Of a stretch of DNA of 64,000 nt, positions 1 through 64,000 are shown piece by piece. A program made the position numbers and the translations under genes. The stretch is from the NCBI GenBank assembly GCA_036489885.1, contig DASXEW010000003.1:558001-622000 (forward strand), in the 5' to 3' direction. The notes under the pieces were generated by a model. That model was not told the origin of the DNA. It did no database searches and was given only the letters and a program-made list of their open reading frames with translations. Position 1 is the first letter of the stretch; every line of letters begins with the position of its first letter. This stretch comes from Candidatus Baltobacteraceae bacterium (lineage in GTDB: Bacteria > Vulcanimicrobiota > Vulcanimicrobiia > Vulcanimicrobiales > Vulcanimicrobiaceae).

Positions 1-643
1 TAACTGGCTTAAGAGGACGTTGTGACTTGCCTTTTTTAGGTGGACTTATCCACTTCTTCACAGAGGGGCTGTGAGCAATTTGCTCGATCGTTTTGTGGCT
101 GATGACGCTTTTCGGCTGGTCGTCGACACTCCATTTTGGATCGACGTAACGATCTTTATCCTTGATCAGCAGCCACGGCTCGCCGCTTTCACCAGCGCGC
201 GCACGTATTTTTACGAGCGTGAATTCGCCTTTGAGTTTGTGTCCGTGCAGGATGAATTTGATCTTGCCTTTTTTGATTTCTTTTGCGGGATCTTCGCCTT
301 CCGCAAGCTCGTACGTCCCCTCGTCCCAAATAATGACGGGACCGGCGCCGTAATGTCCCTCCGGGATGATGCCTTCGAACTTGCGATATTCAAAGGGATG
401 ATCCTCAACGTGCATCGCGAGACGCTTCTCGCCGATCTCGCGCGAGGGGCCCTTGGGAACCGCCCAGGATGCGAGCACGCCATTCGCTTCGAGACGGAAA
501 TCGTAGTGCAAACGCGTCGCGTCGTGTTTCTGTATGACGAACACCAGCTTGCCGTGGCCCTTGCGAACCTTGCCGGCCGGCTCCGGCGTCGCCGTGAAAT
601 CGCGCTTGCGGTTGTACTCCTTGAGCTGGGTGCTCTTGGGCAT
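1..643 (-). CDS. ligD: LigD-type 3'-phosphoesterase domain protein (3' end outside window)
   Basis: The 214 visible residues form a phosphoesterase (PE) domain as found at the N-terminus of LigD or as a stand-alone protein. This domain removes 3'-phosphates and ribonucleotides from broken DNA ends during non-homologous end joining. The metal-site motif HDATRLHYDF lies at residues 40-49. His40, His46, Asp48 and His82 have the same spacing as the catalytic set known from Pseudomonas LigD. EGHYGAG (about 95-101) and WLLIKDKD (157-164) are also typical. After residue 195 the chain becomes Lys/Pro rich, like the linker before a ligase domain, but the window ends first. Whether ligase and polymerase domains follow cannot be seen. 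The ATG at 643 lies 4 bases after the stop of the small upstream gene. Confidence 0.9.
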   Translation of the reverse strand, partial: MPKSTQLKEYNRKRDFTATPEPAGKVRKGHGKLVFVIQKHDATRLHYDFRLEANGVLASWAVPKGPSREIGEKRLAMHVEDHPFEYRKFEGIIPEGHYGAGPVIIWDEGTYELAEGEDPAKEIKKGKIKFILHGHKLKGEFTLVKIRARAGESGEPWLLIKDKDRYVDPKWSVDDQPKSVISHKTIEQIAHSPSVKKWISPPKKGKSQRPLKPV

Positions 644-647
644 GGTC

Positions 648-761
648 CTACTTACCCCACAAGGAGCCGTTGGAGTTCCACGGCTGCCAGACAAAGAGGC
701 CGATCACGATGACGGCGATCGCGATCAGGACTGCCACATAGGCGGGACTGCGCTGTTGCAC
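648..761 (-). CDS. small single-span membrane protein, 37 aa
   Basis: A short frame opens with GTG at 761 and ends with TAG 4 bases before the ligD start, so the two could be co-transcribed. The product has a short polar N-terminus, one hydrophobic segment of about 17 residues (roughly 8-25) and a Trp/Asn-rich tail ending in SLWGK. No family is recognised. The start is uncertain because no ATG is available and in-frame stops lie just upstream of codon 1. It is divergent from the next plus-strand gene, leaving only about 40 bases for promoters. The call rests on frame, hydrophobicity and position. Confidence 0.45.
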   Translation of the reverse strand: MQQRSPAYVAVLIAIAVIVIGLFVWQPWNSNGSLWGK

Positions 762-802
762 GCCCGGCGGTTTCGCCGCCGCATCGGCGAATACACGCCC
801 CG

Positions 803-1084
803 ATGTGGGCTCTCATCGGAATCATCCTGGCGCTTGGCGGGGCGGCACTCGGTTTGGCGCGTAGCCGTACCGATAAGCCTGGGTATTTTGAAGCCGAAGT
901 GTACACGCTTTCCGCGATCTCGCACCGGCGCTTCGCAACCGCGAGCCTGGCGTTCGCCGGCATTTTTGCTGTGCTCGGCGCGTTTCCGATTCTGCCGGTC
1001 TTCCCCGTCTTTGCGGCATATGTAATTCTCGCGGTTCTGTACGTCACGTCATTTGCGCGCGGCGCGCAGGGGGAGGACGAATGA
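803..1084 (+). CDS. small membrane protein, 93 aa
   Basis: The frame encodes a protein with an N-terminal hydrophobic segment (about residues 2-19), a charged middle and a long hydrophobic C-terminal half (about 50-84) that could cross the membrane twice. The stop codon overlaps the next start as ATGA, so it is probably translationally coupled to the YyaL-like gene. No family was recognised. The coupling and the clean hydrophobic pattern are the evidence that it is real. Confidence 0.6.
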   Translation: MWALIGIILALGGAALGLARSRTDKPGYFEAEVYTLSAISHRRFATASLAFAGIFAVLGAFPILPVFPVFAAYVILAVLYVTSFARGAQGEDE

Positions 1085-2811
1085 GTCACCATTTCAGCCC
1101 GCGCGCGAATCGCGCTTCCGAGATCGGTTGGATGGAGTGGGGCAGCGAAGCTTTCGAGCGCGCGGCATCGGCGAACCGCCCGATCCTGCTCGGCATCTCG
1201 GCGGTATGGTGCCACTGGTGCCACGTCATGGATGAGACGACGTATTCCGACGCGCGTGTGATCGACGTGATTCGCCAGCGCTACGTTCCGATTCGCGTCG
1301 ACAACGATCAGCGTCCCGATGTCAATGCGCGTTACAACATGGGCGGTTGGCCGACGACGGTATTTCTGTCGCCGAGCGGTGACATTCTTACCGGCGGGAC
1401 CTACATTCCGCCCGACGACTTCGTCGGGGTTCTCGAACAGGTCGCGGACATGTGGGCAAACGACCGCGAGGATCTCGAGCGGCGGATGCAAGCGGCGAAG
1501 CACACGCACGCGCACCCGCCTACGAAAATCGCACCGGATGCTCCGTCCACGATCGCGAGCGCGATCGTCGAAGGCTACGACGAGGAGTTCGCCGGTTTCG
1601 GAACGGCGCCGAAATTTCCGCAAAGCGACGCGCTGCGTTATTTGTTGCTACTCTATCGCCGCGACCGCGCCGCGGGCAAAGCTGATGAGCGTCTGTACGA
1701 CATCCTCGCGCGCACCGCGCTCGCAATGGCGCGCGGCGGAATGTACGACCACGTCGAAGGCGGTTTCTTCCGCTACTCGACGACACGCGATTGGTCGATC
1801 CCCCATTTCGAAAAGATGTCCGAGGATCACGCGGGCTTGCTGCGCTTCTATGCCGATCTGTATCGCGTCTCGGCGAATCCGCAATTTGCGCAAACACTGC
1901 GTTCTGCATTGCGCTGGCTACGCGGCACGCTACGCAATCCTGGGAATGCGCTCTTCGGCGGAAGCCAAGATGCCGACGAAGAGTATTTTTCGCTCGCGCT
2001 TGAGTCGCGTGAGAAGCGCCAGGCTCCTTACGTCGACCGCACCGTGTACACGAATTGGAATGCGGGCCTTGCGAGCGCTCTGGTCGCAGCCTCGATCGCG
2101 CTCGACGACGACACGCTGCTCGACGACGCGCGCGCAACCGTCGATGCGTTGTGCGGTGAAATGCTCGCCCCCGATGGGCTCGCGATGCACTTCCGCGCGG
2201 CCGGTGGCACGCCGCAGATCGGCGGTCTGCTGACCGATCAGGTGGCGTTGCTGGATGCGCTCTTGTCCGTCCATGCAGCAACCGGCATCGCGGACTATCT
2301 CGAACGCGCGCGTGCGCTCGCCGATGGCACGATCGCGCGCCTGCGGCGCGATGACGGAGGGTTCGTCGACAGCGACGATCCCTCCGCGCTCGGGAACGTT
2401 CGCATTGCGCACGCACCACTCGATGAGAACGCAAAGCTTGCAGATGCCTTGCTTCGTCTCGGCGCGATGTTTCACGACGAACGCTACACGCAAGTCGCGC
2501 GTGCAATCTTGGAGTCGTTTGGCGGAAAATGGCAACGCGCGGGATCTTTCGCAGCAACCTACGGCGCGGCCGTCCTTCGGCTTCTCGAGGAGCCGCTCAC
2601 GATTACGATCGCGGGAGCGCCCGACCGCGCCGAGTCGTTGCGCGATGCGGCGCTGCGTCTTCCCGATCCGCTGGCCGTGGTGCACACCACGCCGTCCGAC
2701 GATTCACCGCTCGCCACGATCTGTTCGGGCACGCGCTGCGCGGCGCCGGCTACGGATGCCACGACGCTCCAAGAATCGTGGGATGCTCTGCGTCAGTTAC
2801 CGGTGCGGTAA
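1081..2811 (+). CDS. thioredoxin-domain protein of the DUF255/YyaL (SSP411) family
   Basis: The N-terminus (about residues 1-160) is a thioredoxin-like fold with the family signature WCHWCHVM at 43-50, a CxxC pair at Cys44 and Cys47. The rest resembles the alpha-helical barrel found in YyaL and the eukaryotic SPATA20 proteins. The biochemical role of this family is not established; some members are annotated as N-acylglucosamine epimerase-like. At 576 aa it is shorter than the usual 650-700. It overlaps the preceding small membrane gene by 4 bases. Its last 19 bases overlap the end of the convergent membrane-protein gene. Confidence 0.9.
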   Translation: MSHHFSPRANRASEIGWMEWGSEAFERAASANRPILLGISAVWCHWCHVMDETTYSDARVIDVIRQRYVPIRVDNDQRPDVNARYNMGGWPTTVFLSPSGDILTGGTYIPPDDFVGVLEQVADMWANDREDLERRMQAAKHTHAHPPTKIAPDAPSTIASAIVEGYDEEFAGFGTAPKFPQSDALRYLLLLYRRDRAAGKADERLYDILARTALAMARGGMYDHVEGGFFRYSTTRDWSIPHFEKMSEDHAGLLRFYADLYRVSANPQFAQTLRSALRWLRGTLRNPGNALFGGSQDADEEYFSLALESREKRQAPYVDRTVYTNWNAGLASALVAASIALDDDTLLDDARATVDALCGEMLAPDGLAMHFRAAGGTPQIGGLLTDQVALLDALLSVHAATGIADYLERARALADGTIARLRRDDGGFVDSDDPSALGNVRIAHAPLDENAKLADALLRLGAMFHDERYTQVARAILESFGGKWQRAGSFAATYGAAVLRLLEEPLTITIAGAPDRAESLRDAALRLPDPLAVVHTTPSDDSPLATICSGTRCAAPATDATTLQESWDALRQLPVR

Positions 2812-4025
2812 AACGCGTCCCAGTACCAGATGCCCCAGACGCTCATAGCAATCGACCACCCGATCAAGATCTTTTCCCAGCGCGGAAGTCCGGCGCGCGC
2901 CGCGAGCGCCATCAACACGAGCAGAAACGGCTCGAAGTCGAGCGCGTGACGCATGCCGTACTGATACCATCCATTGAGGTAATAAAGGAAACTCGGCAGC
3001 GCGACGAGCGCAATCGTCGTCCACACGACGGCCAGATACATGCGCGGCGCCCGCGCCCAAAACGCGTAGATGAGCGCCGGACTGCTCCAGGTGAGCGCGA
3101 CGCCGTGGACGTCGACCTTGAAGAACGGCCACCAGGCGAGCTGACGGAACTCAACGAGGGCCGGCGCCTGGAAGAAAAACGAATAGAACTCATACGGGAA
3201 ATACGCAAGCCGGAAGGGCGAGCCGGTCGTCTGCCCCCAGCCGTCGTGGTGATAAAACTCGACGTAACCGATGTCGTACCAGACGCCCCAGCGAACGAAG
3301 TTGTACCAAACCCAGGCAGCCGCGAACGGCACGAGCGTCAGCGCGAAACTGCGCATGCGCGCAATGCGTGTCCTTGAATCGGGTGCGGAAGTTCCGGGCA
3401 CGAAGCCTCCGTGCCACAAGAAGTGCGCATAGAACGGCAGCGCCAGGAGCATCGTCGAGCGCGAGCCGATCGCGGCCGCGGCGAAGAGCGCGACGAGCCA
3501 CGCCTTCGGTTTTTCGGCAGCCAGCTCGCGCAGGGCGAGCATCGTGAACGCAACTGCCGAGCAGTGCTCGACGAACCACACGTCGCCGAGCATCGAGCAC
3601 CACCACAGCGTCGTTCCGGCGTAGAGAAATGCGCACAGCCACATGGTCTCGCGCACGCCGGCCCCAAGCCGCCGGAAAAGATCCCACGCCGCGCTTATTG
3701 CAACCGCACCGAGCAGGATCGCGAGCGCCGTCTGGTTTGCCGCCGCATGGTACAAGAGAACGAACGGAATCATCAAGAGCGCCGGAATCGGGCCTTCGAT
3801 CACGTAACGCTGAGCGTTCCAGAGGACCGCGTCGCTCGTATCGCCGGGCCAATCGATCCAGACGTGTCCGTGCAAGATCGACTGCGCGAGCCGCGCCATG
3901 TTGTCGTACGGCGTCGAACGCCCGTGTGAAGCGGCGAACGCCAAGAGCAGCGCGACCAGCGTCGCGAGCACCTGACCGTGACGCTCGAGCAGACCGTCTA
4001 GGCGCGACGAACGAACGTTGTCCAA
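2793..4025 (-). CDS. polytopic membrane protein, possible GT-C-type glycosyltransferase (paralogue 2)
   Basis: The product is about 410 residues with some ten hydrophobic segments. It is clearly paralogous to the gene directly upstream: both share SILHGHVW near residue 50, an IEGP element, WYDIGY in the middle and QYGMRHALDFEPFL or a close variant near the end. The overall look (dolichyl-mannosyltransferase-like, many aromatic residues in loops) suggests a lipid-linked sugar transferase, but no catalytic motif is certain. The chosen TTG start at 4025 gives an N-terminus of the same length as the paralogue and has GGGGA about 9 bases upstream. It overlaps the upstream gene by 28 bases. A GTG at 3971 is the alternative start. 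Confidence 0.7.
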   Translation of the reverse strand: MDNVRSSRLDGLLERHGQVLATLVALLLAFAASHGRSTPYDNMARLAQSILHGHVWIDWPGDTSDAVLWNAQRYVIEGPIPALLMIPFVLLYHAAANQTALAILLGAVAISAAWDLFRRLGAGVRETMWLCAFLYAGTTLWWCSMLGDVWFVEHCSAVAFTMLALRELAAEKPKAWLVALFAAAAIGSRSTMLLALPFYAHFLWHGGFVPGTSAPDSRTRIARMRSFALTLVPFAAAWVWYNFVRWGVWYDIGYVEFYHHDGWGQTTGSPFRLAYFPYEFYSFFFQAPALVEFRQLAWWPFFKVDVHGVALTWSSPALIYAFWARAPRMYLAVVWTTIALVALPSFLYYLNGWYQYGMRHALDFEPFLLVLMALAARAGLPRWEKILIGWSIAMSVWGIWYWDAFYRTGN

Positions 4026-5182
4026 AACCAGAATCCCCAGCTGCCGGCCAGCACCGAATAAAGGCACAAGAGCGCGCCCCACCAGCGCACGCCCTTGCGA
4101 GAGCCAAGACACATCAGCGCAAAAAGAAACGGCTCGAAGTCGAGCGCGTGACGCATTCCAAATTGCGTGAATCCGACTACGTAATATAGGAAGTTCGGTA
4201 TAGCGACGAGCACGGCAGCCGCCCATAGCGCCAGCACCAAAACGCCCGGACGGCGCGCGAAGAACGCGAGGAAGAGCGCCGGACTCGTAAACGGCAATCC
4301 CGTCGCCCACTGCGTCACACCGAGATACGGAAAACCGCGGTACATCACCGGAGGATACAAGAAAAACGCGTAGAGCTGCATCGGCAAATACGCAAGCGAA
4401 AACGGCGACCCGACCGGTTGTCCCGCCGTGTCTTGGTGGAACCACGCGGTGTAGCCGATGTCGTACCAGAGGCCCCAACGCAGCCGGTTGTATCGAAGCC
4501 ACAGGCCTGCAGCGATGACACCGATGCTGAAAATCGAGGTCGCGCGCGCACGCCGCTGCTCCGGCGTTCCGTCGTACATCAAGACGAAGATGTAGACCGG
4601 AATCGCAAGGACGAGTGAGAACCGCGAGAACGCCGCGCACACCGCAAACAAAAGCACGATCCACGCGCGCTTCTTTCCCGTCAGTTCGAGCAACGCGAAG
4701 AGCGTAAAGCATACCGCGCTGACGTGCGCGAGGTACCACACGTCGCCGAAAATTCCGCAAAAGAACAAATCGGTTCCGAGCAACAAGAACAGCACCAGCA
4801 GCAGACGCGAACGCCAGGGCACGCCGAGGCGCGCGGCCAGTCCCCACGCCGCGCCCGTTGCGAGCGACGTGAGGATATACGAAAGCAGTGCCTGATTCGT
4901 ATTTAGGCCCCAAATCGCAACGGCCGGAACGAGCAAGATCGCCGGAAACGGCCCTTCGATGATGTACTGTCGTCCTTGATACGTGAGCGCGTCGATCCAT
5001 GCGCCGGGCGACTCTACCCAGACGTGGCCGTGCAAGATCGCGCTCGCGAGAAGAACGTAGTTGTTGTAGGACGTCGCGCGCGCGTGATAGACGATCAGCA
5101 TCGCGACAAATGTCACGATTGTCGTAAGAATCGCGCCCAACCATACCCTCACGAAGAAAGGCCGTTCGACGGTGGCGTGCAA
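3998..5182 (-). CDS. polytopic membrane protein, possible GT-C-type glycosyltransferase (paralogue 1)
   Basis: This 394-residue protein is mostly hydrophobic, with about ten predicted spans starting near residue 15. It shares with its downstream neighbour the elements SAILHGHVW (about 47-55), a Gln-Tyr-Ile-Ile-Glu-Gly-Pro segment, WYDIGY and FGMRHALDFEPF near the C-terminus. A tandem duplication is the simplest explanation for the pair. The function is not known; a role in moving or transferring lipid-linked sugars is plausible from the topology only. The ATG start lies 12 bases from the divergent serA start, so the promoters of the two genes must overlap. Confidence 0.75.
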   Translation of the reverse strand: MHATVERPFFVRVWLGAILTTIVTFVAMLIVYHARATSYNNYVLLASAILHGHVWVESPGAWIDALTYQGRQYIIEGPFPAILLVPAVAIWGLNTNQALLSYILTSLATGAAWGLAARLGVPWRSRLLLVLFLLLGTDLFFCGIFGDVWYLAHVSAVCFTLFALLELTGKKRAWIVLLFAVCAAFSRFSLVLAIPVYIFVLMYDGTPEQRRARATSIFSIGVIAAGLWLRYNRLRWGLWYDIGYTAWFHQDTAGQPVGSPFSLAYLPMQLYAFFLYPPVMYRGFPYLGVTQWATGLPFTSPALFLAFFARRPGVLVLALWAAAVLVAIPNFLYYVVGFTQFGMRHALDFEPFLFALMCLGSRKGVRWWGALLCLYSVLAGSWGFWFWTTFVRRA

Positions 5183-5194
5183 CTACTCCGCCTC

Positions 5195-6787
5195 ATGCAG
5201 AACGCGCGCCGAGTCGTCGTCGCAGAGCCGTTCGCTGAGAGTGGGCTTGCCGTCTTACGCGCCGCGGGGATCGAGGTCGACTCTCTCGTCGGCAAGCCAC
5301 GTAACGCACTGATCGAAGCGGTCGGCAACGCCGACGGTCTGATCGTGCGCTCCGAGACGAAGGTCGACCGCGAATTGCTGGCGGCCGGTCAACGGCTGCT
5401 CGCGGTCGCGCGTGCGGGCGTCGGCGTCGACGCGATCGACGTCGATGCGGCAACGCAAGCCGGCATCGTCGTCCTCAACACGCCGAGTGCGAATACGCTT
5501 GCCGCGACCGAACAGACGCTCGGGCTGATGCTCTCGCTCGCGCGGCACACACCGGATGCCGTTGCAGCGCTGCGTGCCGGCCGCTGGGATCGCAAACCAT
5601 TCGTCGGCACCGAGCTTTACGGCAAGACGCTTGGGATCATCGGACTTGGACGCATCGGCGGCAACGTGGCACAACGCGCCCGCGCATTCGGGATGCGCCT
5701 GCTCGGACACGATCCGTATATCACGCAAGCACGGGCGGATGCATTCGACGTCTCCCTCGTTTCACTCGAAGAACTTTTGCGTCACGCCGACATCGTGACG
5801 TTGCACGTCCCACTCAGCGATCGGACTCGCGGCATCATTGCTGCGCGCGAGCTTGCGCTTGTGCAACCGCATGCGTACGTTATCAACTGCGCGCGCGGCG
5901 GCGTCATCGACGAGCGCGCGTTGCTCGACGCGCTCGATAACGAACAGCTCGCGGGCGCTGCGCTCGATGTCTTCGAAAACGAACCGCCGCCGGCGGGCGG
6001 AACCGCACAGAAATTGCAGCAACATCCGAAGGTCGTCGCAACGCCGCACCTCGGCGGTTCGACGGTTGAAGCTCTCGAACGCATCGCCGTCGAGCTGGCG
6101 CACGATCTTGCGCGCGTTCTCGTCGGCAGTCCGGCAGCGGGCGCCGTCAACGCGCCGAGCTTCGACGGCCCGGAGAGCGAATGGATTCATCCGTTCCTAG
6201 AAGCAGCGTACCGCATCGGCCGCTTTTATCCACAATACGCGCAGCCGTCGTCGTTGCCGTCGTTTGCATTGATCGCGGAAGGCGAGCTGGCGAATTTTGA
6301 TACGGGACCGTTTGTCACGTCGTTCCTTTCGGGACTCTTACAAGGCACAACCGATCGCCGCGTTACGATCGTGAATGCGGATGCGATTGCGAATGAACTC
6401 GGCGTGCGCGTCGAAGCGCGCACTGGCCCGCGCCGCGGCGCGTACGCGTCAACGCTGCGCTTCATCGGCGGCTCGACGACGATCGCAGGAACCGTCGTGG
6501 GAGCATCGCCCCGCATCGTCGACCTCGACGGCTTCGAGATCGATGCCACGCCGGTTGGCGCGATGGTGCTCACCAAACATCGCGACGTCCCGGGCATGAT
6601 TGGAAAAGTCGGCACGATCCTCGGGAATGCAGACGTCAACATCTCCGCGATGCAAGTCTCGCGCACGATGGATGCCGGCGGGTCTGCGATCATGGTTCTC
6701 GGCGTCGACCGATGTGCGCCTGATGACGCAATTGTCCAGCTGCGCGCCATCCCCGGTATCAGCGCCGTACACGCGATCGAGATCTAA
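5195..6787 (+). CDS. serA: D-3-phosphoglycerate dehydrogenase
   Basis: The enzyme oxidises 3-phosphoglycerate to 3-phosphohydroxypyruvate with NAD, the first step of serine synthesis. The 530-residue length is that of the long form. The NAD-binding motif GLGRIGG is at about 150-156. CARGGVIDERAL and HLGGSTVEALERIA follow in the catalytic core. An allosteric intervening domain and a C-terminal ACT domain with HRDVPGMIGKVGTIL (about residues 455-530) complete the usual order. The ATG at 5195 gives a standard N-terminus, although no good ribosome binding site is visible. The next gene starts directly after its stop, so the two are probably one operon. Confidence 0.95.
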   Translation: MQNARRVVVAEPFAESGLAVLRAAGIEVDSLVGKPRNALIEAVGNADGLIVRSETKVDRELLAAGQRLLAVARAGVGVDAIDVDAATQAGIVVLNTPSANTLAATEQTLGLMLSLARHTPDAVAALRAGRWDRKPFVGTELYGKTLGIIGLGRIGGNVAQRARAFGMRLLGHDPYITQARADAFDVSLVSLEELLRHADIVTLHVPLSDRTRGIIAARELALVQPHAYVINCARGGVIDERALLDALDNEQLAGAALDVFENEPPPAGGTAQKLQQHPKVVATPHLGGSTVEALERIAVELAHDLARVLVGSPAAGAVNAPSFDGPESEWIHPFLEAAYRIGRFYPQYAQPSSLPSFALIAEGELANFDTGPFVTSFLSGLLQGTTDRRVTIVNADAIANELGVRVEARTGPRRGAYASTLRFIGGSTTIAGTVVGASPRIVDLDGFEIDATPVGAMVLTKHRDVPGMIGKVGTILGNADVNISAMQVSRTMDAGGSAIMVLGVDRCAPDDAIVQLRAIPGISAVHAIEI

Positions 6788-7417
6788 GTGATCGTCCTGG
6801 TTGCGCGCCACGGCGAGACGACATGGAATAAGGAAGGCCGCTATCAAGGGCGGCAACAGTCGCCGCTTTCAGAACTCGGAATTCGCCAAGCCAGCGCTCT
6901 TGCCGACGCGATGGCGACGTTCGAGCCGCGCATCGAACGTATCGTTTCGAGCCCGCTCATTCGCTGCTCGCAAACCGCGCAGCTCAGCGCCGATCGCCTC
7001 GGCTTAGAAGTGGAGATCGACGACCGGCTGATCGAGATCGGTCACGGCGATTGGGAGAAGCGTCTGCGCGACGAGATCATGAGCAGCGAGCCGCAGAATT
7101 GGTATCTTTGGAAGAACGAGCCGAGCAAGATCACGTTCTCATCGGGCGACTCGATGCAGAAAGTCGCCGAACGTTGGCAATCGTTCGCATCGACTGTGCC
7201 GGTGGTCCCGACGCTCGTCGTCACGCACGATGCCGTCGTCCGCTCCGCAATAGTTCTCGCGCAGGGCCTCACGATCGACGACATGTGGAAGATCCCGATG
7301 GAAAACGCAGCGTACGCGAAGTTCGATGCAACTGCTGAAGGCTGGAAGCTTCTCGAGCCGTGCGTCAACGCGCATTTGCAAGGCCTCCGCGCCGACATCG
7401 CGCGTCAGGCTTTATAG
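6788..7417 (+). CDS. histidine phosphatase (phosphoglycerate-mutase-like) family protein
   Basis: The protein of 209 residues carries the catalytic motif ARHGETTWN at about 6-14, with His8 as the expected phospho-acceptor. The second conserved His is in THDAVVR near residue 141. This is the branch of the superfamily that includes GpmB-like phosphatases and alpha-ribazole phosphatase, so the substrate cannot be named. It starts with GTG immediately after the serA stop, which makes an operon with serA very likely. In some bacteria a related enzyme (PspA-type) acts as phosphoserine phosphatase. Given the neighbour, that role is an attractive inference. Confidence 0.85.
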   Translation: MIVLVARHGETTWNKEGRYQGRQQSPLSELGIRQASALADAMATFEPRIERIVSSPLIRCSQTAQLSADRLGLEVEIDDRLIEIGHGDWEKRLRDEIMSSEPQNWYLWKNEPSKITFSSGDSMQKVAERWQSFASTVPVVPTLVVTHDAVVRSAIVLAQGLTIDDMWKIPMENAAYAKFDATAEGWKLLEPCVNAHLQGLRADIARQAL

Positions 7418-7508
7418 TCTTCAGAACTGTCGACAGATACGTACCAGGAGCCGACGCGCAGATCCCGCAAAATCCCCCGCAACCCAACGAACAATGGAGC
7501 TGCATTGA

Positions 7509-7750
7509 ATGCCGAAGGCAACGCCAGCTCAATCAGATCTGTCGCAAACTGAAATTCGCAAGTTAATATTGCGTCATTTTTAGGAACGCAATGCGCATGC
7601 GACGAGCCCGATGGGCAAACGCGGCTCGGCGGTCAAAATATAGCCGAAAAGGCGGTGAGGAAAGAGGTTCGAGCAAGAGGCGGTACGGTTATTCCGTCAA
7701 CCACCGCCTTTTATGTAATTACCGCCTCGGGAATCGACAAGATCGAGTGA
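7509..7750 (+). pseudogene. small frameshifted gene, about 80 codons
   Basis: An ATG at 7509 has a good ribosome site (GGAG, 9-base spacing). Reading stops after 24 codons at TAG 7581. Directly at that stop, a run of five T (7577-7581) allows a shift of one base back into a frame that stays open for about 55 more codons to TGA 7748. The joined product would begin MPKATPAQSDLSQ and end TASGIDKIE, and its tail resembles a small winged-helix or DNA-binding-type C-terminus only loosely. It may be a pseudogene with one lost T, a homopolymer sequencing error, or a programmed shift. No family is recognised. Confidence 0.45.
7647..7712. repeat. nested inverted repeat, possible alternative hairpins
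   Basis: AAAAGGCGGTG (7647-7657) and CACCGCCTTTT (7702-7712) are perfect 11-base complements. A second copy of the left arm, GAGGCGGT (7677-7684), can pair with the same right arm and encloses the small hairpin ACGG/CCGT. The right arm ends in four T, like a weak terminator. Two competing left arms for one right arm is the layout of an attenuator. It lies inside the frameshifted small gene. Confidence 0.45.
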
Positions 7751-7863
7751 CCTGGCGAATTCACGATGGATAAATTTCACGGCATAAAAATTGAAGCAAC
7801 TGATGTGGCCCAACCTTTTGGTACATTCTCTTTCGGACGCTCGGTATCGCGACATAAGAGAAA
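7751..7863. other. intergenic spacer before the tRNA-like gene
   Basis: No gene is seen here. The composition is more AT-rich than the surroundings. TTCTCTT (7826-7832) and AAGAGAA (7856-7862) form a 7-base inverted repeat just before the tRNA-like gene and could be an operator or an RNA stem. No convincing promoter is visible; TTGGTA at 7818 with GGTATC about 19 bases on is weak. The interval 7418-7508 between the phosphatase stop and the small gene is also empty. Confidence 0.4.
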
Positions 7864-7938
7864 GCGCTCGTAGCTCAATTGGATAGAGCAACTCTTTGGC
7901 GAAGAGGTAGGCTTTGGGTTCGAGTCCCTCCGAGCGCG
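7864..7938 (+). tRNA. tRNA-like gene: arginine-type body, GGC (alanine-type) anticodon, degenerate T stem
   Basis: The acceptor arms GCGCTCG (7864-7870) and CGAGCGC (7931-7937) pair perfectly. TAGCTCAATTGGATAGAGCA is a standard D arm, and GGTTCGAGTCCC gives a T loop. This body is typical of tRNA-Arg, with G as discriminator. The anticodon loop TTGGCGA places GGC at 34-36, an alanine anticodon, yet the third acceptor pair is G-C rather than the G-U that alanyl-tRNA synthetase needs. The anticodon stem has a mismatch at 27-43 and the T stem has only three good pairs. No CCA is encoded. It may be a pseudo-tRNA or a tRNA-derived regulatory RNA. Confidence 0.6.
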
Positions 7939-7955
7939 CTCCGATAGCAAGCGGA

Positions 7956-7984
7956 TTGAACGGGCTCGCCACCCGTGCTACAAT
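7956..7984 (+). promoter_or_regulatory. sigma-70-type promoter
   Basis: TTGAAC at 7956-7961 and TACAAT at 7979-7984 are separated by exactly 17 bases, a near-consensus housekeeping promoter. The expected start point is about 7990-7992, at the first base of a short hairpin unit that ends in a terminator about 50 bases later. There is no coding sequence in between. Confidence 0.6.
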
Positions 7985-7990
7985 CGATCT

Positions 7991-8044
7991 GCCTCTTCGC
8001 TAAAGAGCCGTAGAGCGCCGGGCTTCCCGGCGCTCTTAGTTTTT
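7991..8044 (+). ncRNA. candidate 50-nt small RNA complementary to the tRNA-like anticodon arm
   Basis: A promoter, a 5' hairpin (CTCTT-CGCTA-AAGAG) and a strong terminator define a transcript of about 50 nt. Bases 7992-8007 are complementary to bases 7892-7907 of the tRNA-like gene over 16 positions with one G-U pair. This covers the whole anticodon stem-loop. Both partners are also self-complementary hairpins whose loops could kiss. The RNA is not recognised as a known family. Expression is inferred from promoter and terminator only. Confidence 0.45.
8012..8044 (+). terminator. rho-independent terminator
   Basis: AGAGCGCCGGG (8012-8022) pairs perfectly with CCCGGCGCTCT (8026-8036) across a 3-base loop, an 11-bp stem. 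It is followed by TAGTTTTT. It ends transcription of the tRNA-like gene or small RNA on the plus strand. The stop codon of the convergent glycosyltransferase gene (TAA, 8038-8036) lies at its right edge. Confidence 0.85.
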
Positions 8045-9640
8045 CGGGTTAAATCGCGAGCGTAGGGCGAGATCGTTGCGCACGAAGAATGCGCTCGTGC
8101 CTTTGCTCTCGATCCCGATGCAGGTGTAACCGGTCGATGACGCGAGCGCCTTCGGCGGGTTGTTGCCCGGCGTAACGATTACTTTAGGCTTGAACGGAAC
8201 CAGTCGCGACCAGGCCGGATCACTGTACGACCCGAGTGCGAGCAGCTCGAAATCCGTTGGCGGACCGACCGAGCTAAGCTTGGCCGCAAAATCCGCATAG
8301 GTAGCGGTGTCGCATTCGATGACTGCTCCGCGCCAGCCGAGAGACCGCGAGAAGAACACACTGATCGATTGGCTTTCGCCGTTCGCGACGCACTCGATGT
8401 ACGACGGATCCTCGACGCCAAGCCGGCGGAAAAGCTCGAGCAGCACGCCGTCCTCACCACCGCGTGAGGCGATCCGCAACTCGAACGTTTCCGTTCCGCT
8501 CGGGCCGTCGTTGCGAGTTTTCGCACGCGACGTAATCTTCGCGAGCGCTTCGATCCGTTCGAGTGCACGCTCCGCACCGCGTTCCCACGTCCAGCTCCTG
8601 GCGTGATCGGCGGATTTCTCCGACATGAACTTGACGAGTTTCGGGTTTTCGTAGACTTGGCGCATCGCGGCGATGACCTGTTGTTCGACGGGCTCGAGCA
8701 AGAACGCATCATCGACGAGCTCGAAGCCGCCATACGATTTCCCGAGCTTGACCGGTGAGGCGTCAATGTGAAGCGTCGTGTCTTTGGTCGTGAAGTCGTC
8801 GCTCGCACCGCCGCGTGTGGCAATCGATGGGACGCCGCACGCCATCGCCTCGAGAATCGGCAATCCGAATCCCTCGCCGCGATACGGAGCAACGAGGGCG
8901 GTTGCCGCGCGATACAGATCGGCGAGTGCGTTATCCGTATAGAACGTGTCGATGTAAAGCACCGGCGGAATATCGCGCCGCCCACCCAGTGAAGCAACGT
9001 GGTCGCGCAGGCGCGTGTCGGCTCCCGGATCTTTGCCACCGAAATCCTTGACGATCAACACCACGTTGTCGTGCGGCGAAAACGCGGCGAGGTACGCGTT
9101 GACGACGACGTCGACGCCTTTGCGTGCGATCGTGTCGCCCACGTACAAGAACGCAATTCTTCCGCGCAGCGTCGCCGAAAGCGGTGCCGGACCCGGCTTG
9201 AAGATTTCCGGATCGTAACCGAGCGGCACGACTTGCACGCGCTCGCGCTCGATTCCGGCGCGCACGTACATCTCCGCAATATATTTGCTGTAGCACCAAA
9301 TCTCGTCCGCAACGGCCTTGGCGCCCTCAGCCCACACCTTCGGTAGGCTTCCGAATTCCCACGGCTGCATGTGCACGTACGCACCGCTGCGCACTTTGGG
9401 AAACACCGCCGGCCAGCGGTGCCGAATCATTATCTGCGGCTCGGGTACAAAGCGCCGCGTGCGCCGCGCCTGCAAGAGCACGTCGTCGCTGTTGCCGACG
9501 ATCGGCGCTGCCGTCGGTTCGGGAAGAATACCCAGATCGACTTCGCTGCGGCGCGCGAGCGCGCCGAATAGCCCGCGGTTGACGCGTGCAAGAGACGATT
9601 CGACCAAAAACTCTCCGGTGACTTCGACCGTAGTCGGCAT
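8036..9640 (-). CDS. family 4 glycosyltransferase with a degenerate methyltransferase-like C-terminal domain
   Basis: Residues 1 to about 360 look like a GT4/GT1-superfamily transferase. The C-terminal half of that fold carries the donor-site signature EGFGLPILEAMACGVPS. Residues from about 385 to 534 are extra. SRGGEDGVLLELFRRLG followed by GWRGAVIECD matches the pattern of the FkbM-like methyltransferase-related domains found beside glycosyltransferases. The usual VEFGA-type cofactor loop is replaced by IECVANGES, so this part is probably not an active methyltransferase. It starts 2 bases after the upstream gene and is last in a minus-strand run from alaS. Confidence 0.8.
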   Translation of the reverse strand: MPTTVEVTGEFLVESSLARVNRGLFGALARRSEVDLGILPEPTAAPIVGNSDDVLLQARRTRRFVPEPQIMIRHRWPAVFPKVRSGAYVHMQPWEFGSLPKVWAEGAKAVADEIWCYSKYIAEMYVRAGIERERVQVVPLGYDPEIFKPGPAPLSATLRGRIAFLYVGDTIARKGVDVVVNAYLAAFSPHDNVVLIVKDFGGKDPGADTRLRDHVASLGGRRDIPPVLYIDTFYTDNALADLYRAATALVAPYRGEGFGLPILEAMACGVPSIATRGGASDDFTTKDTTLHIDASPVKLGKSYGGFELVDDAFLLEPVEQQVIAAMRQVYENPKLVKFMSEKSADHARSWTWERGAERALERIEALAKITSRAKTRNDGPSGTETFELRIASRGGEDGVLLELFRRLGVEDPSYIECVANGESQSISVFFSRSLGWRGAVIECDTATYADFAAKLSSVGPPTDFELLALGSYSDPAWSRLVPFKPKVIVTPGNNPPKALASSTGYTCIGIESKGTSAFFVRNDLALRSRFNPKN

Positions 9641-9642
9641 CG

Positions 9643-10296
9643 CTAACCCGCGGGTGGCGTCACTTGCGGTGCGCGTGGCATCACAAATGTCGAGGGTGGA
9701 AGATTCGGATAGAACTGATATCTCGACCAGTCGATGCGCTCGGTCTGCAAATCACCCCTCACGTCGGCCCGCGCCGTCACGGATTGCGGCATCCAGTACC
9801 TGTCGGTCCTCGCGAACGTCACCGTTCCCGTTCCGACGACATTTCCAGTCGTCGTACGATAGTCGAGCTGCAGCGGCAAGAACGATTTCCCGTCGATCAC
9901 CATGCGCGTAACTTCATACTTAGGCGTGCCGCGCGCGTACACGTTGAAAACATACACGAGATTACGTCCTTGTTTACCTTCGCCCTCAAATGTAAACGCG
10001 TTCACATCGGTGCGAGGCGCAAGCGCGGCCACGTCATACGGGTCGTGGTGACCGGCGAATACGCGAATCATCGGGTGGGGCAACTTCTCGCTGTTGAATG
10101 CAACGATCTCGTCGCGCTCGTGAGTGCCCTGACGGAAAATGCGATGCTCGGTCTCCTGCGGATGGCTCCCATGGTGCGCGAACGTGTATTCGAAGATATA
10201 TGCGGCCGGCGGTTTGAGGGCGTCGAGCGCTTGCGTGTAGTTCGCAAGCACTTGCTCGGGAGCGAGCAAGAGCGCCAGCACGATAAGGGCGATCAG
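9643..10296 (-). CDS. secreted protein, LolA-like conserved hypothetical
   Basis: The mature part, about 200 residues rich in beta-type sequence, resembles periplasmic LolA-like or outer-membrane lipoprotein-sorting-like proteins. It contains hydrophobic strands, a final segment on conversion of a measured property, and a Pro-rich end. No motif is decisive. With a CTG start at 10296 the N-terminus is a good signal peptide (hydrophobic core followed by VLA), and a GGAG lies 7 bases upstream. The CTG also overlaps the alaS stop as CTGA, matching the ATGA/GTGA overlaps used elsewhere here. A GTG at 10281 is the conventional alternative, but it shortens the signal and leaves the GGAG 22 bases away. 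Confidence 0.65.
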   Translation of the reverse strand: MIALIVLALLLAPEQVLANYTQALDALKPPAAYIFEYTFAHHGSHPQETEHRIFRQGTHERDEIVAFNSEKLPHPMIRVFAGHHDPYDVAALAPRTDVNAFTFEGEGKQGRNLVYVFNVYARGTPKYEVTRMVIDGKSFLPLQLDYRTTTGNVVGTGTVTFARTDRYWMPQSVTARADVRGDLQTERIDWSRYQFYPNLPPSTFVMPRAPQVTPPAG

Positions 10297-12914
10297 CGCG
10301 CTGCTCCGTTCGCGGCGACTGCGGCCTTTAGCTCGGCGAGCGCGGCTCCGGCGCCCGAGGGATTGTTACCGCCGCCCTGAGCTTGCGTCGGCCCGCCGCC
10401 GCCTTTGCCGCCGATGTGCGGCGCGGCAATCTTCATTAGATCGCCGGCCTTCAAACCTTGCGTCGTTAGGGTCTCCGGGACGCTCACGATCATGCTGACG
10501 CGATCGCCAATTGTGCTCGTCACCGCGATCACGGCATCACTGTTGCGCTGACGCACGGCATTCACGACGCTGCGCAGATCGTCGTTCGAATAGTCTTTGA
10601 GCTCGACGACGACGATCGCACGGCCGTTCGACAACTTTTCGGGCTTGACGTCTTGTGCTTCCGCAGCCGCGAAGCGCGACTTGAGCTCGCCGACCGATTT
10701 TTGCAGATCGCGAATCTCGCTCTGCATTTTTTCGACGCGCTCCAGCAGCTCGTCGGGCTTGCTCGAGAGCCGCTCGGAAAGTGTCTCGACCAAATGTTGC
10801 TGATTTTGCACGAACGACTCGGCGGCGCGAGAGACGCACGACTCGATCCGCCGCACTCCGCTGCCAATCGAGGCTTCAGCCAGGATGATGAACATGCCGA
10901 GCTCACCGGTCGTATGCGCGTGCGTGCCGCCGCAAAACTCGACGGACGGTCCGGCTTGCACGACGCGCACCAGCTCGCCGTACTTCTCGCCCGCCATCCA
11001 ATACGCGCCGGTCTTCTTCGCTTCTTCGATCGGAAGCTCGCGCGTCACAAGGTGATGGTCTTCCCGAATCATCGCGTTGACGCGTTGGGAGACTCGGTCT
11101 TGCTGCTCGGTTGTTAGCGCACCGGCCGGCCAGCGAAAATCGAAACGCATCCGATCGATGCCGACCCACGAGCCGGCTTGCGCTACTTCGTCGCCGAGAA
11201 TCTCTTTGAGCGCCTTCTGTAAAAGATGCGCAGACGTATGGTGGCGCCGGATCTCTTCACGCCACATGGGATCGACGGCCGCGTTCACCCGCTCGCCGCG
11301 TCGCAGAATTCCCGAACGTAGCGTACCGTGATGCGCGATCGCCTCGCCGACGAACTGCGTGTCGGCGACATCGAAAACTGCCTCGCCGCCGGTGAGCTTG
11401 CCGCGATCGCCGATCTGGCCGCCCTTCTCGGCGTAAAAGGAGGTGTGGTCCAAGAAAATCTGCGCGGTCTCGCCGGCAACGAGCTCGTCGACCGGTTGGC
11501 CGTCACGCATGATCATCACGATCTCGCCGTCGGTCTGGAGCCCGGTGTAGCCGTGAAAAACACTGACGACGCTCGGGAGATCGGTGACGTTGACGACCGC
11601 GCGCTTTTCGGCTGCATCAGCACGTGCCCGCGCGCGTTGCTCTTGCATCGCCTCATCGAATCCGGGGACGTCAATTGCGACGCCGCGTTCCATCGCGATC
11701 TCGCGCGTCAGCTCGATTGGAAAGCCGTAGGTGTCATGCAGCGTAAACGCATCGTGTCCCGTGATCATCCGCGTACAGTCGCCGATCGCGTCGTCGACTA
11801 GCCCCTCGAGGAGCGCGTTGCCGCGATCGAGCGTGCGAATAAAGTTTTGCTCTTCACGCGCGAGCGCAGTTTGCACATCGCCGAGACGCTTGCGCAGCCC
11901 GGGATAGCCCGATGCAAGCGAATCCACGACGGCCCCGGCCAGCTGCGCCATGAACTCGCGTGGATAGCCGAGGATGCGCCCGTTGCGAATCGCACGCCGG
12001 ATCAAGAAGCGCAGGACGTAACCGCGATCGGTGTTCGACGGATAGACGCCGTCGGTGATCAAAAACGTTACGGCACGCGCGTGATCCGCAATGATGCGGC
12101 GGCGTTCGAGCTGTTCTTGCGCATGTAGGCCCTTGTTCTCGACCGCGGGTTGCGCCGCGATCAAGTCGGTGAACAAATCGGTCTCGTACATCGAGACCTT
12201 GCCGTTCGCAACGGCGAGCATTCGCTCGAGTCCGGCGCCCGTGTCGATCGCTTTACGCGGCAGCTCGGTCAGCTTGCCGTCAGCACCGCGATTATATTGT
12301 TGAAAGACGACGTTCCAAATCTCGAGATAGCGATCGCCTTTGTTCGGCCCGGTATCGTCGGGTCCCGACGCATACTGCGGACCGCTATCATAAAAAATCT
12401 CGCTGCACGGGCCGCACGGACCGGTCGGACCCATCGTCCAAAAGTTATCTTCATCCCAGCGCGTGATGCGATCGGACGATACGCCGATCTCCCGCTCCCA
12501 TATCGTTTGCGCTTCATCGTCGGTGAGATGAACGGTTACGTACAAGCGCTCTTTATCGAGCTTGAGAACTTGCGTGACGTACTCCCACGCAAACCCGATC
12601 GCTTCGCGCTTGTAGTAATCGCCGAAGCTGAAGTTGCCGAGCATCTCGAGGAACGTGCCGTGGCGTCCGGTCCGTCCGACGTTTTCGATATCGCTCTTTG
12701 CACCGGCGACGCGCAAGCACGGCTGCACGGTGACGACACGCGGCGCCGGCGCCGGGATTTCGCCCAGGAACACCGGCACGAATTGTTCCATGCCGGCGAT
12801 CGTGAAGAGCGTCGTCGACATCTCGTCCGGAATCAAGCTCGCAGGCGCAACGAGCTTGTGCCCACGAGAGACGAAATAATCGACAAACGACGCGCGTAAC
12901 TCTTCGCTCTTCAT
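10293..12914 (-). CDS. alaS: alanyl-tRNA synthetase
   Basis: The enzyme charges tRNA-Ala. The 873-residue chain begins MKSEELRASFVDYF, has the class II catalytic core at about 1-240, and then the editing domain with the zinc motif HTSAH and CGGTHAHTTGELG. A coiled-coil region leads to a C-terminal DHHA1-type domain with Gly-rich GGKGGGGPTQAQGGG near the end. The ATG at 12914 is preferred over upstream in-frame codons because it sits 10 bases after GGAG, and homologues start here. The 117-nt structured leader lies directly upstream. It overlaps the downstream gene by 4 bases. Confidence 0.97.
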   Translation of the reverse strand: MKSEELRASFVDYFVSRGHKLVAPASLIPDEMSTTLFTIAGMEQFVPVFLGEIPAPAPRVVTVQPCLRVAGAKSDIENVGRTGRHGTFLEMLGNFSFGDYYKREAIGFAWEYVTQVLKLDKERLYVTVHLTDDEAQTIWEREIGVSSDRITRWDEDNFWTMGPTGPCGPCSEIFYDSGPQYASGPDDTGPNKGDRYLEIWNVVFQQYNRGADGKLTELPRKAIDTGAGLERMLAVANGKVSMYETDLFTDLIAAQPAVENKGLHAQEQLERRRIIADHARAVTFLITDGVYPSNTDRGYVLRFLIRRAIRNGRILGYPREFMAQLAGAVVDSLASGYPGLRKRLGDVQTALAREEQNFIRTLDRGNALLEGLVDDAIGDCTRMITGHDAFTLHDTYGFPIELTREIAMERGVAIDVPGFDEAMQEQRARARADAAEKRAVVNVTDLPSVVSVFHGYTGLQTDGEIVMIMRDGQPVDELVAGETAQIFLDHTSFYAEKGGQIGDRGKLTGGEAVFDVADTQFVGEAIAHHGTLRSGILRRGERVNAAVDPMWREEIRRHHTSAHLLQKALKEILGDEVAQAGSWVGIDRMRFDFRWPAGALTTEQQDRVSQRVNAMIREDHHLVTRELPIEEAKKTGAYWMAGEKYGELVRVVQAGPSVEFCGGTHAHTTGELGMFIILAEASIGSGVRRIESCVSRAAESFVQNQQHLVETLSERLSSKPDELLERVEKMQSEIRDLQKSVGELKSRFAAAEAQDVKPEKLSNGRAIVVVELKDYSNDDLRSVVNAVRQRNSDAVIAVTSTIGDRVSMIVSVPETLTTQGLKAGDLMKIAAPHIGGKGGGGPTQAQGGGNNPSGAGAALAELKAAVAANGAAR

Positions 12915-13031
12915 TTTGACGGTGCTCCGCCCCAGGCTCCGCACCCCCCATGCTTCGCATGGGGCCCCCAAACCGTCGAGCCCATCGACATTTCGAAAAC
13001 GAAAACGTTCCCCGAGGGGGCTCGTAACAAC
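12915..13031 (-). promoter_or_regulatory. 117-nt structured leader element, copy A (before alaS)
   Basis: Read on the minus strand, the element starts GTTGTTACGAGCCCCC and ends CGGAGCACCGTCAAA directly at the alaS ATG. Predicted helices are GAGCCC with GGGCTC, CCCCATGC-GAA-GCATGGGG, GACGGT with ACCGTC, and the alternative GGTGC with GCACC. The last two cannot form together. GGAG, 10 bases before the ATG, lies inside this alternative. Two other copies of the same length lie before atpA and a GT2 gene. The 39 codons are stop-free in the alaS frame, but the ribosome site argues that they are untranslated. Confidence 0.75.
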
Positions 13032-13040
13032 AAGCTACCT

Positions 13041-13074
13041 ACAGCCACGACCCGACCGGGTTCTCCCCGGCTGT
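13041..13074 (-). other. hairpin after the sigma gene
   Basis: Directly after the sigma-factor stop, ACAGCC and GGCTGT enclose CCGGG-GAGAA-CCCGG. There is no T run on the minus strand, so it is not a typical terminator. It may stabilise the mRNA end or attenuate read-through into the alaS leader. Confidence 0.4.
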
Positions 13075-13893
13075 TTAACGTTCTTGCAGAGCGGAACGCA
13101 GCTTATCGAGGGCTTTTGCCTGCAAGCGTGAGACGTGCATCTGCGAAACGTTGAGGCGCTTTGCAATCTCCGTCTGACTGACGTTTTCGTAAAACCGTAG
13201 GTACAAGATGACGCGTTCGCGCCCGGTGAGGACGTCGAAGGCGCGCTCGAGATTCGCTTTGTCTTCGAGCAAGTCGAGCGCGGCGTCGTTTTGTCCGACG
13301 TAGTCGGCGAGCGTCTGCGACTTCTTATCGCCTTCGCCGGACAGCTCGGTATCGAGCGAAAGCAGATTGTATGCTTGCCCGAGTTCTTGCGCTTCAAGGA
13401 CGTCTTCCTCGGTCGCCCCGAGATGCCCGGCCAGCTCGGCGACCGTCGGGCTGCGGCCCATCTTGACGGTCAGCTTCTCGAGTGCACGATTGACGGCGAG
13501 ATTTAGCTCTTGCAAACGGCGCGGGACTTTGACGGCCCAGCCCTTGTCGCGGAAGTAACGCTTGATCTCGCCAACGATCGTCGGCGTCGCGTACGTCGTG
13601 AACTCGACGCCGCGCTCCAGATCGAAGCGGTCGATCGCCTTGAGCAATCCGACGGTTCCGACTTGAATCAGATCGTCGAGCGCTTCACCACGATTCGCAA
13701 ATTTGACTGCGAGGTAGCGGACCAAATTGAGGTGCGCAACGACGAGATCGGCGCGCAGCTGATCGTAGTCGGCCGTACCTTTGGCCGTGATCTTTCCAAG
13801 TTCGCGATCTTGTCGTAAGCGCACGAACTTCGTGAATGTCTCGCGCGTACGCTGGCGATCCCAACGTACGTCGTCTACCGAATGGGCCTGCAT
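13075..13893 (-). CDS. sigB: RNA polymerase sigma factor, SigB/SigF subfamily
   Basis: The 272-residue protein directs RNA polymerase to alternative promoters. Region 2 is seen as LNLVRYLAVKF and DDLIQVGTVGLLKAIDRFD (about residues 52-92), with TTYATPTIVGEIKRYFRD in region 2.4. Region 3 follows, and region 4 ends with the helix-turn-helix VSQTEIAKRLNVSQMHVSRL. It is the third gene of a classic rsbV-rsbW-sigma order and is separated from rsbW by 13 bases. It should be held inactive by RsbW and released through RsbV, as in Bacillus. The target promoter is probably of the GGGTAT type. Confidence 0.93.
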   Translation of the reverse strand: MQAHSVDDVRWDRQRTRETFTKFVRLRQDRELGKITAKGTADYDQLRADLVVAHLNLVRYLAVKFANRGEALDDLIQVGTVGLLKAIDRFDLERGVEFTTYATPTIVGEIKRYFRDKGWAVKVPRRLQELNLAVNRALEKLTVKMGRSPTVAELAGHLGATEEDVLEAQELGQAYNLLSLDTELSGEGDKKSQTLADYVGQNDAALDLLEDKANLERAFDVLTGRERVILYLRFYENVSQTEIAKRLNVSQMHVSRLQAKALDKLRSALQER

Positions 13894-13906
13894 AACGATC
13901 AGTCCG

Positions 13907-14332
13907 TTACTGCGTTACGGTCTTGTTCATCACCAAGCGCGCGCCGCGCTGTGGATCCATCTCGTACTCCACGCTATCCATCAACGCGCGGATCAGAAAT
14001 ACGCCCAATCCGCCGACTTTATTGTCTTCCTCGGCGTCTTTGACGCTTTCGAGCTTCGGCGCACGTCCGTCACCAGAGACGGTGATGCGCAGCTCGTTAG
14101 GACTAGCTTCCCAGCGAAGGTCGATGTTTTCGATTGCTTCCGAACGCTGAATGATGTTCGTGCATGCCTCTGCGATCGCAAGCTTGAGGTCGTCGATCTC
14201 GTCGACAGAAAAACGCATGCGGCTGCCGACGGCGGCCGCCGCCAAACGCGCCACGGCAACCCATTCCGCACGAGCCGGAATGCGCAGCTCGACGGTCCCA
14301 AGGGTTTGGATTTCGGGTTCGGGCGCGTTCAT
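13907..14332 (-). CDS. rsbW: anti-sigma factor / serine-protein kinase, RsbW-like
   Basis: A 141-residue GHKL ATPase fold. It has the N-box EACTNII at about 54-60 and a G2-type segment GGLGVFLI at about 107-114. The usual DxGxG of G1 is less well preserved. In the known partner switch it binds the sigma factor and phosphorylates RsbV. The gene lies 3 bases after rsbV and 13 bases before the sigma gene, so the three are one transcript. Confidence 0.9.
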   Translation of the reverse strand: MNAPEPEIQTLGTVELRIPARAEWVAVARLAAAAVGSRMRFSVDEIDDLKLAIAEACTNIIQRSEAIENIDLRWEASPNELRITVSGDGRAPKLESVKDAEEDNKVGGLGVFLIRALMDSVEYEMDPQRGARLVMNKTVTQ

Positions 14333-14335
14333 ATT

Positions 14336-14680
14336 TTATACCAGTGCTTTCATTGCGCTTTGTTCGTCATCGAAGATTCCGAAAATCTTGACGAGTCCCG
14401 TAATGTCGAAGATTTTCTTGATCTGCGGATTCGTGCAGACCAGATTTACCGAGCCGCCGTGCTCGCGCACGCGCTTGAGACCGCCGATCAACACACCGAG
14501 ACCGGTACTGTCGATATAGCGGACTTTCTCGAGATTGATGACCAGGTTGTAGTGTCCCTGATCGATCAGCTCCGTAATCGCATCTTTGACCTTAGGCGAT
14601 GTGTAGACGTCGATCTCTCCTGCGAGATCGACGACGTAGGCATCTCCTTCAGATTCACGGACGTTGACCTTGATATCCAC
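14336..14680 (-). CDS. rsbV: anti-sigma factor antagonist (STAS domain), RsbV-like
   Basis: A single STAS domain of 114 residues that begins MDIKVNVRESEG. The segment YIDSTGLGVLIGG (about 55-67) contains the serine that RsbW-type kinases phosphorylate. In its unphosphorylated form it should bind RsbW and free the sigma factor. No upstream phosphatase (RsbU/RsbP) is in the window, so the stress input is elsewhere. Confidence 0.93.
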   Translation of the reverse strand: MDIKVNVRESEGDAYVVDLAGEIDVYTSPKVKDAITELIDQGHYNLVINLEKVRYIDSTGLGVLIGGLKRVREHGGSVNLVCTNPQIKKIFDITGLVKIFGIFDDEQSAMKALV

Positions 14681-14704
14681 GCTGTCTCCTGCTCTATGGC
14701 GGCT

Positions 14705-14911
14705 CTAATTGGTAACCTGTGACTGCAATGTTTGGCGCTGATCGTCGGCTACGCGCCGCCCTTCATCAATAGCGCTCTCGAGGATGGCTTTTCCCCGACC
14801 GATCAATTCCGCAACACTCGACGGCAATTCGCTGGCTTCGCCTGGCGCAACAACGAGCGCAATCCCGGCTCCGATTGCAAGTCCGACCAGCAAACCCAGC
14901 GCAAACTTCAT
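14705..14911 (-). CDS. ytxH: YtxH-like small membrane protein
   Basis: A 68-residue protein with a Gly-rich hydrophobic N-terminus (MKFALGLLVGLAIGAGIALVV within residues 1-22) and a polar helical tail. This is the layout of YtxH. In Bacillus the ytxGH genes belong to the sigma-B stress regulon. Here the gene lies between a DUF948 (YtxG-like) gene and rsbV, which supports membership of the same operon and regulon. Confidence 0.75.
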   Translation of the reverse strand: MKFALGLLVGLAIGAGIALVVAPGEASELPSSVAELIGRGKAILESAIDEGRRVADDQRQTLQSQVTN

Positions 14912-14914
14912 GGC

Positions 14915-15307
14915 TTAGCTTCCGCCTCGCACGATCCGTCGCAAACCGGCAGTGATTCCGGCGACCGTCGCTCCCAAGCTCACGAACGCGGGCTCGACCG
15001 CCGACGAGATCAAATTCGTGCCCTTCGCCAGCGTTGCGGCGACACGTTCCAGCTGCCCGACGGCGCTCTTGGCGCGATCGAGTGTCTGATCCGCGGTCGT
15101 CGCAATGCCGCTGACGCGATCGAGCGTCTTGGCAAGCGGCACGCCGAGCGTGGCAATTTGACGATCGACTTCGTCGAGCGTTGTCCCGAGTCGCGTGAGA
15201 ACGCGTCCCAACTGGATCGAAGCATACAAAAACCCGATCCCGACGAGTAGAACGCCAAGCCCAACGGCTATTTCACGAAACACGACGGCCGAGTCGGTGC
15301 CCGTCAC
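14915..15307 (-). CDS. ytxG: DUF948 (YtxG-like) membrane-anchored protein
   Basis: One N-terminal membrane span (about residues 12-33) is followed by a long amphipathic helical region with repeated Leu and Val, typical of DUF948. The GTG at 15307 is chosen because GGAGG lies 9 bases upstream. An ATG at 15343 would start almost at the predicted transcription start. Between the two lies the hairpin GTGCTCGT-CTAC-ACGAGCAC in the leader. The next gene, ytxH, starts 4 bases after the stop. Confidence 0.75.
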   Translation of the reverse strand: MTGTDSAVVFREIAVGLGVLLVGIGFLYASIQLGRVLTRLGTTLDEVDRQIATLGVPLAKTLDRVSGIATTADQTLDRAKSAVGQLERVAATLAKGTNLISSAVEPAFVSLGATVAGITAGLRRIVRGGS

Positions 15308-15352
15308 GCCAAAAAACCTCCGCGTGCTCGTGTAGACGAGCACAGATATGAG

Positions 15353-15378
15353 ATACCCCCAGACGGTAGAGTCTACAC
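15353..15378 (-). promoter_or_regulatory. sigma-B-type promoter before ytxG
   Basis: On the minus strand GTGTAG (15378-15373) and GGGTAT (15358-15353) are separated by 14 bases. GGGTAT is the consensus -10 of SigB/SigF-type sigma factors and GTGTAG matches four of six bases of GTTTAA. It precedes ytxG-ytxH-rsbV-rsbW-sigB, which suggests autoregulation. The -35 overlaps the stop codon of the upstream cysteine desulfurase gene. Confidence 0.6.
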
Positions 15379-16533
15379 CGAAAGGGCCGCCCCCTCGCGT
15401 TGGGAGGCGACTAAGGAGGGAAGCAAGGAAGCGACGCGCTCGATCTCTTCCGCCGTGGTCCCCCGCCCCAGCGACAGGCGCAGGGTCGCCCCGTTCGCAC
15501 CGGCTTCACCCAGCGCAGCGATAACGTGGCTGGCTTCGAGCGAGCCGGCCGCACAGGCGCTCCCGGCCGAAGCGGCCACGCCGGCCAGGTCAAGGGCAAT
15601 CAGAAGCGATTCCGCATTGACCCCCGCAAATGCGAGGCTCGAGATCCCGGGCAGCCGCGCGACGCCGCGGGCGTTCACGTGAACGTGCGGCACAGCTGCC
15701 GTTACTTTGGCTTCGAGCGTGTCACGCAGCCCTGCGACTCGGGCGTTCGTGGCGTTCCGAGCGCCGTCGGCAAGCTCGAGGGCCTTGGCCATGCCGATGA
15801 CCCCGGAAACATTTTCGGTTCCTGCCCGGCGCCCACGCTCCTGACCGCCGCCGTGAATGAGCGGGGAGAGCGGAGTTCCATTCCGCACGTAGAGCGCCCC
15901 CACGCCCTTGGGTCCATAGAGCTTGTGCGCCGAGATCGCGAGTGCATCGACCCCGAGCGCGGTGACGTCGAGATCGAGCGTACCTGCAGCTTGCACGCCG
16001 TCGGTAAGGAAAACGATGCCGCGCGCGCGTGCGATTTCGACAAGCTGCGCGATCGGCTGAATCGTTCCGATCTCATTGTTGGCGTACATCACTGTTGCCA
16101 GAATGGTGTCGTCGCGCAACGCTTCGGCGAAGCGCGTCCGATCGACGACGCCATCGGAATCGACGGGAAGCAGCGTAACCTCGAAGCCTTCATCGCGTAA
16201 TGCACCTACGGTGTGAAGCACTGCGTGATGCTCGATCGCCGAAGTGACGACGTGCTTGCCGCGCGCGCGAGCGGCACGCGCCGCGCCGATGATCGCCATG
16301 TTGTCGGCTTCCGTCCCGCTCGCCGTGAAGATGATCTCTTTGGGCTTGCAGTGCAGAATCACCGCGATGCGCTCGCGCGCCGAATCGATCGCTGCACGTG
16401 CGCGCCGCCCTTCGGCGTGTATCGAGCTAGGATTGAAACCGTCGCGCGCAAAATACGGCTGCATCGCCTCGAGCACGTCGGCGGCAAGGGGCGTCGTCGC
16501 CGCATGGTCGAGATAGATGCGCGCGGCGCTCAC
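15373..16533 (-). CDS. cysteine desulfurase (NifS/IscS family)
   Basis: A 386-residue PLP enzyme that removes sulfur from cysteine for Fe-S clusters or tRNA thiolation. The N-terminal IYLDHAATTPL and the PLP-lysine motif SAHKLYGPKGVGALY are clear. The catalytic cysteine is in SAGSACAAGSLEASHV near residue 325. It starts with GTG overlapping the rarA stop (GTGA). It is not next to iscU or mnmA, so its partner is unknown. Confidence 0.93.
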   Translation of the reverse strand: MSAARIYLDHAATTPLAADVLEAMQPYFARDGFNPSSIHAEGRRARAAIDSARERIAVILHCKPKEIIFTASGTEADNMAIIGAARAARARGKHVVTSAIEHHAVLHTVGALRDEGFEVTLLPVDSDGVVDRTRFAEALRDDTILATVMYANNEIGTIQPIAQLVEIARARGIVFLTDGVQAAGTLDLDVTALGVDALAISAHKLYGPKGVGALYVRNGTPLSPLIHGGGQERGRRAGTENVSGVIGMAKALELADGARNATNARVAGLRDTLEAKVTAAVPHVHVNARGVARLPGISSLAFAGVNAESLLIALDLAGVAASAGSACAAGSLEASHVIAALGEAGANGATLRLSLGRGTTAEEIERVASLLPSLVASQREGAALSV

Positions 16534-17834
16534 TTCTGGTCCTCAAACGGATCGCGCTCGGGGGCTTTGGGACCGCGGCGTTTCTCGATCCAGTTGATGT
16601 ACTTGCGTTCTTCGCCTTGTTCGCCGGGCTGATAATATGCACGGTTGCGCAGCGACTCCGGCAAGTACGATTGCAGACGCTGCGCGGGCGGGAGATTTCC
16701 GCCTTCGCCCATTACCGCATAATCGTCGTGCGCGTAGCGATAGCCCTCGCCGTAGCCGAGATCTTCCATCAGCGGCGTCGGCGCGTTCCGCAAATGAAGC
16801 GGGACCGGTTCGTTGCGCGTGTTCTGCACGTCGAGGGAGGCCGCTCCATAAGAACGGCCGACGCTGTTGCTCTTCGGCGCTAGCGCGAGATAAAGCGTCG
16901 CATGGGCTAGCGGATAGAAGCCTTCGGGCATCCCGATGAAATGGACGGCTTGTTGCGCGGCGACCGCGACGGAAAGCGCACGCGAGTCGGCAAGACCGAC
17001 ATCTTCGCTAGCTAGAATCACGAGACGGCGCACGATGAAGAGCGGATCCTCCCCGCCATCGATCATACGCGCCAACCAATAGAGCGCGCCGTCCGGATCG
17101 CTGCCGCGTATCGTCTTTATAAAAGCGCTAACCGTGTCGTAATGCGACTCGCCGGCCTTGTCGTAACCGGTCGCGCGCCGCTGCAGCGCTTCCGCGACCG
17201 TGGCGGATTCGATCAGGCCGTCATTGGCAATTGTGGCCGCGAATTCGAGCGTATTAAGTGCCGCGCGCGCGTCGCCGTTTGCGAGATTGACGAGCGCATC
17301 GCGCGCCGCGGGCTCGAGGACGATCTTGGATTTTCCGAGGCCACGTTCGGGATCGTGCAGCGCGCGGTCGACGATCGCGGCAATCTGTTCGTCGCCGAGC
17401 GCGTGTAAAACGAAGACGCGTGAACGCGAGAGCAGCGCCGAGATCACTTCAAACGACGGATTCTCGGTCGTCGCGCCGATCAGCGTGATCGTCCCGTCCT
17501 CGACATAAGGCAGGACCGCATCTTGTTGCGCTTTGTTGAAGCGATGAATCTCATCGACGAATAAGACGGTGCGGCGCCCCGTCTTCTGAAGCTCTTGTGC
17601 GCCGCTGGCGACTTTTCGCAAATCCGCGACTCCCGCGCTTACGGCGGACAACGCGACGAAGCGCGCGCCCGTCGTCGCGGCGATGATCTCGGCAAGCGTC
17701 GTCTTTCCGGTGCCGGGCGGTCCCCATAAAATCATCGATGGCACCGTGTCCGACTCGATTGCGCGCCGCAGCGCGTGACCCGGTCCGATCAGATGCTCTT
17801 GGCCGACGAATTCGTCGAGTGAATGCGGCCGCAT
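16530..17834 (-). CDS. rarA: replication-associated recombination AAA ATPase RarA/MgsA
   Basis: The protein acts at stalled replication forks. It has the Walker A GPPGTGKTTLAEII, the Walker B region LFVDEIHRFNKAQQ, sensor GATTENPSFEVI, and the tetramerisation and MgsA C-terminal domains. The ATG at 17834 starts at MRPHSLDEFVGQEHL. Homologues normally have about 20-30 residues before this, ending PLAxRMRP, and the upstream in-frame sequence (PLFGDAVEP ... PNAPLAARM) matches. The true start is therefore likely non-ATG, for example CTG at 17906 or ATA overlapping the previous stop. Confidence 0.92.
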   Translation of the reverse strand: MRPHSLDEFVGQEHLIGPGHALRRAIESDTVPSMILWGPPGTGKTTLAEIIAATTGARFVALSAVSAGVADLRKVASGAQELQKTGRRTVLFVDEIHRFNKAQQDAVLPYVEDGTITLIGATTENPSFEVISALLSRSRVFVLHALGDEQIAAIVDRALHDPERGLGKSKIVLEPAARDALVNLANGDARAALNTLEFAATIANDGLIESATVAEALQRRATGYDKAGESHYDTVSAFIKTIRGSDPDGALYWLARMIDGGEDPLFIVRRLVILASEDVGLADSRALSVAVAAQQAVHFIGMPEGFYPLAHATLYLALAPKSNSVGRSYGAASLDVQNTRNEPVPLHLRNAPTPLMEDLGYGEGYRYAHDDYAVMGEGGNLPPAQRLQSYLPESLRNRAYYQPGEQGEERKYINWIEKRRGPKAPERDPFEDQK

Positions 17835-17917
17835 GCGCGCCGCGAGCGGCGCATTCGGGGGCGGCCGCTTGCGCGAACGCTGCGGCTCGACCGCATCGCC
17901 GAACAGCGGCTGCGTGG

Positions 17918-18643
17918 TTATCTCCGCTTCTTCGGCGGCTTCGTCGGAGCGGGCGTTCCCGGCGGCGCAGTCTGCACCGGGGCACGAATCTGGAACGGCG
18001 CTCCGGGCTTTCCGGTCGCCGTTACCGTTTCGCTTGCCGTGTCGTACGTAACGTTGTCGGCGATCATGGACTGTCCGGTGCTCGTGTCGTCGATGTGCAC
18101 GTCGCCGGTGAGAACGAGCATATGCTTGAGCTGGTCGAGTTGACCGCGCGCGGCGGTGACGACCTTCGTGCCCTGCGTGAACTTCACGTTTCCGATCGCA
18201 GTGTAATTTTTCGTCGGCCCGTCGACGTCGAGTTCGTCGCTCGTCAGCGTTTGCGGATCACTCGAGGCGGTCTTCGCCGTGATGCCGACCGTTGAAACGG
18301 GCTTCGCGTTGTGCAGGATGACGTGGCCCGTGATCTTCACACTTTTTGTGATCGAATTACCGGTCGCATGATCGCCGGTAACATCCGTCCCCGGTTGCGT
18401 GAACTTCACATCGCTCGGAATCGTGAAATCGCCGTTGCGCTGATTCCAAGTTAGATTCTGTCCGCTGATGGTGTACACACCCGGATCGTTGAGCGTCGCA
18501 CCAGCCGATGGCGCGGCGCTCGGCGGATGCGTGGGCGGCGGAGCCGGCGTCGACGTCGGCGCGGCAAATGCAATCGCACTCGGCGACGCCAAAAGGGCCG
18601 AGCTCAGGACGACGAGCTTGAAATGTTTACGTGCTTTGTTCAC
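17918..18643 (-). CDS. LptA/OstA-like periplasmic protein
   Basis: The 241-residue product has a signal peptide after the GTG start (MNKARKHFKLVVLSSALLA) and a Pro/Thr-rich linker. It then has repeated beta-strand units with alternating DxxxGN and G-rich turns, as in the OstA-like beta-jellyroll of LptA. LptA bridges the inner and outer membranes and carries LPS. This fits the LPS genes later in the window, but the similarity is by pattern only. The GTG overlaps the tsaC stop by 4 bases. The C-terminus is Pro/Lys rich. Confidence 0.7.
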   Translation of the reverse strand: MNKARKHFKLVVLSSALLASPSAIAFAAPTSTPAPPPTHPPSAAPSAGATLNDPGVYTISGQNLTWNQRNGDFTIPSDVKFTQPGTDVTGDHATGNSITKSVKITGHVILHNAKPVSTVGITAKTASSDPQTLTSDELDVDGPTKNYTAIGNVKFTQGTKVVTAARGQLDQLKHMLVLTGDVHIDDTSTGQSMIADNVTYDTASETVTATGKPGAPFQIRAPVQTAPPGTPAPTKPPKKRR

Positions 18644-19302
18644 TGATGCGGATCGTAGGGCCGCGCTATGTTGGTACCCAGCTTCTCTTCCAAGACCTCT
18701 GCGGAAATCACGCCGTTGCGCACAATGCGTACAATCGGGCGCGTGATGTCCAATATCGTCGAGCGCGCGCGCTGTGGCGTTGGTCCGTCGAGCACGGCGA
18801 GATCGCAATCCGGAAGAAGCAAGAGGTCGTCGTCGCCCCAATACGGCGGATCATCGCCGCGGCTAGCGCTCGTCCCGGCGAGCGGACCGCAGCGATCCAA
18901 GATTGCGGAAGCCAGCGGATGATCGGGAACGCGCAACCCAAGGCCATCGTTCCCCCACGTTACGCGCTCCGGAATAAATGCCGGTCGCGGAATGACGAGA
19001 GCGATCGGCCCGGGCATCGTGCGGCGCACCGCAACGGCCGCAAACGGATTTGCGCTCGTGTACTCGAGCGCTTCTTGCACGCTCGCAAGATAGAGGCTCA
19101 GCGGACCTTCGTGCGGCCGCGCTTTGCTTGCGTAGATCTTTCCGATTGCATCGCGCTCGTACGGATCGCATCCGATCGAATAGACGGTGTCCGTCGGATA
19201 CACGACGATGCCGCCGCTTTCGACGACGGCGGCAACAGCGTCTAAAACAACTTCGAGCGGTTCCTTACGCGCGTCGATAACGTTCTTAACGGCGCTTCGC
19301 AT
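18640..19302 (-). CDS. tsaC: L-threonylcarbamoyladenylate synthase (TsaC/Sua5/YciO family)
   Basis: The enzyme makes threonylcarbamoyl-AMP for the t6A37 modification of ANN-decoding tRNAs. The 220 residues show IVVYPTDTVYSIGCDP near residue 33, the KARPHEGPLSLYL lysine/arginine motif near 60 and the ATP-site RSTILDI near 180. The C-terminal Sua5 extension is missing, so it is a TsaC-type protein. It is co-directional and coupled with the LptA-like gene. Confidence 0.88.
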   Translation of the reverse strand: MRSAVKNVIDARKEPLEVVLDAVAAVVESGGIVVYPTDTVYSIGCDPYERDAIGKIYASKARPHEGPLSLYLASVQEALEYTSANPFAAVAVRRTMPGPIALVIPRPAFIPERVTWGNDGLGLRVPDHPLASAILDRCGPLAGTSASRGDDPPYWGDDDLLLLPDCDLAVLDGPTPQRARSTILDITRPIVRIVRNGVISAEVLEEKLGTNIARPYDPHQ

Positions 19303-19311
19303 GGAATTCTC

Positions 19312-20340
<1,029 letters not shown>

Positions 20341-21693
20341 TTACATAGCGACCTTGGGATACTCGCTCGTTTCGAAAAGGCCGGCAGGCTCGGAGAGGGG
20401 CGTGATGCCGCTGCTCCTGCGTACTTGTGCGCCAAGTGTCGTCAGCATCTCTTCTAGGCGCTCGTGTCCGCGGTCGATGTATTCGAGGCCCATGATCTCG
20501 GTTTCACCCGCAGCTGCCAGGCCCGCGACGACGAGCGCTGCGCCGGCGCGAATGTCCGGAGCTTCGACAGGCGCCCCGGTCAAGCGCTCGGTTCCTTTGA
20601 TCAAGGCCGTATTGCTTTCCATCGAGACGCGTACGTCCGCGCCCATACGTGCGAGCTCGTTGACGTACGAGAAGCGCGCATTGAAGATCGTCTCCTCGAC
20701 GACGCTCGTCCCGGGGCACGTGCACAAGAACGAGAGCATCGGCGGCTGCAGATCGGTCGCGAAGCCCGGATAGGGTGCGGTCAGAATGTCGGTCCCGCCC
20801 TTGACGGCGTCGGCCTCGATGCGAATGTAATCATCGCCGGTCTCGACCTTGACGCCGCATTCCGTGAGCTTGCCGAGCAGCGCTTCGAGATGCGAGGGGC
20901 GGCAATCCGTAACGGTCACCTTGCCGCGGGTCGCGGCACCGCAGAGCGCGAGGGTTCCGGCCACAATCCGGTCGGGGATGATCGTGTACTCAACGCCGTG
21001 CAGCTCTTTGACGCCGTCGATGACGAGCGTCTCGGTACCGATGCCTTTGATTTTCGCGCCCATGAGCGCCAGAAATTGCGCGAGATCGACGACTTCGGGT
21101 TCGAGCGCTGCATTCTCGATTATCGTTTCGCCCGAGGCCGTAACGGCGGCCAGCATGGCGTTTTTCGTGGCGCCGATGCTCGGGGTACGCAACGAGATCT
21201 TGCCTGCCTTCAGGCGTTTTCCGCCCGCGTCCGCGACCAAATATCCGTGCTCGTTCTTTACGTTCGCGCCGAGAGAGCGGAATGCGGATTCGTGCATATC
21301 GGTGGCCCGGGTCCCGAGAACGCAGCCGCCGGGCAGCGGGACTTCGGCCTTTCCGAACCGGCCCAAGAGCGCGCCCGTAACGTCAAATGATGCGGCCAGC
21401 TTGCGGACCAGCGTATACGGCGCCCGATGCGTCCCGACGTTGGTCGAGTCGATCGTCAGCGTGTGGCTGTCTTCGAGCGTCAACCGCGCACCGAGTGCCT
21501 CGAGCAGCGACCACATCACCGAAACGTCGGTGATCCGCGGAATACGATGGAGCGTTACCTTGCCCTTAGCCAATAGCGACGCTGCCATGATGGGCAGGGC
21601 AGCATTCTTAGCGCCCTGTGTACGGACCTCACCATTTAGCTGGTACCCCCCGCGAATACGCAGAGTGGTCTCCAGCCTATCTAAGAAATTCAA
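20341..21693 (-). CDS. murA: UDP-N-acetylglucosamine 1-carboxyvinyltransferase
   Basis: MurA adds enolpyruvate to UDP-GlcNAc, the first committed step of peptidoglycan synthesis. QGAKNAALP holds the conserved Lys and Asn. The fosfomycin-target Cys is in PLPGGCVLGTRATDM. DCRPSHLEAL and the final GLEYIDRGHERLEE are also typical. Homology starts at RIRGGYQLNGEV. The listed TTG (21693) has TGGAG 4-5 bases upstream and gives 450 residues. CTG at 21663, with GGAG 6 bases upstream, would give 440. An apparent longer frame starting at 21873 is unlikely. Murein genes atpC-murA-mreB are probably an ancestral neighbourhood. Confidence 0.93.
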   Translation of the reverse strand: MNFLDRLETTLRIRGGYQLNGEVRTQGAKNAALPIMAASLLAKGKVTLHRIPRITDVSVMWSLLEALGARLTLEDSHTLTIDSTNVGTHRAPYTLVRKLAASFDVTGALLGRFGKAEVPLPGGCVLGTRATDMHESAFRSLGANVKNEHGYLVADAGGKRLKAGKISLRTPSIGATKNAMLAAVTASGETIIENAALEPEVVDLAQFLALMGAKIKGIGTETLVIDGVKELHGVEYTIIPDRIVAGTLALCGAATRGKVTVTDCRPSHLEALLGKLTECGVKVETGDDYIRIEADAVKGGTDILTAPYPGFATDLQPPMLSFLCTCPGTSVVEETIFNARFSYVNELARMGADVRVSMESNTALIKGTERLTGAPVEAPDIRAGAALVVAGLAAAGETEIMGLEYIDRGHERLEEMLTTLGAQVRRSSGITPLSEPAGLFETSEYPKVAM

Positions 21694-21784
21694 GTGTCTC
21701 CAGAGTTCGCTTTCCCCAATAGAGTTTCCGCGCAATGGGTAACCTGGTACCCTAACCAAGGGTGTTTTGCCCGGAAGGAGCGAC

Positions 21785-23083
21785 ATGGCTACCGCTGCGA
21801 TGGGCCGGTCTCGGCCGCGCACCAATCTGCGTTGGTTGATTGGTCTTTTGCTCGGTTTCGGAATTTTGATCAACTATTTCGACCGCGTAAATCTCTCCGT
21901 TGCGCATCCCGCGTTCACCCACGATTTCGGAATCACCGACGTGGAGTTCGGTTATCTCTCGAGCGGCTTCGCGTGGACGTATGCCATCTTGCAAATACCC
22001 GTCGGTCTGATACTTGATCGCTACGGCGTCATCTCGATCGGACGCATCGGCGCATTCTTCTGGGGAATCGCGTGCTTCATCACGTCCGCGGCTTCGGGAT
22101 TTTGGCACATCTTTATCTCTCGATTGATTCTCGGCGTCGCCGAGGCGCCGGCGTTTCCGGTCAGCTCGAAGGCGACGGGATATTGGTTCCCGCTCAGCGA
22201 GCGCGGACTCGCGACGTCGCTCTTCGATGCGGCCGCGAAATTCTCGAACGTGATCGGTGTTCCGATCGTAGCTGCGATCGCATTCTACTTCGGTTGGCGC
22301 GCGATGTTCGTCGTCACCGGCATCATGAGTCTGATCTACTTTGCGCTGTTCTATATTTTCTACCGGAGCCCGAGTCAAGACAAACGCCTCGATGACGACG
22401 AGCGCCGTTACATCGTCGAAGGCGGCGCGCAACCCGAAGGCGTTTCTGCAGTCGGCGGCGGCGCGACGCTCGGATATTTGCTCACCAAAGCCAAGGTGTG
22501 GGGACTCACAATCGGCTTTGCCGCATATGGTTATTCGTTCTATCTGTTCTTGACGTGGTTGCCCAGTTATCTAGTGAAAACGCAGCACTGGGATATTCTC
22601 AAATCCGGCTTGTACACGGCGATTCCGTGGGGGGTTGCGACCGTCACCGATCTCGTCATCGGGGGATGGCTCGTCGACTATCTGATATCGCGCGGCATGG
22701 AATCAACGCGCGTGCGCAAGTTCTTCCTCATCCTCGGCATGCTGCTCGGGCTTGCGATTGCGGGCGCGACGACGACGAGCGATCCGAACATTGCAATTAT
22801 CTGGATTTCGATTGCACTTGGCGGGCTTGCGTTCTCGGCGCCGATCGGGTGGTCGATTCCGGCACTGATCGCGCCCAAGGGCAGCGTCGGCACGGTCGGC
22901 TCGATCATGAATTTCCTCAACAACGTCGCCGGCATCGCGGCGCCGATCATCACCGGCTACGTCATCGGCGGGACGAATTCGTTTTCGACGGCGTTCCTGA
23001 TCGCAGCCGTTGTGCTCGTGATCGGAATTCTCTCGTACGTGTTCTTGCTCGGCAAGATCGAACCGATCCCGGAACCCACGTAG
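21785..23083 (+). CDS. MFS transporter, anion:cation symporter (ACS) type
   Basis: Twelve hydrophobic segments in 432 residues. The N-terminus has the ACS-type NYFDRVNLSVAHPAF near residue 28 and an RYGVISIGRIG-like loop 2-3. These transporters take up sugar acids such as hexuronates, galactonate or gluconate by proton symport. The start is fixed by GGAAGGAG four bases before the ATG. The next gene, a gluconokinase-like enzyme, follows after 1 base, which favours a sugar-acid substrate. GGGTA-ACCTGG-TACCC upstream (about 21737-21752) could be an operator. Confidence 0.88.
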   Translation: MATAAMGRSRPRTNLRWLIGLLLGFGILINYFDRVNLSVAHPAFTHDFGITDVEFGYLSSGFAWTYAILQIPVGLILDRYGVISIGRIGAFFWGIACFITSAASGFWHIFISRLILGVAEAPAFPVSSKATGYWFPLSERGLATSLFDAAAKFSNVIGVPIVAAIAFYFGWRAMFVVTGIMSLIYFALFYIFYRSPSQDKRLDDDERRYIVEGGAQPEGVSAVGGGATLGYLLTKAKVWGLTIGFAAYGYSFYLFLTWLPSYLVKTQHWDILKSGLYTAIPWGVATVTDLVIGGWLVDYLISRGMESTRVRKFFLILGMLLGLAIAGATTTSDPNIAIIWISIALGGLAFSAPIGWSIPALIAPKGSVGTVGSIMNFLNNVAGIAAPIITGYVIGGTNSFSTAFLIAAVVLVIGILSYVFLLGKIEPIPEPT

Positions 23084-23084
23084 C

Positions 23085-24641
23085 ATGACGGGCGAAGGCG
23101 CCCTCATCGGCATCGATCTCGGCACGACCGCCGTCAAAGTCGTCGCCAACGCTGCTTCGGACGGCCGCGAGCTGTCCGAAGCGACGAAACGTTACGCGCT
23201 CTCGACGCCAGCACCGGGCCACGTCGAACAAGACGCCGACGAGATCTATCGCGCGACGATGGAATCTCTTCGCAAAGTCGTCGACGAGATCAAGCTGCGC
23301 GCCGTGCAGCCGCTTGCAATCGGCTTCTCGGCCGCGATGCACGGCGTGCTGGCCCTCGACGAGCGCGGCGAGCCGATCTCGCCGCTCATCAACTGGATGG
23401 ACCGCCGCAGCGCCGAGATTGCAGAAGGCTGGCGCGAAGACGGAACGGCAGAGGATCTCTACGCGCGGACCGGCGCGCCAATGCACCCGATGCTGCCGCT
23501 CTGCAAACTGCGCTGGCTTTCGGAAAACGATCCCGCGCTCTTCAAGCGCGCGTCCCGGTTCGTTGGGATGAAAGAGCTCTTCATCCATCGCTGGACCGGT
23601 GAATGGCTCGTCGATCACGCTATCGGGACGGCGACGGGTATGCTCGATACGCGCACACGCATGTGGGATCCAAAAGCGCTGGCCGCCGCATGTATCGAAC
23701 CCGAGAGGCTTTCGGAGCCGGCTGCATGTTCAACGAAGCGGACCATCACACGCGCACAAGTCGCAAGCGCACTCGGCATCGACGAGAAGACCGCGATCGT
23801 CCTAGCCTCGAGCGACGGCGCGCTTGCGAATCTCGGATCGGGCGCGATCTCAACCGATCTCGCGGCGCTGACACTCGGAACGAGCGGCGCGGTCCGCATC
23901 GTGTGCGACGCGCCGGTGCTCGACAAAGCGTGCCGGACATTCTGCTATATCTTCGATGACAAGCATTGGCTCGTCGGTGGACCGACGAGCTCGGCGGGCG
24001 CGGTGCTCGAGTGGCTTTTTGCATTGCTGCTCGGCGACGTGCCGCGAGATCAGCGCTTCACGCGCGCCGTCGATCTCGCAAGCCAATGCAAACCCGGCGC
24101 CGAGGGTTTGACGATGCTGCCTTTTCTCTCCGGCGAGCGCGCGCCATATTGGCGCGGCGATCTGCGCGGTGCGTTCCTGAACCTCGATCTCTCGCACGAA
24201 CCCAAACACATTGTACGCGCAGCTTTCGAGGGCGTCGTGTTCGCGATCTATACGGTTCAGCGCGTCATGCGAGAGCTGAAGATCGATCCGCAAGCGCTCT
24301 TACTCTCAGGCGGCCTCACGCACGCACCGCTCGTGCGCCAAATGATCGCGGATGTGTTCGAATGTGAAACGCGTGTCTCCGATCATGACGAAGCTTCAGC
24401 ATTCGGCGCAGCAATGTACGCGGGGCTCGCAACGGGCGTGCTGCGTTCGATCGAGGACGTGAGCTCGCGGATCAAGACTTCGAGCGTCCATCGCCCCAAT
24501 CGCGAGTTATCCACAGTCTACCGGGAGGCGTTCGCGCGCTTCGAGGACCGGGTCCGGGACGAGGTCTGCAGGCTAAGCCGCCCAGGGCTCAAGTCTCCCA
24601 TTCCAACGGCCGATGAAATTAGTGCGGCCGGTCGGATATAG
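23085..24641 (+). CDS. gntK: FGGY-family sugar kinase, probable gluconokinase
   Basis: An ATP-dependent kinase of 518 residues. IGIDLGTTAVKVV (8-20) is the phosphate-1 motif. SAAMHGVLALDE and INWMDRRS resemble gluconokinases. LTLGTSGAVRIVCDAP and LLLSGGLTHAPLVRQM are the later nucleotide motifs. Gluconokinase is preferred over xylulokinase by these motifs and by the linked ACS transporter, but the substrate is not proved. It and the transporter form a plus-strand cassette placed between the atp operon and murA. Confidence 0.85.
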   Translation: MTGEGALIGIDLGTTAVKVVANAASDGRELSEATKRYALSTPAPGHVEQDADEIYRATMESLRKVVDEIKLRAVQPLAIGFSAAMHGVLALDERGEPISPLINWMDRRSAEIAEGWREDGTAEDLYARTGAPMHPMLPLCKLRWLSENDPALFKRASRFVGMKELFIHRWTGEWLVDHAIGTATGMLDTRTRMWDPKALAAACIEPERLSEPAACSTKRTITRAQVASALGIDEKTAIVLASSDGALANLGSGAISTDLAALTLGTSGAVRIVCDAPVLDKACRTFCYIFDDKHWLVGGPTSSAGAVLEWLFALLLGDVPRDQRFTRAVDLASQCKPGAEGLTMLPFLSGERAPYWRGDLRGAFLNLDLSHEPKHIVRAAFEGVVFAIYTVQRVMRELKIDPQALLLSGGLTHAPLVRQMIADVFECETRVSDHDEASAFGAAMYAGLATGVLRSIEDVSSRIKTSSVHRPNRELSTVYREAFARFEDRVRDEVCRLSRPGLKSPIPTADEISAAGRI

Positions 24642-24668
24642 GTCCTCCTAATCCTCCTATATTCCGAC
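24631..24668 (+). promoter_or_regulatory. inverted repeat with CCTCCT loop before a small gene
   Basis: GTCGGATATAGG and CCTATATTCCGAC form a near-perfect 12-13 bp stem with one bulge around the gluconokinase stop codon. The loop and 3' flank carry two CCTCCTA units, the same sequence as the anti-Shine-Dalgarno of 16S rRNA. They could pair with the GGAG before the next start codon at 24700. It is a candidate translational control site. Confidence 0.4.
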
Positions 24669-24699
24669 CCGGTCCGCAAATATTCACCGGAGTACTGGA

Positions 24700-24978
24700 T
24701 TGCAAGCACCCGAGGATTTCGACGCCTTCTTGCGCGGGCTCTTGGAGAACCCAAGCAGCACCAGCACCCAACGCCGGTTTTCCACCGACGATCGTTCGCT
24801 TATAGAGCGCATGCTTCGTGCGATGGAAGAGGGTGCACATGGCGTCATCCTGGTCAAGCATCCCGACGAGCGTCTCGAATATTTGATTGCGAACGCAGAT
24901 CGAATCCAAGCGATAGGACTCATGGCGCAAGCCATAGACCGAAACGCGCAGATTGCCTCCGAGCGCAGGCGCGGCTAA
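24700..24978 (+). CDS. small conserved-type protein of unknown function, 92 aa
   Basis: The frame starts with TTG (GGAG, 7-base spacing) and encodes an acidic-to-basic, mostly helical soluble protein. It has no recognised domain. The central part GVILVKHPDERLEYLIANADR looks like a compact alpha/beta segment. It ends before a strong terminator. It may be part of the sugar-acid cassette or independent. Confidence 0.5.
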   Translation: MQAPEDFDAFLRGLLENPSSTSTQRRFSTDDRSLIERMLRAMEEGAHGVILVKHPDERLEYLIANADRIQAIGLMAQAIDRNAQIASERRRG

Positions 24979-24994
24979 CCCGCGTCAGAGATAG

Positions 24995-25024
24995 AAAGCC
25001 GGCATGAGCCGGCTTTTTCTTTTT
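24995..25024 (+). terminator. bidirectional rho-independent terminator
   Basis: AAAGCCGGC (24995-25003) pairs with GCCGGCTTT (25008-25016) around the loop ATGA, followed by TTCTTTTT on the plus strand. It ends the small-gene transcript and, less strongly, the convergent ATP synthase operon, whose atpC stop is at 25025-25023. Confidence 0.85.
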
Positions 25025-25439
25025 AGTGCATGCCTGCGATATAGAGCTTTGCGTGTGCGAGATCGATGATCGACTGCTCGCGGCGATAAGCTTCGAGATC
25101 ACCGCCGGCTGAACGCTGGCGCTCCTGCGCCGTAGACAGGTCGCGACGCGTCTCGTCGATGTTGATGTCGTTGCGCTCGAAGGCTGCGTCAACGAGCAGC
25201 GTGATGCGATCCGGAAGCACTTGCAGAAAGCCTTCGCCCGTCGCTAGCTCCAGGCGTTTCGTCGCGCCACCTTCGACGACATTGGCACGCAGCACGCCGG
25301 GCCGCACCGTGGTGAGATAGGGGGCATGATGGGGCAGAATGCCGGTCTCGCCTTCAGTGCCGGTCGCGATCACGAGCTCCGCTTCACCGTCGAAACGGAC
25401 GGCGATCGGCGTGATCAGCTTGAACGCAACGCTGGCCAA
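25023..25439 (-). CDS. atpC: ATP synthase F1 epsilon subunit
   Basis: A 138-residue subunit of the central stalk that inhibits ATP hydrolysis and couples rotation. GETGILPHHAPYLTTVRPGVL in the N-terminal beta-barrel (about 30-50) is characteristic. A C-terminal helical hairpin with AQERQRSAGGDLE follows. It is the last gene of the atp operon, 1 base after atpD. Confidence 0.93.
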   Translation of the reverse strand: MASVAFKLITPIAVRFDGEAELVIATGTEGETGILPHHAPYLTTVRPGVLRANVVEGGATKRLELATGEGFLQVLPDRITLLVDAAFERNDINIDETRRDLSTAQERQRSAGGDLEAYRREQSIIDLAHAKLYIAGMH

Positions 25440-25440
25440 A

Positions 25441-26958
<1,518 letters not shown>

Positions 26959-27816
26959 CTACGAGGCGAGGGCTTCGGCGCCGCCGACGATCTCCAAGAT
27001 CTCCTTGGTGATCGCTGCTTGGCGCGCTTTGTTCATCTCAAGAGTGATCTCGTCGATGAGTTTTCCGGCATTGTCGGTCGCGTTGCTCATCGCGATCAGC
27101 TGCGCGGCAAAGAAAGCCGCATCCGTTTCGAGCATCGCCGAGTAAATCGTAAACTCCAGATATTTCGGAAGCAATTTCGAGAGCACGGCTTCCGGGCTCG
27201 GTTCGAACTCGACCGCGCTGCGTGGGCCGCTCTTCTCTTCCTTTTTCTCGCGTGTCACCGGAACGAGCTCGCGCTGTTCCGGACGCTGAATCATCACCGA
27301 CACCATCTTTTGCGAGATCAGCACGATCTTCGAGATATTGCCGGAGAGAAAATCCTCACCGGCTTTCTGCGCGATCTCGCGCGCGACGTCGATCTTGACG
27401 CCGGTCGATTGCGGCCAGTATTGTTCGATCTCTTCGCGCCGCCGGATGTGATTGCGGCCTTTGACGCCGACGCTATACCATTTCACGCCGCTCTGCGCCT
27501 CGCGCCGGTACGCATCGGCAGATGAAATAACGTTGGAGTTGAACGAACCGGCCAAGCCTTTGTCGGCCGTCATCAGGATGACGCCGGCCGGTGCTCCGGC
27601 CTTGCCCGGCTTCATATACGGATGGTCGATCGCGCCAACCGCATCGATCAGCTCGCGCAGCATATCCGACATCGCATCCGCGTACGGACGCGACTGCGAT
27701 CGCAGCGTTTCGGCGCGACGAATCTTCGCGGCGGCAACTTGCTTCATCGCTTTCGTGATCTGCTGCGTGTTCTTCAGCGACTTGATACGGTCGCGAAGAT
27801 CTCGGAGTGACGCCAT
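26959..27816 (-). CDS. atpG: ATP synthase F1 gamma subunit
   Basis: The rotating shaft. [20 protein letters not shown] at the start and the C-terminal SNATDNAGKLIDEITLEMNK with ARQAAITKEILEIVGG are typical. The ATG shares one base with the atpA stop (TAATG). 285 residues is normal. A Lys/Glu-rich insert (REKKEEKSGPRS) near residue 200 is somewhat longer than usual. Confidence 0.96.
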   Translation of the reverse strand: MASLRDLRDRIKSLKNTQQITKAMKQVAAAKIRRAETLRSQSRPYADAMSDMLRELIDAVGAIDHPYMKPGKAGAPAGVILMTADKGLAGSFNSNVISSADAYRREAQSGVKWYSVGVKGRNHIRRREEIEQYWPQSTGVKIDVAREIAQKAGEDFLSGNISKIVLISQKMVSVMIQRPEQRELVPVTREKKEEKSGPRSAVEFEPSPEAVLSKLLPKYLEFTIYSAMLETDAAFFAAQLIAMSNATDNAGKLIDEITLEMNKARQAAITKEILEIVGGAEALAS

Positions 27817-29315
27817 TAGAAGCTCTTGTTGAACTCCCCGATAGCGGCCTCGAGCTTCTTTTCCGTCTCGTCGTCGACGGCTTTCTTCTCTTTGATGGCG
27901 CTGGTGATGTCTTTGTGCTGCTCGTGCAAGAACGAGACGAAGCGCGCGACCCAATCCTGCAGCTTATTGGTCGGGAGCGAATCCAGATATCCGCGGGTTG
28001 CCGCGAAGATGACCGCAACCTGATCCTCGACCGGCTGCGGATGGTATTGCCGCTGCACGAGAACCTCGGTGATCTTCTCACCACGCGTCAGCTGCTGCTG
28101 CGTGTTCTTGTCGAGATCGGCAGCCAGCTTGGTAAATGCCGCAAGCGCGCGGTACTGTGCAAGGTCGAGCTTCAGTCGACCCGCGACCGAACGCATCGCC
28201 TTGATCTGCGCCGAACCGCCGACGCGCGAAACCGAGATGCCGACATCGATTGCGGGACGGATGCCCTGGAAGAACAGCCCCGATTCGAGATAGATCTGAC
28301 CGTCGGTGATCGAGATCAAGTTCGTCGGAATGTAGGCCGAAACGTCGCCGGCTTGCGTCTCGATGACCGGCAATGCCGTCAACGAACCGCCGCCCTTTTC
28401 ATCCGACAGTTTTGCCGCGCGTTCCAAGAGACGTGAGTGCAGATAGAAGATATCGCCGGGATATGCCTCACGGCCCGGCGGCCGGCGCAGCAACAGCGAA
28501 ACCTCGCGATACGCCTGCGCGTGCTTCGTAAGATCGTCGTAGATGATCAGCACATCTTTGCCCGCATACATCAACTCTTCACCCATCGCGCAACCCGCGA
28601 AGGGCGCGATGTACTTGAGTGCGGCGGGCTCCGACGACGACACGCTGACGATCGTCGTGTACTTCATCGCGCCTTGCTTCTCGAGCGTTTGGGCTAGCGA
28701 AGCGACGGTCGAATTCTTCTGACCGATCGCAACATAGATGCAGAAGACGCCTTGGTCTTTCTGATTGATGATCGCATCGATCGCAATCGCCGTCTTTCCC
28801 GAACCACGATCGCCGATGATCAGCTCACGTTGGCCGCGTCCGATTGGAACCAGTGCGTCGATTGCACGCAACCCGGTCTGCAACGGCTGCTTGACCGGTT
28901 GGCGCTCGATGACCGTCGGCGCAGTGTTCTCGATCGTGCGATACCGTTTGGTGTCGATCGGGCCTTTGCCGTCGATCGGCTGTCCGAGCGGGTTGACGAC
29001 GCGTCCGAGCAGTGCCTCACCGACGGGAACGGATGCGATGCGGCCGGTGCGGCGCACGCGATTGCCTTCCTGAATGTCCTCGTCCGGCCCCATGATGATG
29101 ACGCCGACGTTGTCCTCTTCGAGATTGAGAACGATGCCTTCGATTCCATTCGGGAACTCGACGAGCTCGGAAAACTGCGCTGCGTCCAAACCGTAAACGC
29201 GCGCAATCGAATCGCCGACCTCGATGACCGTTCCGACCTGATCTTCTTTGAGATCGGTGTTGAACGAGGCGATCTGTTGTTTGAGAATTCCGGCGATTTC
29301 ATCTGCGTTGATCAT
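27816..29315 (-). CDS. atpA: ATP synthase F1 alpha subunit
   Basis: The non-catalytic nucleotide-binding subunit. It starts [18 protein letters not shown] and has the P-loop [15 protein letters not shown]. It ends with a short Lys-rich helix. The ATG at 29315 lies directly after the 117-nt leader and 10 bases after its GGAG; 499 residues is normal. A longer in-frame opening to 29372 would read part of the leader as protein and is rejected. Confidence 0.97.
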
Positions 29316-29432
29316 TTTGAAGGCGCTCCGCCCCAGGCTCGGCGCCCCCCATGCTGCGCATGGGGCCCCCAAAGCGCCGAGCCCGGAAGCATTTCGAATG
29401 AGTGAAGATTCCCCGAGGGGGCTCGAAACAAC
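29316..29432 (-). promoter_or_regulatory. 117-nt structured leader element, copy B (before atpA)
   Basis: The same element as before alaS, gap-free and of identical length, ending CGGAGCGCCTTCAAA at the atpA ATG. Here the outer helix is GGCGCT with AGCGCC instead of GACGGT with ACCGTC, which is compensatory change. GGCTCGGCGC can also pair with GCGCCGAGCC over 10 bases, in competition with GAGCCC-GGGCTC. It begins 1 base after the atpH stop, inside the atp operon. This could set the higher expression that F1 alpha/beta need relative to Fo subunits. Confidence 0.75.
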
Positions 29433-29433
29433 A

Positions 29434-29973
29434 TCATCTTGTTTGTAAAGTCCTCATGAGTTCGTTGAGTTTGCCCGCGACGGTACCGTCGATTGAGACG
29501 TCGCCCATGCGGATACGGACGCCGCCGAGAAGACTCGGATCGACGCGCTCCTCGACGTCGAACTTTTTTCCATACATCTTCGAGAGCGCCGCGACGAGAT
29601 CGTCAAGCTCTTTACGCGGCAACTTGTGCGCGCTCGAGACGATCAGAGGTTCCTCGCCGCGCGAAGCGCGTTCGAGAACAGCGTACTGGCGCAGCAGCTC
29701 GGGTAGGATGCGCTCGCGGCGCTTGCGCACCAGCAGCAACAGCGTGTGCAGCGCCAGCTCCTCGATTTTCCCGTTGAACGCATCCAGCAACACTTTTTGC
29801 TTTTCGTTGCGGTCGATTACCGGCGCAACGAAAAATCGCACCACGCCGTCGTCTTCCTGCATCGCATCCCAAGCGGTGCGCAGGTCGCTGCCGATCTCGG
29901 CGATCTTTCCGCTTTCCTTCGCGAGATCGAAGACGGCTTGCGCGTAACGGCGCGCTAGGGTCTCGTTAGCCAC
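29434..29973 (-). CDS. atpH: ATP synthase F1 delta subunit
   Basis: The 179-residue peripheral stalk protein starts [20 protein letters not shown] and ends [21 protein letters not shown], both family hallmarks. It links F1 to the b subunits. It overlaps the atpF stop by 1 base and is followed by leader copy B. Confidence 0.95.
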
Positions 29974-30464
29974 TAACGGCCTCCCTTTTGCGCGAGGTCA
30001 TCAATGAAACGGCCGACCAGCGTGGCCTCGGCTTTTTCGTCGATGCGGGCCGAAACGGTTTTGCGCGCGGCGGCCAGCGCCTTGTCGATCATTTCGATCC
30101 GTAGCCGGTCGCGAGCCGCAACACGCGAGCGTTCGTAATCGGCGTGCGCATTGCGCACCAAACGCTGCGCTTCGCTGTGCGCCGCCGCGACGACGATCGC
30201 CGCCTCCCGGCGCGCATCACGCTCGATGTGTTCTTTGATCCGCGCGCCGTCCGCAGTCGCTTCCGCGATCTCGGCCCGCGCGGCAGCAACGCGCTGCGCG
30301 GCTTCATCACGACGCTTCTCATTCTCGCGAATCTCATCGTTCTTCGCGGCAGTCATGTGCTCGATCGTCGGCGTGAGAAAACGAATGAACCCGATGACGA
30401 TCAAGGCCGCGAAGACGACAGCCGCGACGACCTGGCTCCAGAGCGCAATCGCTTCGTAGTTCAC
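29973..30464 (-). CDS. atpF: ATP synthase Fo b subunit
   Basis: One N-terminal span (about residues 8-28, VVAAVVFAALIVIGFIRFL) and a long charged helix of Ala, Arg and Glu, 163 residues in all. It begins with GTG overlapping the previous stop (GTGA). With the neighbouring b-type gene it probably forms a b/b' heterodimer, as in cyanobacteria and phototrophic proteobacteria. Confidence 0.9.
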   Translation of the reverse strand: MNYEAIALWSQVVAAVVFAALIVIGFIRFLTPTIEHMTAAKNDEIRENEKRRDEAAQRVAAARAEIAEATADGARIKEHIERDARREAAIVVAAAHSEAQRLVRNAHADYERSRVAARDRLRIEMIDKALAAARKTVSARIDEKAEATLVGRFIDDLAQKGGR

Positions 30465-30886
30465 AGGCGTCCCACCGTGCGGGCGACCATCTCATCGGCG
30501 AGCTCTTGGACCAGCCGGTGCTCTTCGCCGCGCGCCACGCTCATCTCACGATGGATCTTCGTCTCGGATTCCTCGACGATCCGCGAGAATTCGGCCTGCG
30601 CTTTCGAAACGATCTCTTCGGCTTGCTTCATCGCTTCGTTGCGAACCGTTCCGGCGATGTGATCGCCTTCTCGCCGGCCCTCGGCGCGTTTCTCATCCGC
30701 TTCGTTCTTGAGCTCTTGGACGTCACGAAGCGCGGCTTCGTACTCGCTGTGAACCGAGTCGATATAGGCGCGCCGCTTGCGAAGCGCGGCCGATGCCGGC
30801 TTGATGTACACCACGTTCAGGATCGCATAGAAAATAAAGAAATTTATTATCTGGATCCAAAACGTGCCGTCGAGCTTGAGGAACAT
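30461..30886 (-). CDS. atpF': ATP synthase Fo b' (second b-type) subunit
   Basis: A second b-type subunit of 141 residues with an N-terminal span (about 9-26, IQIINFFIFYAILNVVYI) and a charged coiled-coil. Two unequal b genes in tandem suggest a heterodimeric peripheral stalk. The order atpE-atpF'-atpF-atpH is that of b/b' operons. Confidence 0.88.
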   Translation of the reverse strand: MFLKLDGTFWIQIINFFIFYAILNVVYIKPASAALRKRRAYIDSVHSEYEAALRDVQELKNEADEKRAEGRREGDHIAGTVRNEAMKQAEEIVSKAQAEFSRIVEESETKIHREMSVARGEEHRLVQELADEMVARTVGRL

Positions 30887-30895
30887 TAGGCGGTG

Positions 30896-31186
30896 TTAGT
30901 GTCCCGCGAGCGACTTGAGGACTTGGGGAATGCCCGCCGGCGCGCCGCTCACGACGAAGAACAGATACAGACCGAGGCCGAGTCCGATGATCGGGAAGGC
31001 TTCCAGAACGCCGACGCCCAGGAACATAAAGGTAAAGATGTTCGGGCGGGCTTCAGGTTGACGCGCGATCGCTTCAACGGCCTTCGACGATACGATGCCG
31101 TCGCCGACCGCCGATCCGAGTGCGACGGCCGCAACGATCAGCGAAAAACCGATCACGACCGACGACAGCAATATACTTTCGTTCAA
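30896..31186 (-). CDS. atpE: ATP synthase Fo c subunit
   Basis: A 96-residue hairpin of two membrane helices. The second helix contains GVGVLEAFPIIGLGLGLYLF with the proton-binding Glu. No sodium-type Gln/Ser/Thr ligand set is obvious, so proton coupling is likely. ARQPEARPNIF is the polar loop. The TTG start (AAGG, 8-base spacing) gives a normal N-terminus, MNESILLSSVV. Earlier in-frame codons would add a basic tail that homologues lack. Confidence 0.95.
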   Translation of the reverse strand: MNESILLSSVVIGFSLIVAAVALGSAVGDGIVSSKAVEAIARQPEARPNIFTFMFLGVGVLEAFPIIGLGLGLYLFFVVSGAPAGIPQVLKSLAGH

Positions 31187-31199
31187 GAATGTTGCCTTT

Positions 31200-31934
31200 C
31201 TAGTGTTCCTCGGCCGTTGCCAAGGATAGGTAAACGATCGATAAGAGCGTGAATACGAACGCCTGCAGCGTCCCGATGAAAAAATTGAAGAACTGAATGA
31301 GGAACGGCATGATCGCCGCAGCCAGCGAGAGGTCGACGGCACCGATGTGGATGCCGGACGTGATGATCTGAACTGCGACGAAGATCAGCAGCTCGCCGAC
31401 GAAGATGTTGAAAAACAGGCGCAGCGACAACGTAATCGGACGCGCGAGATCTTCGATAATGTTGAGCGGCAACAGCGCCGGAAACGGCTGTGAGAGATGC
31501 TTGAACGCGCCGATTCCGCCTCGCGCGATCGCCGTGACCCAAATTCCGACGTACACGATGATCGCGTACGCGAGCGTCGTGTTCAGGTCGGCCGTCGGCG
31601 ACCCGCCGAACGGCAAACCCAGCTCTTTGAACGGAAAGAATCCGATCTGATTCAACATGAAAATGAACATGAAGATCGAGACGAACACCGGCACGAATCG
31701 CTCGCCGCGCCGTCCGATCGTGCCGATCGCGAGATCGCCGAGCCAGTTAATCATGCCTTCGAACGTCGCTTGCGTGCGGCGTACGCTCGCGGGCGAACGA
31801 TACGACGAACCAAGCCATGCGAAAAACAGCAACGAAAACAGCATCACGCCCCACGTCGTGATGAGCGTATCGGAGTGCACGGTCCCGACGATGGGCCAAA
31901 CCCACTCGGGATGTTCGCCGATTTGTTGGTGCAC
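31200..31934 (-). CDS. atpB: ATP synthase Fo a subunit
   Basis: A 244-residue membrane protein with about five spans. The half-channel arginine lies in EDLARPITLSLRLFFNIFVG, and FFIGTLQAFVFTLLSIVYL is the last helix. The GTG at 31934 shares a base with the atpI stop. The longer in-frame opening upstream is only the shadow of atpI. Confidence 0.95.
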   Translation of the reverse strand: MHQQIGEHPEWVWPIVGTVHSDTLITTWGVMLFSLLFFAWLGSSYRSPASVRRTQATFEGMINWLGDLAIGTIGRRGERFVPVFVSIFMFIFMLNQIGFFPFKELGLPFGGSPTADLNTTLAYAIIVYVGIWVTAIARGGIGAFKHLSQPFPALLPLNIIEDLARPITLSLRLFFNIFVGELLIFVAVQIITSGIHIGAVDLSLAAAIMPFLIQFFNFFIGTLQAFVFTLLSIVYLSLATAEEH

Positions 31935-32371
31935 TAAGGCTGCCTCGATATCTCCCGCTTCACCGCTATTACATAAAGTGCCAGCGGCGTAAAGAACCCG
32001 GCGAAGTACAGCCCCATTCCCCAAATAGGGCCTATGACAGCCGTCAACACCGGAAGAGCGCCGAATGCGAAGACGCGCAGCACGCTGCTCCGGGCGTGAG
32101 CTCCGAGCGAGAACCCTTCCGCGAGCCGTTCGTTCGTACGCATCAGAAGCAGCGCATATGCGATGCCGCCGAAAACGCCGAGGAGCAGATCGAGTCCGAG
32201 AACCGGTGCTCGTGTCGACGCCAAAGCGGCGACAGGGACGATGAGGAGCAGCGAGCTGGCGCAAACCGACCGCTTGCGCGCGATATACGCGTGCATTTCG
32301 GAGGCTGCACCGGCGCGAGTCCCGTTAGTCTCAGCTTTGGACGGTCCCTCCTCGATCTTTGTCGAGGTCAC
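31934..32371 (-). CDS. atpI: AtpI-like Fo assembly protein
   Basis: 145 residues with four hydrophobic segments after a charged N-terminus of about 33 residues. AtpI helps assemble the c-ring in other bacteria. Sequence conservation is low, so identity rests on topology and position between wecB and atpB. It starts with GTG overlapping the wecB stop (GTGA). Confidence 0.75.
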   Translation of the reverse strand: MTSTKIEEGPSKAETNGTRAGAASEMHAYIARKRSVCASSLLLIVPVAALASTRAPVLGLDLLLGVFGGIAYALLLMRTNERLAEGFSLGAHARSSVLRVFAFGALPVLTAVIGPIWGMGLYFAGFFTPLALYVIAVKREISRQP

Positions 32372-33519
32372 GCAGCGTCGCTAAAGACGAACGGTTTGGG
32401 TCCCTCCGCACCGCGGAGACGTGCGAGAAGCCATTGCACGATCCGCTCGGCGGCATGTCCGTCGCCATACGGATTGTGAGCGCGAGCCATACGTGCGTAG
32501 TGCTCGCCATCTTCTAGTAAGCGACGCGCGCCGGCGACGATCGCCTTCGGTTCGGCTCCGACCAGCTCGAGCGTCCCGGCCCGGATCCCCTCGGGGCGCT
32601 CGGTCTCGTTGCGCATGACGAGCACAGGCTTGCCCAGGATGGGTGCCTCTTCTTGCAGTCCGCCCGAATCGGTCAGGACGAACTTACAGCGCCGGACGGC
32701 CTGGACGAGGTCAGGGTAGTCGATCGGAGCGACGAGCCGTACGCCGGGAACCTCCCCGAGCCGCTTGCGGACGACCGGCTCGACCATTGGCGAGGGGTGG
32801 ACCGGCCAGAGAACCTGTGGGCGCGACGGGAGCTCTACGATCTGGGCAACCGCCTCGCAGATCCCCGCCATGGCCTCGTGGTTCTCGCGCCGGTGGGCCG
32901 TCATGAAGATGAGGGGGCGGGCCGGATCGAGCGAGTCCAGTTCGGCGTAGTGCGCGGGCTTGCGGCTCGCCGCCAGGAACGCGTCAACGACCGTGTTGCC
33001 CGTTACGATGATGTCGGAATCGGCGACGCTCTCGGCGAGCAGATTTTTACGGGCTTGTTCCGTCGGCGCAAAATGGTAATCGGCGATCCGCCCGGTGAGG
33101 CGGCGGTTGAGCTCTTCCGGATACGGCTCCCAGTGCGTCGAGGTACGCAACCCCGCCTCGACGTGCCCGACCGGAATCTTCTTATAGTATGCGGCGAGCG
33201 CGGCTGCGGTGCTCGTCGTCGTATCGCCGTGGACGAGGACGACGTCGGGACGCGCGCGCTCGAGCACGCCGTCCATCCCCTCGAGGACGCGCGTCGTGAT
33301 GTGCGTGAGGCTCTGACCCTCTTGCATGATGTCGAGATCGTAGTCGGGCGTGATTTCGAAAAAGGCAAGAAGCGCATCGAGCATCTGGCGGTGCTGCGCG
33401 CTGACGCACACGAGCGGCGCAATCGCCGGACTTGCGGCGCGCAATGCGGCCACGACCGGCGCCATCTTGATCGTGTCCGGCCGAGTTCCGAACACGGACA
33501 TAACGCGCAGCGGCCTCAC
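32368..33519 (-). CDS. wecB: UDP-N-acetylglucosamine 2-epimerase (non-hydrolysing)
   Basis: Converts UDP-GlcNAc to UDP-ManNAc for cell-surface polymers. VFGTRPDTIKMAPVV near the N-terminus, VHGDTTSTAAALAAYY, and FVLTDSGGLQEEAPILGKPV are family signatures. 383 residues is normal. With wecA upstream and the same order in Firmicutes (tagO-mnaA-atp), it belongs to envelope glycan synthesis. All junctions are 4-base overlaps. Confidence 0.95.
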   Translation of the reverse strand: MRPLRVMSVFGTRPDTIKMAPVVAALRAASPAIAPLVCVSAQHRQMLDALLAFFEITPDYDLDIMQEGQSLTHITTRVLEGMDGVLERARPDVVLVHGDTTTSTAAALAAYYKKIPVGHVEAGLRTSTHWEPYPEELNRRLTGRIADYHFAPTEQARKNLLAESVADSDIIVTGNTVVDAFLAASRKPAHYAELDSLDPARPLIFMTAHRRENHEAMAGICEAVAQIVELPSRPQVLWPVHPSPMVEPVVRKRLGEVPGVRLVAPIDYPDLVQAVRRCKFVLTDSGGLQEEAPILGKPVLVMRNETERPEGIRAGTLELVGAEPKAIVAGARRLLEDGEHYARMARAHNPYGDGHAAERIVQWLLARLRGAEGPKPFVFSDAA

Positions 33520-34538
33520 GGCGCGAGCGATGTCGCGCCGATCGAACCACCGGCAGCGCTCGAAAGCGCAAATGCCGTTGCGCCCAAGATCAGGCAGACT
33601 GCGTAGATCAAGAGCACGGCCTGACGCACATTGAGTCCGAATTTAAAAACGAGCACGTGATGAAAATGTTCGCGATCGGCTTCGCTGATGCGGCGACCGG
33701 CGCGCGCGCGGCGAATGATCGCCGCCAACGTATCCACGATCGGAAGAGCAAGAACGAGCGCGGGAAGGACGAGGCTGATCGTGACCGCACTTTTCGCATC
33801 ACCGACGATCGACGCCGCGGCAAAGATAAAGCCGATGAACAGCGCGCCTGAATCGCCGAGGATGATCTTGGCCGGGTTGAAGTTGTACGGAAGAAACCCG
33901 ATCACGGCGCCGACCAGCGCGCTCAATACGAGCGCAACGACGATGTGTCCCTTGGTGAGCGCGATTGCGAACAGGAACGTGCCGGAGATCGCCGTCAATC
34001 CGGACAGCAAACCGTCGAGGCCGTCGACGAAATTGATCGCGTTCATCATCCCGAGATACCATAAGAGCGAGAGCGCGACGCCGAGTAAACCGGAGAAATC
34101 GATCCAGCGCCCATGATGAAACGGATTGGTCGTGCCGTGAATGCGGAAGTCGGGACCGTAGAGCATGAGCAGCAGCGTCACAACGACCTGCGCGAGGAGC
34201 TTGTAGCGGGGACGCAGCCCCATGATATCGTCCCAAATGCCGACGCACACGATCAACGTACCGCCGAACAGTAATCCGAGCAGCGCGTGCACTTCGGCCG
34301 CGCCGAACGTGCCCTTTGTGATCGCAATTCCCGTCGCAACAAAGAGCGCGAGCGCAAAGCCGAGATAGACGGCGATCCCGCCGATGCGCGGCTTCGGCGT
34401 GTCGTGCATGCGCCGTTCGCCCATCTCGTCGAGCATCCCGACGTGTGAGGCGAGACGCTGCACGAGCGGCGTCACCAGCAGAGCCGACACCAGCGCTACG
34501 GCAAACGCGACGATCGCGAGGATCTCGACTTGTTTCAC
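33516..34538 (-). CDS. wecA: undecaprenyl-phosphate GlcNAc-1-phosphate transferase (WecA/TagO family)
   Basis: A polytopic membrane enzyme, about ten spans, that starts polymer synthesis by moving GlcNAc-1-P to undecaprenyl phosphate. MHDTPKPRIGGIAVYLGF, INFVDGLDGLLSG and LGDSGALFIGF carry the conserved Asp residues. It starts with GTG overlapping the comEB stop. Confidence 0.93.
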   Translation of the reverse strand: MKQVEILAIVAFAVALVSALLVTPLVQRLASHVGMLDEMGERRMHDTPKPRIGGIAVYLGFALALFVATGIAITKGTFGAAEVHALLGLLFGGTLIVCVGIWDDIMGLRPRYKLLAQVVVTLLLMLYGPDFRIHGTTNPFHHGRWIDFSGLLGVALSLLWYLGMMNAINFVDGLDGLLSGLTAISGTFLFAIALTKGHIVVALVLSALVGAVIGFLPYNFNPAKIILGDSGALFIGFIFAAASIVGDAKSAVTISLVLPALVLALPIVDTLAAIIRRARAGRRISEADREHFHHVLVFKFGLNVRQAVLLIYAVCLILGATAFALSSAAGGSIGATSLAP

Positions 34539-34972
34539 GTCTTGACGCCTTCGAGCGTCCTGAACGCAACGATGCCGACGCCGGCTTCACGCAAGAGATC
34601 GATTGCGATCTGGTCCGGATACGACGTATCGAAGATGATTTTCTTGATGCCCGCGCTGATCAAGAGCTTCGTACAGTTCACGCACGGCTGATGCGTGCAG
34701 TACGCGGTCGCGCCCGCGACGCTGACGCCGTGCAGTGCGCCTTGCACGATCGCGTTTGCTTCGGCGTGCGTTGCGCGCTGGCAGTGCTCGTTCACCACCA
34801 TGCAACCGACGTCGGTACAGTGCGGCACACCGCTCGGCGCGCCATTGTATCCCGTCGTCAGAATTCGCCGGTCGCGCGTCAGCACGCAGCCGACCGCCGC
34901 GCGCGGACACGTCGAGCGTGTCGCGACGGTATGCGCGATCTGCATGAAGTACTCGTCCCACCCGGGTCGCAT
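34535..34972 (-). CDS. comEB: dCMP deaminase (ComEB family)
   Basis: A zinc cytidine/deoxycytidylate deaminase, 145 residues. THAEANAIVQGAL supplies the zinc His and the catalytic Glu, and THQPCVNCTKLL supplies the two Cys ligands. It makes dUMP for thymidylate synthesis. Next to upp and glyA it forms a nucleotide/one-carbon group, as in Firmicutes. Confidence 0.93.
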   Translation of the reverse strand: MRPGWDEYFMQIAHTVATRSTCPRAAVGCVLTRDRRILTTGYNGAPSGVPHCTDVGCMVVNEHCQRATHAEANAIVQGALHGVSVAGATAYCTHQPCVNCTKLLISAGIKKIIFDTSYPDQIAIDLLREAGVGIVAFRTLEGVKT

Positions 34973-34979
34973 GCGTTGC

Positions 34980-35633
34980 TTATTTCACCATCGTTGGAAT
35001 TGAACTGGTGCTCCCGAACATCCGGTCGCCGGCATCGCCCAATCCTGGGACGATGTAACCGTGATCGTTGAGCCTCCGGTCGAGAGACGCGGTCACGATT
35101 CGGCAGTCCGGCTGCGCGCGAACCACCTCTTCAACACCTTCGGGCGCCGCGATGATGCAGATGAACGTCATCTCGGTTGCACCACGCGATGCAAGCGTTC
35201 GCAATGCCGCGGATCCCGAGTGACCGGTCGCCAGCATCGGATCGAGAACGAAGACCTGGCGCCCGGCGAGATCGTCCGGAAGATTCGCATAGTACGGGAT
35301 CGCTGCGAGCGTTTGCGGATCGCGATAGAATCCAAGATGCGCGACGACCGCGTCGTCGATCACGTCGAGAAAACCCGGCAGGAGCCCGAGTCCGGCTCGC
35401 AAGATCGGCGCAACGACCGGACGCCCGTCGATGCGCGTCGCGTCGGTCTCCTCGAGCGGCGTAGCGATGCGTTCGATGCGAACTTTCAGGTTGCGCGTCG
35501 CTTCATAAGCGAGATATCCGCCCAGCTCTTCGACCAACCGCCGGAACACGAAGGTCGGCGTCGTTTTTTCTCTGAGCCGAGCCAAACGGTCGGCGACCGC
35601 CGGATGGTCGACGATCGTCACTTGTGCGCTCAC
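34980..35633 (-). CDS. upp: uracil phosphoribosyltransferase
   Basis: Salvages uracil to UMP with [23 protein letters not shown] is the PRPP loop, and [10 protein letters not shown] is the uracil-binding end. At 217 residues it is slightly longer than usual. It starts with GTG overlapping the glyA stop (GTGA). Confidence 0.95.
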
Positions 35634-36877
35634 GGTACGTCGAAGCGGGACGTGAGCTCCAAGGTGCGTGCGCGCAGCGCCGGCTGCTTCGTCTTCGTTT
35701 CGATGTCGCCGAGCGCTTCGACGATGATCTTTGCGATCTCGCGGGCTTCGTCTTTGCCCATGCCGCGCGTCGTCACGGCCGCGCTGCCGAGTCGCAATCC
35801 GCTCGTGACGGCCGGTTTTTGCGGATCGTACGGAATCGCGTTCTTGTTCGCGGTGATGGCGATACCGTCGAGATATTCTTCGACCGCTTTACCAGTGAGA
35901 TTTTTCGGTGTGAGGTCGACGAGCAAGAGATGCGTGTCGGTTCCACCGCCGACCAGCCGCACGCCGCCGCGCAGCAGCTCCTCACCCATGACCTTCGCGT
36001 TCTCGATCACGTGCTCGCCGTAGCGCTTGAACTCGGGTTGAAGCGCTTCTTCGAACGCGACGGCTTTAGCCGCGATCAAATGCATGAACGGGCCGCCTTG
36101 AATTCCGGGGAAGATGCTCTTGTCGATCTCTTGCGCGCGCTCCGCCTTCGAGAGAATCAGACCGCCGCGCGGACCACGCAGCGTCTTGTGGGTCGTCGAC
36201 GTCACATGATCGGCGAGTGGGACGGGCGAAGGATGCAGTCCCGTGGCAACGAGTCCGGCGATGTGCGCCATGTCGACCATGAACGTCGCGCCGACTTCGT
36301 TTGCGATCTCGCGAAACGGCGCGTATTCCATCGTGCGCGGATAGGCACTCGCGCCGGCGATGATCAGCTTCGGCTTGTGCTCGCGTGCGAGCTTGCGCAC
36401 TTCATCGAAATCGATCAGCTCGTCGCTCTTGCGCACGCCGTATGCGACGGCGTTGTAGAGCTTACCGGAAAAACTGACCTTTGTGCCGTGGGTGAGATGT
36501 CCACCCATCGCAAGCGACATGCCGAGCACCGTCTCGCCGGGCTGTAGCGTCGCCATGAATACCGCCATGTTCGCCGGCGCGCCCGCGTGCGGCTGAACGT
36601 TGGCGTGTTCGGCCGAGAACAGCTTCTTTGCGCGTTCGATTGCGAGCGATTCCGCAACGTCGACGAATTCGCAGCCGCCGTAGTAGCGCTTTCCGGGGTA
36701 TCCCTCGGCGTACTTATTGGTCATCACCGACGCCGTTGCTTCGCGCACCGCGCGGCTCGCATAATTTTCGGACGCAATCAGTTCCAGATTGTCGCGCTGG
36801 CGATTCTCCTCGTTTGCGATCGCTTCGGCGATTTTCGGATCGGTCGCGGCCAGCGCGGATTGCTCCAACGTTTTCAC
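35630..36877 (-). CDS. glyA: serine hydroxymethyltransferase
   Basis: PLP enzyme that converts serine and tetrahydrofolate to glycine and methylene-THF. [12 protein letters not shown] near residue 30, the PLP-lysine [13 protein letters not shown], and a normal 415-residue length support this. The GTG start at 36877 overlaps the previous gene. A long in-frame opening upstream is shadow sequence. Confidence 0.96.
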
Positions 36878-37281
36878 GATTTTTCTTTCGGCGGCGTGCC
36901 CTCGGGCTCCGCCGCGCGACGCCGCGCTGCCGCGCCTGCAATTATCCACAAGAGCAGCGCGATGCCAATCGACTCGAGTGGATCGATCCGGGGTGCGAGT
37001 CGCCACGTCGCAAACAATCCGCCACCGAGAAAGAACGCGTCGTACAGCCCCAGCGGCAAGCGCGGAGCTTCCGGCGGCGGTGGCGGAAAGAATCGTCTCT
37101 CGACGTCGATCATCGCGGGATACGCGAGCGTCGAAAAGAGCGCGATCGCGCCAAAGACCAGCGCTTTCGCGGGATCGGTATGCGCCAGCACGATCGCACC
37201 GGTCAGCGTGAAAACCCCGAACACGCCGAAGAATGCCAGCGGAACGAGCGCGGCGATGCGCAGCGGCAAGAACGGATTCAC
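36874..37281 (-). CDS. small membrane protein, 135 aa
   Basis: Four hydrophobic segments and a Pro-rich loop ([15 protein letters not shown]) in the middle. No family is recognised. The GTG at 37281 is chosen because an earlier ATG (37335) would overlap the divergent gene at 37308. It is coupled to glyA by GTGA and is the first gene of the long minus-strand atp super-operon. Confidence 0.6.
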
Positions 37282-37307
37282 TGCGGGCTCTTTCGAAGGT
37301 CGTGCCG

Positions 37308-38048
37308 ATGCGCCTGGCTCTTTCCACGACCGCATTCGCCCGCGCGCTCGCCGCCGGTGAACTCACGCAGCTCGAGCTGCTCGATGCCTGCGCCGGTGAG
37401 CTGCACGTGGACGGCGTCGTGCTCGATGCGGCGCAGTTCCCGCGTCGCGACGCCGACTATCTCGCGCAGATCAAGAAATTTTGCGCGGACCTGGCGCTGA
37501 CGATCGTCGCGGTCCGCGACGACGCTTTGACGGCGAGCGAAAGTTCGGCGCTCGTGCTTGCATCGCACCTCGGCGCGCCGTACGTTCTGACTCGTATGCC
37601 CGAGCGCGGTAACGATCCGGTGACGCGCTGGAACGAAGCACTCGGAATCATTGCGCGCGCAGCGTCCGAAGCCAAGAAGCTCAACGTAACGCTCGCGGTG
37701 CGCAATGTGCCGGGATCGCTTGTTGCGGACAACTTCGAGTTGGGACGCTTACGCAAAGAAAGCGATACCGCATGGCTGTGCTTCGCGCTCGATCCGCTCG
37801 CCCTCGGCGCGGCGCCGGACGAGAAAGTGCGCAAGCATCTCGTCCTGGCGTACACGGACTCTGATGCCGATCAAGTCGTGCTCGAACGTCTGGCCGAGTT
37901 CGGCGGATTCTTATGCGTGGACGCGAGCGACGGATCCGGTCAGCTGCAGAGCATCACGCGGCGATTGAGCGCTTGGCGCAGCTCGCTTGCCGAAGCAGAA
38001 TTGCACGCACGACAACCGAGTGTCGCCGAACCGCACGTGCCGTCTTGA
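37308..38048 (+). CDS. xylose isomerase-like TIM-barrel protein
   Basis: 246 residues with the pattern of the AP-endonuclease-2/xylose isomerase-like superfamily (LALSTTAF start, repeated beta-alpha units, Asp/His-rich loops such as [11 protein letters not shown]). It is short for the family and lacks a complete set of metal ligands that I can assign. A sugar isomerase/epimerase or unrelated regulatory role is possible. Only 26 bases separate it from the divergent membrane gene. Confidence 0.6.
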
Positions 38049-38055
38049 TGCCTGA

Positions 38056-38206
38056 ATTGAGGACCTGCTCTCGCAGGTGGGTGCGGCCCGGGCGCTAGGG
38101 GACATCAGTGTGACGTCCCACCTATCGTATCCGGAGCTTGTGCTCCCGGTGGTTTTAACGTTGGCCCAGCATCTGACACCTGCGCGAGCACGCGCAGAAC
38201 AGCGAC
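38056..38206 (-). ncRNA. candidate 6S-like structured RNA
   Basis: A strong promoter on the minus strand drives a transcript of about 150 nt that overlaps no minus-strand gene. It folds as a rod. The closing helix pairs GTGCTCGC-GCAGGTG with CACCTGC-GAGAGCA (one mismatch). After an internal loop, GCTGGG pairs with CCTAGC. The centre has an open stretch with AACGTTAAAA on one side and hairpin GGGACGTCA-CAC-TGATGTCCC on the other. The tip is CCACC-hairpin-GGTGG. A long rod with a central bubble and a small 3'-side hairpin is the layout of 6S RNA. No SRP, tmRNA or RNase P signature is present. Ends are approximate. Confidence 0.5.
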
Positions 38207-38210
38207 CCCT

Positions 38211-38238
38211 ATTATCCCACCTAACGTCAAGCGGTCAA
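38211..38238 (-). promoter_or_regulatory. sigma-70-type promoter for the structured RNA
   Basis: On the minus strand TTGACC (38238-38233) and GATAAT (38216-38211) are spaced by 16 bases, near consensus. Start is expected at about 38204-38206. It points away from the epimerase gene. Confidence 0.65.
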
Positions 38239-38273
38239 GGGCTTGACAAACGAGATCGGAAGAAGCCCGCTTT

Positions 38274-39290
38274 ATGCCCCTTGACCTCCGGCTCCAAGCG
38301 CTTGAGTTGCCGCTCAAACACCCGTTTACTATCGCGCGAAGCAGCGAAGACATCGCGCGCACGATCGTTTTTCATTTGCGTTGGAACGACGTCGACGCGC
38401 TTGGCGAATCGGCGCCGACGCCGCGCTATCATGAAAGCGAAGCGACGATACGCGAGCACTTCGCGCAGCGGCCTCCGTCCGGCGACTCGCCGTATCTTCT
38501 CGAATCGATTCTCGACGGCCGTCCGCCCGCAGCGCGCTGCGGTCTCGATCTCGCGCTGCACGACGCAATCGGGAAAGACGTTGGTCGTCCGCTTTGGCAG
38601 CTGCTCGGTCTCGATCCGTCGCGCACACCGGTTACTTCGTTCACGATCGGGATTGCGCCGATCGACGAGATGCTCGCGAAAGTGCGAGAAACCGGTTCAC
38701 ACCCAATCCTCAAGATCAAACTCGGTCTCGGTTCCGAGATCGAAACGATCGAAGCGATTCGCGGCATTTATCAAGGAGCTATTCGCATCGATGCCAACGA
38801 GGCGTGGAAACCCGATCAGGCCGTGTCGATCTTGCACGAGCTGGAACGTTTCGAGATCGAGTTCTGCGAACAACCGATTCCAGCCGGCTCTCCCGCGAAG
38901 CTGCGGTATATTCGCGAACGCACGCGCATACCGATCGTCACCGACGAAGACAGTAAGGACGCAAACGATCTTGGGGCGCTGGTCGGCTGTGTCGACGGCG
39001 TCAACATCAAGCTCGTCAAGTGTGGCGGCATTCGCGCCGCACTCGCGATGATTCACACGGCGCGCGCGCTCGGCTTTCGCATCATGCTCGGCTGCATGGT
39101 CGAGAGCGCGATCTGCTCGACTGCGGCTGCGCATCTCTCGCCACTCGTTGATTGGGCCGATCTCGACGGGCCGTTTCTCGTGGCATCCGATCCATTCGGC
39201 GGTATCGTCTACAATCGCGGCAAGATCGTGCTGCCGACCGCTCCGGGTCTCGGCGTCGTCGAACGCAAACCCGAGATTGCCGCGCACTGA
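38274..39290 (+). CDS. L-Ala-D/L-Glu (dipeptide) epimerase, enolase superfamily
   Basis: 338 residues. The catalytic lysine motif KIKLG near 145, metal ligands in IRIDANEAW (Asp), FCEQP (Glu) and VTDED (Asp), and the second catalytic lysine in NIKLVKCGG. This order fits muconate-lactonising-type enzymes of the dipeptide epimerase group, used to recycle murein peptides. The linked oligopeptide-binding protein and peptidase support that. Confidence 0.88.
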   Translation: MPLDLRLQALELPLKHPFTIARSSEDIARTIVFHLRWNDVDALGESAPTPRYHESEATIREHFAQRPPSGDSPYLLESILDGRPPAARCGLDLALHDAIGKDVGRPLWQLLGLDPSRTPVTSFTIGIAPIDEMLAKVRETGSHPILKIKLGLGSEIETIEAIRGIYQGAIRIDANEAWKPDQAVSILHELERFEIEFCEQPIPAGSPAKLRYIRERTRIPIVTDEDSKDANDLGALVGCVDGVNIKLVKCGGIRAALAMIHTARALGFRIMLGCMVESAICSTAAAHLSPLVDWADLDGPFLVASDPFGGIVYNRGKIVLPTAPGLGVVERKPEIAAH

Positions 39291-40903
39291 GGCTCGCACT
39301 CCTCGCACTTACACTTGCACTCGTAACCGGCTGCGTTGCGCCCTCGAACGTAAGCGGCGCGGGCGGACGGCATTCGTGGACGCTGCCCGGTCACGTACGC
39401 TACGGCTCGCCGGATGAGCCGGATTCGCTGCTCGAGTTTTACGCGCACACCGCTGCCGCCGACGAAGTCAGCAATTTGCTCTTCGCGCCGGTCTTTCGTT
39501 ACGATGCACAGGGCAATTTTTTACCCGAGCTTGCGACTAAAGTTCCAACATACGCGAACCACGGCATCGCGAAAGACGGAAAAACGATCGTGTTGCACTT
39601 CCGCAAGGGCGTGCAGTGGGCTGACGGGGCGCCGGTCACGGCGCACGACCTTACGTTCACCTACGCGCTGGTCATGAACGATCGCACCAACGTCAAGCTG
39701 CGCGAAGGTTGGAACGACATTGCGTCGCTCGTGACCCCGGACGACTACACCGCAGTCGTGCGCTTGCGCCGGCCGAACGCCGACATCATCGGACTGTGCT
39801 TTAGCGGCACGGCGTACCCGTTGCTGCCGCAGCATCTGCTCGCGAAAGTCCACCCAGAAGACTTGCAGCGCAGCGCGTACGCAAACGACCCCGTCGGAAG
39901 CGGTCCGTTCGTTCTCGAGAAGTGGAATCACGGCGCATCGCTCGAGTTCGTCGCCAACGCACGCTATTGGCGAGGACGTCCGAAGCTCGATCGTTTCACG
40001 TGGAAGGTCATACCGAACACCGAGACACTCTTCGCGCAGCTGCAAAGTCATGAGATCGACGTCTACGACGGCGTTGCTCCGACGCAGATCGGGCGGCTCG
40101 GAGCGATCCAAGGCGTTCACGTGGTCCACCGGCTGATCGCAAACCTGAAACACATGACACTCAACGTTGCGCGCCCGAACCTGCGCGACGTGCGCGTCCG
40201 TTTGGCGATCGCAGAAGCCGTCGACTGGGATCGCATCAACACCGATATCTATCACGGCTACAACGAACGCGCACGCAGCGACATCCCGCCCAACTCATGG
40301 GCGGCGCCGAACGTGCCGTTCTATCCGCACGATCCCGCGGACGCCGGACGATTACTCGACGCTGCCGGCTGGCATGCCGCAGCTGACGGCTTCCGGCACA
40401 AAAACGAAAAGCGGCTCGTGATCGAGATCGCGAGTGCGACCGGGAATCAGCCCAACGAGCAAGCCGAGGTGCAGATCCAAAGCCAGCTGCGCTCGGTTGG
40501 CATCGACGTGCGGATTCGCAATTATCCGGTCAGCCTGCTCTTCGCGCGCAATGGTCCGCTCTACAGCGGAAACTACGACACGTCGTGGTCGACCGACACG
40601 CAAGGCCCCGATCCCGACAACGAAGGCTCGTGGGGCGCGAAATTCATTCCCCCGAACGGAGCGAACACGTCCTGGCTCGACGATCCGATCGTGAACCGGA
40701 CGTCAGCCGAGCAGCTCCTCACCTACGACCGCAGCGCGCGCAAAGCGATCGTACAAAAGGAAGAGGCGCGCATTCACGAACTTGTTCCGTCGATCTTCCT
40801 TTATTGGGAGAACGGCTACGCCGCATACAACGATGATTTGAAGAACTACAAGCCTGCGGAGTATTTCGTGAACCTATGGAACTCGTGGGAATGGGAGATC
40901 TGA
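39287..40903 (+). CDS. oligopeptide ABC transporter substrate-binding lipoprotein (SBP_bac_5)
   Basis: A family 5 solute-binding protein, 538 residues. The N-terminus is a lipoprotein signal with lipobox LVTGC at about 12-16. The mature chain has TFTYALVMNDRTNVK and VGSGPFVLEKWNHGASLEFVA near residues 140-230. The start is CTG at 39287, which overlaps the epimerase stop as CTGA. No better ATG/GTG/TTG gives the signal peptide. No permease genes follow, so it must work with a system elsewhere. Confidence 0.85.
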   Translation: MRLALLALTLALVTGCVAPSNVSGAGGRHSWTLPGHVRYGSPDEPDSLLEFYAHTAAADEVSNLLFAPVFRYDAQGNFLPELATKVPTYANHGIAKDGKTIVLHFRKGVQWADGAPVTAHDLTFTYALVMNDRTNVKLREGWNDIASLVTPDDYTAVVRLRRPNADIIGLCFSGTAYPLLPQHLLAKVHPEDLQRSAYANDPVGSGPFVLEKWNHGASLEFVANARYWRGRPKLDRFTWKVIPNTETLFAQLQSHEIDVYDGVAPTQIGRLGAIQGVHVVHRLIANLKHMTLNVARPNLRDVRVRLAIAEAVDWDRINTDIYHGYNERARSDIPPNSWAAPNVPFYPHDPADAGRLLDAAGWHAAADGFRHKNEKRLVIEIASATGNQPNEQAEVQIQSQLRSVGIDVRIRNYPVSLLFARNGPLYSGNYDTSWSTDTQGPDPDNEGSWGAKFIPPNGANTSWLDDPIVNRTSAEQLLTYDRSARKAIVQKEEARIHELVPSIFLYWENGYAAYNDDLKNYKPAEYFVNLWNSWEWEI

Positions 40904-40910
40904 GGCCTCG

Positions 40911-41774
40911 ATGCCGCTGATCTTCGATCCGAAGCCTCGCGCCAAAGTCGTCCTGCGCTGTCCGCCGACCCGCCGCGGCATCATCTCGTGGAACGGGTCG
41001 GAGACCGAGGGTGGCCTCTCGATCCGCGCCCGTTTCACCGACGAGAGCTGGAGCGCGCCGCTCCCGTACGTCAGCTGGAGCGGCGACGAGCGTGTCTCGC
41101 TGGGTGGACGCGAACCGCGCGCACACTTCGAAATCGACATGCTGCTTGCACAAGAGCCGTTCACGGCGATCGAAACGCAGTCGTCCGCGAAGCTCGACGC
41201 GATCGTGCTTGCGACGCCGCCGGAAGGGGCCCCGCAAGATACGCCGCTCGAGCCGATCGAGCTCAACGTTCCGCGTCTCTCGCAATATGTGGGCGATCCC
41301 GGGAGCGGGTGGTGCAGTCCGGCGTCGCTCGCGATGCTGCTGGTTGCAAATGCGGTCGAGACCGACGTCGCGCGAGCCGCTGCAGCAACCTACGATCAAG
41401 CCTATCGCGGCACCGGCAACTGGGCGTTCAACGTCGCCTACGCAAGCCGTTTCGGTTTGCGCGCGTTCGTCGCGTTTCTCCGCGATCTCGCACACGCGCG
41501 GAAGTTTTTGGTCGAAGGCGTCCCACTCGCACTTACACTCGCGTGGAAGAACGGCGAGCTCGACAATCCGCCGTTGCCGGAAACCGACGGACACTTCGTC
41601 GTGCTCTGCGGCTTCGCCGCGAACGGCGACCCAATCGTCAACGATCCGGCGCAACCGACGATTCGCGTTACCTATCCACGCGCGCAGTTTCAACGCAATT
41701 GGCTCAGTCATGGCGGAATCGCCTACGTGATCGCGCCGCCCGACAAACCGACGGTCGAGATCGCCAACGCGTGA
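40911..41774 (+). CDS. C39-like cysteine peptidase
   Basis: 287 residues. The N-terminal half is beta-rich (SWNGSETEGGLS). The peptidase half has the catalytic Cys in PGSGWCSPASLAML, His in GHFVVLCGF and Asp/Asn in VNDPA, the C39_2-type arrangement. No signal peptide is seen, so it may act in the cytoplasm on imported peptides. It follows the peptide-binding protein by 7 bases. Confidence 0.82.
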   Translation: MPLIFDPKPRAKVVLRCPPTRRGIISWNGSETEGGLSIRARFTDESWSAPLPYVSWSGDERVSLGGREPRAHFEIDMLLAQEPFTAIETQSSAKLDAIVLATPPEGAPQDTPLEPIELNVPRLSQYVGDPGSGWCSPASLAMLLVANAVETDVARAAAATYDQAYRGTGNWAFNVAYASRFGLRAFVAFLRDLAHARKFLVEGVPLALTLAWKNGELDNPPLPETDGHFVVLCGFAANGDPIVNDPAQPTIRVTYPRAQFQRNWLSHGGIAYVIAPPDKPTVEIANA

Positions 41775-42286
41775 CAGCGCAACCGCAGGGACGCGTCGTC
41801 TCCAGCGGCGACGTCGCCGCTGCGCCGCTACACATCGTCCTCGTCGAGCCGCTGATTCCACCGAATACGGGTAACGTCGCGCGTCTGTGCGCCGCGACCG
41901 GCTGTGCCCTGCACCTCGTCGAGCCGCTCGGGTTCTCCATCGACGATCGCGAGCTCAAGCGTGCGGGCCTCGATTATTGGGAATACGTGCGCGTAGTGGT
42001 CCACGATTCGCTTGACGCCTATCTCGCAAGCACGGCCTCACCGCGCTGGTTCGTGGAAACGCATGCGCCGCAACGATACGACCAGGCCCCATACACGCTC
42101 GGCGACGCGCTGATCTTCGGTACGGAGACGAAAGGCTTGCCGCGCGACATTTTGGAACGTGAACGCGAGCGTGTCGTCGGCGTGCCGATGCGCACCGGAA
42201 CCGTTCGCAGCTTGAATCTCTCGACGACGGTCGGTATCGTCGCGTATGCAGCCCTGGCGCGACTCGGATTCCCATCGCTGGAGTAG
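41771..42286 (+). CDS. trmL: tRNA (cytidine/uridine-34-2'-O)-methyltransferase TrmL
   Basis: SPOUT-class methyltransferase for the wobble base of some leucine tRNAs. VEPLIPPNTGNVARLCAATG near residue 17, FGTETKGLPRDIL and PMRTGTVRSLNLSTTVGIV form the trefoil-knot SAM site. The GTG overlaps the peptidase stop (GTGA). 171 residues is slightly long for the family. Confidence 0.93.
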   Translation: MTAQPQGRVVSSGDVAAAPLHIVLVEPLIPPNTGNVARLCAATGCALHLVEPLGFSIDDRELKRAGLDYWEYVRVVVHDSLDAYLASTASPRWFVETHAPQRYDQAPYTLGDALIFGTETKGLPRDILERERERVVGVPMRTGTVRSLNLSTTVGIVAYAALARLGFPSLE

Positions 42287-42309
42287 TTCTCGTAATCGCG
42301 CTGGGCGCG

Positions 42310-43494
42310 ATGTTGCTGGTCGCGCTTGGACCGCGGCGGATTCCAGCATGGATTTGGCCGGTCGCAGGGGCGCTCGCGCTTGTTGCGCTCCGGTTCGAAC
42401 CGCCGCGCGCCGCGCTGGGTGCGATTGCAGCGCAGTGGAACGTTCTCGTCTTCATCTTCGGACTAATGCTGATTTCGGCCGTTGCAGACATGAGCGAACT
42501 GATTGCATGGGTTGCGGATGCGCTTGTGGTTGCGGCACGCGGCTCGCGACGGCGTTTGTTCTGTTATATCTTCGGCAGCGGAGCGCTGTTGACGGCGATC
42601 ATGGCGAACGACACGACTGCGATCGTCTTTACGCCGATCGTCTATAGCGCCGTCGCCGGTCGCGGTATCGACGCGCTGCCGTTCTTGTACGCTTGCACGT
42701 TCGTCGCCGACACGGCCTCGTTCGGTCTTCCATTTTCGAACCCGGCGAATCTCCTCGTCATCCCTCGACCGGAGTTCATCCCGTACATCGTTCATCTGTT
42801 CGTTCCGATGCTGATCGCGACGGCGCTCAATCTCGCCGTGTTTCTTGTGCTTTTTCGCCGTCTGTTGCGCGGACGATACGAGTGCACGCAGGCGAGGCCA
42901 CTCGATCGACGCATGCGCGCGACACTCTTGACGATGCTCCTCGTCGCGTTTGGTTATCTCGCGGCAATGGCCGCGAACGTTCCGCTCGGTCCGGTTGCAC
43001 TCGTGGGCGCAATCCTCGTCGTGATCGCTGCGAAGGCGAACCCACGCGCGGCGCTCGAGCAGGTTGGTTGGAGCACGTTCTTGCTCTTAGCCGGACTGTT
43101 CGTGCTGCTCGACGCGGTCGTTCATCAAGGCGCGGTTGCGTGGGCGCTTGCAGGTTTGCACGACGCCGCGCGCGGCGGTCCGCTGGGTACGTTGCTCGCC
43201 GCAGCGTTTGGCTCCGCCATCGCCGCGAATCTCCTCAACAATCTTCCCGTTGCGGCAATGTCGGGTACCGTCATCGCGCATAGCGCGTCGACACATCTCG
43301 CCTATCCGCTCATCGCTGGGATCGATCTCGGTCCGAACATGTCCACGACCGGATCGCTCGCGACAATTCTCTGGCTCTCGATCGTTCGCAGGCGTGGATT
43401 GCACGTGAGTCCATTCGAGTATCTACGGCTCGGCTTGTGCGTCGTCCCGGCTGCGTTGCTCCTCACATGTCTCTGGCTCTGGATCGTCAAATGA
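42310..43494 (+). CDS. ArsB/NhaD-type anion permease family protein
   Basis: About 11 spans in 394 residues, with the repeated inverted topology of the ArsB/NhaD/CitM group. MANDTTAIVFTPIVYS and GLPFSNPANLLVIPRPEF are typical half-repeat motifs, as is NLLNNLPVAAMSG. Arsenite, citrate or sodium/proton transport are possible; there is no ars operon nearby. CTG at 42301 could be an earlier start. Confidence 0.85.
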   Translation: MLLVALGPRRIPAWIWPVAGALALVALRFEPPRAALGAIAAQWNVLVFIFGLMLISAVADMSELIAWVADALVVAARGSRRRLFCYIFGSGALLTAIMANDTTAIVFTPIVYSAVAGRGIDALPFLYACTFVADTASFGLPFSNPANLLVIPRPEFIPYIVHLFVPMLIATALNLAVFLVLFRRLLRGRYECTQARPLDRRMRATLLTMLLVAFGYLAAMAANVPLGPVALVGAILVVIAAKANPRAALEQVGWSTFLLLAGLFVLLDAVVHQGAVAWALAGLHDAARGGPLGTLLAAAFGSAIAANLLNNLPVAAMSGTVIAHSASTHLAYPLIAGIDLGPNMSTTGSLATILWLSIVRRRGLHVSPFEYLRLGLCVVPAALLLTCLWLWIVK

Positions 43495-43504
43495 CGGAGG
43501 AAAC

Positions 43505-43954
43505 ATGGCAGTTCTCGCCATCGCGCTGGACGGCATCGAAGACGAACGTCTGATCGACGCCGCCATTCCTTGGACTTCGCATTTCGAACGCGCCGAGGTT
43601 TGGTGCGCGTACGGCGATCGCGCCATGCGTGAGCTCGAACATCAACGCGAACGTCACGGACGTCCGCCTCCGCCATCGCACCACGCACCCCACGGTCCGG
43701 ATCCGGATCGCGCGCAAGCCGAAGCGATCGCCGCGCACGGCCGCGAATTACTTCAGTCGCGCGGAATTGTAGCGACTACGCGTATTCTCGGTGACCGCGA
43801 TCCCGGTCACGCGCTGGCTGCAGCGACCGAGCCCAACGTTACGGTCTTGTTAGGCGCCGGGCACCGCGGCGGGATCGGTCCCAAGTCGATCGGCCACGTT
43901 GCGCGATTCCTCATCGACCACGCTCGTGGACCGGTTATCGTTCTTCGCCTTTGA
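43505..43954 (+). CDS. universal stress protein-like
   Basis: 149 residues with a His/Pro-rich loop (PPPPSHHAPHGPDPD) and a C-terminus GAGHRGGIGPKSIGHVARFLI plus PVIVLRL, like the ATP-binding end of UspA proteins. GGAGG 3 bases before the ATG gives a clear start. Its last 105 bases overlap the convergent MFS gene. Confidence 0.65.
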   Translation: MAVLAIALDGIEDERLIDAAIPWTSHFERAEVWCAYGDRAMRELEHQRERHGRPPPPSHHAPHGPDPDRAQAEAIAAHGRELLQSRGIVATTRILGDRDPGHALAAATEPNVTVLLGAGHRGGIGPKSIGHVARFLIDHARGPVIVLRL

Positions 43955-45151
43955 AATCGGCGGCAAGAACGAAGCAGCGATCAGTGCGGCTAGCGCAAAG
44001 CCGCCGATCGCGAAAAGGACCGGCGTCAAACCGTGCGTATCGCCAAGCCGTCCAAGAAACGGCATCGCGAACCCGCCCATCGATATCGCGAGCCCGAGCG
44101 TAACGCCTGACGCCGTGCCGATGCGGGTCGGCAAGTAATCCTGTCCGAGCACGATCGTTACGCTCTGACTGAGCTGCATCAGGAAACCGAGCGCGATGAA
44201 CAAGAGCGCGATCTCGACGAGCGATGCGCCCGAACCCGCAGCCCAAGCAATGACCGCCGTGAACGCCGCGGCAGCCGACATCGAGATCATGATCAGCTTC
44301 CGGCGATCGACGCGATCTCCCAGACGGCCGCCGGTGATGACGCCCGCTGCTGCGGCGATCAGCGTCATCGCGAGCACGGCGTTCGCTTGCGCTTTCGTTG
44401 CGCCGAGAACGGCGATGCAGAACAGCGGCGTAAACGTCATGACGCCGAAAAACACGACCGAGCGCATCACGATTGTCGTGGTCAAGAGCGCAAAGGCCCC
44501 CCAGCGATCGCCGCGTTCGCTCGCCGACTTGAATTTCTTGGGCGCTTCACGCAACGACGCGAAGCGACGCATCTCAACGAATGCAAAGAACAAGGCGTAC
44601 AGCACGCCGGGAACCATGATGAGCCCTGTGCCGTGCAAACCGATCAAGAGAATCGCCGGCGTTACCAGGATCGGCCCGGCCGCGAAACCGATGTTGCCGC
44701 CGAGACCGAAGAATCCCATTCCCGTCGCACGCTGCGAGCCGGACAGCGCGTTTGCGGCGCGCGCTGCTTCGGGATGAAACGCGGCACTCCCGACGCCGGC
44801 GATGAGCGTCGCGCCTAACAGCCACGTGAACGTTGGGGCAAAACCAAGCAACACCGTACCCGACATGCCGCACAAGAGCGCAGCCGGAATGAGCCACGGG
44901 ATCGAGCGCTTGTCCGTGATGTAACCGAACAGCGGTTGAATCACCGACGACGCAATCGTCAACGAAAGAACGAGACTTGCGGCGGCCGCGTATGAGAGAT
45001 GCCGCTGCGCGATCAAGAACGGCAGGATCGCCGGAACGATCGACTGGTTCATGTCATTGAAGGCGTGCGCCGCGACGAGGAAGCCTATCCCACGGCGATC
45101 AAGGGGACGCGGCTGTGAGGAGGGCGCTACGAGCGCCGCTGCTGCGGCCAT
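43850..45151 (-). CDS. MFS transporter, fosmidomycin-resistance (Fsr)-like
   Basis: 433 residues with 12 spans. AAHAFNDMNQSIVPAILPFL at about 25 and GSAAFHPEAARAANALSG are typical of Fsr-type exporters. The C-terminal tail of about 35 polar residues is encoded across the end of the convergent usp-like gene. The ATG at 45151 is chosen over earlier codons because the preceding sequence is Arg-rich shadow. Confidence 0.85.
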   Translation of the reverse strand: MAAAAALVAPSSQPRPLDRRGIGFLVAAHAFNDMNQSIVPAILPFLIAQRHLSYAAAASLVLSLTIASSVIQPLFGYITDKRSIPWLIPAALLCGMSGTVLLGFAPTFTWLLGATLIAGVGSAAFHPEAARAANALSGSQRATGMGFFGLGGNIGFAAGPILVTPAILLIGLHGTGLIMVPGVLYALFFAFVEMRRFASLREAPKKFKSASERGDRWGAFALLTTTIVMRSVVFFGVMTFTPLFCIAVLGATKAQANAVLAMTLIAAAAGVITGGRLGDRVDRRKLIMISMSAAAAFTAVIAWAAGSGASLVEIALLFIALGFLMQLSQSVTIVLGQDYLPTRIGTASGVTLGLAISMGGFAMPFLGRLGDTHGLTPVLFAIGGFALAALIAASFLPPISKAKNDNRSTSVVDEESRNVADRLGTDPAAVPGA

Positions 45152-45208
45152 GGAGGCAATGTTCCCACGCGCTCGCCGATCCGTCAAAGACTTTCGCCGA
45201 CCCTCAGC

Positions 45209-45886
45209 TTGCTCGAGCGCAGCGTCGTCGAGTGCCGGCGGTGTCCCGAGTTGCGCCGCTATTGCGCGAACGTCGCGCGCGAGAAGAAACGCGCGCACCG
45301 CGACTTCGAGTACTGGGGCCGCCCCGTCCCCGGTTGGGGCGATCGTAACGCCCGCGTCCTGATCGTCGGCTTGGCGCCCGGAGCACACGGTTCGAACCGC
45401 ACCGGACGCCCGTTCACGGGCGACGCATCTGGCGAGTGGCTGTACCGTGCGATGTATCGCGCCGGGTTTGCAAATCAACCGCATTCGATCGACCGCAACG
45501 ACGGTTTGCGTTTGAGCGGCGCATACATCACGGCCGCAATCCGCTGCGCGCCCCCGCAAAACAAACCGACGCCCGAGCAGCGCCGCCGCTGCTTCGACTA
45601 TTTGCGCGGTGAGTACGACGCGCTGCATCCAAGCGTCATCATCGCGCTCGGGAAAATCGCCGACGACTCCGTCCACACGCTCTTGCGTGAAGAGCACACC
45701 TATCTCACGCCGCGCGCGCCGTTCAAGCACGGCGCCGAAACGCGCGTGCAGACGCCGAACCGACGCGAGGTCTTGGTATTAGCTTCGTATCATCCCAGCC
45801 GGCAAAACACCAACACCGGAAAACTTACCGAACCGATGCTGGATCGGATCTTCGAACGTGCGCAGGAGCTTCTATGCGAAAATTGA
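45209..45886 (+). CDS. udgB: uracil-DNA glycosylase, family 5 (UDGb)
   Basis: A 4Fe-4S uracil/hypoxanthine DNA glycosylase of 225 residues. CRRCPELRRYC holds cluster cysteines. GLAPGAHGSNRTGRPFTGD is the UDGb active-site loop. ASYHPSRQNTNTGKLT is motif 2. It starts with TTG at 45209. It repairs deaminated bases. Confidence 0.93.
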   Translation: MLERSVVECRRCPELRRYCANVAREKKRAHRDFEYWGRPVPGWGDRNARVLIVGLAPGAHGSNRTGRPFTGDASGEWLYRAMYRAGFANQPHSIDRNDGLRLSGAYITAAIRCAPPQNKPTPEQRRRCFDYLRGEYDALHPSVIIALGKIADDSVHTLLREEHTYLTPRAPFKHGAETRVQTPNRREVLVLASYHPSRQNTNTGKLTEPMLDRIFERAQELLCEN

Positions 45887-46611
45887 TGGCTACGTTGATC
45901 TTCCTGGTGCTGGCAACGGCGCCGGCATTTGCCGACAGCGAAACCGACGTCGGCGTACTCGCAGCTGCCGCATACGGACAACACGTCGGAGCCGGCAATC
46001 CGACGCCGGTCAACGGTGTCGCACCCGCTGCTTTGCTCGAAGTGACGCAGTACATCAACAACATTCAATTACACGTCGAGGGCATTCCGGCGATAACGGC
46101 GACCGGGGTCGGCGCCGGTGGTCCGTTCGGGCGCTCGTCGGCCACGATTAGCTTGCTCGACGCACTGCTGATGGTGAACGTCGATCCGAACCGGCGCTTT
46201 CGTTTGGGAACGGGCGTGCAATTCATCAATCTGCGCAACTTCAATGGAAACGACGGAAGCACGAACAGCGCGCATCTCGCCAACGTGATCTATGCGGCCG
46301 GCTCGACGCTGCCGCTATCCAATCACCATTTTCTCGAGCTCACGACGTACGTGCTTCCCAACGTTCGGACCAATCTCGCGGTCTTCAACGCGGCCGGAAT
46401 GGCGCAACCCAGCGAGCCCGAGCAGGGCGCGGAGGTCTATTACAACGCCGCCTATGGCTGGACGCGCGGACGCTCAACAATGCTGCTTGGACTCGCAGGG
46501 TTGAACTACCACACACGCAACACCAACAACGGTTCACTGGTCGATCGTAACGTCGGCGGCGCGGTTACCCTCGAATACCGCTATCGATTCGGGGCTACGG
46601 TTTCGCCGTAG
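45874..46611 (+). CDS. secreted beta-barrel-like protein
   Basis: 245 residues with a Sec signal (MRKLMATLIFLVLATAPAFA) and then alternating amphipathic strands ending in TLEYRYRFG, an outer-membrane-type C-terminal region. The function is unknown; it resembles small outer-membrane porin-like proteins. It overlaps udgB by 13 bases at the start and aspS by 17 bases at the end. Confidence 0.65.
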   Translation: MRKLMATLIFLVLATAPAFADSETDVGVLAAAAYGQHVGAGNPTPVNGVAPAALLEVTQYINNIQLHVEGIPAITATGVGAGGPFGRSSATISLLDALLMVNVDPNRRFRLGTGVQFINLRNFNGNDGSTNSAHLANVIYAAGSTLPLSNHHFLELTTYVLPNVRTNLAVFNAAGMAQPSEPEQGAEVYYNAAYGWTRGRSTMLLGLAGLNYHTRNTNNGSLVDRNVGGAVTLEYRYRFGATVSP

Positions 46612-48385
46612 CTTCCTTTACCGTAATACCAAGCTCGCGCAGCGATTTCTCCGGAACGCCGGACGGCGCTTCCATCATCAAATCACGCGCGCCCTGATTC
46701 TTCGGAAACGCAATGACGTCGCGAATGCTCGTCTCACCGCACGCGAGCATCGCGATGCGGTCGATGCCAAGTGCCATTCCGCCGTGCGGCGGCGCACCGA
46801 AATCGAGCGCGCGAATGAAGAACCCAAAACGGTCCTCGATCTCGGCTTCGCCCATTCCGAGCATCTTAAAGATTTTGCGCTGCATGTTGGGATCGTGGTT
46901 GCGAATCGATCCGCTTCCCAACTCGTAGCCGTTGAGCACCATGTCATAGTGCTGTGCGCGCATGGCAAGCGGATCGGTATCGATCAGACCCTCTTGTCCG
47001 GGCGCAGGCGCCGTGAACGGATGATGTGCGGGCGCAATCTCGCCCGTTTCCGGATCGCGCTCGCACCACGGAAAGCCGACCACCCAGCAGAACGCGAACT
47101 TTTGCGGATCGCGCGCGCCAATGCGTTCGCCGATTTCGTTGCGCAGCCGCCCCGCGACGAGCAGTGCTTCTTCCGTCGCATCCCCGACGAGCAGAATTGC
47201 GTCACCCTGCTGCGCGCCGCTTCGTGCGCGCAAATCCGCCGTGAGCGTATCGGTAAGAAAGCGCTGAATCGACGAACGCGTTTCGCCTTCGCCGAGCGCA
47301 ATCCAAACGAGGCCTTTTGCACCGAGCGTCTTCGCGGTCTCGACCAGCGCGTCGAAATCGCGACGCGAAAGCGAGCCGCCGCCGGGATAGCGTAGCGCGA
47401 CGACGCTGCCTTTGCGGGCTTGACCGTTCTGCTCCGCCAGCGTCCTGAATAAGTTGAACTCGGAGCTGGCAAATGCATCGGTTACGTCTGCCAGCTCGAG
47501 ATCGAAGCGCAAGTCGGGCTTGTCGCTGCCAAAGCGCTGCATCGCTTCCGCATGCGTGAGTCGTGGAAACAAGTCGTGGAGCTCGATCCCGAGCGCGTGC
47601 TTCCACGTGTACTTCATCGCCGATTCCATCGTCTCGAGGACGTCTTCTTCGGTGACGAACGACATCTCGACGTCGAGCTGCGTAAACTCAGGCTGCCGGT
47701 CGGCACGTTGATCTTCGTCGCGCATGCAGCGCGCGATCTGCATGTATCGGCCCACGCCCCCGATCATCAGGATCTGCTTGAGCATCTGCGGGGATTGCGG
47801 CAGCGCGTAAAACTGCCCGTTGTACAGCCGGCTCGGAACGAGATAGTCGCGTGCACCTTCCGGCGTCGCCTTGATGAGCATCGGCGTCTCGATCTCGAGA
47901 AAGTCGCGTGAATCATAGAAGTCACGAATCGCTTTGACGATCTTGTGACGCACGGTGAGATTGTGCTGCATCCGGGGACGGCGCAGATCGAGATAGCGGT
48001 ACTTGAGCGTCAGGCTCTCGTCGACGCGTTCATCCGACGTAATTTGGAAGGGCGGTGTCTCGGCACGCGACCACACGTGAATCTCGCCGGCCGGCAATTC
48101 GATCTCGCCGGTGGGCAATTTTTTGTTCTCAGTCCCAGCCGGCCGCGCGCGCACGCTTCCGCGCACGCGCACGACGTCTTCACTGCGTAACGATTCCGCC
48201 AAACTGAACGTGGCCGGATCGGCCGGATCGAACACGGCTTGCGTGATGCCGTCGCGATCGCGCAGATCGATGAAGATCAGTCCACCGTGATCCCGGCGGC
48301 GATGAACCCAACCGTTGAGCTCGACGGCCTTGTCGATATCGGCGGCCCGGAGCGCGCCACAGGTGCGTTTGATGAATTTACTCAC
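46595..48385 (-). CDS. aspS: aspartyl-tRNA synthetase (bacterial long type)
   Basis: 596 residues: N-terminal OB fold with ELNGWVHRRRDHGGL, class II core with motif 2 (QIARCMRDEDQRADRQPEF), a bacterial GAD insertion, and the late PAHHPFTAP motif. The GTG start at 48385 overlaps the upstream GT2 gene by 8 bases. An in-frame ATG at 48430 would lie wholly inside that gene. Confidence 0.96.
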   Translation of the reverse strand: MSKFIKRTCGALRAADIDKAVELNGWVHRRRDHGGLIFIDLRDRDGITQAVFDPADPATFSLAESLRSEDVVRVRGSVRARPAGTENKKLPTGEIELPAGEIHVWSRAETPPFQITSDERVDESLTLKYRYLDLRRPRMQHNLTVRHKIVKAIRDFYDSRDFLEIETPMLIKATPEGARDYLVPSRLYNGQFYALPQSPQMLKQILMIGGVGRYMQIARCMRDEDQRADRQPEFTQLDVEMSFVTEEDVLETMESAMKYTWKHALGIELHDLFPRLTHAEAMQRFGSDKPDLRFDLELADVTDAFASSEFNLFRTLAEQNGQARKGSVVALRYPGGGSLSRRDFDALVETAKTLGAKGLVWIALGEGETRSSIQRFLTDTLTADLRARSGAQQGDAILLVGDATEEALLVAGRLRNEIGERIGARDPQKFAFCWVVGFPWCERDPETGEIAPAHHPFTAPAPGQEGLIDTDPLAMRAQHYDMVLNGYELGSGSIRNHDPNMQRKIFKMLGMGEAEIEDRFGFFIRALDFGAPPHGGMALGIDRIAMLACGETSIRDVIAFPKNQGARDLMMEAPSGVPEKSLRELGITVKEATAKP

Positions 48386-49253
48386 TGAGTGCGGCTTTGA
48401 TCCCTGAGATGTAGTGATATTGATAGGCAATCGTTCGAGCCAGGGGCCAGGTTGCGGAACGCCGGTCCAGCCAGTCCCGAATTGCGGGTGTGCGCTCGAG
48501 CAGACTGTGTACGCCGAGGGAGAGCGGGGTCATTCCCAATCTCAGCTTGACGACAAATGCCGGATGCTTACGGTAGAAGCGCACCGTCGAGCGCCCGGCC
48601 AGCTCCATCTTCGACTTCTGATCCTCGAACCCGACGTCTTGCAAATGGTAGTTGATGGCTTTGGGTTCGTAAACGATCCGTACGCCACTCGTTTCCAAAC
48701 GATATCCAAGCTCGAGATCCTCGTGGCCATAGCCGGTGAAGCTCTCGTCGAACCCACCGACGGCGTCGAGATCTCTTTTGGGAACCGAGGCGTTGCCGGT
48801 GAGAAAGTACAGCCACGAGAGCCGCTTACGATTCGGCGGATGCAGCGAGTCACGCGACGGCGCCCGGGCGCTCTTTGTGAGAAACTCGTCGTACGAGCGG
48901 ACTTGCACCTCGAGTCCGACCACGGCGGACCTTCCGGTTTCGTGCCGCCTGAGATGCCGTTCGAGCAAATCACGCGACGCGATGATGTCGCTGTCATTGA
49001 AAAGAATGATCCGCCCGGTTGCGGCCGCAATGCCTGCGTTGCGTGCGCCGGCGCGACCCGTGTACTTGCCCGGCATGTGGCGGACGCGCGGCTCGCGCGC
49101 CAAATATTCCGCCGTGCCGTCGGTCGAGTTCGAATCGGCGACGATCACTTCGTAACGCTCCGGCGCGATGCTCTGCGACATCAGCGACGGGATTACGTGC
49201 TGGAGCGTCTCGAGACGATTGTAGGTCGGAACGACGACGGAAATATCGATCAT
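48378..49253 (-). CDS. family 2 glycosyltransferase
   Basis: GT-A fold: VVVPTYNRLETLQHVIPSL at the start and the metal-binding FNDSDI near residue 88. EDLELGYRLE near 200 is the acceptor-side acidic motif. 291 residues. The ATG directly follows leader copy C and is 10 bases after GGAG. It is probably involved in LPS or other glycan assembly. Confidence 0.9.
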   Translation of the reverse strand: MIDISVVVPTYNRLETLQHVIPSLMSQSIAPERYEVIVADSNSTDGTAEYLAREPRVRHMPGKYTGRAGARNAGIAAATGRIILFNDSDIIASRDLLERHLRRHETGRSAVVGLEVQVRSYDEFLTKSARAPSRDSLHPPNRKRLSWLYFLTGNASVPKRDLDAVGGFDESFTGYGHEDLELGYRLETSGVRIVYEPKAINYHLQDVGFEDQKSKMELAGRSTVRFYRKHPAFVVKLRLGMTPLSLGVHSLLERTPAIRDWLDRRSATWPLARTIAYQYHYISGIKAALSE

Positions 49254-49370
49254 TCTAACGGCGCTCCGCCCCAGGCTCCGCGCCCCCCACGCTTCGCGCG
49301 GGGCCCCCCAACCGTCGAGCCCGTGAGGATTTCGATAATGTAAGCATGTCCCGAGAGGGCTCGTAACAAC
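49254..49370 (-). promoter_or_regulatory. 117-nt structured leader element, copy C (before a GT2 gene)
   Basis: Third full copy, again 117 nt. It ends CGGAGCGCCGTTAGA at the ATG. The central hairpin is CCCCGCGC-GAA-GCGTGGGG; compared with copy A, an A-U pair becomes G-U and a U-A pair becomes C-G, so pairing is kept. TCGAAAT and GGGCTCGACGG are shared. It begins 2 bases after the stop of the upstream gene. Confidence 0.75.
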
Positions 49371-49372
49371 AT

Positions 49373-50353
49373 TTACTTCAAAAGCCGGCGTACCGCATCG
49401 ACGATTTCGCCGCGCAAAGCTGCGAGTGCCGCCGCATCTTCCGTCGCTGGCTTACGCACCAGCGCGTATGGGACGCCCCAAGGCGCCCACTCCTGCGAGT
49501 TGAGCCGGAAGTAGCGGTGTTCGAACAACACGACCGTCGGCCTGCGCACGGCGCTTGCGACGTGTGTTGCGCCGGTATCGACGGTCACGACGCACGCGCT
49601 GCGCTCAAAGGCTGCGGCCCACGCATTGAACGAGAGACCACCCGCGATCCGATCGATCTTTGCGCCGGCAAGTTGTTTCGCAGGCTGGTTCATTTCATCA
49701 CCGTAGGTGACCACGATCGGCCGGTCGAGGACGCGCAGCTCTGCGATCAGCGCGATCAAATTCTCAAGCGTACTTCCTTCCTTCAGCCAGCGCTCTGCAA
49801 AGTGTACGGTGATTGCGCCTTCGGGCAGATCCGCCACGGCAGCGCGATCTGCATCCGACACCGGTAGCTCTAAATCGTAGACAAGCCGCTTCGCGCCGGC
49901 CCGTTCTGCAAGCGCGAGCACCTGCAGTACTTCGTGACGCACGGGATACGGATTGTAGCGATCGGCAAGACGCGGATCGGCTTCCGATATGAGTACGTCC
50001 GTCAGATCACGGTGGGCTGCGAGGCGCGCCAAGACGCGCGACACGTACGTGTATCCGATCCGGCGGCGCGCGCGCGTTGCGCCGACGAGCCGGATGTCGG
50101 CCGTGCGGGGTGCGAGCGCAATTGCGACGTCGAAGCGGCCGTGAAACGTTCGACCGAACGCACGCGGATCAACGCCGGCCGGAAGGGTCTCCAAGTAGTT
50201 GACGTCGTGATTGTTTTGGACGACGACGCGGTTGTAATCGGAGCACACGAGCGTGATGCGTGCTTCGGGAAAAGAACGCCGCAGCGTTGCGATCGCGGGC
50301 GTGGAAAGAATCAAGTCGCCGACGCGATCGGTCCGCGAGAGCAGGATGCGCAT
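49373..50353 (-). CDS. family 9 glycosyltransferase (heptosyltransferase-like)
   Basis: 326 residues with MRILLSRTDRVGDLILSTPA at the start and a GT-B C-terminal half with VDTGATHVASAV. This family adds heptose to the LPS core. The ATG shares a base with the stop of the preceding gene. Confidence 0.87.
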   Translation of the reverse strand: MRILLSRTDRVGDLILSTPAIATLRRSFPEARITLVCSDYNRVVVQNNHDVNYLETLPAGVDPRAFGRTFHGRFDVAIALAPRTADIRLVGATRARRRIGYTYVSRVLARLAAHRDLTDVLISEADPRLADRYNPYPVRHEVLQVLALAERAGAKRLVYDLELPVSDADRAAVADLPEGAITVHFAERWLKEGSTLENLIALIAELRVLDRPIVVTYGDEMNQPAKQLAGAKIDRIAGGLSFNAWAAAFERSACVVTVDTGATHVASAVRRPTVVLFEHRYFRLNSQEWAPWGVPYALVRKPATEDAAALAALRGEIVDAVRRLLK

Positions 50354-51204
50354 TAGCTTCCGCGTTCGAGCTCGTCGAAATACGCGTCCGACGCCGCCCG
50401 GTCGACGCCGCGCTGCACGTGCAGCGCGTGACCGATACGGTGCAGGGAACGCTGCACTTTCGTATTTCCGGTTGCGAGCCGCACTCGCCAACTTGGATGC
50501 TTTTGCTGCAAGATCAAAGCCGTGCGAGCTTGCGCGCGTCTCTGGCGAACGATGTCATCGACGGCGCGGTCGCGTTCGGACTTCGGCTTGTAGTGAAACG
50601 CCACCGCGTTCCGGTTGAACGAACCGCGAATTCCGGCTTCTCGCAAGCGCAGACCCAGCTCGATGTCTTCCCAACCGTATTCCGAGAACGTTTCGTCGAA
50701 CCACTGACGTTCGCCGAGACGAACGAGATCGAGACTCCGGCGTGACGCCGAAACGTTGCTCGTCCAAAACCAATTCGCACTATAGTTCTTCGGCGTCCAA
50801 AACGGGGCAGGCAGATGGTCGAAGGTCTCGACCTCTATGACGGCGCCGCGCACGACCAAATCCGGATTGCGCTGCGCGGCCCGGACGTGCTCGGCGACGA
50901 GGTTCGGCATCGGCAAGACGTCGTCGTCGATCAAGATGATGCGCTCGCCGATGGATGCAGCGATTCCGGCATTGCGCGCCGCAGCCAATCCCGCATTGGC
51001 TTGCGAGACGACCGTAAAGGGTACACGCGCGCGCACTTTGGCAGCATCGATCACAAGGTTCGTGCCGTCACTCGAACCATCGTCGACCAGGACGACTTCA
51101 TATGCGCCTGGCGCGACGTCTTGCTCGAAACACGCATCAAGGACACGCGCAAGCAAATGCGCGCGATTGTAGGTGCAGAGCTGGATCGTTGCTGCGAGCG
51201 GCAC
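50353..51204 (-). CDS. family 2 glycosyltransferase
   Basis: GT-A: VVLVDDGSSDGTNLVIDA (about 37) and ILIDDDVLPMPNL (about 90). YGWEDIELGLRLREAGIRG is the late motif. 283 residues, GTG start. First gene of this minus-strand run, divergent from phnD. Confidence 0.88.
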   Translation of the reverse strand: MPLAATIQLCTYNRAHLLARVLDACFEQDVAPGAYEVVLVDDGSSDGTNLVIDAAKVRARVPFTVVSQANAGLAAARNAGIAASIGERIILIDDDVLPMPNLVAEHVRAAQRNPDLVVRGAVIEVETFDHLPAPFWTPKNYSANWFWTSNVSASRRSLDLVRLGERQWFDETFSEYGWEDIELGLRLREAGIRGSFNRNAVAFHYKPKSERDRAVDDIVRQRRAQARTALILQQKHPSWRVRLATGNTKVQRSLHRIGHALHVQRGVDRAASDAYFDELERGS

Positions 51205-51280
51205 GCCGTGCGGCTTCGGGAAGGCATCGGACGAGTCCGTCGGAAAACGCCCGACTCTCTTGCATATGAAAGGAGACCCC

Positions 51281-52141
51281 TTGACACATCGGCTGACGCG
51301 TCAAAGCCTGCTTCAGGTTATTGGCGCCGGCTTGCTCTTGGGCAGTGGTACCGCGCCGGTCGGCGCGGCTGCGGCGCTGCGGATCGGGATGGTACCCGAT
51401 GCCGGCGCGACGCAGGTCTCAATCGACGAGAAGGCTCCACTGCGGGATTATCTCACCATGAAAATCGGGAAGCCGGTCGAGCTCGTCATCCCAACAAACT
51501 ACAACGCAACCGTCGAGGCTCTCGGAAACGGTTCGCTGGACTTCGCATATCTGGGCGGTCTTACGTACGTCAAGGCGCATCAAGCGTACGGAGTCATTCC
51601 GTTGGTGCAGCGCGCGAGTGACCGTCAGTTCCATTGCCTCTTCATCACGCAGACAAACTCGTCGATTCAAAAGCTGACCGATTTACGCGGAAAGAAGTTC
51701 GCATTCGGCGACGTCGCGTCGACGAGCGGGCATCTCATGCCGGATTACGCGCTTCGCAACGCCGGTGTCGATCCCGACAAGGATCTCACCGTGCGCTACA
51801 CCGGCAATCATCCGGCGACCGCGAAAGCAGTCGAATCGGGGGCGGTCGATGCGGGCGCAATCGACGAGAGCGTTTACAAGTCGTTGATCGACGGCGGACA
51901 AATCGACAAGACAAAAGTGCGCGTGTTCTACACGACGCCGCCCTTCGTCGACTATGTCTGGGTTGCGCGCAAAGACATGGCTAAGGCCGACCAAGATAGC
52001 CTTAGCAACGCGTTTCTTTCGTTGAAGGAACCCAGCGACGACAAGATCCTCTCGATTCTTCGCGGGACATCTTTCGTGCGAGCCGACGACGCGGAATACG
52101 CCACGCTCCGAAGCGTCGCGACACAACTCAAGCTTCTGTGA
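51281..52141 (+). CDS. phnD: phosphonate/phosphite-type ABC transporter substrate-binding protein
   Basis: 286 residues with a signal peptide followed by LRIGMVPDAGATQ, the PhnD-type N-terminus. FAYLGGLTYVKAHQA and KKFAFGDVASTSGHLMPDY are in the ligand-binding lobes. TTG at 51281 is chosen because GAAAGGAG lies 5 bases upstream. Phosphonate, phosphite or a similar oxyanion is likely; the exact ligand is unknown. Confidence 0.88.
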   Translation: MTHRLTRQSLLQVIGAGLLLGSGTAPVGAAAALRIGMVPDAGATQVSIDEKAPLRDYLTMKIGKPVELVIPTNYNATVEALGNGSLDFAYLGGLTYVKAHQAYGVIPLVQRASDRQFHCLFITQTNSSIQKLTDLRGKKFAFGDVASTSGHLMPDYALRNAGVDPDKDLTVRYTGNHPATAKAVESGAVDAGAIDESVYKSLIDGGQIDKTKVRVFYTTPPFVDYVWVARKDMAKADQDSLSNAFLSLKEPSDDKILSILRGTSFVRADDAEYATLRSVATQLKLL

Positions 52142-52833
52142 TCGAACTCCGGGACGTCGTCGTGCGCTATCCGGGAATGGCCCGGGCCGCGCTCGACGGC
52201 GTTAACCTGGAGATAGCTTCAGGTGAGACGGTCGCCCTCGTCGGGTCGAGCGGCAGCGGCAAGACCACGCTGCTGCGTACGATCAATGCGCTTGTTCCGG
52301 TCACATCGGGAAACGTGATCGTCGACGGAACACACGTCGAATCGTTGCGCGGAAAAGCCTTGCGTGCCATGCGTACGCGACTCGCGTTCATCGCGCAGCA
52401 TCACGATCTCGTCGATCGTCTGCGCGTCCATCAGAACGTCATGGCCGGCGCGCTCGGACGTTGGAGCGCAATGCACGCTCTGCGCTACCTTGCGGTTCCC
52501 CTTCCCGCGGAGCTCGAAGAGGCCCGAGCGGCGCTCGAACGCGTGGGGATCCCGGACAAGCTGCGCGCCAAAACTTCGGACTTATCGGGCGGCGAGCGGC
52601 AACGCGTTGCAATCGCGCGTGCGCTCGTGCAGCGGCCCGAAGCAATTTTAGCCGACGAACCGGTTGCATCCCTCGATCCGCAGCTGGCGAGTCAGATTCT
52701 CGAGCTGCTCACCGCGCTGGCACGCGAAGGGGGCTTGGCGCTCGTGTGCTCGCTGCATCAACCGCAGTTGGCCGAGCGGCATTTCGATCGCATCGTGCGC
52801 CTCGAGCGCGGGCGCCTTCTGCGCGCGGCGTGA
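52138..52833 (+). CDS. phnC: phosphonate-type ABC transporter ATPase
   Basis: 231 residues. Walker A GSSGSGKTT, signature LSGGERQRVAIARAL and Walker B ILADEPVASLDP. It resembles PhnC. The GTG overlaps the phnD stop (GTGA). Confidence 0.92.
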   Translation: MIELRDVVVRYPGMARAALDGVNLEIASGETVALVGSSGSGKTTLLRTINALVPVTSGNVIVDGTHVESLRGKALRAMRTRLAFIAQHHDLVDRLRVHQNVMAGALGRWSAMHALRYLAVPLPAELEEARAALERVGIPDKLRAKTSDLSGGERQRVAIARALVQRPEAILADEPVASLDPQLASQILELLTALAREGGLALVCSLHQPQLAERHFDRIVRLERGRLLRAA

Positions 52834-54185
52834 ACTTTTTTCCGCCGGATCTCTCCGCGCACTATCTGACGTATCTGTTCGTCCCAGTCGCGCAGACGAT
52901 CGGGATGGCGTGCGCGGGGATGCTGCTCGCGTTCCTTTTCGGAACGCCGCTGGCCATCATCGTAGCGACGCGCGCACCCGGTGCGCGAGCAATCTCCGCG
53001 GTTCTCGCGGCGCTGCGCGCAATACCCGACCTGACGCTTGCGATTCTGGCGGTTGTCCTACTCGGACTCGGTCCGGCCGCGGGCATCGCGGCGCTGTGGA
53101 TCTTCTACACGGCGATGATCGGGAAGGTCTTCGCTGAGCTGCTCTTGGCCGCACCATCCGCACCGATCGACGCGCTGCGTGCGACCGGAGCACCGCGGGC
53201 CGCCCTCGCCGCATTCGGGATGATCCCGATGATGTTTGCAGATTTGCTCACGTTTGGAATGTATTCGTTCGAATGCGCGATGCGTGCAGCAATCATCGTC
53301 GGTGCCGTCGGCGGCGGCGGGCTCGGAACCGAGCTCGTCGGAACGATCAACGCCCTCGACTATCATCGCGCGGCGACGCTGATCATCGTGCTGGTCGCGT
53401 GCATTGCCGCCGTCGACGTGTTCGGAATGTTCGTACGACGCCATCCTCAAGCCGCACTCGTCTTGATACCGCTGGGCGTCATCACGCTGTGGATCGATCG
53501 ACCTCAGCTCTTTGCAGTCGGGCACGCCGTCACGACGTTCGCTGCCATGCTTCCACCGCAGCTGAACCCGCAGGAACTCGCGGCGCTTCCCAATCTGTTG
53601 TGGCAAACCGCCGAGATTGCAATCTTCGGAACGGCGCTCGGCGCCGTCATCGGATTCCTCATCGCGCTCGTCGCGGCGCGTGGAATCGTCCCGCTTGCAA
53701 TCGTGATTGTGACGCGCCGCGTGCTCGACACGTTGCGCGCGATCCCTGAGATCATCTGGGGTTTGATTCTGGTCGTCAGCGTCGGCGTCGGCCCGCTCGC
53801 CGGCATCTTTGCGCTGGGGTTGCACTCCGGCGGTGTACTGGGAAAACTTTATTCGGAAGCCTTCGAAAATGTCGACCGCTCGCCGGTCGCATCGATTATG
53901 GCAACCGGCGCGCCGATGCCGGCAACCGTTGCGTTTGCCATTGTCCCACTCGCGCTCGGTCCGATCGCGGTGAATACGCTCTTTCGCTTAGAGTGGAACG
54001 CGCGCGCCGCCGCCGTCGTCGGAATGATCGGCGCAGGGGGGTTGGGCCAAGCGCTGTTTCTTGCGCAGCAGCTCTTCTTTTACAAAACGATGGCGGCATA
54101 CGTCGCGATCACGTGGCTCATCGTCTTGATTTTCGACACGCTCGGCGATCGCATACGCGGCCGCAGCATTACGGCAATGACGTAG
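52830..54185 (+). CDS. phnE: phosphonate-type ABC permease, two PhnE modules fused
   Basis: 451 residues made of two homologous permease halves, each with about five spans. The EAA-like loops are ATGAPRAALAAFGMIPMMF in the first and ATGAPMPATVAFAIVPLAL in the second. A typical PhnE is one module of about 270 residues that dimerises, so this is a fused pair. It overlaps phnC by GTGA and the convergent GT9 gene by 17 bases. Confidence 0.85.
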   Translation: MNFFPPDLSAHYLTYLFVPVAQTIGMACAGMLLAFLFGTPLAIIVATRAPGARAISAVLAALRAIPDLTLAILAVVLLGLGPAAGIAALWIFYTAMIGKVFAELLLAAPSAPIDALRATGAPRAALAAFGMIPMMFADLLTFGMYSFECAMRAAIIVGAVGGGGLGTELVGTINALDYHRAATLIIVLVACIAAVDVFGMFVRRHPQAALVLIPLGVITLWIDRPQLFAVGHAVTTFAAMLPPQLNPQELAALPNLLWQTAEIAIFGTALGAVIGFLIALVAARGIVPLAIVIVTRRVLDTLRAIPEIIWGLILVVSVGVGPLAGIFALGLHSGGVLGKLYSEAFENVDRSPVASIMATGAPMPATVAFAIVPLALGPIAVNTLFRLEWNARAAAVVGMIGAGGLGQALFLAQQLFFYKTMAAYVAITWLIVLIFDTLGDRIRGRSITAMT

Positions 54186-55194
54186 GTCCCGCCAGCACGC
54201 GGTCGACGGCCGCGGTGATGGCGGAAAATCCGAGTGCGCTGACGCACGCAAAATTCGGACACGTTTCTTTGCGATGCAAGGGTGGACAGGCATACGTGCC
54301 GCGCACGATCGTCGCGTGCGCGCCGAGCGGCGCCCAGCGATCGGGTTCGTCCGACCGCAACGCAAAGATTCCGGCCGTCGGCCCACCCGTCGACGCCGCC
54401 AAGTGCATCGGTCCGCTGTCCATCGCAACGACGAATTGCGCGCGCTCGGCGAGCGCCGTATAGCCGCGCAGCGAGGTCATCCCCGCGATATTGATTGCAG
54501 CCGCGTTGCGCGGCATGAACGCACGAGGCTCGGTGCGCGCTTCCGCAAACATGCGCTCTACCAGCGGACGATCTTCGCGCGAGCCCGAGACGAGCAGCGG
54601 TAGCTCGTAGCGCTCGACGAGCACGTTGATCAACCGGCCAAAAGGCTGGACGGGCCAGCGCTGCGGACGCGTGATCCCACGCGTCGGATGCAGAATCGCA
54701 AATTGTCCGCCAATGCGAGCGCGATCGAGGAGCGCTTGCGCCTCGGCGCGATCCTCGGCACCCAGTGTGATGCGCGGTTGCGTATCCGCCGTGTCGCATC
54801 CGAGCGCACGTGCGTAGTCGAGCAAGATCTGGGTCCAATGAGTCGTGCGATCGCCGAGCTCGCTGCGAACGGCAACGCGCTTGGTGAACAGCATAGAGTA
54901 CATCCGCCGGGCTTGCCCGACGCGCTCCGGGACACGCGCAAGCACCGGAATCATTGCGTTTTCGAAGGTCGCCCAGGTGCAAACCGATGCGTCGTATGCA
55001 CGCGTGCGTAATGCCGAAGCCGATGCGTCCTCCAGAATCAGAGTAATGTCCGGGTTGCCGCGCAAGATCGAACGATGCGCGGGCGCGGCCAGCACGTCGA
55101 CTTCCGCATAGCGGGTTCGCAACGCTCGCGCGACGATGCTCGCGAGGAACGTATCGCCGACACCACCGCCGACCGAAATTAGAAGCGCGCGCAC
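54169..55194 (-). CDS. family 9 glycosyltransferase (heptosyltransferase-like)
   Basis: 341 residues. LLISVGGGVGDTFLASIVAR and AMDSGPMHLAASTGGPTAG are GT9 hallmarks, and ILHPTRGITRPQRWPV is in the donor lobe. It overlaps the upstream GT9 by 16 bases. Confidence 0.87.
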   Translation of the reverse strand: MRALLISVGGGVGDTFLASIVARALRTRYAEVDVLAAPAHRSILRGNPDITLILEDASASALRTRAYDASVCTWATFENAMIPVLARVPERVGQARRMYSMLFTKRVAVRSELGDRTTHWTQILLDYARALGCDTADTQPRITLGAEDRAEAQALLDRARIGGQFAILHPTRGITRPQRWPVQPFGRLINVLVERYELPLLVSGSREDRPLVERMFAEARTEPRAFMPRNAAAINIAGMTSLRGYTALAERAQFVVAMDSGPMHLAASTGGPTAGIFALRSDEPDRWAPLGAHATIVRGTYACPPLHRKETCPNFACVSALGFSAITAAVDRVLAGPTSLP

Positions 55195-56159
55195 AAATCA
55201 CGTACCGCGGCAGCGACGGGCGCATCGCGTCCCGCAACGAGACATGCATGCGGCGCGGCCCAGGGTTCCCATCGGACAATTTCGGAGCGCGCCCAGGGGA
55301 CGTCCGGAAAAAGATCGACGCATGGCGTCCCCGTCATTCCCGCCACGTGCGCAGCTCCGGTATCGGTCGTGACGAGGACGCGAGCTTCTGCGATCGCGCG
55401 TTTCCAAGCGCGCATACCCTCGTCGCCGTCGAAGACCGTTGCGTCGATCGTCTCGGAGTCGTCGAGAAACTCGCGCAAGGCTCGAATCTCACCGGCTTCC
55501 TCACCGCTGACCAGTAGACGCACGGGCCCAAGCGGCCGCAGTTCGCGCACGATCGCACCCAAGAGCGCGCGCTCGATCCCCATCGCCGCCCACTTCGGAC
55601 CAAGCTGCACGGCGATCGGAGCATCGGGTGCACGTGCCGCCGCCCCGTCGACGACCAGCGGCGATAAGCGCGCAGCCTCGCGCGGAGGCGTTGGTTCGTC
55701 GTGCAATCCTTCGCCCAAACGAAAGAGCGTCTCGACTTCGTGTTCGCGTGCGCGCTTCGCGGCCGCCGAACGTACGATGGCGTGATCGAGAAGACGGCGT
55801 GTCGTCAGACTCTTGAGCGGCTTTTCCCATCCGTTGATGAATCCGACACGCCGCCTCGCACAACGGCGAGCGAGAATGTACGCATCCGGCTCTTCCGACG
55901 CCACAAGCGCAAGATCGTACCCGATCCCTCCGGCAGCCGTTACCGCCGCTTCCACATCTTTTTGGGCGTGACCGTGCGCCGGCCAGGGATTGCGCTCGAG
56001 TATATGGGTCCACGCAAATGTGGGCCGCGCAAAGACGGCGGCATTACGCTGCGTGAGTGCGATACCGAGATCGTGTCCGGCCGAGCGCAGTACGGCGATC
56101 AGAGGCGTACAGGCAAGGGCGTCACCAATCCCGTCGAGCCTAACGACCAGGATCTTCAT
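55179..56159 (-). CDS. family 9 glycosyltransferase (heptosyltransferase-like)
   Basis: 326 residues. MKILVVRLDGIGDALACTPL and TTDTGAAHVAGMTGTP are GT9 motifs. Its start lies inside the end of the GT2 gene, just after the half-copy element, with no clear ribosome site. Confidence 0.87.
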   Translation of the reverse strand: MKILVVRLDGIGDALACTPLIAVLRSAGHDLGIALTQRNAAVFARPTFAWTHILERNPWPAHGHAQKDVEAAVTAAGGIGYDLALVASEEPDAYILARRCARRRVGFINGWEKPLKSLTTRRLLDHAIVRSAAAKRAREHEVETLFRLGEGLHDEPTPPREAARLSPLVVDGAAARAPDAPIAVQLGPKWAAMGIERALLGAIVRELRPLGPVRLLVSGEEAGEIRALREFLDDSETIDATVFDGDEGMRAWKRAIAEARVLVTTDTGAAHVAGMTGTPCVDLFPDVPWARSEIVRWEPWAAPHACLVAGRDAPVAAAVRDLCARF

Positions 56160-57051
56160 TACGACTCGATTTCGATTCCCCGAGGGGGCCCTTAAATTTC
56201 ATTTCCTTGTCCAGCTGTTGCAAATATAGCCCGTCGAGCAACCTGTTGCGCGCAAAGCCGATGACGGACGATGGCAGCACGTCGCTGCTGGCAACGCCGG
56301 CGAGAAACGGAAGCAACGGAGCAACGAGATTTGCGCGCGCGAGATTGAGGGGATACGCGCCGGTCGCGAGTTTGGTACGTAGCGTTGGACTCTTTTGCAC
56401 GAACCGCGCCGCCATCGTGGCTTTCTCGACGGTCCTTCGAATCGCAAGCTCGAGCGGCTCGGGCGGCTTGATGTGACACAAGAATGCATCCCAAGCAAAC
56501 GCGTGCTCGAGCCCGGCGTTGCGCAGTCGCAGGCCGAGCTCCGTGTCTTCCCACCCATACAGATTGAACGCCTCATCGAAGCCACCGACAGCATCTAGCG
56601 CGACCTTCGACACCGAAGCGTTGCACGTGCAAAAGAATGCGCTCGAATAGTTCGAGGCGGCCGGACGCGGACGGTGCGTATAATCCGGGACGTTGAGGAT
56701 CGGCCCGGTGACGACGCGCGAGCGTCCGCCGCGATGTTTGCCGGCGTGCGCAGCGATGAAATTCGGCGGCAACCACACGTCGTCGTCGACGAACAAGATC
56801 AGCTCGCCGGCGGCGGCCGCGATACCCATATTCCGTGCCAATCCACGATTCGCGCGACCAGCCTCGATCCGACGCAAATGATATGGAACGATCTCGACCG
56901 CATCTGCAACGACTTGCGGCGTCCCGTCCGTCGAACCGTTGTCGGCGACGACGACTTCGAATTCGGGCGCATTGCGCTGTTGTCCGAGCGACTCGAGCGC
57001 ACGCTGCAGAAACAAGGCGCGATCTTTGGTTGCAATGACGATCGAGATCAT
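56140..57051 (-). CDS. family 2 glycosyltransferase with element-derived C-terminus
   Basis: 303 residues. SIVIATKDRALFLQRALESL starts the GT-A fold, LFVDDDVWLPPNF is the DXD and YGWEDTELGLRLR the late motif. The last 18 residues, from KGPLGESKSSRNE, are read from the half-copy of the 117-nt element. The start overlaps the next gene as ATGA. Confidence 0.87.
   Translation of the reverse strand: MISIVIATKDRALFLQRALESLGQQRNAPEFEVVVADNGSTDGTPQVVADAVEIVPYHLRRIEAGRANRGLARNMGIAAAAGELILFVDDDVWLPPNFIAAHAGKHRGGRSRVVTGPILNVPDYTHRPRPAASNYSSAFFCTCNASVSKVALDAVGGFDEAFNLYGWEDTELGLRLRNAGLEHAFAWDAFLCHIKPPEPLELAIRRTVEKATMAARFVQKSPTLRTKLATGAYPLNLARANLVAPLLPFLAGVASSDVLPSSVIGFARNRLLDGLYLQQLDKEMKFKGPLGESKSSRNEDPGR
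56165..56194 (-). repeat. half-copy of the 117-nt element
   Basis: On the minus strand GGGCCCCCTCGGGGAA-TCGAAAT matches the 5' half of the leader element (GAGCCCCCTCGGGGAA ... TCGAAAT), with a shorter spacer. The 3' half is absent. It lies inside the GT2 reading frame and 5 bases before the GT9 ATG. Confidence 0.6.
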
Positions 57052-58259
57052 GCCGCGAGCGCCTCCGCCATCCGCTCGGCGGCTCCGCGGTGGCCGATGT
57101 ACAACGCGCGCAGCGCATCTGACGTCGACGCACGCCATGCCTCGTCTCGATACCGTTCGACGACTCGCTGCGCGACATAACCCGGCGTCAGCGTGCCCGT
57201 AAGTTCGGGGATCAGCTCGCGTTCCGCATCCATATTCGGCTGCGTGAAGTATGTGAAGCGCTTCGTGTATTGAAGCACCAATTGGCGTTTGAGCGGCGTT
57301 CCAATGAACGGCACGCGTTCGACGTATTGAAGCGGTCCGTTGATGACGGCAGCCTCGGGTGCGTTGAACGGAACCGTCGCGAGCATCGGCACGCCGAGAG
57401 CGGCTAGCTCGATCGTCTTCGTACCGGGTATCGTCACCACCATACGAGCGCGTGTCGCCGCATGCATCGCGTGACGTACGACCGCGAACTCTTGGGTGCG
57501 ATCCTCATTTTGAAGAAAGAGTATTCCGTCGCGTTCCGCGACGTAGCCGCGCGCACCATAAACGGTGGGAAGGCCGCCTTTCTCGAGCGCACGTGCGACC
57601 TCGTCCGCGGTCGTAAACGGCGACAGTCCGAAAACGATCGGGATCTCGGGATCGGTCTCGCGGATGCGTAAGGCAGCGCGCAAGAAAAATGGAACCAAAT
57701 TGGCGATCTCTTGACGCCGTGAGCCCGGCATGATCACGATTCCGTCGGTTGCAAATGCGGTCGCCGGCTCATCGCCGGTTTCGACCTCGCGAAACGCAGC
57801 GTCGATTGCAAGATTGCCGACGATCGTGATCCGTTCCGGCGGCGTTTTCCATTCGACGAGCTGCGTACGATTACGTTCGTCGACCGCAAAGACCCGCGCG
57901 AATTGCGTACGATAGCGTGGACGCGAAAACTTGTACGAGGTCGTCTCGGCGTGCAGGCGTTTGCCGATGTGCGTGGCGTGCATCAAATCGCCGCCGAGGT
58001 ACTGCACGCGATCGGCTCGCGCGGGCACCCCATCAACTTTCCCGCCGAGCGCAAATCGGATGTATTCGCTCGGCCGGAAGACTTGCAGCTGTGGAAACTC
58101 AGCGCGAGCGACTACGGATTCGCGGCCAGTCGCAAAGTCATCCGGGACGAAGAATACGCTAGCCTGCAAGCTCGGGTCACGCGCGTACAACGCCGAGAGC
58201 AGCGGCCGCAGCCAGCCCGCGTACTCGCCGGGACCGTTGACGGTGAATGCGATCTTCAC
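57048..58259 (-). CDS. LpxB-related glycosyltransferase
   Basis: 403 residues that begin MKIAFTVNGPGEYAGWLRPL and have MPGSRRQEI and IPGTKTIELAALGVPML, as in lipid-A-disaccharide synthase and its relatives. Because some key LpxB residues cannot be checked, it is called related. It would act in lipid A or another glycolipid. Confidence 0.75.
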   Translation of the reverse strand: MKIAFTVNGPGEYAGWLRPLLSALYARDPSLQASVFFVPDDFATGRESVVARAEFPQLQVFRPSEYIRFALGGKVDGVPARADRVQYLGGDLMHATHIGKRLHAETTSYKFSRPRYRTQFARVFAVDERNRTQLVEWKTPPERITIVGNLAIDAAFREVETGDEPATAFATDGIVIMPGSRRQEIANLVPFFLRAALRIRETDPEIPIVFGLSPFTTADEVARALEKGGLPTVYGARGYVAERDGILFLQNEDRTQEFAVVRHAMHAATRARMVVTIPGTKTIELAALGVPMLATVPFNAPEAAVINGPLQYVERVPFIGTPLKRQLVLQYTKRFTYFTQPNMDAERELIPELTGTLTPGYVAQRVVERYRDEAWRASTSDALRALYIGHRGAAERMAEALAA

Positions 58260-58261
58260 GG

Positions 58262-58750
58262 TTAACCGCCTTGGCGGTCGATGATTCGCGCCGCGAGATC
58301 GGTCGTGCTCTTCCCGGAGGCGTGCGGCGCAAGAACGATGCGTCCGCCGAATCGCTCGATGACGATTCGTTCCGGTAGGTCTTCGATCCGGTACTGTGCG
58401 CTCTTGACGTGAATGTCGGGACGCAAGCGATCGAGGATCGTCTCGGGCGTCAACTCGCCGAAACCGACGACCACATCAACGCAACGCAGGCCGGCGAGCA
58501 CGTGCGCGCGATCGTCGAACGGAACGAACGGCCGCGCGGGGCCTTTGAGCCTGCGCGTCGAGTCGTCGCTATTGAGACCGACGATGAGCGCGTCGCCTTG
58601 GGCTCGCGCCCACTCGAGATAGCCGACGTGTCCGGCATGAATCAGATCGAAGACCCCATTGGTGAAAACCACGATGCGTTTGTTGGCGCGCTGCAAGTCG
58701 CGCCATGCCGCAGCCGCATCCGGTGTGAGGATGCGCGAACCTTCGCTCAC
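58262..58750 (-). CDS. rfaE2: heptose-1-phosphate adenylyltransferase (HldE C-terminal type)
   Basis: 162 residues. FTNGVFDLIHAGHVGYLEWA carries the nucleotidyltransferase HIGH-like motif HAGH. It makes ADP-heptose for LPS. The kinase partner is the next gene; in E. coli both are fused in HldE. Confidence 0.92.
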   Translation of the reverse strand: MSEGSRILTPDAAAAWRDLQRANKRIVVFTNGVFDLIHAGHVGYLEWARAQGDALIVGLNSDDSTRRLKGPARPFVPFDDRAHVLAGLRCVDVVVGFGELTPETILDRLRPDIHVKSAQYRIEDLPERIVIERFGGRIVLAPHASGKSTTDLAARIIDRQGG

Positions 58751-59736
58751 CGTTCGCTCGCTTCAAGCAGCGCGACGACTTCTTCGGGGGAGGCCGTTGC
58801 CGTTCCAAGCTTTTCGACGACGACGCCGGCCGCGAAATTCGCCAGCTGCATCGCCGAATGAATCGTCACACCGGCCGCGAGCGCGCAACTGAGCACCGCG
58901 ACGACGGTATCGCCGGCACCGCTGACGTCGAACACGGTTCGCGCCGCAGCCGGGACCGTGAGATGTTCGCCGTCGCGACCGTAGAGCGTCATGCCGTGTT
59001 CGCCCTGCGTGATGAGCACGTACTTGCAACTCAGGCGCAGCAGCAAATCACGCGCAGCGCGCTCGAGCGCCACGTCGGAATCGACGGGCATCGACATGAT
59101 TTGCGCCGTCTCCGCAGAGTTCGGGGCAACGCATGTGACGCCGGCAAATAAGTCGATATTTGCGGGCTTAGGATCGGCGACGACGACCGGCGCAACGAGC
59201 GCGGCCTCGACGATCGGACGCGAGAGCAGGCCTTTTGCGTAGTCGGAGAGCACGACCGCGTCGGCGTCGCCGACGCGTTTTTGGACTTGTTCGACGACGC
59301 GCGCACCCTCAGCGGCGGAAAGCGAAACGGTCGTCTCCCAATCGGCCCGCACGACTTGTTGATTGTGCGCGACGATCCGCGTCTTGCGCGTCGTCGGACG
59401 GTTCGCGACCTGCAACACACCGCTCGCATCGACGCCCAGCGCCGCAAACATCTCCTTGGCGCGAATTCCCTCGCTGTCGTCGCCGACGACCCCGACGAAC
59501 GCTACCGAAGCGCCGAGCGCGCGCAAGTTATTGGCGACGTTTCCGGCTCCGCCCAGGGTGAACGTGTGCCGTCCGACCTTTACGACGGGAACCGGCGCTT
59601 CGGGCGAGATGCGCGAGACGTCTCCCCAAATCCATTCATCGATCATCAGATCGCCGACGACGAGGATCCGTTTGCCGCGCATGCGCGCGAAAAGTTCGCG
59701 CGCGCTGGGCGGCGCCAGAGGTTCAGCCGAGGCCAT
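58747..59736 (-). CDS. rfaE1: heptose-7-phosphate kinase (HldE N-terminal type)
   Basis: 329 residues, PfkB fold. LGGAGNVANNLRALG near residue 58 and DVSGAGDTVVAVLSCALAAG near 276 hold the substrate and ATP sites. It phosphorylates heptose-7-P at C1. The upstream and downstream genes complete the pathway except for GmhB. Confidence 0.93.
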   Translation of the reverse strand: MASAEPLAPPSARELFARMRGKRILVVGDLMIDEWIWGDVSRISPEAPVPVVKVGRHTFTLGGAGNVANNLRALGASVAFVGVVGDDSEGIRAKEMFAALGVDASGVLQVANRPTTRKTRIVAHNQQVVRADWETTVSLSAAEGARVVEQVQKRVGDADAVVLSDYAKGLLSRPIVEAALVAPVVVADPKPANIDLFAGVTCVAPNSAETAQIMSMPVDSDVALERAARDLLLRLSCKYVLITQGEHGMTLYGRDGEHLTVPAAARTVFDVSGAGDTVVAVLSCALAAGVTIHSAMQLANFAAGVVVEKLGTATASPEEVVALLEASER

Positions 59737-60304
59737 GCGATAGCGCTTGGTCGACGAGGTCGCAGACGATGTGGCCCATCGTAATGTGGACTTCTTGGAT
59801 GATCGCGGAATAGCCGTCCGGTCCCATCAAGATCAAGTCGGCGATCTCCGCAACCTTACCGCCGCCGTTACCGGTGAACGCAATTGCAAGCGCACCACGC
59901 CGCTTGGCCGCATCGAGTCCGAACATGACGTTGCGTGAGTTTCCGCTGGTCGTAATTCCGACGACGACGTCGCCCGGCTGCGCAAAGGCCTCGACTTGCC
60001 GCGCGAAAACGTTCTCGTATCCGAAGTCGTTTGAGATTGCGGTCACGGCCGATGGATTCGAGGAGAGCGATTCGGACGGATAACCCGGACGTTCACGTAA
60101 GAAGCGGCCGCTGAACTCGGCTGCAAGGTGTTGCGCGTCGGCAGCGCTGCCGCCGTTCCCAAACCACAGCACTTTCTTGCCGCTGCGGAATGCGGTGATG
60201 ATGGCCTGCGCGATAGCTTCGACTTGCCCTTGATAATGTGGAGCTTCGAGAAGGCCGCGGCGATCGTTGAGCAGCGTGCGGAAATCACGCCGCTCGCCCA
60301 TCAT
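59723..60304 (-). CDS. gmhA: sedoheptulose-7-phosphate isomerase
   Basis: 193 residues. FGNGGSAADAQHLAAEFSGR and VGITTSGNSRNV are SIS-domain motifs; HITMGHIVCDLVD is in the active-site helix. First step to ADP-heptose. The ATG overlaps the accB stop as ATGA. Confidence 0.94.
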   Translation of the reverse strand: MMGERRDFRTLLNDRRGLLEAPHYQGQVEAIAQAIITAFRSGKKVLWFGNGGSAADAQHLAAEFSGRFLRERPGYPSESLSSNPSAVTAISNDFGYENVFARQVEAFAQPGDVVVGITTSGNSRNVMFGLDAAKRRGALAIAFTGNGGGKVAEIADLILMGPDGYSAIIQEVHITMGHIVCDLVDQALSHGLG

Positions 60305-60741
60305 GGCTCGATCCAAAATAAATCGTCTCCGAGCGCAACGAGCTCGCCATTCTCCGGGACGACGCGCACGATCGTCCCCGCGAAATCGGTCGTGATCTCG
60401 TTGAAGATCTTCATCGCTTCGAGCGTGCATACCGTATCGCCGGCTTCGACCCGGTCGCCGACGTTCACGAACGGCTCTTCGCCCGGTGCGGCCGCGCGAT
60501 AGAACACACCGACGAGCGGCGCCGTAACTTTTTTCGTGTGGGCCGATGCGACGGGGCCGCCGCCGGGGGCCGGAGCTTGTGCGTTCGCAGCCGTTTGCAC
60601 CGGCGCCGCAGCCGTAAATGGGCGCGGACTGCGGCGCACGACCTCGATCTCGCGCTTTCCGACGCGCACGCGAACCGCATCGAGATCGAACTCGCGCGCG
60701 ATTGCGGCCAGCGCTTCGATATCTTTGGTGTCGTCGCTCAC
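60301..60741 (-). CDS. accB: acetyl-CoA carboxylase biotin carboxyl carrier protein
   Basis: 146 residues with a Pro/Ala linker and the biotinylation motif TLEAMKIFNEI. It carries biotin for fatty acid synthesis. accC is not in the window. The GTG overlaps the hisS stop. Confidence 0.94.
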   Translation of the reverse strand: MSDDTKDIEALAAIAREFDLDAVRVRVGKREIEVVRRSPRPFTAAAPVQTAANAQAPAPGGGPVASAHTKKVTAPLVGVFYRAAAPGEEPFVNVGDRVEAGDTVCTLEAMKIFNEITTDFAGTIVRVVPENGELVALGDDLFWIEP

Positions 60742-62018
60742 GCGGCTCCGATCGCGGAGACAATCGCGCCGGCTACGACCGTGGCTTCGCCTCCGACGCC
60801 GACCTCCAGCCGTTGCTCGCTGCGCGCATCGAGATCGCGAACGACGATGCTTCCGGACGCGAGCTCATCGTCACCGACGATAAGCGCCCAGCGCGCGTTG
60901 TTTCGGTCGGCGATTTTGAACTGGGCCGCGATTCGGCGCGATGCAAAATCCATGTGCACGGGACCCGTATCGGTGCGAGAACGCAGCGCGCCGACGACGG
61001 GCGTCAGCCACGCGCGCGCGGCGTCCCCCAATGCAATCGCTTGCAGGCCTTCACGAGGCGCTTCGGCCTCGTGCGCACGCGCTACCATAAGGAAGCGTTC
61101 CTCGCCCATGCCGAATCCGACTGCCGGCGTCGCCGGACCGCCCAGGGACTCGACGAGCCCATCGTAGCGGCCGCCGCCGCAAACCGCGTTCTGCGCTCCC
61201 AGCGACGGCGAGACGATCTCGAACACCGTACGCGTGTAGTAATCGAAGCCGCGCACGATTCGCGGGTCGACGACGTACGGTAAACCTAGAGCATCCAGAT
61301 ACCCGCGGACTTCGGCAAAGTGCTCATCGCATGCGTCGCACAACTGATCCAGGAAGGTCGGCGCGTTTTGCACGAGCCTTTGATCCTCGGGATCCTTGCT
61401 ATCGAGGATGCGCATCGGATTGCGTTCCAGGCGCGCGCGAGAATCGGCCGAGAGCTGCCCGGCAAACGGACGAAAATATGCGAGCAGCGCCTCGCGATAA
61501 TGGGGACGACAGACTGCATCGCCGATCGAATTGATCCGCAGCGTCGCGTCCGCCAGGCCGTAACGCCGTAAAAGCAACATCGCAAGCTGCATCACCTCGA
61601 CGTCGGCCTCCGCACCCGCATAACCGAAGCATTCGATCCCAAACTGATTGGCTTGGCGATACCGGCCGGCTTGCGGACGCTCGTACCGGAAGAACGGGCC
61701 GATGTAAAACAAACGCTGCGGACCTTGCGCCAGCAAATTGTGCTGCAAGACAGCTCGAACGACGGGTGCCGTCCATTCCGGGCGCAGCGTCATCGAACGT
61801 CCGCCCTTGTCGTCGAACGTGTACATCTCTTTTTCGACGATGTCGGTGGTCTCGCCGACGCCGCGAACGAAGAGGTCGGTCGATTCGAACATCGGCGTGC
61901 GAATCTCGCCGTAACCAAATCGCGCCGCAAGCTCGCGCGCCGCCGACTCGAACGCTTCCCAGCGGCGACTCTCGGGCGGATAGACGTCCTGCGTTCCGCG
62001 CGGGGCCGCGATCTCGAT
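60738..62018 (-). CDS. hisS: histidyl-tRNA synthetase
   Basis: 426 residues. IAAPRGTQDVYPPESRRWEA at the N-terminus, motif 2 YIGPFFRYERPQAGRYRQ, and GGGRYDGLVESLGG. Homologues start at this point. No ATG/GTG/TTG is in frame there. The only well placed codon is ATC at 62018, which has GGAG 8 bases upstream and shares its A with the previous stop (TAATC, like TAATG). A non-standard start is therefore likely. Confidence 0.93.
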   Translation of the reverse strand: MEIAAPRGTQDVYPPESRRWEAFESAARELAARFGYGEIRTPMFESTDLFVRGVGETTDIVEKEMYTFDDKGGRSMTLRPEWTAPVVRAVLQHNLLAQGPQRLFYIGPFFRYERPQAGRYRQANQFGIECFGYAGAEADVEVMQLAMLLLRRYGLADATLRINSIGDAVCRPHYREALLAYFRPFAGQLSADSRARLERNPMRILDSKDPEDQRLVQNAPTFLDQLCDACDEHFAEVRGYLDALGLPYVVDPRIVRGFDYYTRTVFEIVSPSLGAQNAVCGGGRYDGLVESLGGPATPAVGFGMGEERFLMVARAHEAEAPREGLQAIALGDAARAWLTPVVGALRSRTDTGPVHMDFASRRIAAQFKIADRNNARWALIVGDDELASGSIVVRDLDARSEQRLEVGVGGEATVVAGAIVSAIGAA

Positions 62019-62398
62019 TAGCGAGGCTCCAAGAGTTCGATCGGAATTCCGTTCGGGTCTTCGACGAACGCAATCGTGCGCGTACCGCTCGGAGATTTCT
62101 TCGGCTCTTTGACGATGCGCACGCCGGCGCCGCGCAGGCGCTCGATCGTCGCCGGAACGTCGGCGACTTCGAGAGCAAGATGCTCGTAACGACTTCCGAC
62201 TTCGTACGGTGGATGATCCTCGAGATCGTATACCAGCTCGATATACGCATCCCAACTATCACCAACGAACGCCATGTCCGCGTTTCCCGGATAGTGCACG
62301 GGACCGTCGAGCAGCTTCAATCCGAGCTTTTTCGTATAGAAGTCGATCGATTGCGTCATGTCGTTCACGAAAATCGAAGTGTGCAGATAACGAGCCAC
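62018..62398 (-). CDS. gloA: lactoylglutathione lyase-like (glyoxalase I) protein
   Basis: 126 residues of the VOC fold. Metal-ligand candidates are His6 in LHTSIFVND, Glu in AYIELVYD, His in YEHLALEV and Glu in DPNGIPIELLE. AAGGAG before the GTG fixes the start. It detoxifies methylglyoxal if the family role holds. Confidence 0.88.
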   Translation of the reverse strand: MARYLHTSIFVNDMTQSIDFYTKKLGLKLLDGPVHYPGNADMAFVGDSWDAYIELVYDLEDHPPYEVGSRYEHLALEVADVPATIERLRGAGVRIVKEPKKSPSGTRTIAFVEDPNGIPIELLEPR

Positions 62399-62439
62399 GC
62401 TTTTCTCCTTCTCGTTCGCCGAGACCGCGCTTTCGGGGC

Positions 62440-62715
62440 TTAGCCTCCAAACCTTGCCAATGCGAACGGTGCGGTCACGACGGCTCCGACCAGGTAGAAC
62501 AGCACGAATATCGCCACCGGCCGAGCAACGATCGCAACGATCGCCAATACGAGCGGCGCGACCGTAAGAACCGCGATACCCAGCGAGTGGAGCCCCGTGA
62601 GCGCATCGTTGAGATCCAGACTCGCGTTCGTCCACTCTGCCTGCGCGATTGCATACGCAACCCAAAGCACCAGACTGTACGCGAGGAAGCGTACGATGAA
62701 CGCTGCGAATCGCAT
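62440..62715 (-). CDS. small membrane protein, 91 aa
   Basis: Three hydrophobic segments (about residues 4-24, 45-67, 68-86). No family is recognised. The ATG shares one base with the purH stop, so it is likely co-expressed. Confidence 0.6.
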   Translation of the reverse strand: MRFAAFIVRFLAYSLVLWVAYAIAQAEWTNASLDLNDALTGLHSLGIAVLTVAPLVLAIVAIVARPVAIFVLFYLVGAVVTAPFALARFGG

Positions 62716-64000
62716 CAGTGCAAGAAGTACCGGTAGTTCGAAAACACGAGTGCCACGCCACGCGCGTTCGCGGCTTCGATGACGAAATTGTCGCGAATCG
62801 ACCCGCCGGGTGCGATTACCGCGGTACAGCCTGCGTCGGCGGCCGCGAGCAACCCATCCGGAAACGGAAAGTAGCCGTCACTCGCGCAGGCCGAGCCTTG
62901 CGCATTGTCTTCGGCGCGATGCGCAGCGATCTTCACCGCGCTGACGCGGTTCGTTTGTCCTGCGCAAATCCCGCGTGCGGTGCGATCGCGAACGATGACG
63001 ATCCCGTTGCTCTTTACGTGCCGGACGACATCCCACGCGAAAGCAAGATCGAGCCACTCGTCACCGGTCGGTTGACGTTTGCTGACGACTTCCCATCGTT
63101 CGGGGACGGCTTTTGGATCGCGATCCTCCGCAAGGACGCCGCCCAGAGCGCTACGGACTTGAAGCTCGGTCATCAATTGATCCGGCAGCTCTTTGGCATA
63201 ACGCATAACGCGAAGATTTTTTTTTCGCCGAAGCGCCTCGAGCGCGGCAGGCTCGAAATCCGGTGCGGCCACGATTTCCAAGAAGAACTCGCCGAGCGCT
63301 TCTGCTCCCGCGACATCGATCGTCCCATCGCTAGCGATGATACCCCCATATGCAGAAACCGGATCGGTGTCGAGGGCATGCCGGATCGCACCCGCAACAT
63401 GCTCCTGCTCGCTGACGCCGCACGGAATCGTGTGCTTGACGATCGCGACGCGATGAAGCCGTTTTCGCGAAGGCATCGTGCCGGGAGGAAAGGCGATCGG
63501 CGCGCGCGCCAAGAGCCGCAAGCACGCATCGAGATCGAGCAAATTGTTATAGGAAAGCTCCTTGCCGTGCAGCTGCTCGGGGAGCGTCCGTTCGCGCTCG
63601 AGATAGAACGCCGCGCGGTCCTGCGGGTTCTCGCCGTAGCGTAGCGGCTGCGCGACGGGAACCGTCAGGGCGAGCGAACCCGGCAACTCGCTTGCGATCA
63701 TACCCGCTTCGAGATAACGCGCGATCGCCGAATCGTACTCCGCGGTCCGTTCGAAAGCGCGCGTCGCCAGACGTTTACGGTCCGTCGAGTCAACGCCGCC
63801 GGGAAGCGACGTTGCGATCTCTCCGTATTGCGATGGATCGCAGAGGACCGTGACGTTTTCGAAATTCTTGGCTGCGGCCCGAATCAGCGCGACGCCGCCG
63901 ATGTCGATCTGTTCGAGCGCTTCTTCGAGCGATGCGCCCGAACGCGCGACCGTCCTTTCAAACGGATATAAATTTACGACGACGTAGTCGAGCTGTGGAA
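62715..64000 (-). CDS. purH: bifunctional AICAR transformylase/IMP cyclohydrolase (5' end outside window)
   Basis: The visible part begins in the IMP cyclohydrolase half (VVVNLYPFE and QIDIGGVALIRAAAKNF) and runs through the AICAR transformylase half with VKHTIPCGVS and SDGYFPFPDGL to APGGSIRDNFVIEAA. It catalyses the last two steps of IMP synthesis. About 60-70 N-terminal residues lie beyond the window. Confidence 0.96.
   Translation of the reverse strand, partial: PQLDYVVVNLYPFERTVARSGASLEEALEQIDIGGVALIRAAAKNFENVTVLCDPSQYGEIATSLPGGVDSTDRKRLATRAFERTAEYDSAIARYLEAGMIASELPGSLALTVPVAQPLRYGENPQDRAAFYLERERTLPEQLHGKELSYNNLLDLDACLRLLARAPIAFPPGTMPSRKRLHRVAIVKHTIPCGVSEQEHVAGAIRHALDTDPVSAYGGIIASDGTIDVAGAEALGEFFLEIVAAPDFEPAALEALRRKKNLRVMRYAKELPDQLMTELQVRSALGGVLAEDRDPKAVPERWEVVSKRQPTGDEWLDLAFAWDVVRHVKSNGIVIVRDRTARGICAGQTNRVSAVKIAAHRAEDNAQGSACASDGYFPFPDGLLAAADAGCTAVIAPGGSIRDNFVIEAANARGVALVFSNYRYFLH

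Follow-up and report, generated by a model that had tools for sequence, protein, structure and literature searches.

Rickettsia palindromic elements (RPE) form palindromic repeat families that are dispersed in the genome with translated frames, and they occur as in-frame inserts inside proteins. Mycobacterial interspersed repetitive units (MIRUs) are described as repeats, apparently mobile, that enter at start codons and carry an internal ORF coupled at -4, which probably limits the effect of the insertion (review, 2025, PMC12548453), and 41 MIRU loci are present in H37Rv (PMC3914561). They are cited as an example of how a mobile repeat can use translational coupling to insert without harm. 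The repeat described here belongs, with good probability on comparative sequence evidence, to a group of short mobile elements in Eremiobacterota, non-autonomous and inserted at gene junctions, whose upstream open reading frame (uORF) keeps translational coupling between the neighbouring genes.

The window, the whole 64,000-nucleotide stretch of DNA that was analysed, contains three type A copies of the element on the minus strand, located 5' of alaS (copy 1, 12915-13031), between an atpH-like gene and atpA (copy 2, 29316-29432), and 5' of a GT2 glycosyltransferase gene (copy 3, 49254-49370). The description in the earlier note of a 117-nt element in three gap-free copies is borne out, with copies 2 and 3 being 82% and 77% identical to copy 1, and every copy runs up to the ATG of a gene whose identity was verified, preceded by GGAG plus 10 nt as reported (Pfam: alaS, PF01411; atpA, PF00006/PF00306/PF02874; GT2, PF00535). 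That the 39 codons are free of stops in the frame of the downstream gene is true of these three copies and fails in at least a dozen others. The relevant frame is another one, running in the window copies from an ATG or TTG at the 5' end to the TGA of the downstream ATGA. All three uORFs lie on the minus strand and comprise 40 codons. In copy 1 (12911-13033) the uORF starts with TTG, and its TGA stop overlaps the alaS ATGA (-4); in copy 2 (29312-29434) its ATG overlaps the upstream stop (TGATG) and its TGA overlaps the atpA ATGA; and in copy 3 (49250-49372) its ATG immediately follows the upstream TAA and its TGA again overlaps an ATGA. In addition, a decayed type A 5' half (AAGGGCCCCCTCGGGGAATC...TCGTAATG; GGGCCCCCTCGGGGAATC; repeat family D4), probably a remnant, lies at 56155-56195 on the minus strand, in front of a gene that begins with MKILVVRLDGIGDA, and is read through by the upstream ORF (56140-57138).

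The typical element consists of a start codon, a 5' hairpin with a variable loop (P1), a length-variable hairpin (P2), a third hairpin (P3) and the motif KTNARA, and the following gene has its start codon 6 nt after P3. In copy 1 (minus strand), P1 occupies 12977-13024 (CGAGCCC...GGGCTCG) and shows covariation among copies, P2 occupies 12946-12964 (CCCCATGC-GAA-GCATGGGG) and is length-variable and covarying, and P3 occupies 12921-12945 (GGTGC GGA GCC TGG GGC GGA GCACC), with the GGAG Shine-Dalgarno sequence in its 3' side. The P3 consensus (GGYGC GGA GCC TGG GGC GGA GCRCC) likewise contains GGAG. Type A and type B are distinguished by the context of the start codon (ATG TTGTT and ATG GTGATGG, respectively), and the element measures about 112-120 nt, or about 180 nt in a long variant (L229-L234; G122, G126) that carries three to four extra hairpins inside the P3 stem. 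Standard pairs make up 91.3% of P1-P3 in type A, with 10 pairs changed on both sides, and 98.8% in type B, with 5 such pairs; the main covariation measures were reached by 0-1 of 500 shuffles. This pairing signal could come from RNA or from a DNA palindrome, so covariation alone does not show an RNA function, and the single-sequence folding energy of the element (z between -2.5 and +0.5) was uninformative. In 7 copies of the genome (L082 via overlapping matches) the half GTTGTTGCGAGGCCGG precedes the half GTGATGGGCCGAGCGC, whereas in 44 copies the corresponding 5' hairpin halves stand in reverse order, and L021, L024, L027, L080, L085, and L086 show the opposite order to type B copies. One helix can form from either order, with its loop at opposite ends, as if it had been circularly permuted.

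The search for further copies proposed in the earlier note was successful, yielding 41 hits in the same genome with a covariance model built on the 3' domain of the element (R1) and many in relatives. Together with 34 BLAST hits in this genome (best non-self E = 1e-32), these hits place the window element far beyond chance. The model matches 67 of 149 Eremiobacterota genomes, 66 of which belong to one family, with a patchy copy number ranging from 1 to 33 or more per matching genome. When 84,980 species, represented by one genome each, were scanned for a degenerate 27-nt signature, 48 stretches were retrieved, every one of them labelled Candidatus Eremiobacterota or WPS-2. No account of the repeat in Eremiobacterota turned up in literature searches.

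The analysis worked on stretches surrounding the copies, with genes called by a simple codon model. Most copies immediately precede a gene in the same orientation, in keeping with the view of the earlier note that this is one element, in a constant place before the starts of unrelated genes, where it supplies the ribosome site; the element is also structured. Its location on one strand holds within the window and not genome-wide, where 19 minus-strand and 22 plus-strand copies follow the direction of the genes. The earlier note had also held that copies scattered relative to genes would speak against it, and this is partly the case, since about half of the signature-picked copies in relatives are not directly before a start. 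The junction position is therefore strongly preferred without being obligatory, insertion extends beyond start-codon sites, and selection instead of targeting may lie behind part of the positional pattern. Some copies are antisense, adjoin a tRNA gene, or are distant from starts, and at junctions with antisense copies the end of the element itself offers stop codons on that strand, which limits what these copies can say about targeting. The secY-adk junction carries an antisense copy in G118 (L118/L190) and a sense copy in G125. The glmS leader of G125 holds two near-identical elements in tandem, 127 nt apart (L114), and glmS leaders in several species carry differing element types. Divergent elements occur before rpmJ (ribosomal protein L36) in two genera (L028 in G000; L134, L189, L191, and L192 in genus g37), which suggests that this junction was hit by repeated insertion. 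In G076, an inverted type A 5' domain immediately follows an element (L034).

Comparison with relatives revealed empty sites at the alaS, atpA, sufU-like, secY-adk, nadD, and L112 loci, several of them with native -1/-4 overlaps. G076, a genome of the same genus, and further relatives (including G073 for alaS and G074 for atpA) lack the alaS and atpA elements, and a divergent element is present at atpA in G033. For one G125 element in genus g37, the corresponding junction is empty in all eight alignable relatives; for a second, it is empty in six, occupied in one, and marked by a relic in one. At secY-adk, where G125 carries the element, most relatives show either a -4 overlap or a short spacer, and at the L112 locus most show TRATG overlaps or short spacers; at nadD, the relatives show -4 or -1 overlaps. 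Since the empty sites of the relatives are ordinary -1/-4 overlaps or short spacers, the element was evidently acquired by insertion. In the inserted copies the downstream start codon stays in place and the upstream gene retains a stop.

The uORF comprises 38-40 codons, or 60-62 in the long variant. Its stop falls within -3 to +4 nt of the downstream start in 44 of the 48 copies having both, and its start overlaps the upstream stop at -1 (TRATG) in 14 of 40. Because the length of the element varies by single bases, the uORF arrives at the downstream gene in different registers, which were compared across 66 copies. With p-values that are approximate and not fully independent, as the copies are related, a stop at -4 to -2 was found in 28/32 register-1 copies vs 6/25 register-2 copies (p = 1.6e-6), an association also present within type A (p = 0.0019) and type B (p = 0.0018) and thus not only a matter of subfamily descent; the downstream gene starts with ATGA in 20/25 register-2 copies vs a background of 43% (p = 1.5e-4); and a stop at -3 to -1 occurs in 4/9 register-0 copies vs 1/57 elsewhere (p = 8e-4). 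This exit rule extends to internally deleted copies (L022, before urease alpha, and the short relic L146) and to long ones (L229-L232 and L234, with uORFs of 60-62 codons), where the uORF stop lies at -1 or +4. Stops in frame 2 of the element occur in 7/48 copies, which leaves that frame nearly open as well, so the open frame alone is weak evidence, and it is the register comparison that carries the case for the uORF. Premature uORF stops were present in 5/12 copies away from starts vs 6/55 at starts (p = 0.02). Conservation applies to the open frame, both of its junctions and the RNA/DNA hairpins, and not to the peptide.

In the proposed mechanism, the element first enters where two neighbouring genes meet, often at a stop/start site that is translationally coupled (TRATG or RTGA). 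The uORF begins at or near the upstream stop and terminates on or next to the downstream start, which would turn one coupled junction into two, from the upstream stop to the uORF start and from the uORF stop to the downstream start. We infer that the uORF is actually translated and, from established knowledge of translational coupling, that ribosomes pass through the insert by re-initiating on the downstream gene, and that uORF-translating ribosomes open P3 and with it the Shine-Dalgarno GGAG held in this 3' hairpin; a transposition machinery would account for the spread of the element.

The earlier note favoured a functional leader, considered here as an untranslated cis-regulatory or translation-enhancing RNA whose hairpins present the ribosome site. 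The covarying hairpins, the constant 6-nt spacing to the start codon and the position of GGAG within the 3' hairpin would all suit such a leader, but the uORF register is maintained, and the position of termination tracks insert length modulo 3, which is not required of an untranslated leader. Moreover, close relatives lack the element at these genes, it has no Rfam match at the curated threshold, and no theme or regulon was found among the genes 3' of it, for which reason a regulon reading was rejected as well; a leader of this kind is thus quite unlikely. The main alternative in the earlier note, a translated in-frame N-terminal extension like RPE, agrees with the stop-free downstream frame of the three window copies and is contradicted by stops in that frame in many other copies, by uORFs that terminate at the start codon, and by a distance between the 5' ATG and the 3' ATG that is not a multiple of 3 in 57 of 66 copies. 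It was rejected on account of the downstream-frame stops, and we regard it as highly improbable.

A selfish MITE- or REP-like repeat would suit the patchy copy number and the copies that are antisense, beside a tRNA gene or off starts. Under this explanation, the intergenic place and the open frame would be by-products of purifying selection against damage, and the uORF would have no role of its own. It is an improbable account, as the open frame and its register are maintained in several architectures, the alignments show no terminal inverted repeats, and most high-copy genomes are without the Y1/REP transposase family. No match to this family (PF01797) was obtained in G000, G076, and most other high-copy genomes, and among g37 genomes only G124 had one; mobilisation by a REP/RAYT system was rejected for this absence.

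Insertion with a coupling-preserving uORF, the preferred reading, also admits a bolder form, namely an unrecognised, phylum-specific class of mobile 'translation relay', in which a machinery would recognise overlapping stop/start codons and the Shine-Dalgarno sequence would be locked in a hairpin opened only by the uORF-translating ribosome, the related hairpin spreading in two strand orders. This bolder form is conceivable, although we would put it at somewhat below even chances. If it were true, the essential genes rpmJ, atpA, alaS, and adk would depend on ribosome hand-over through an insert. A presumably unrelated family in another phylum, with empty sites across many relatives and three exit registers, makes coupling-based insertion testable as a general strategy, and its copies offer natural experiments that ask if stop/start overlaps of -1 and -4 truly hand over ribosomes in essential operons. 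Annotation that ignores the element would misread both the uORFs and, for many genes, the true start codon.

Among known systems, REP/REPIN sequences with RAYT (Y1) resemble the Eremiobacterota element as hairpin repeats dispersed between genes, and they differ in that the latter is strongly positioned and oriented relative to start codons and that Y1 transposases are lacking in most of its high-copy genomes. Unlike RPE, the element has a frame that closes at the following gene's start codon, and in-frame insertion within a CDS was not found. With MIRU, the element shares its nature as a short interspersed repeat at many intergenic loci, with dozens of copies per genome (41 here), an internal ORF with -4 coupling to the gene that follows (here judged by sequence only, and with -1 exits too), and insertion at start codons, here with empty sites in relatives. 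It differs from MIRU in phylum, its signature being found only in Eremiobacterota; in length, exceeding the 46-101 bp of the MIRU unit; in its three covarying hairpins with several interchangeable 5' hairpin modules; in its exit in three registers (-4, -1, and a stop just before the start); and in being mostly single, with only one clear tandem pair. The Eremiobacterota element is best read as a presumably unrelated analogue that would work like MIRU and is not classed as a MIRU.
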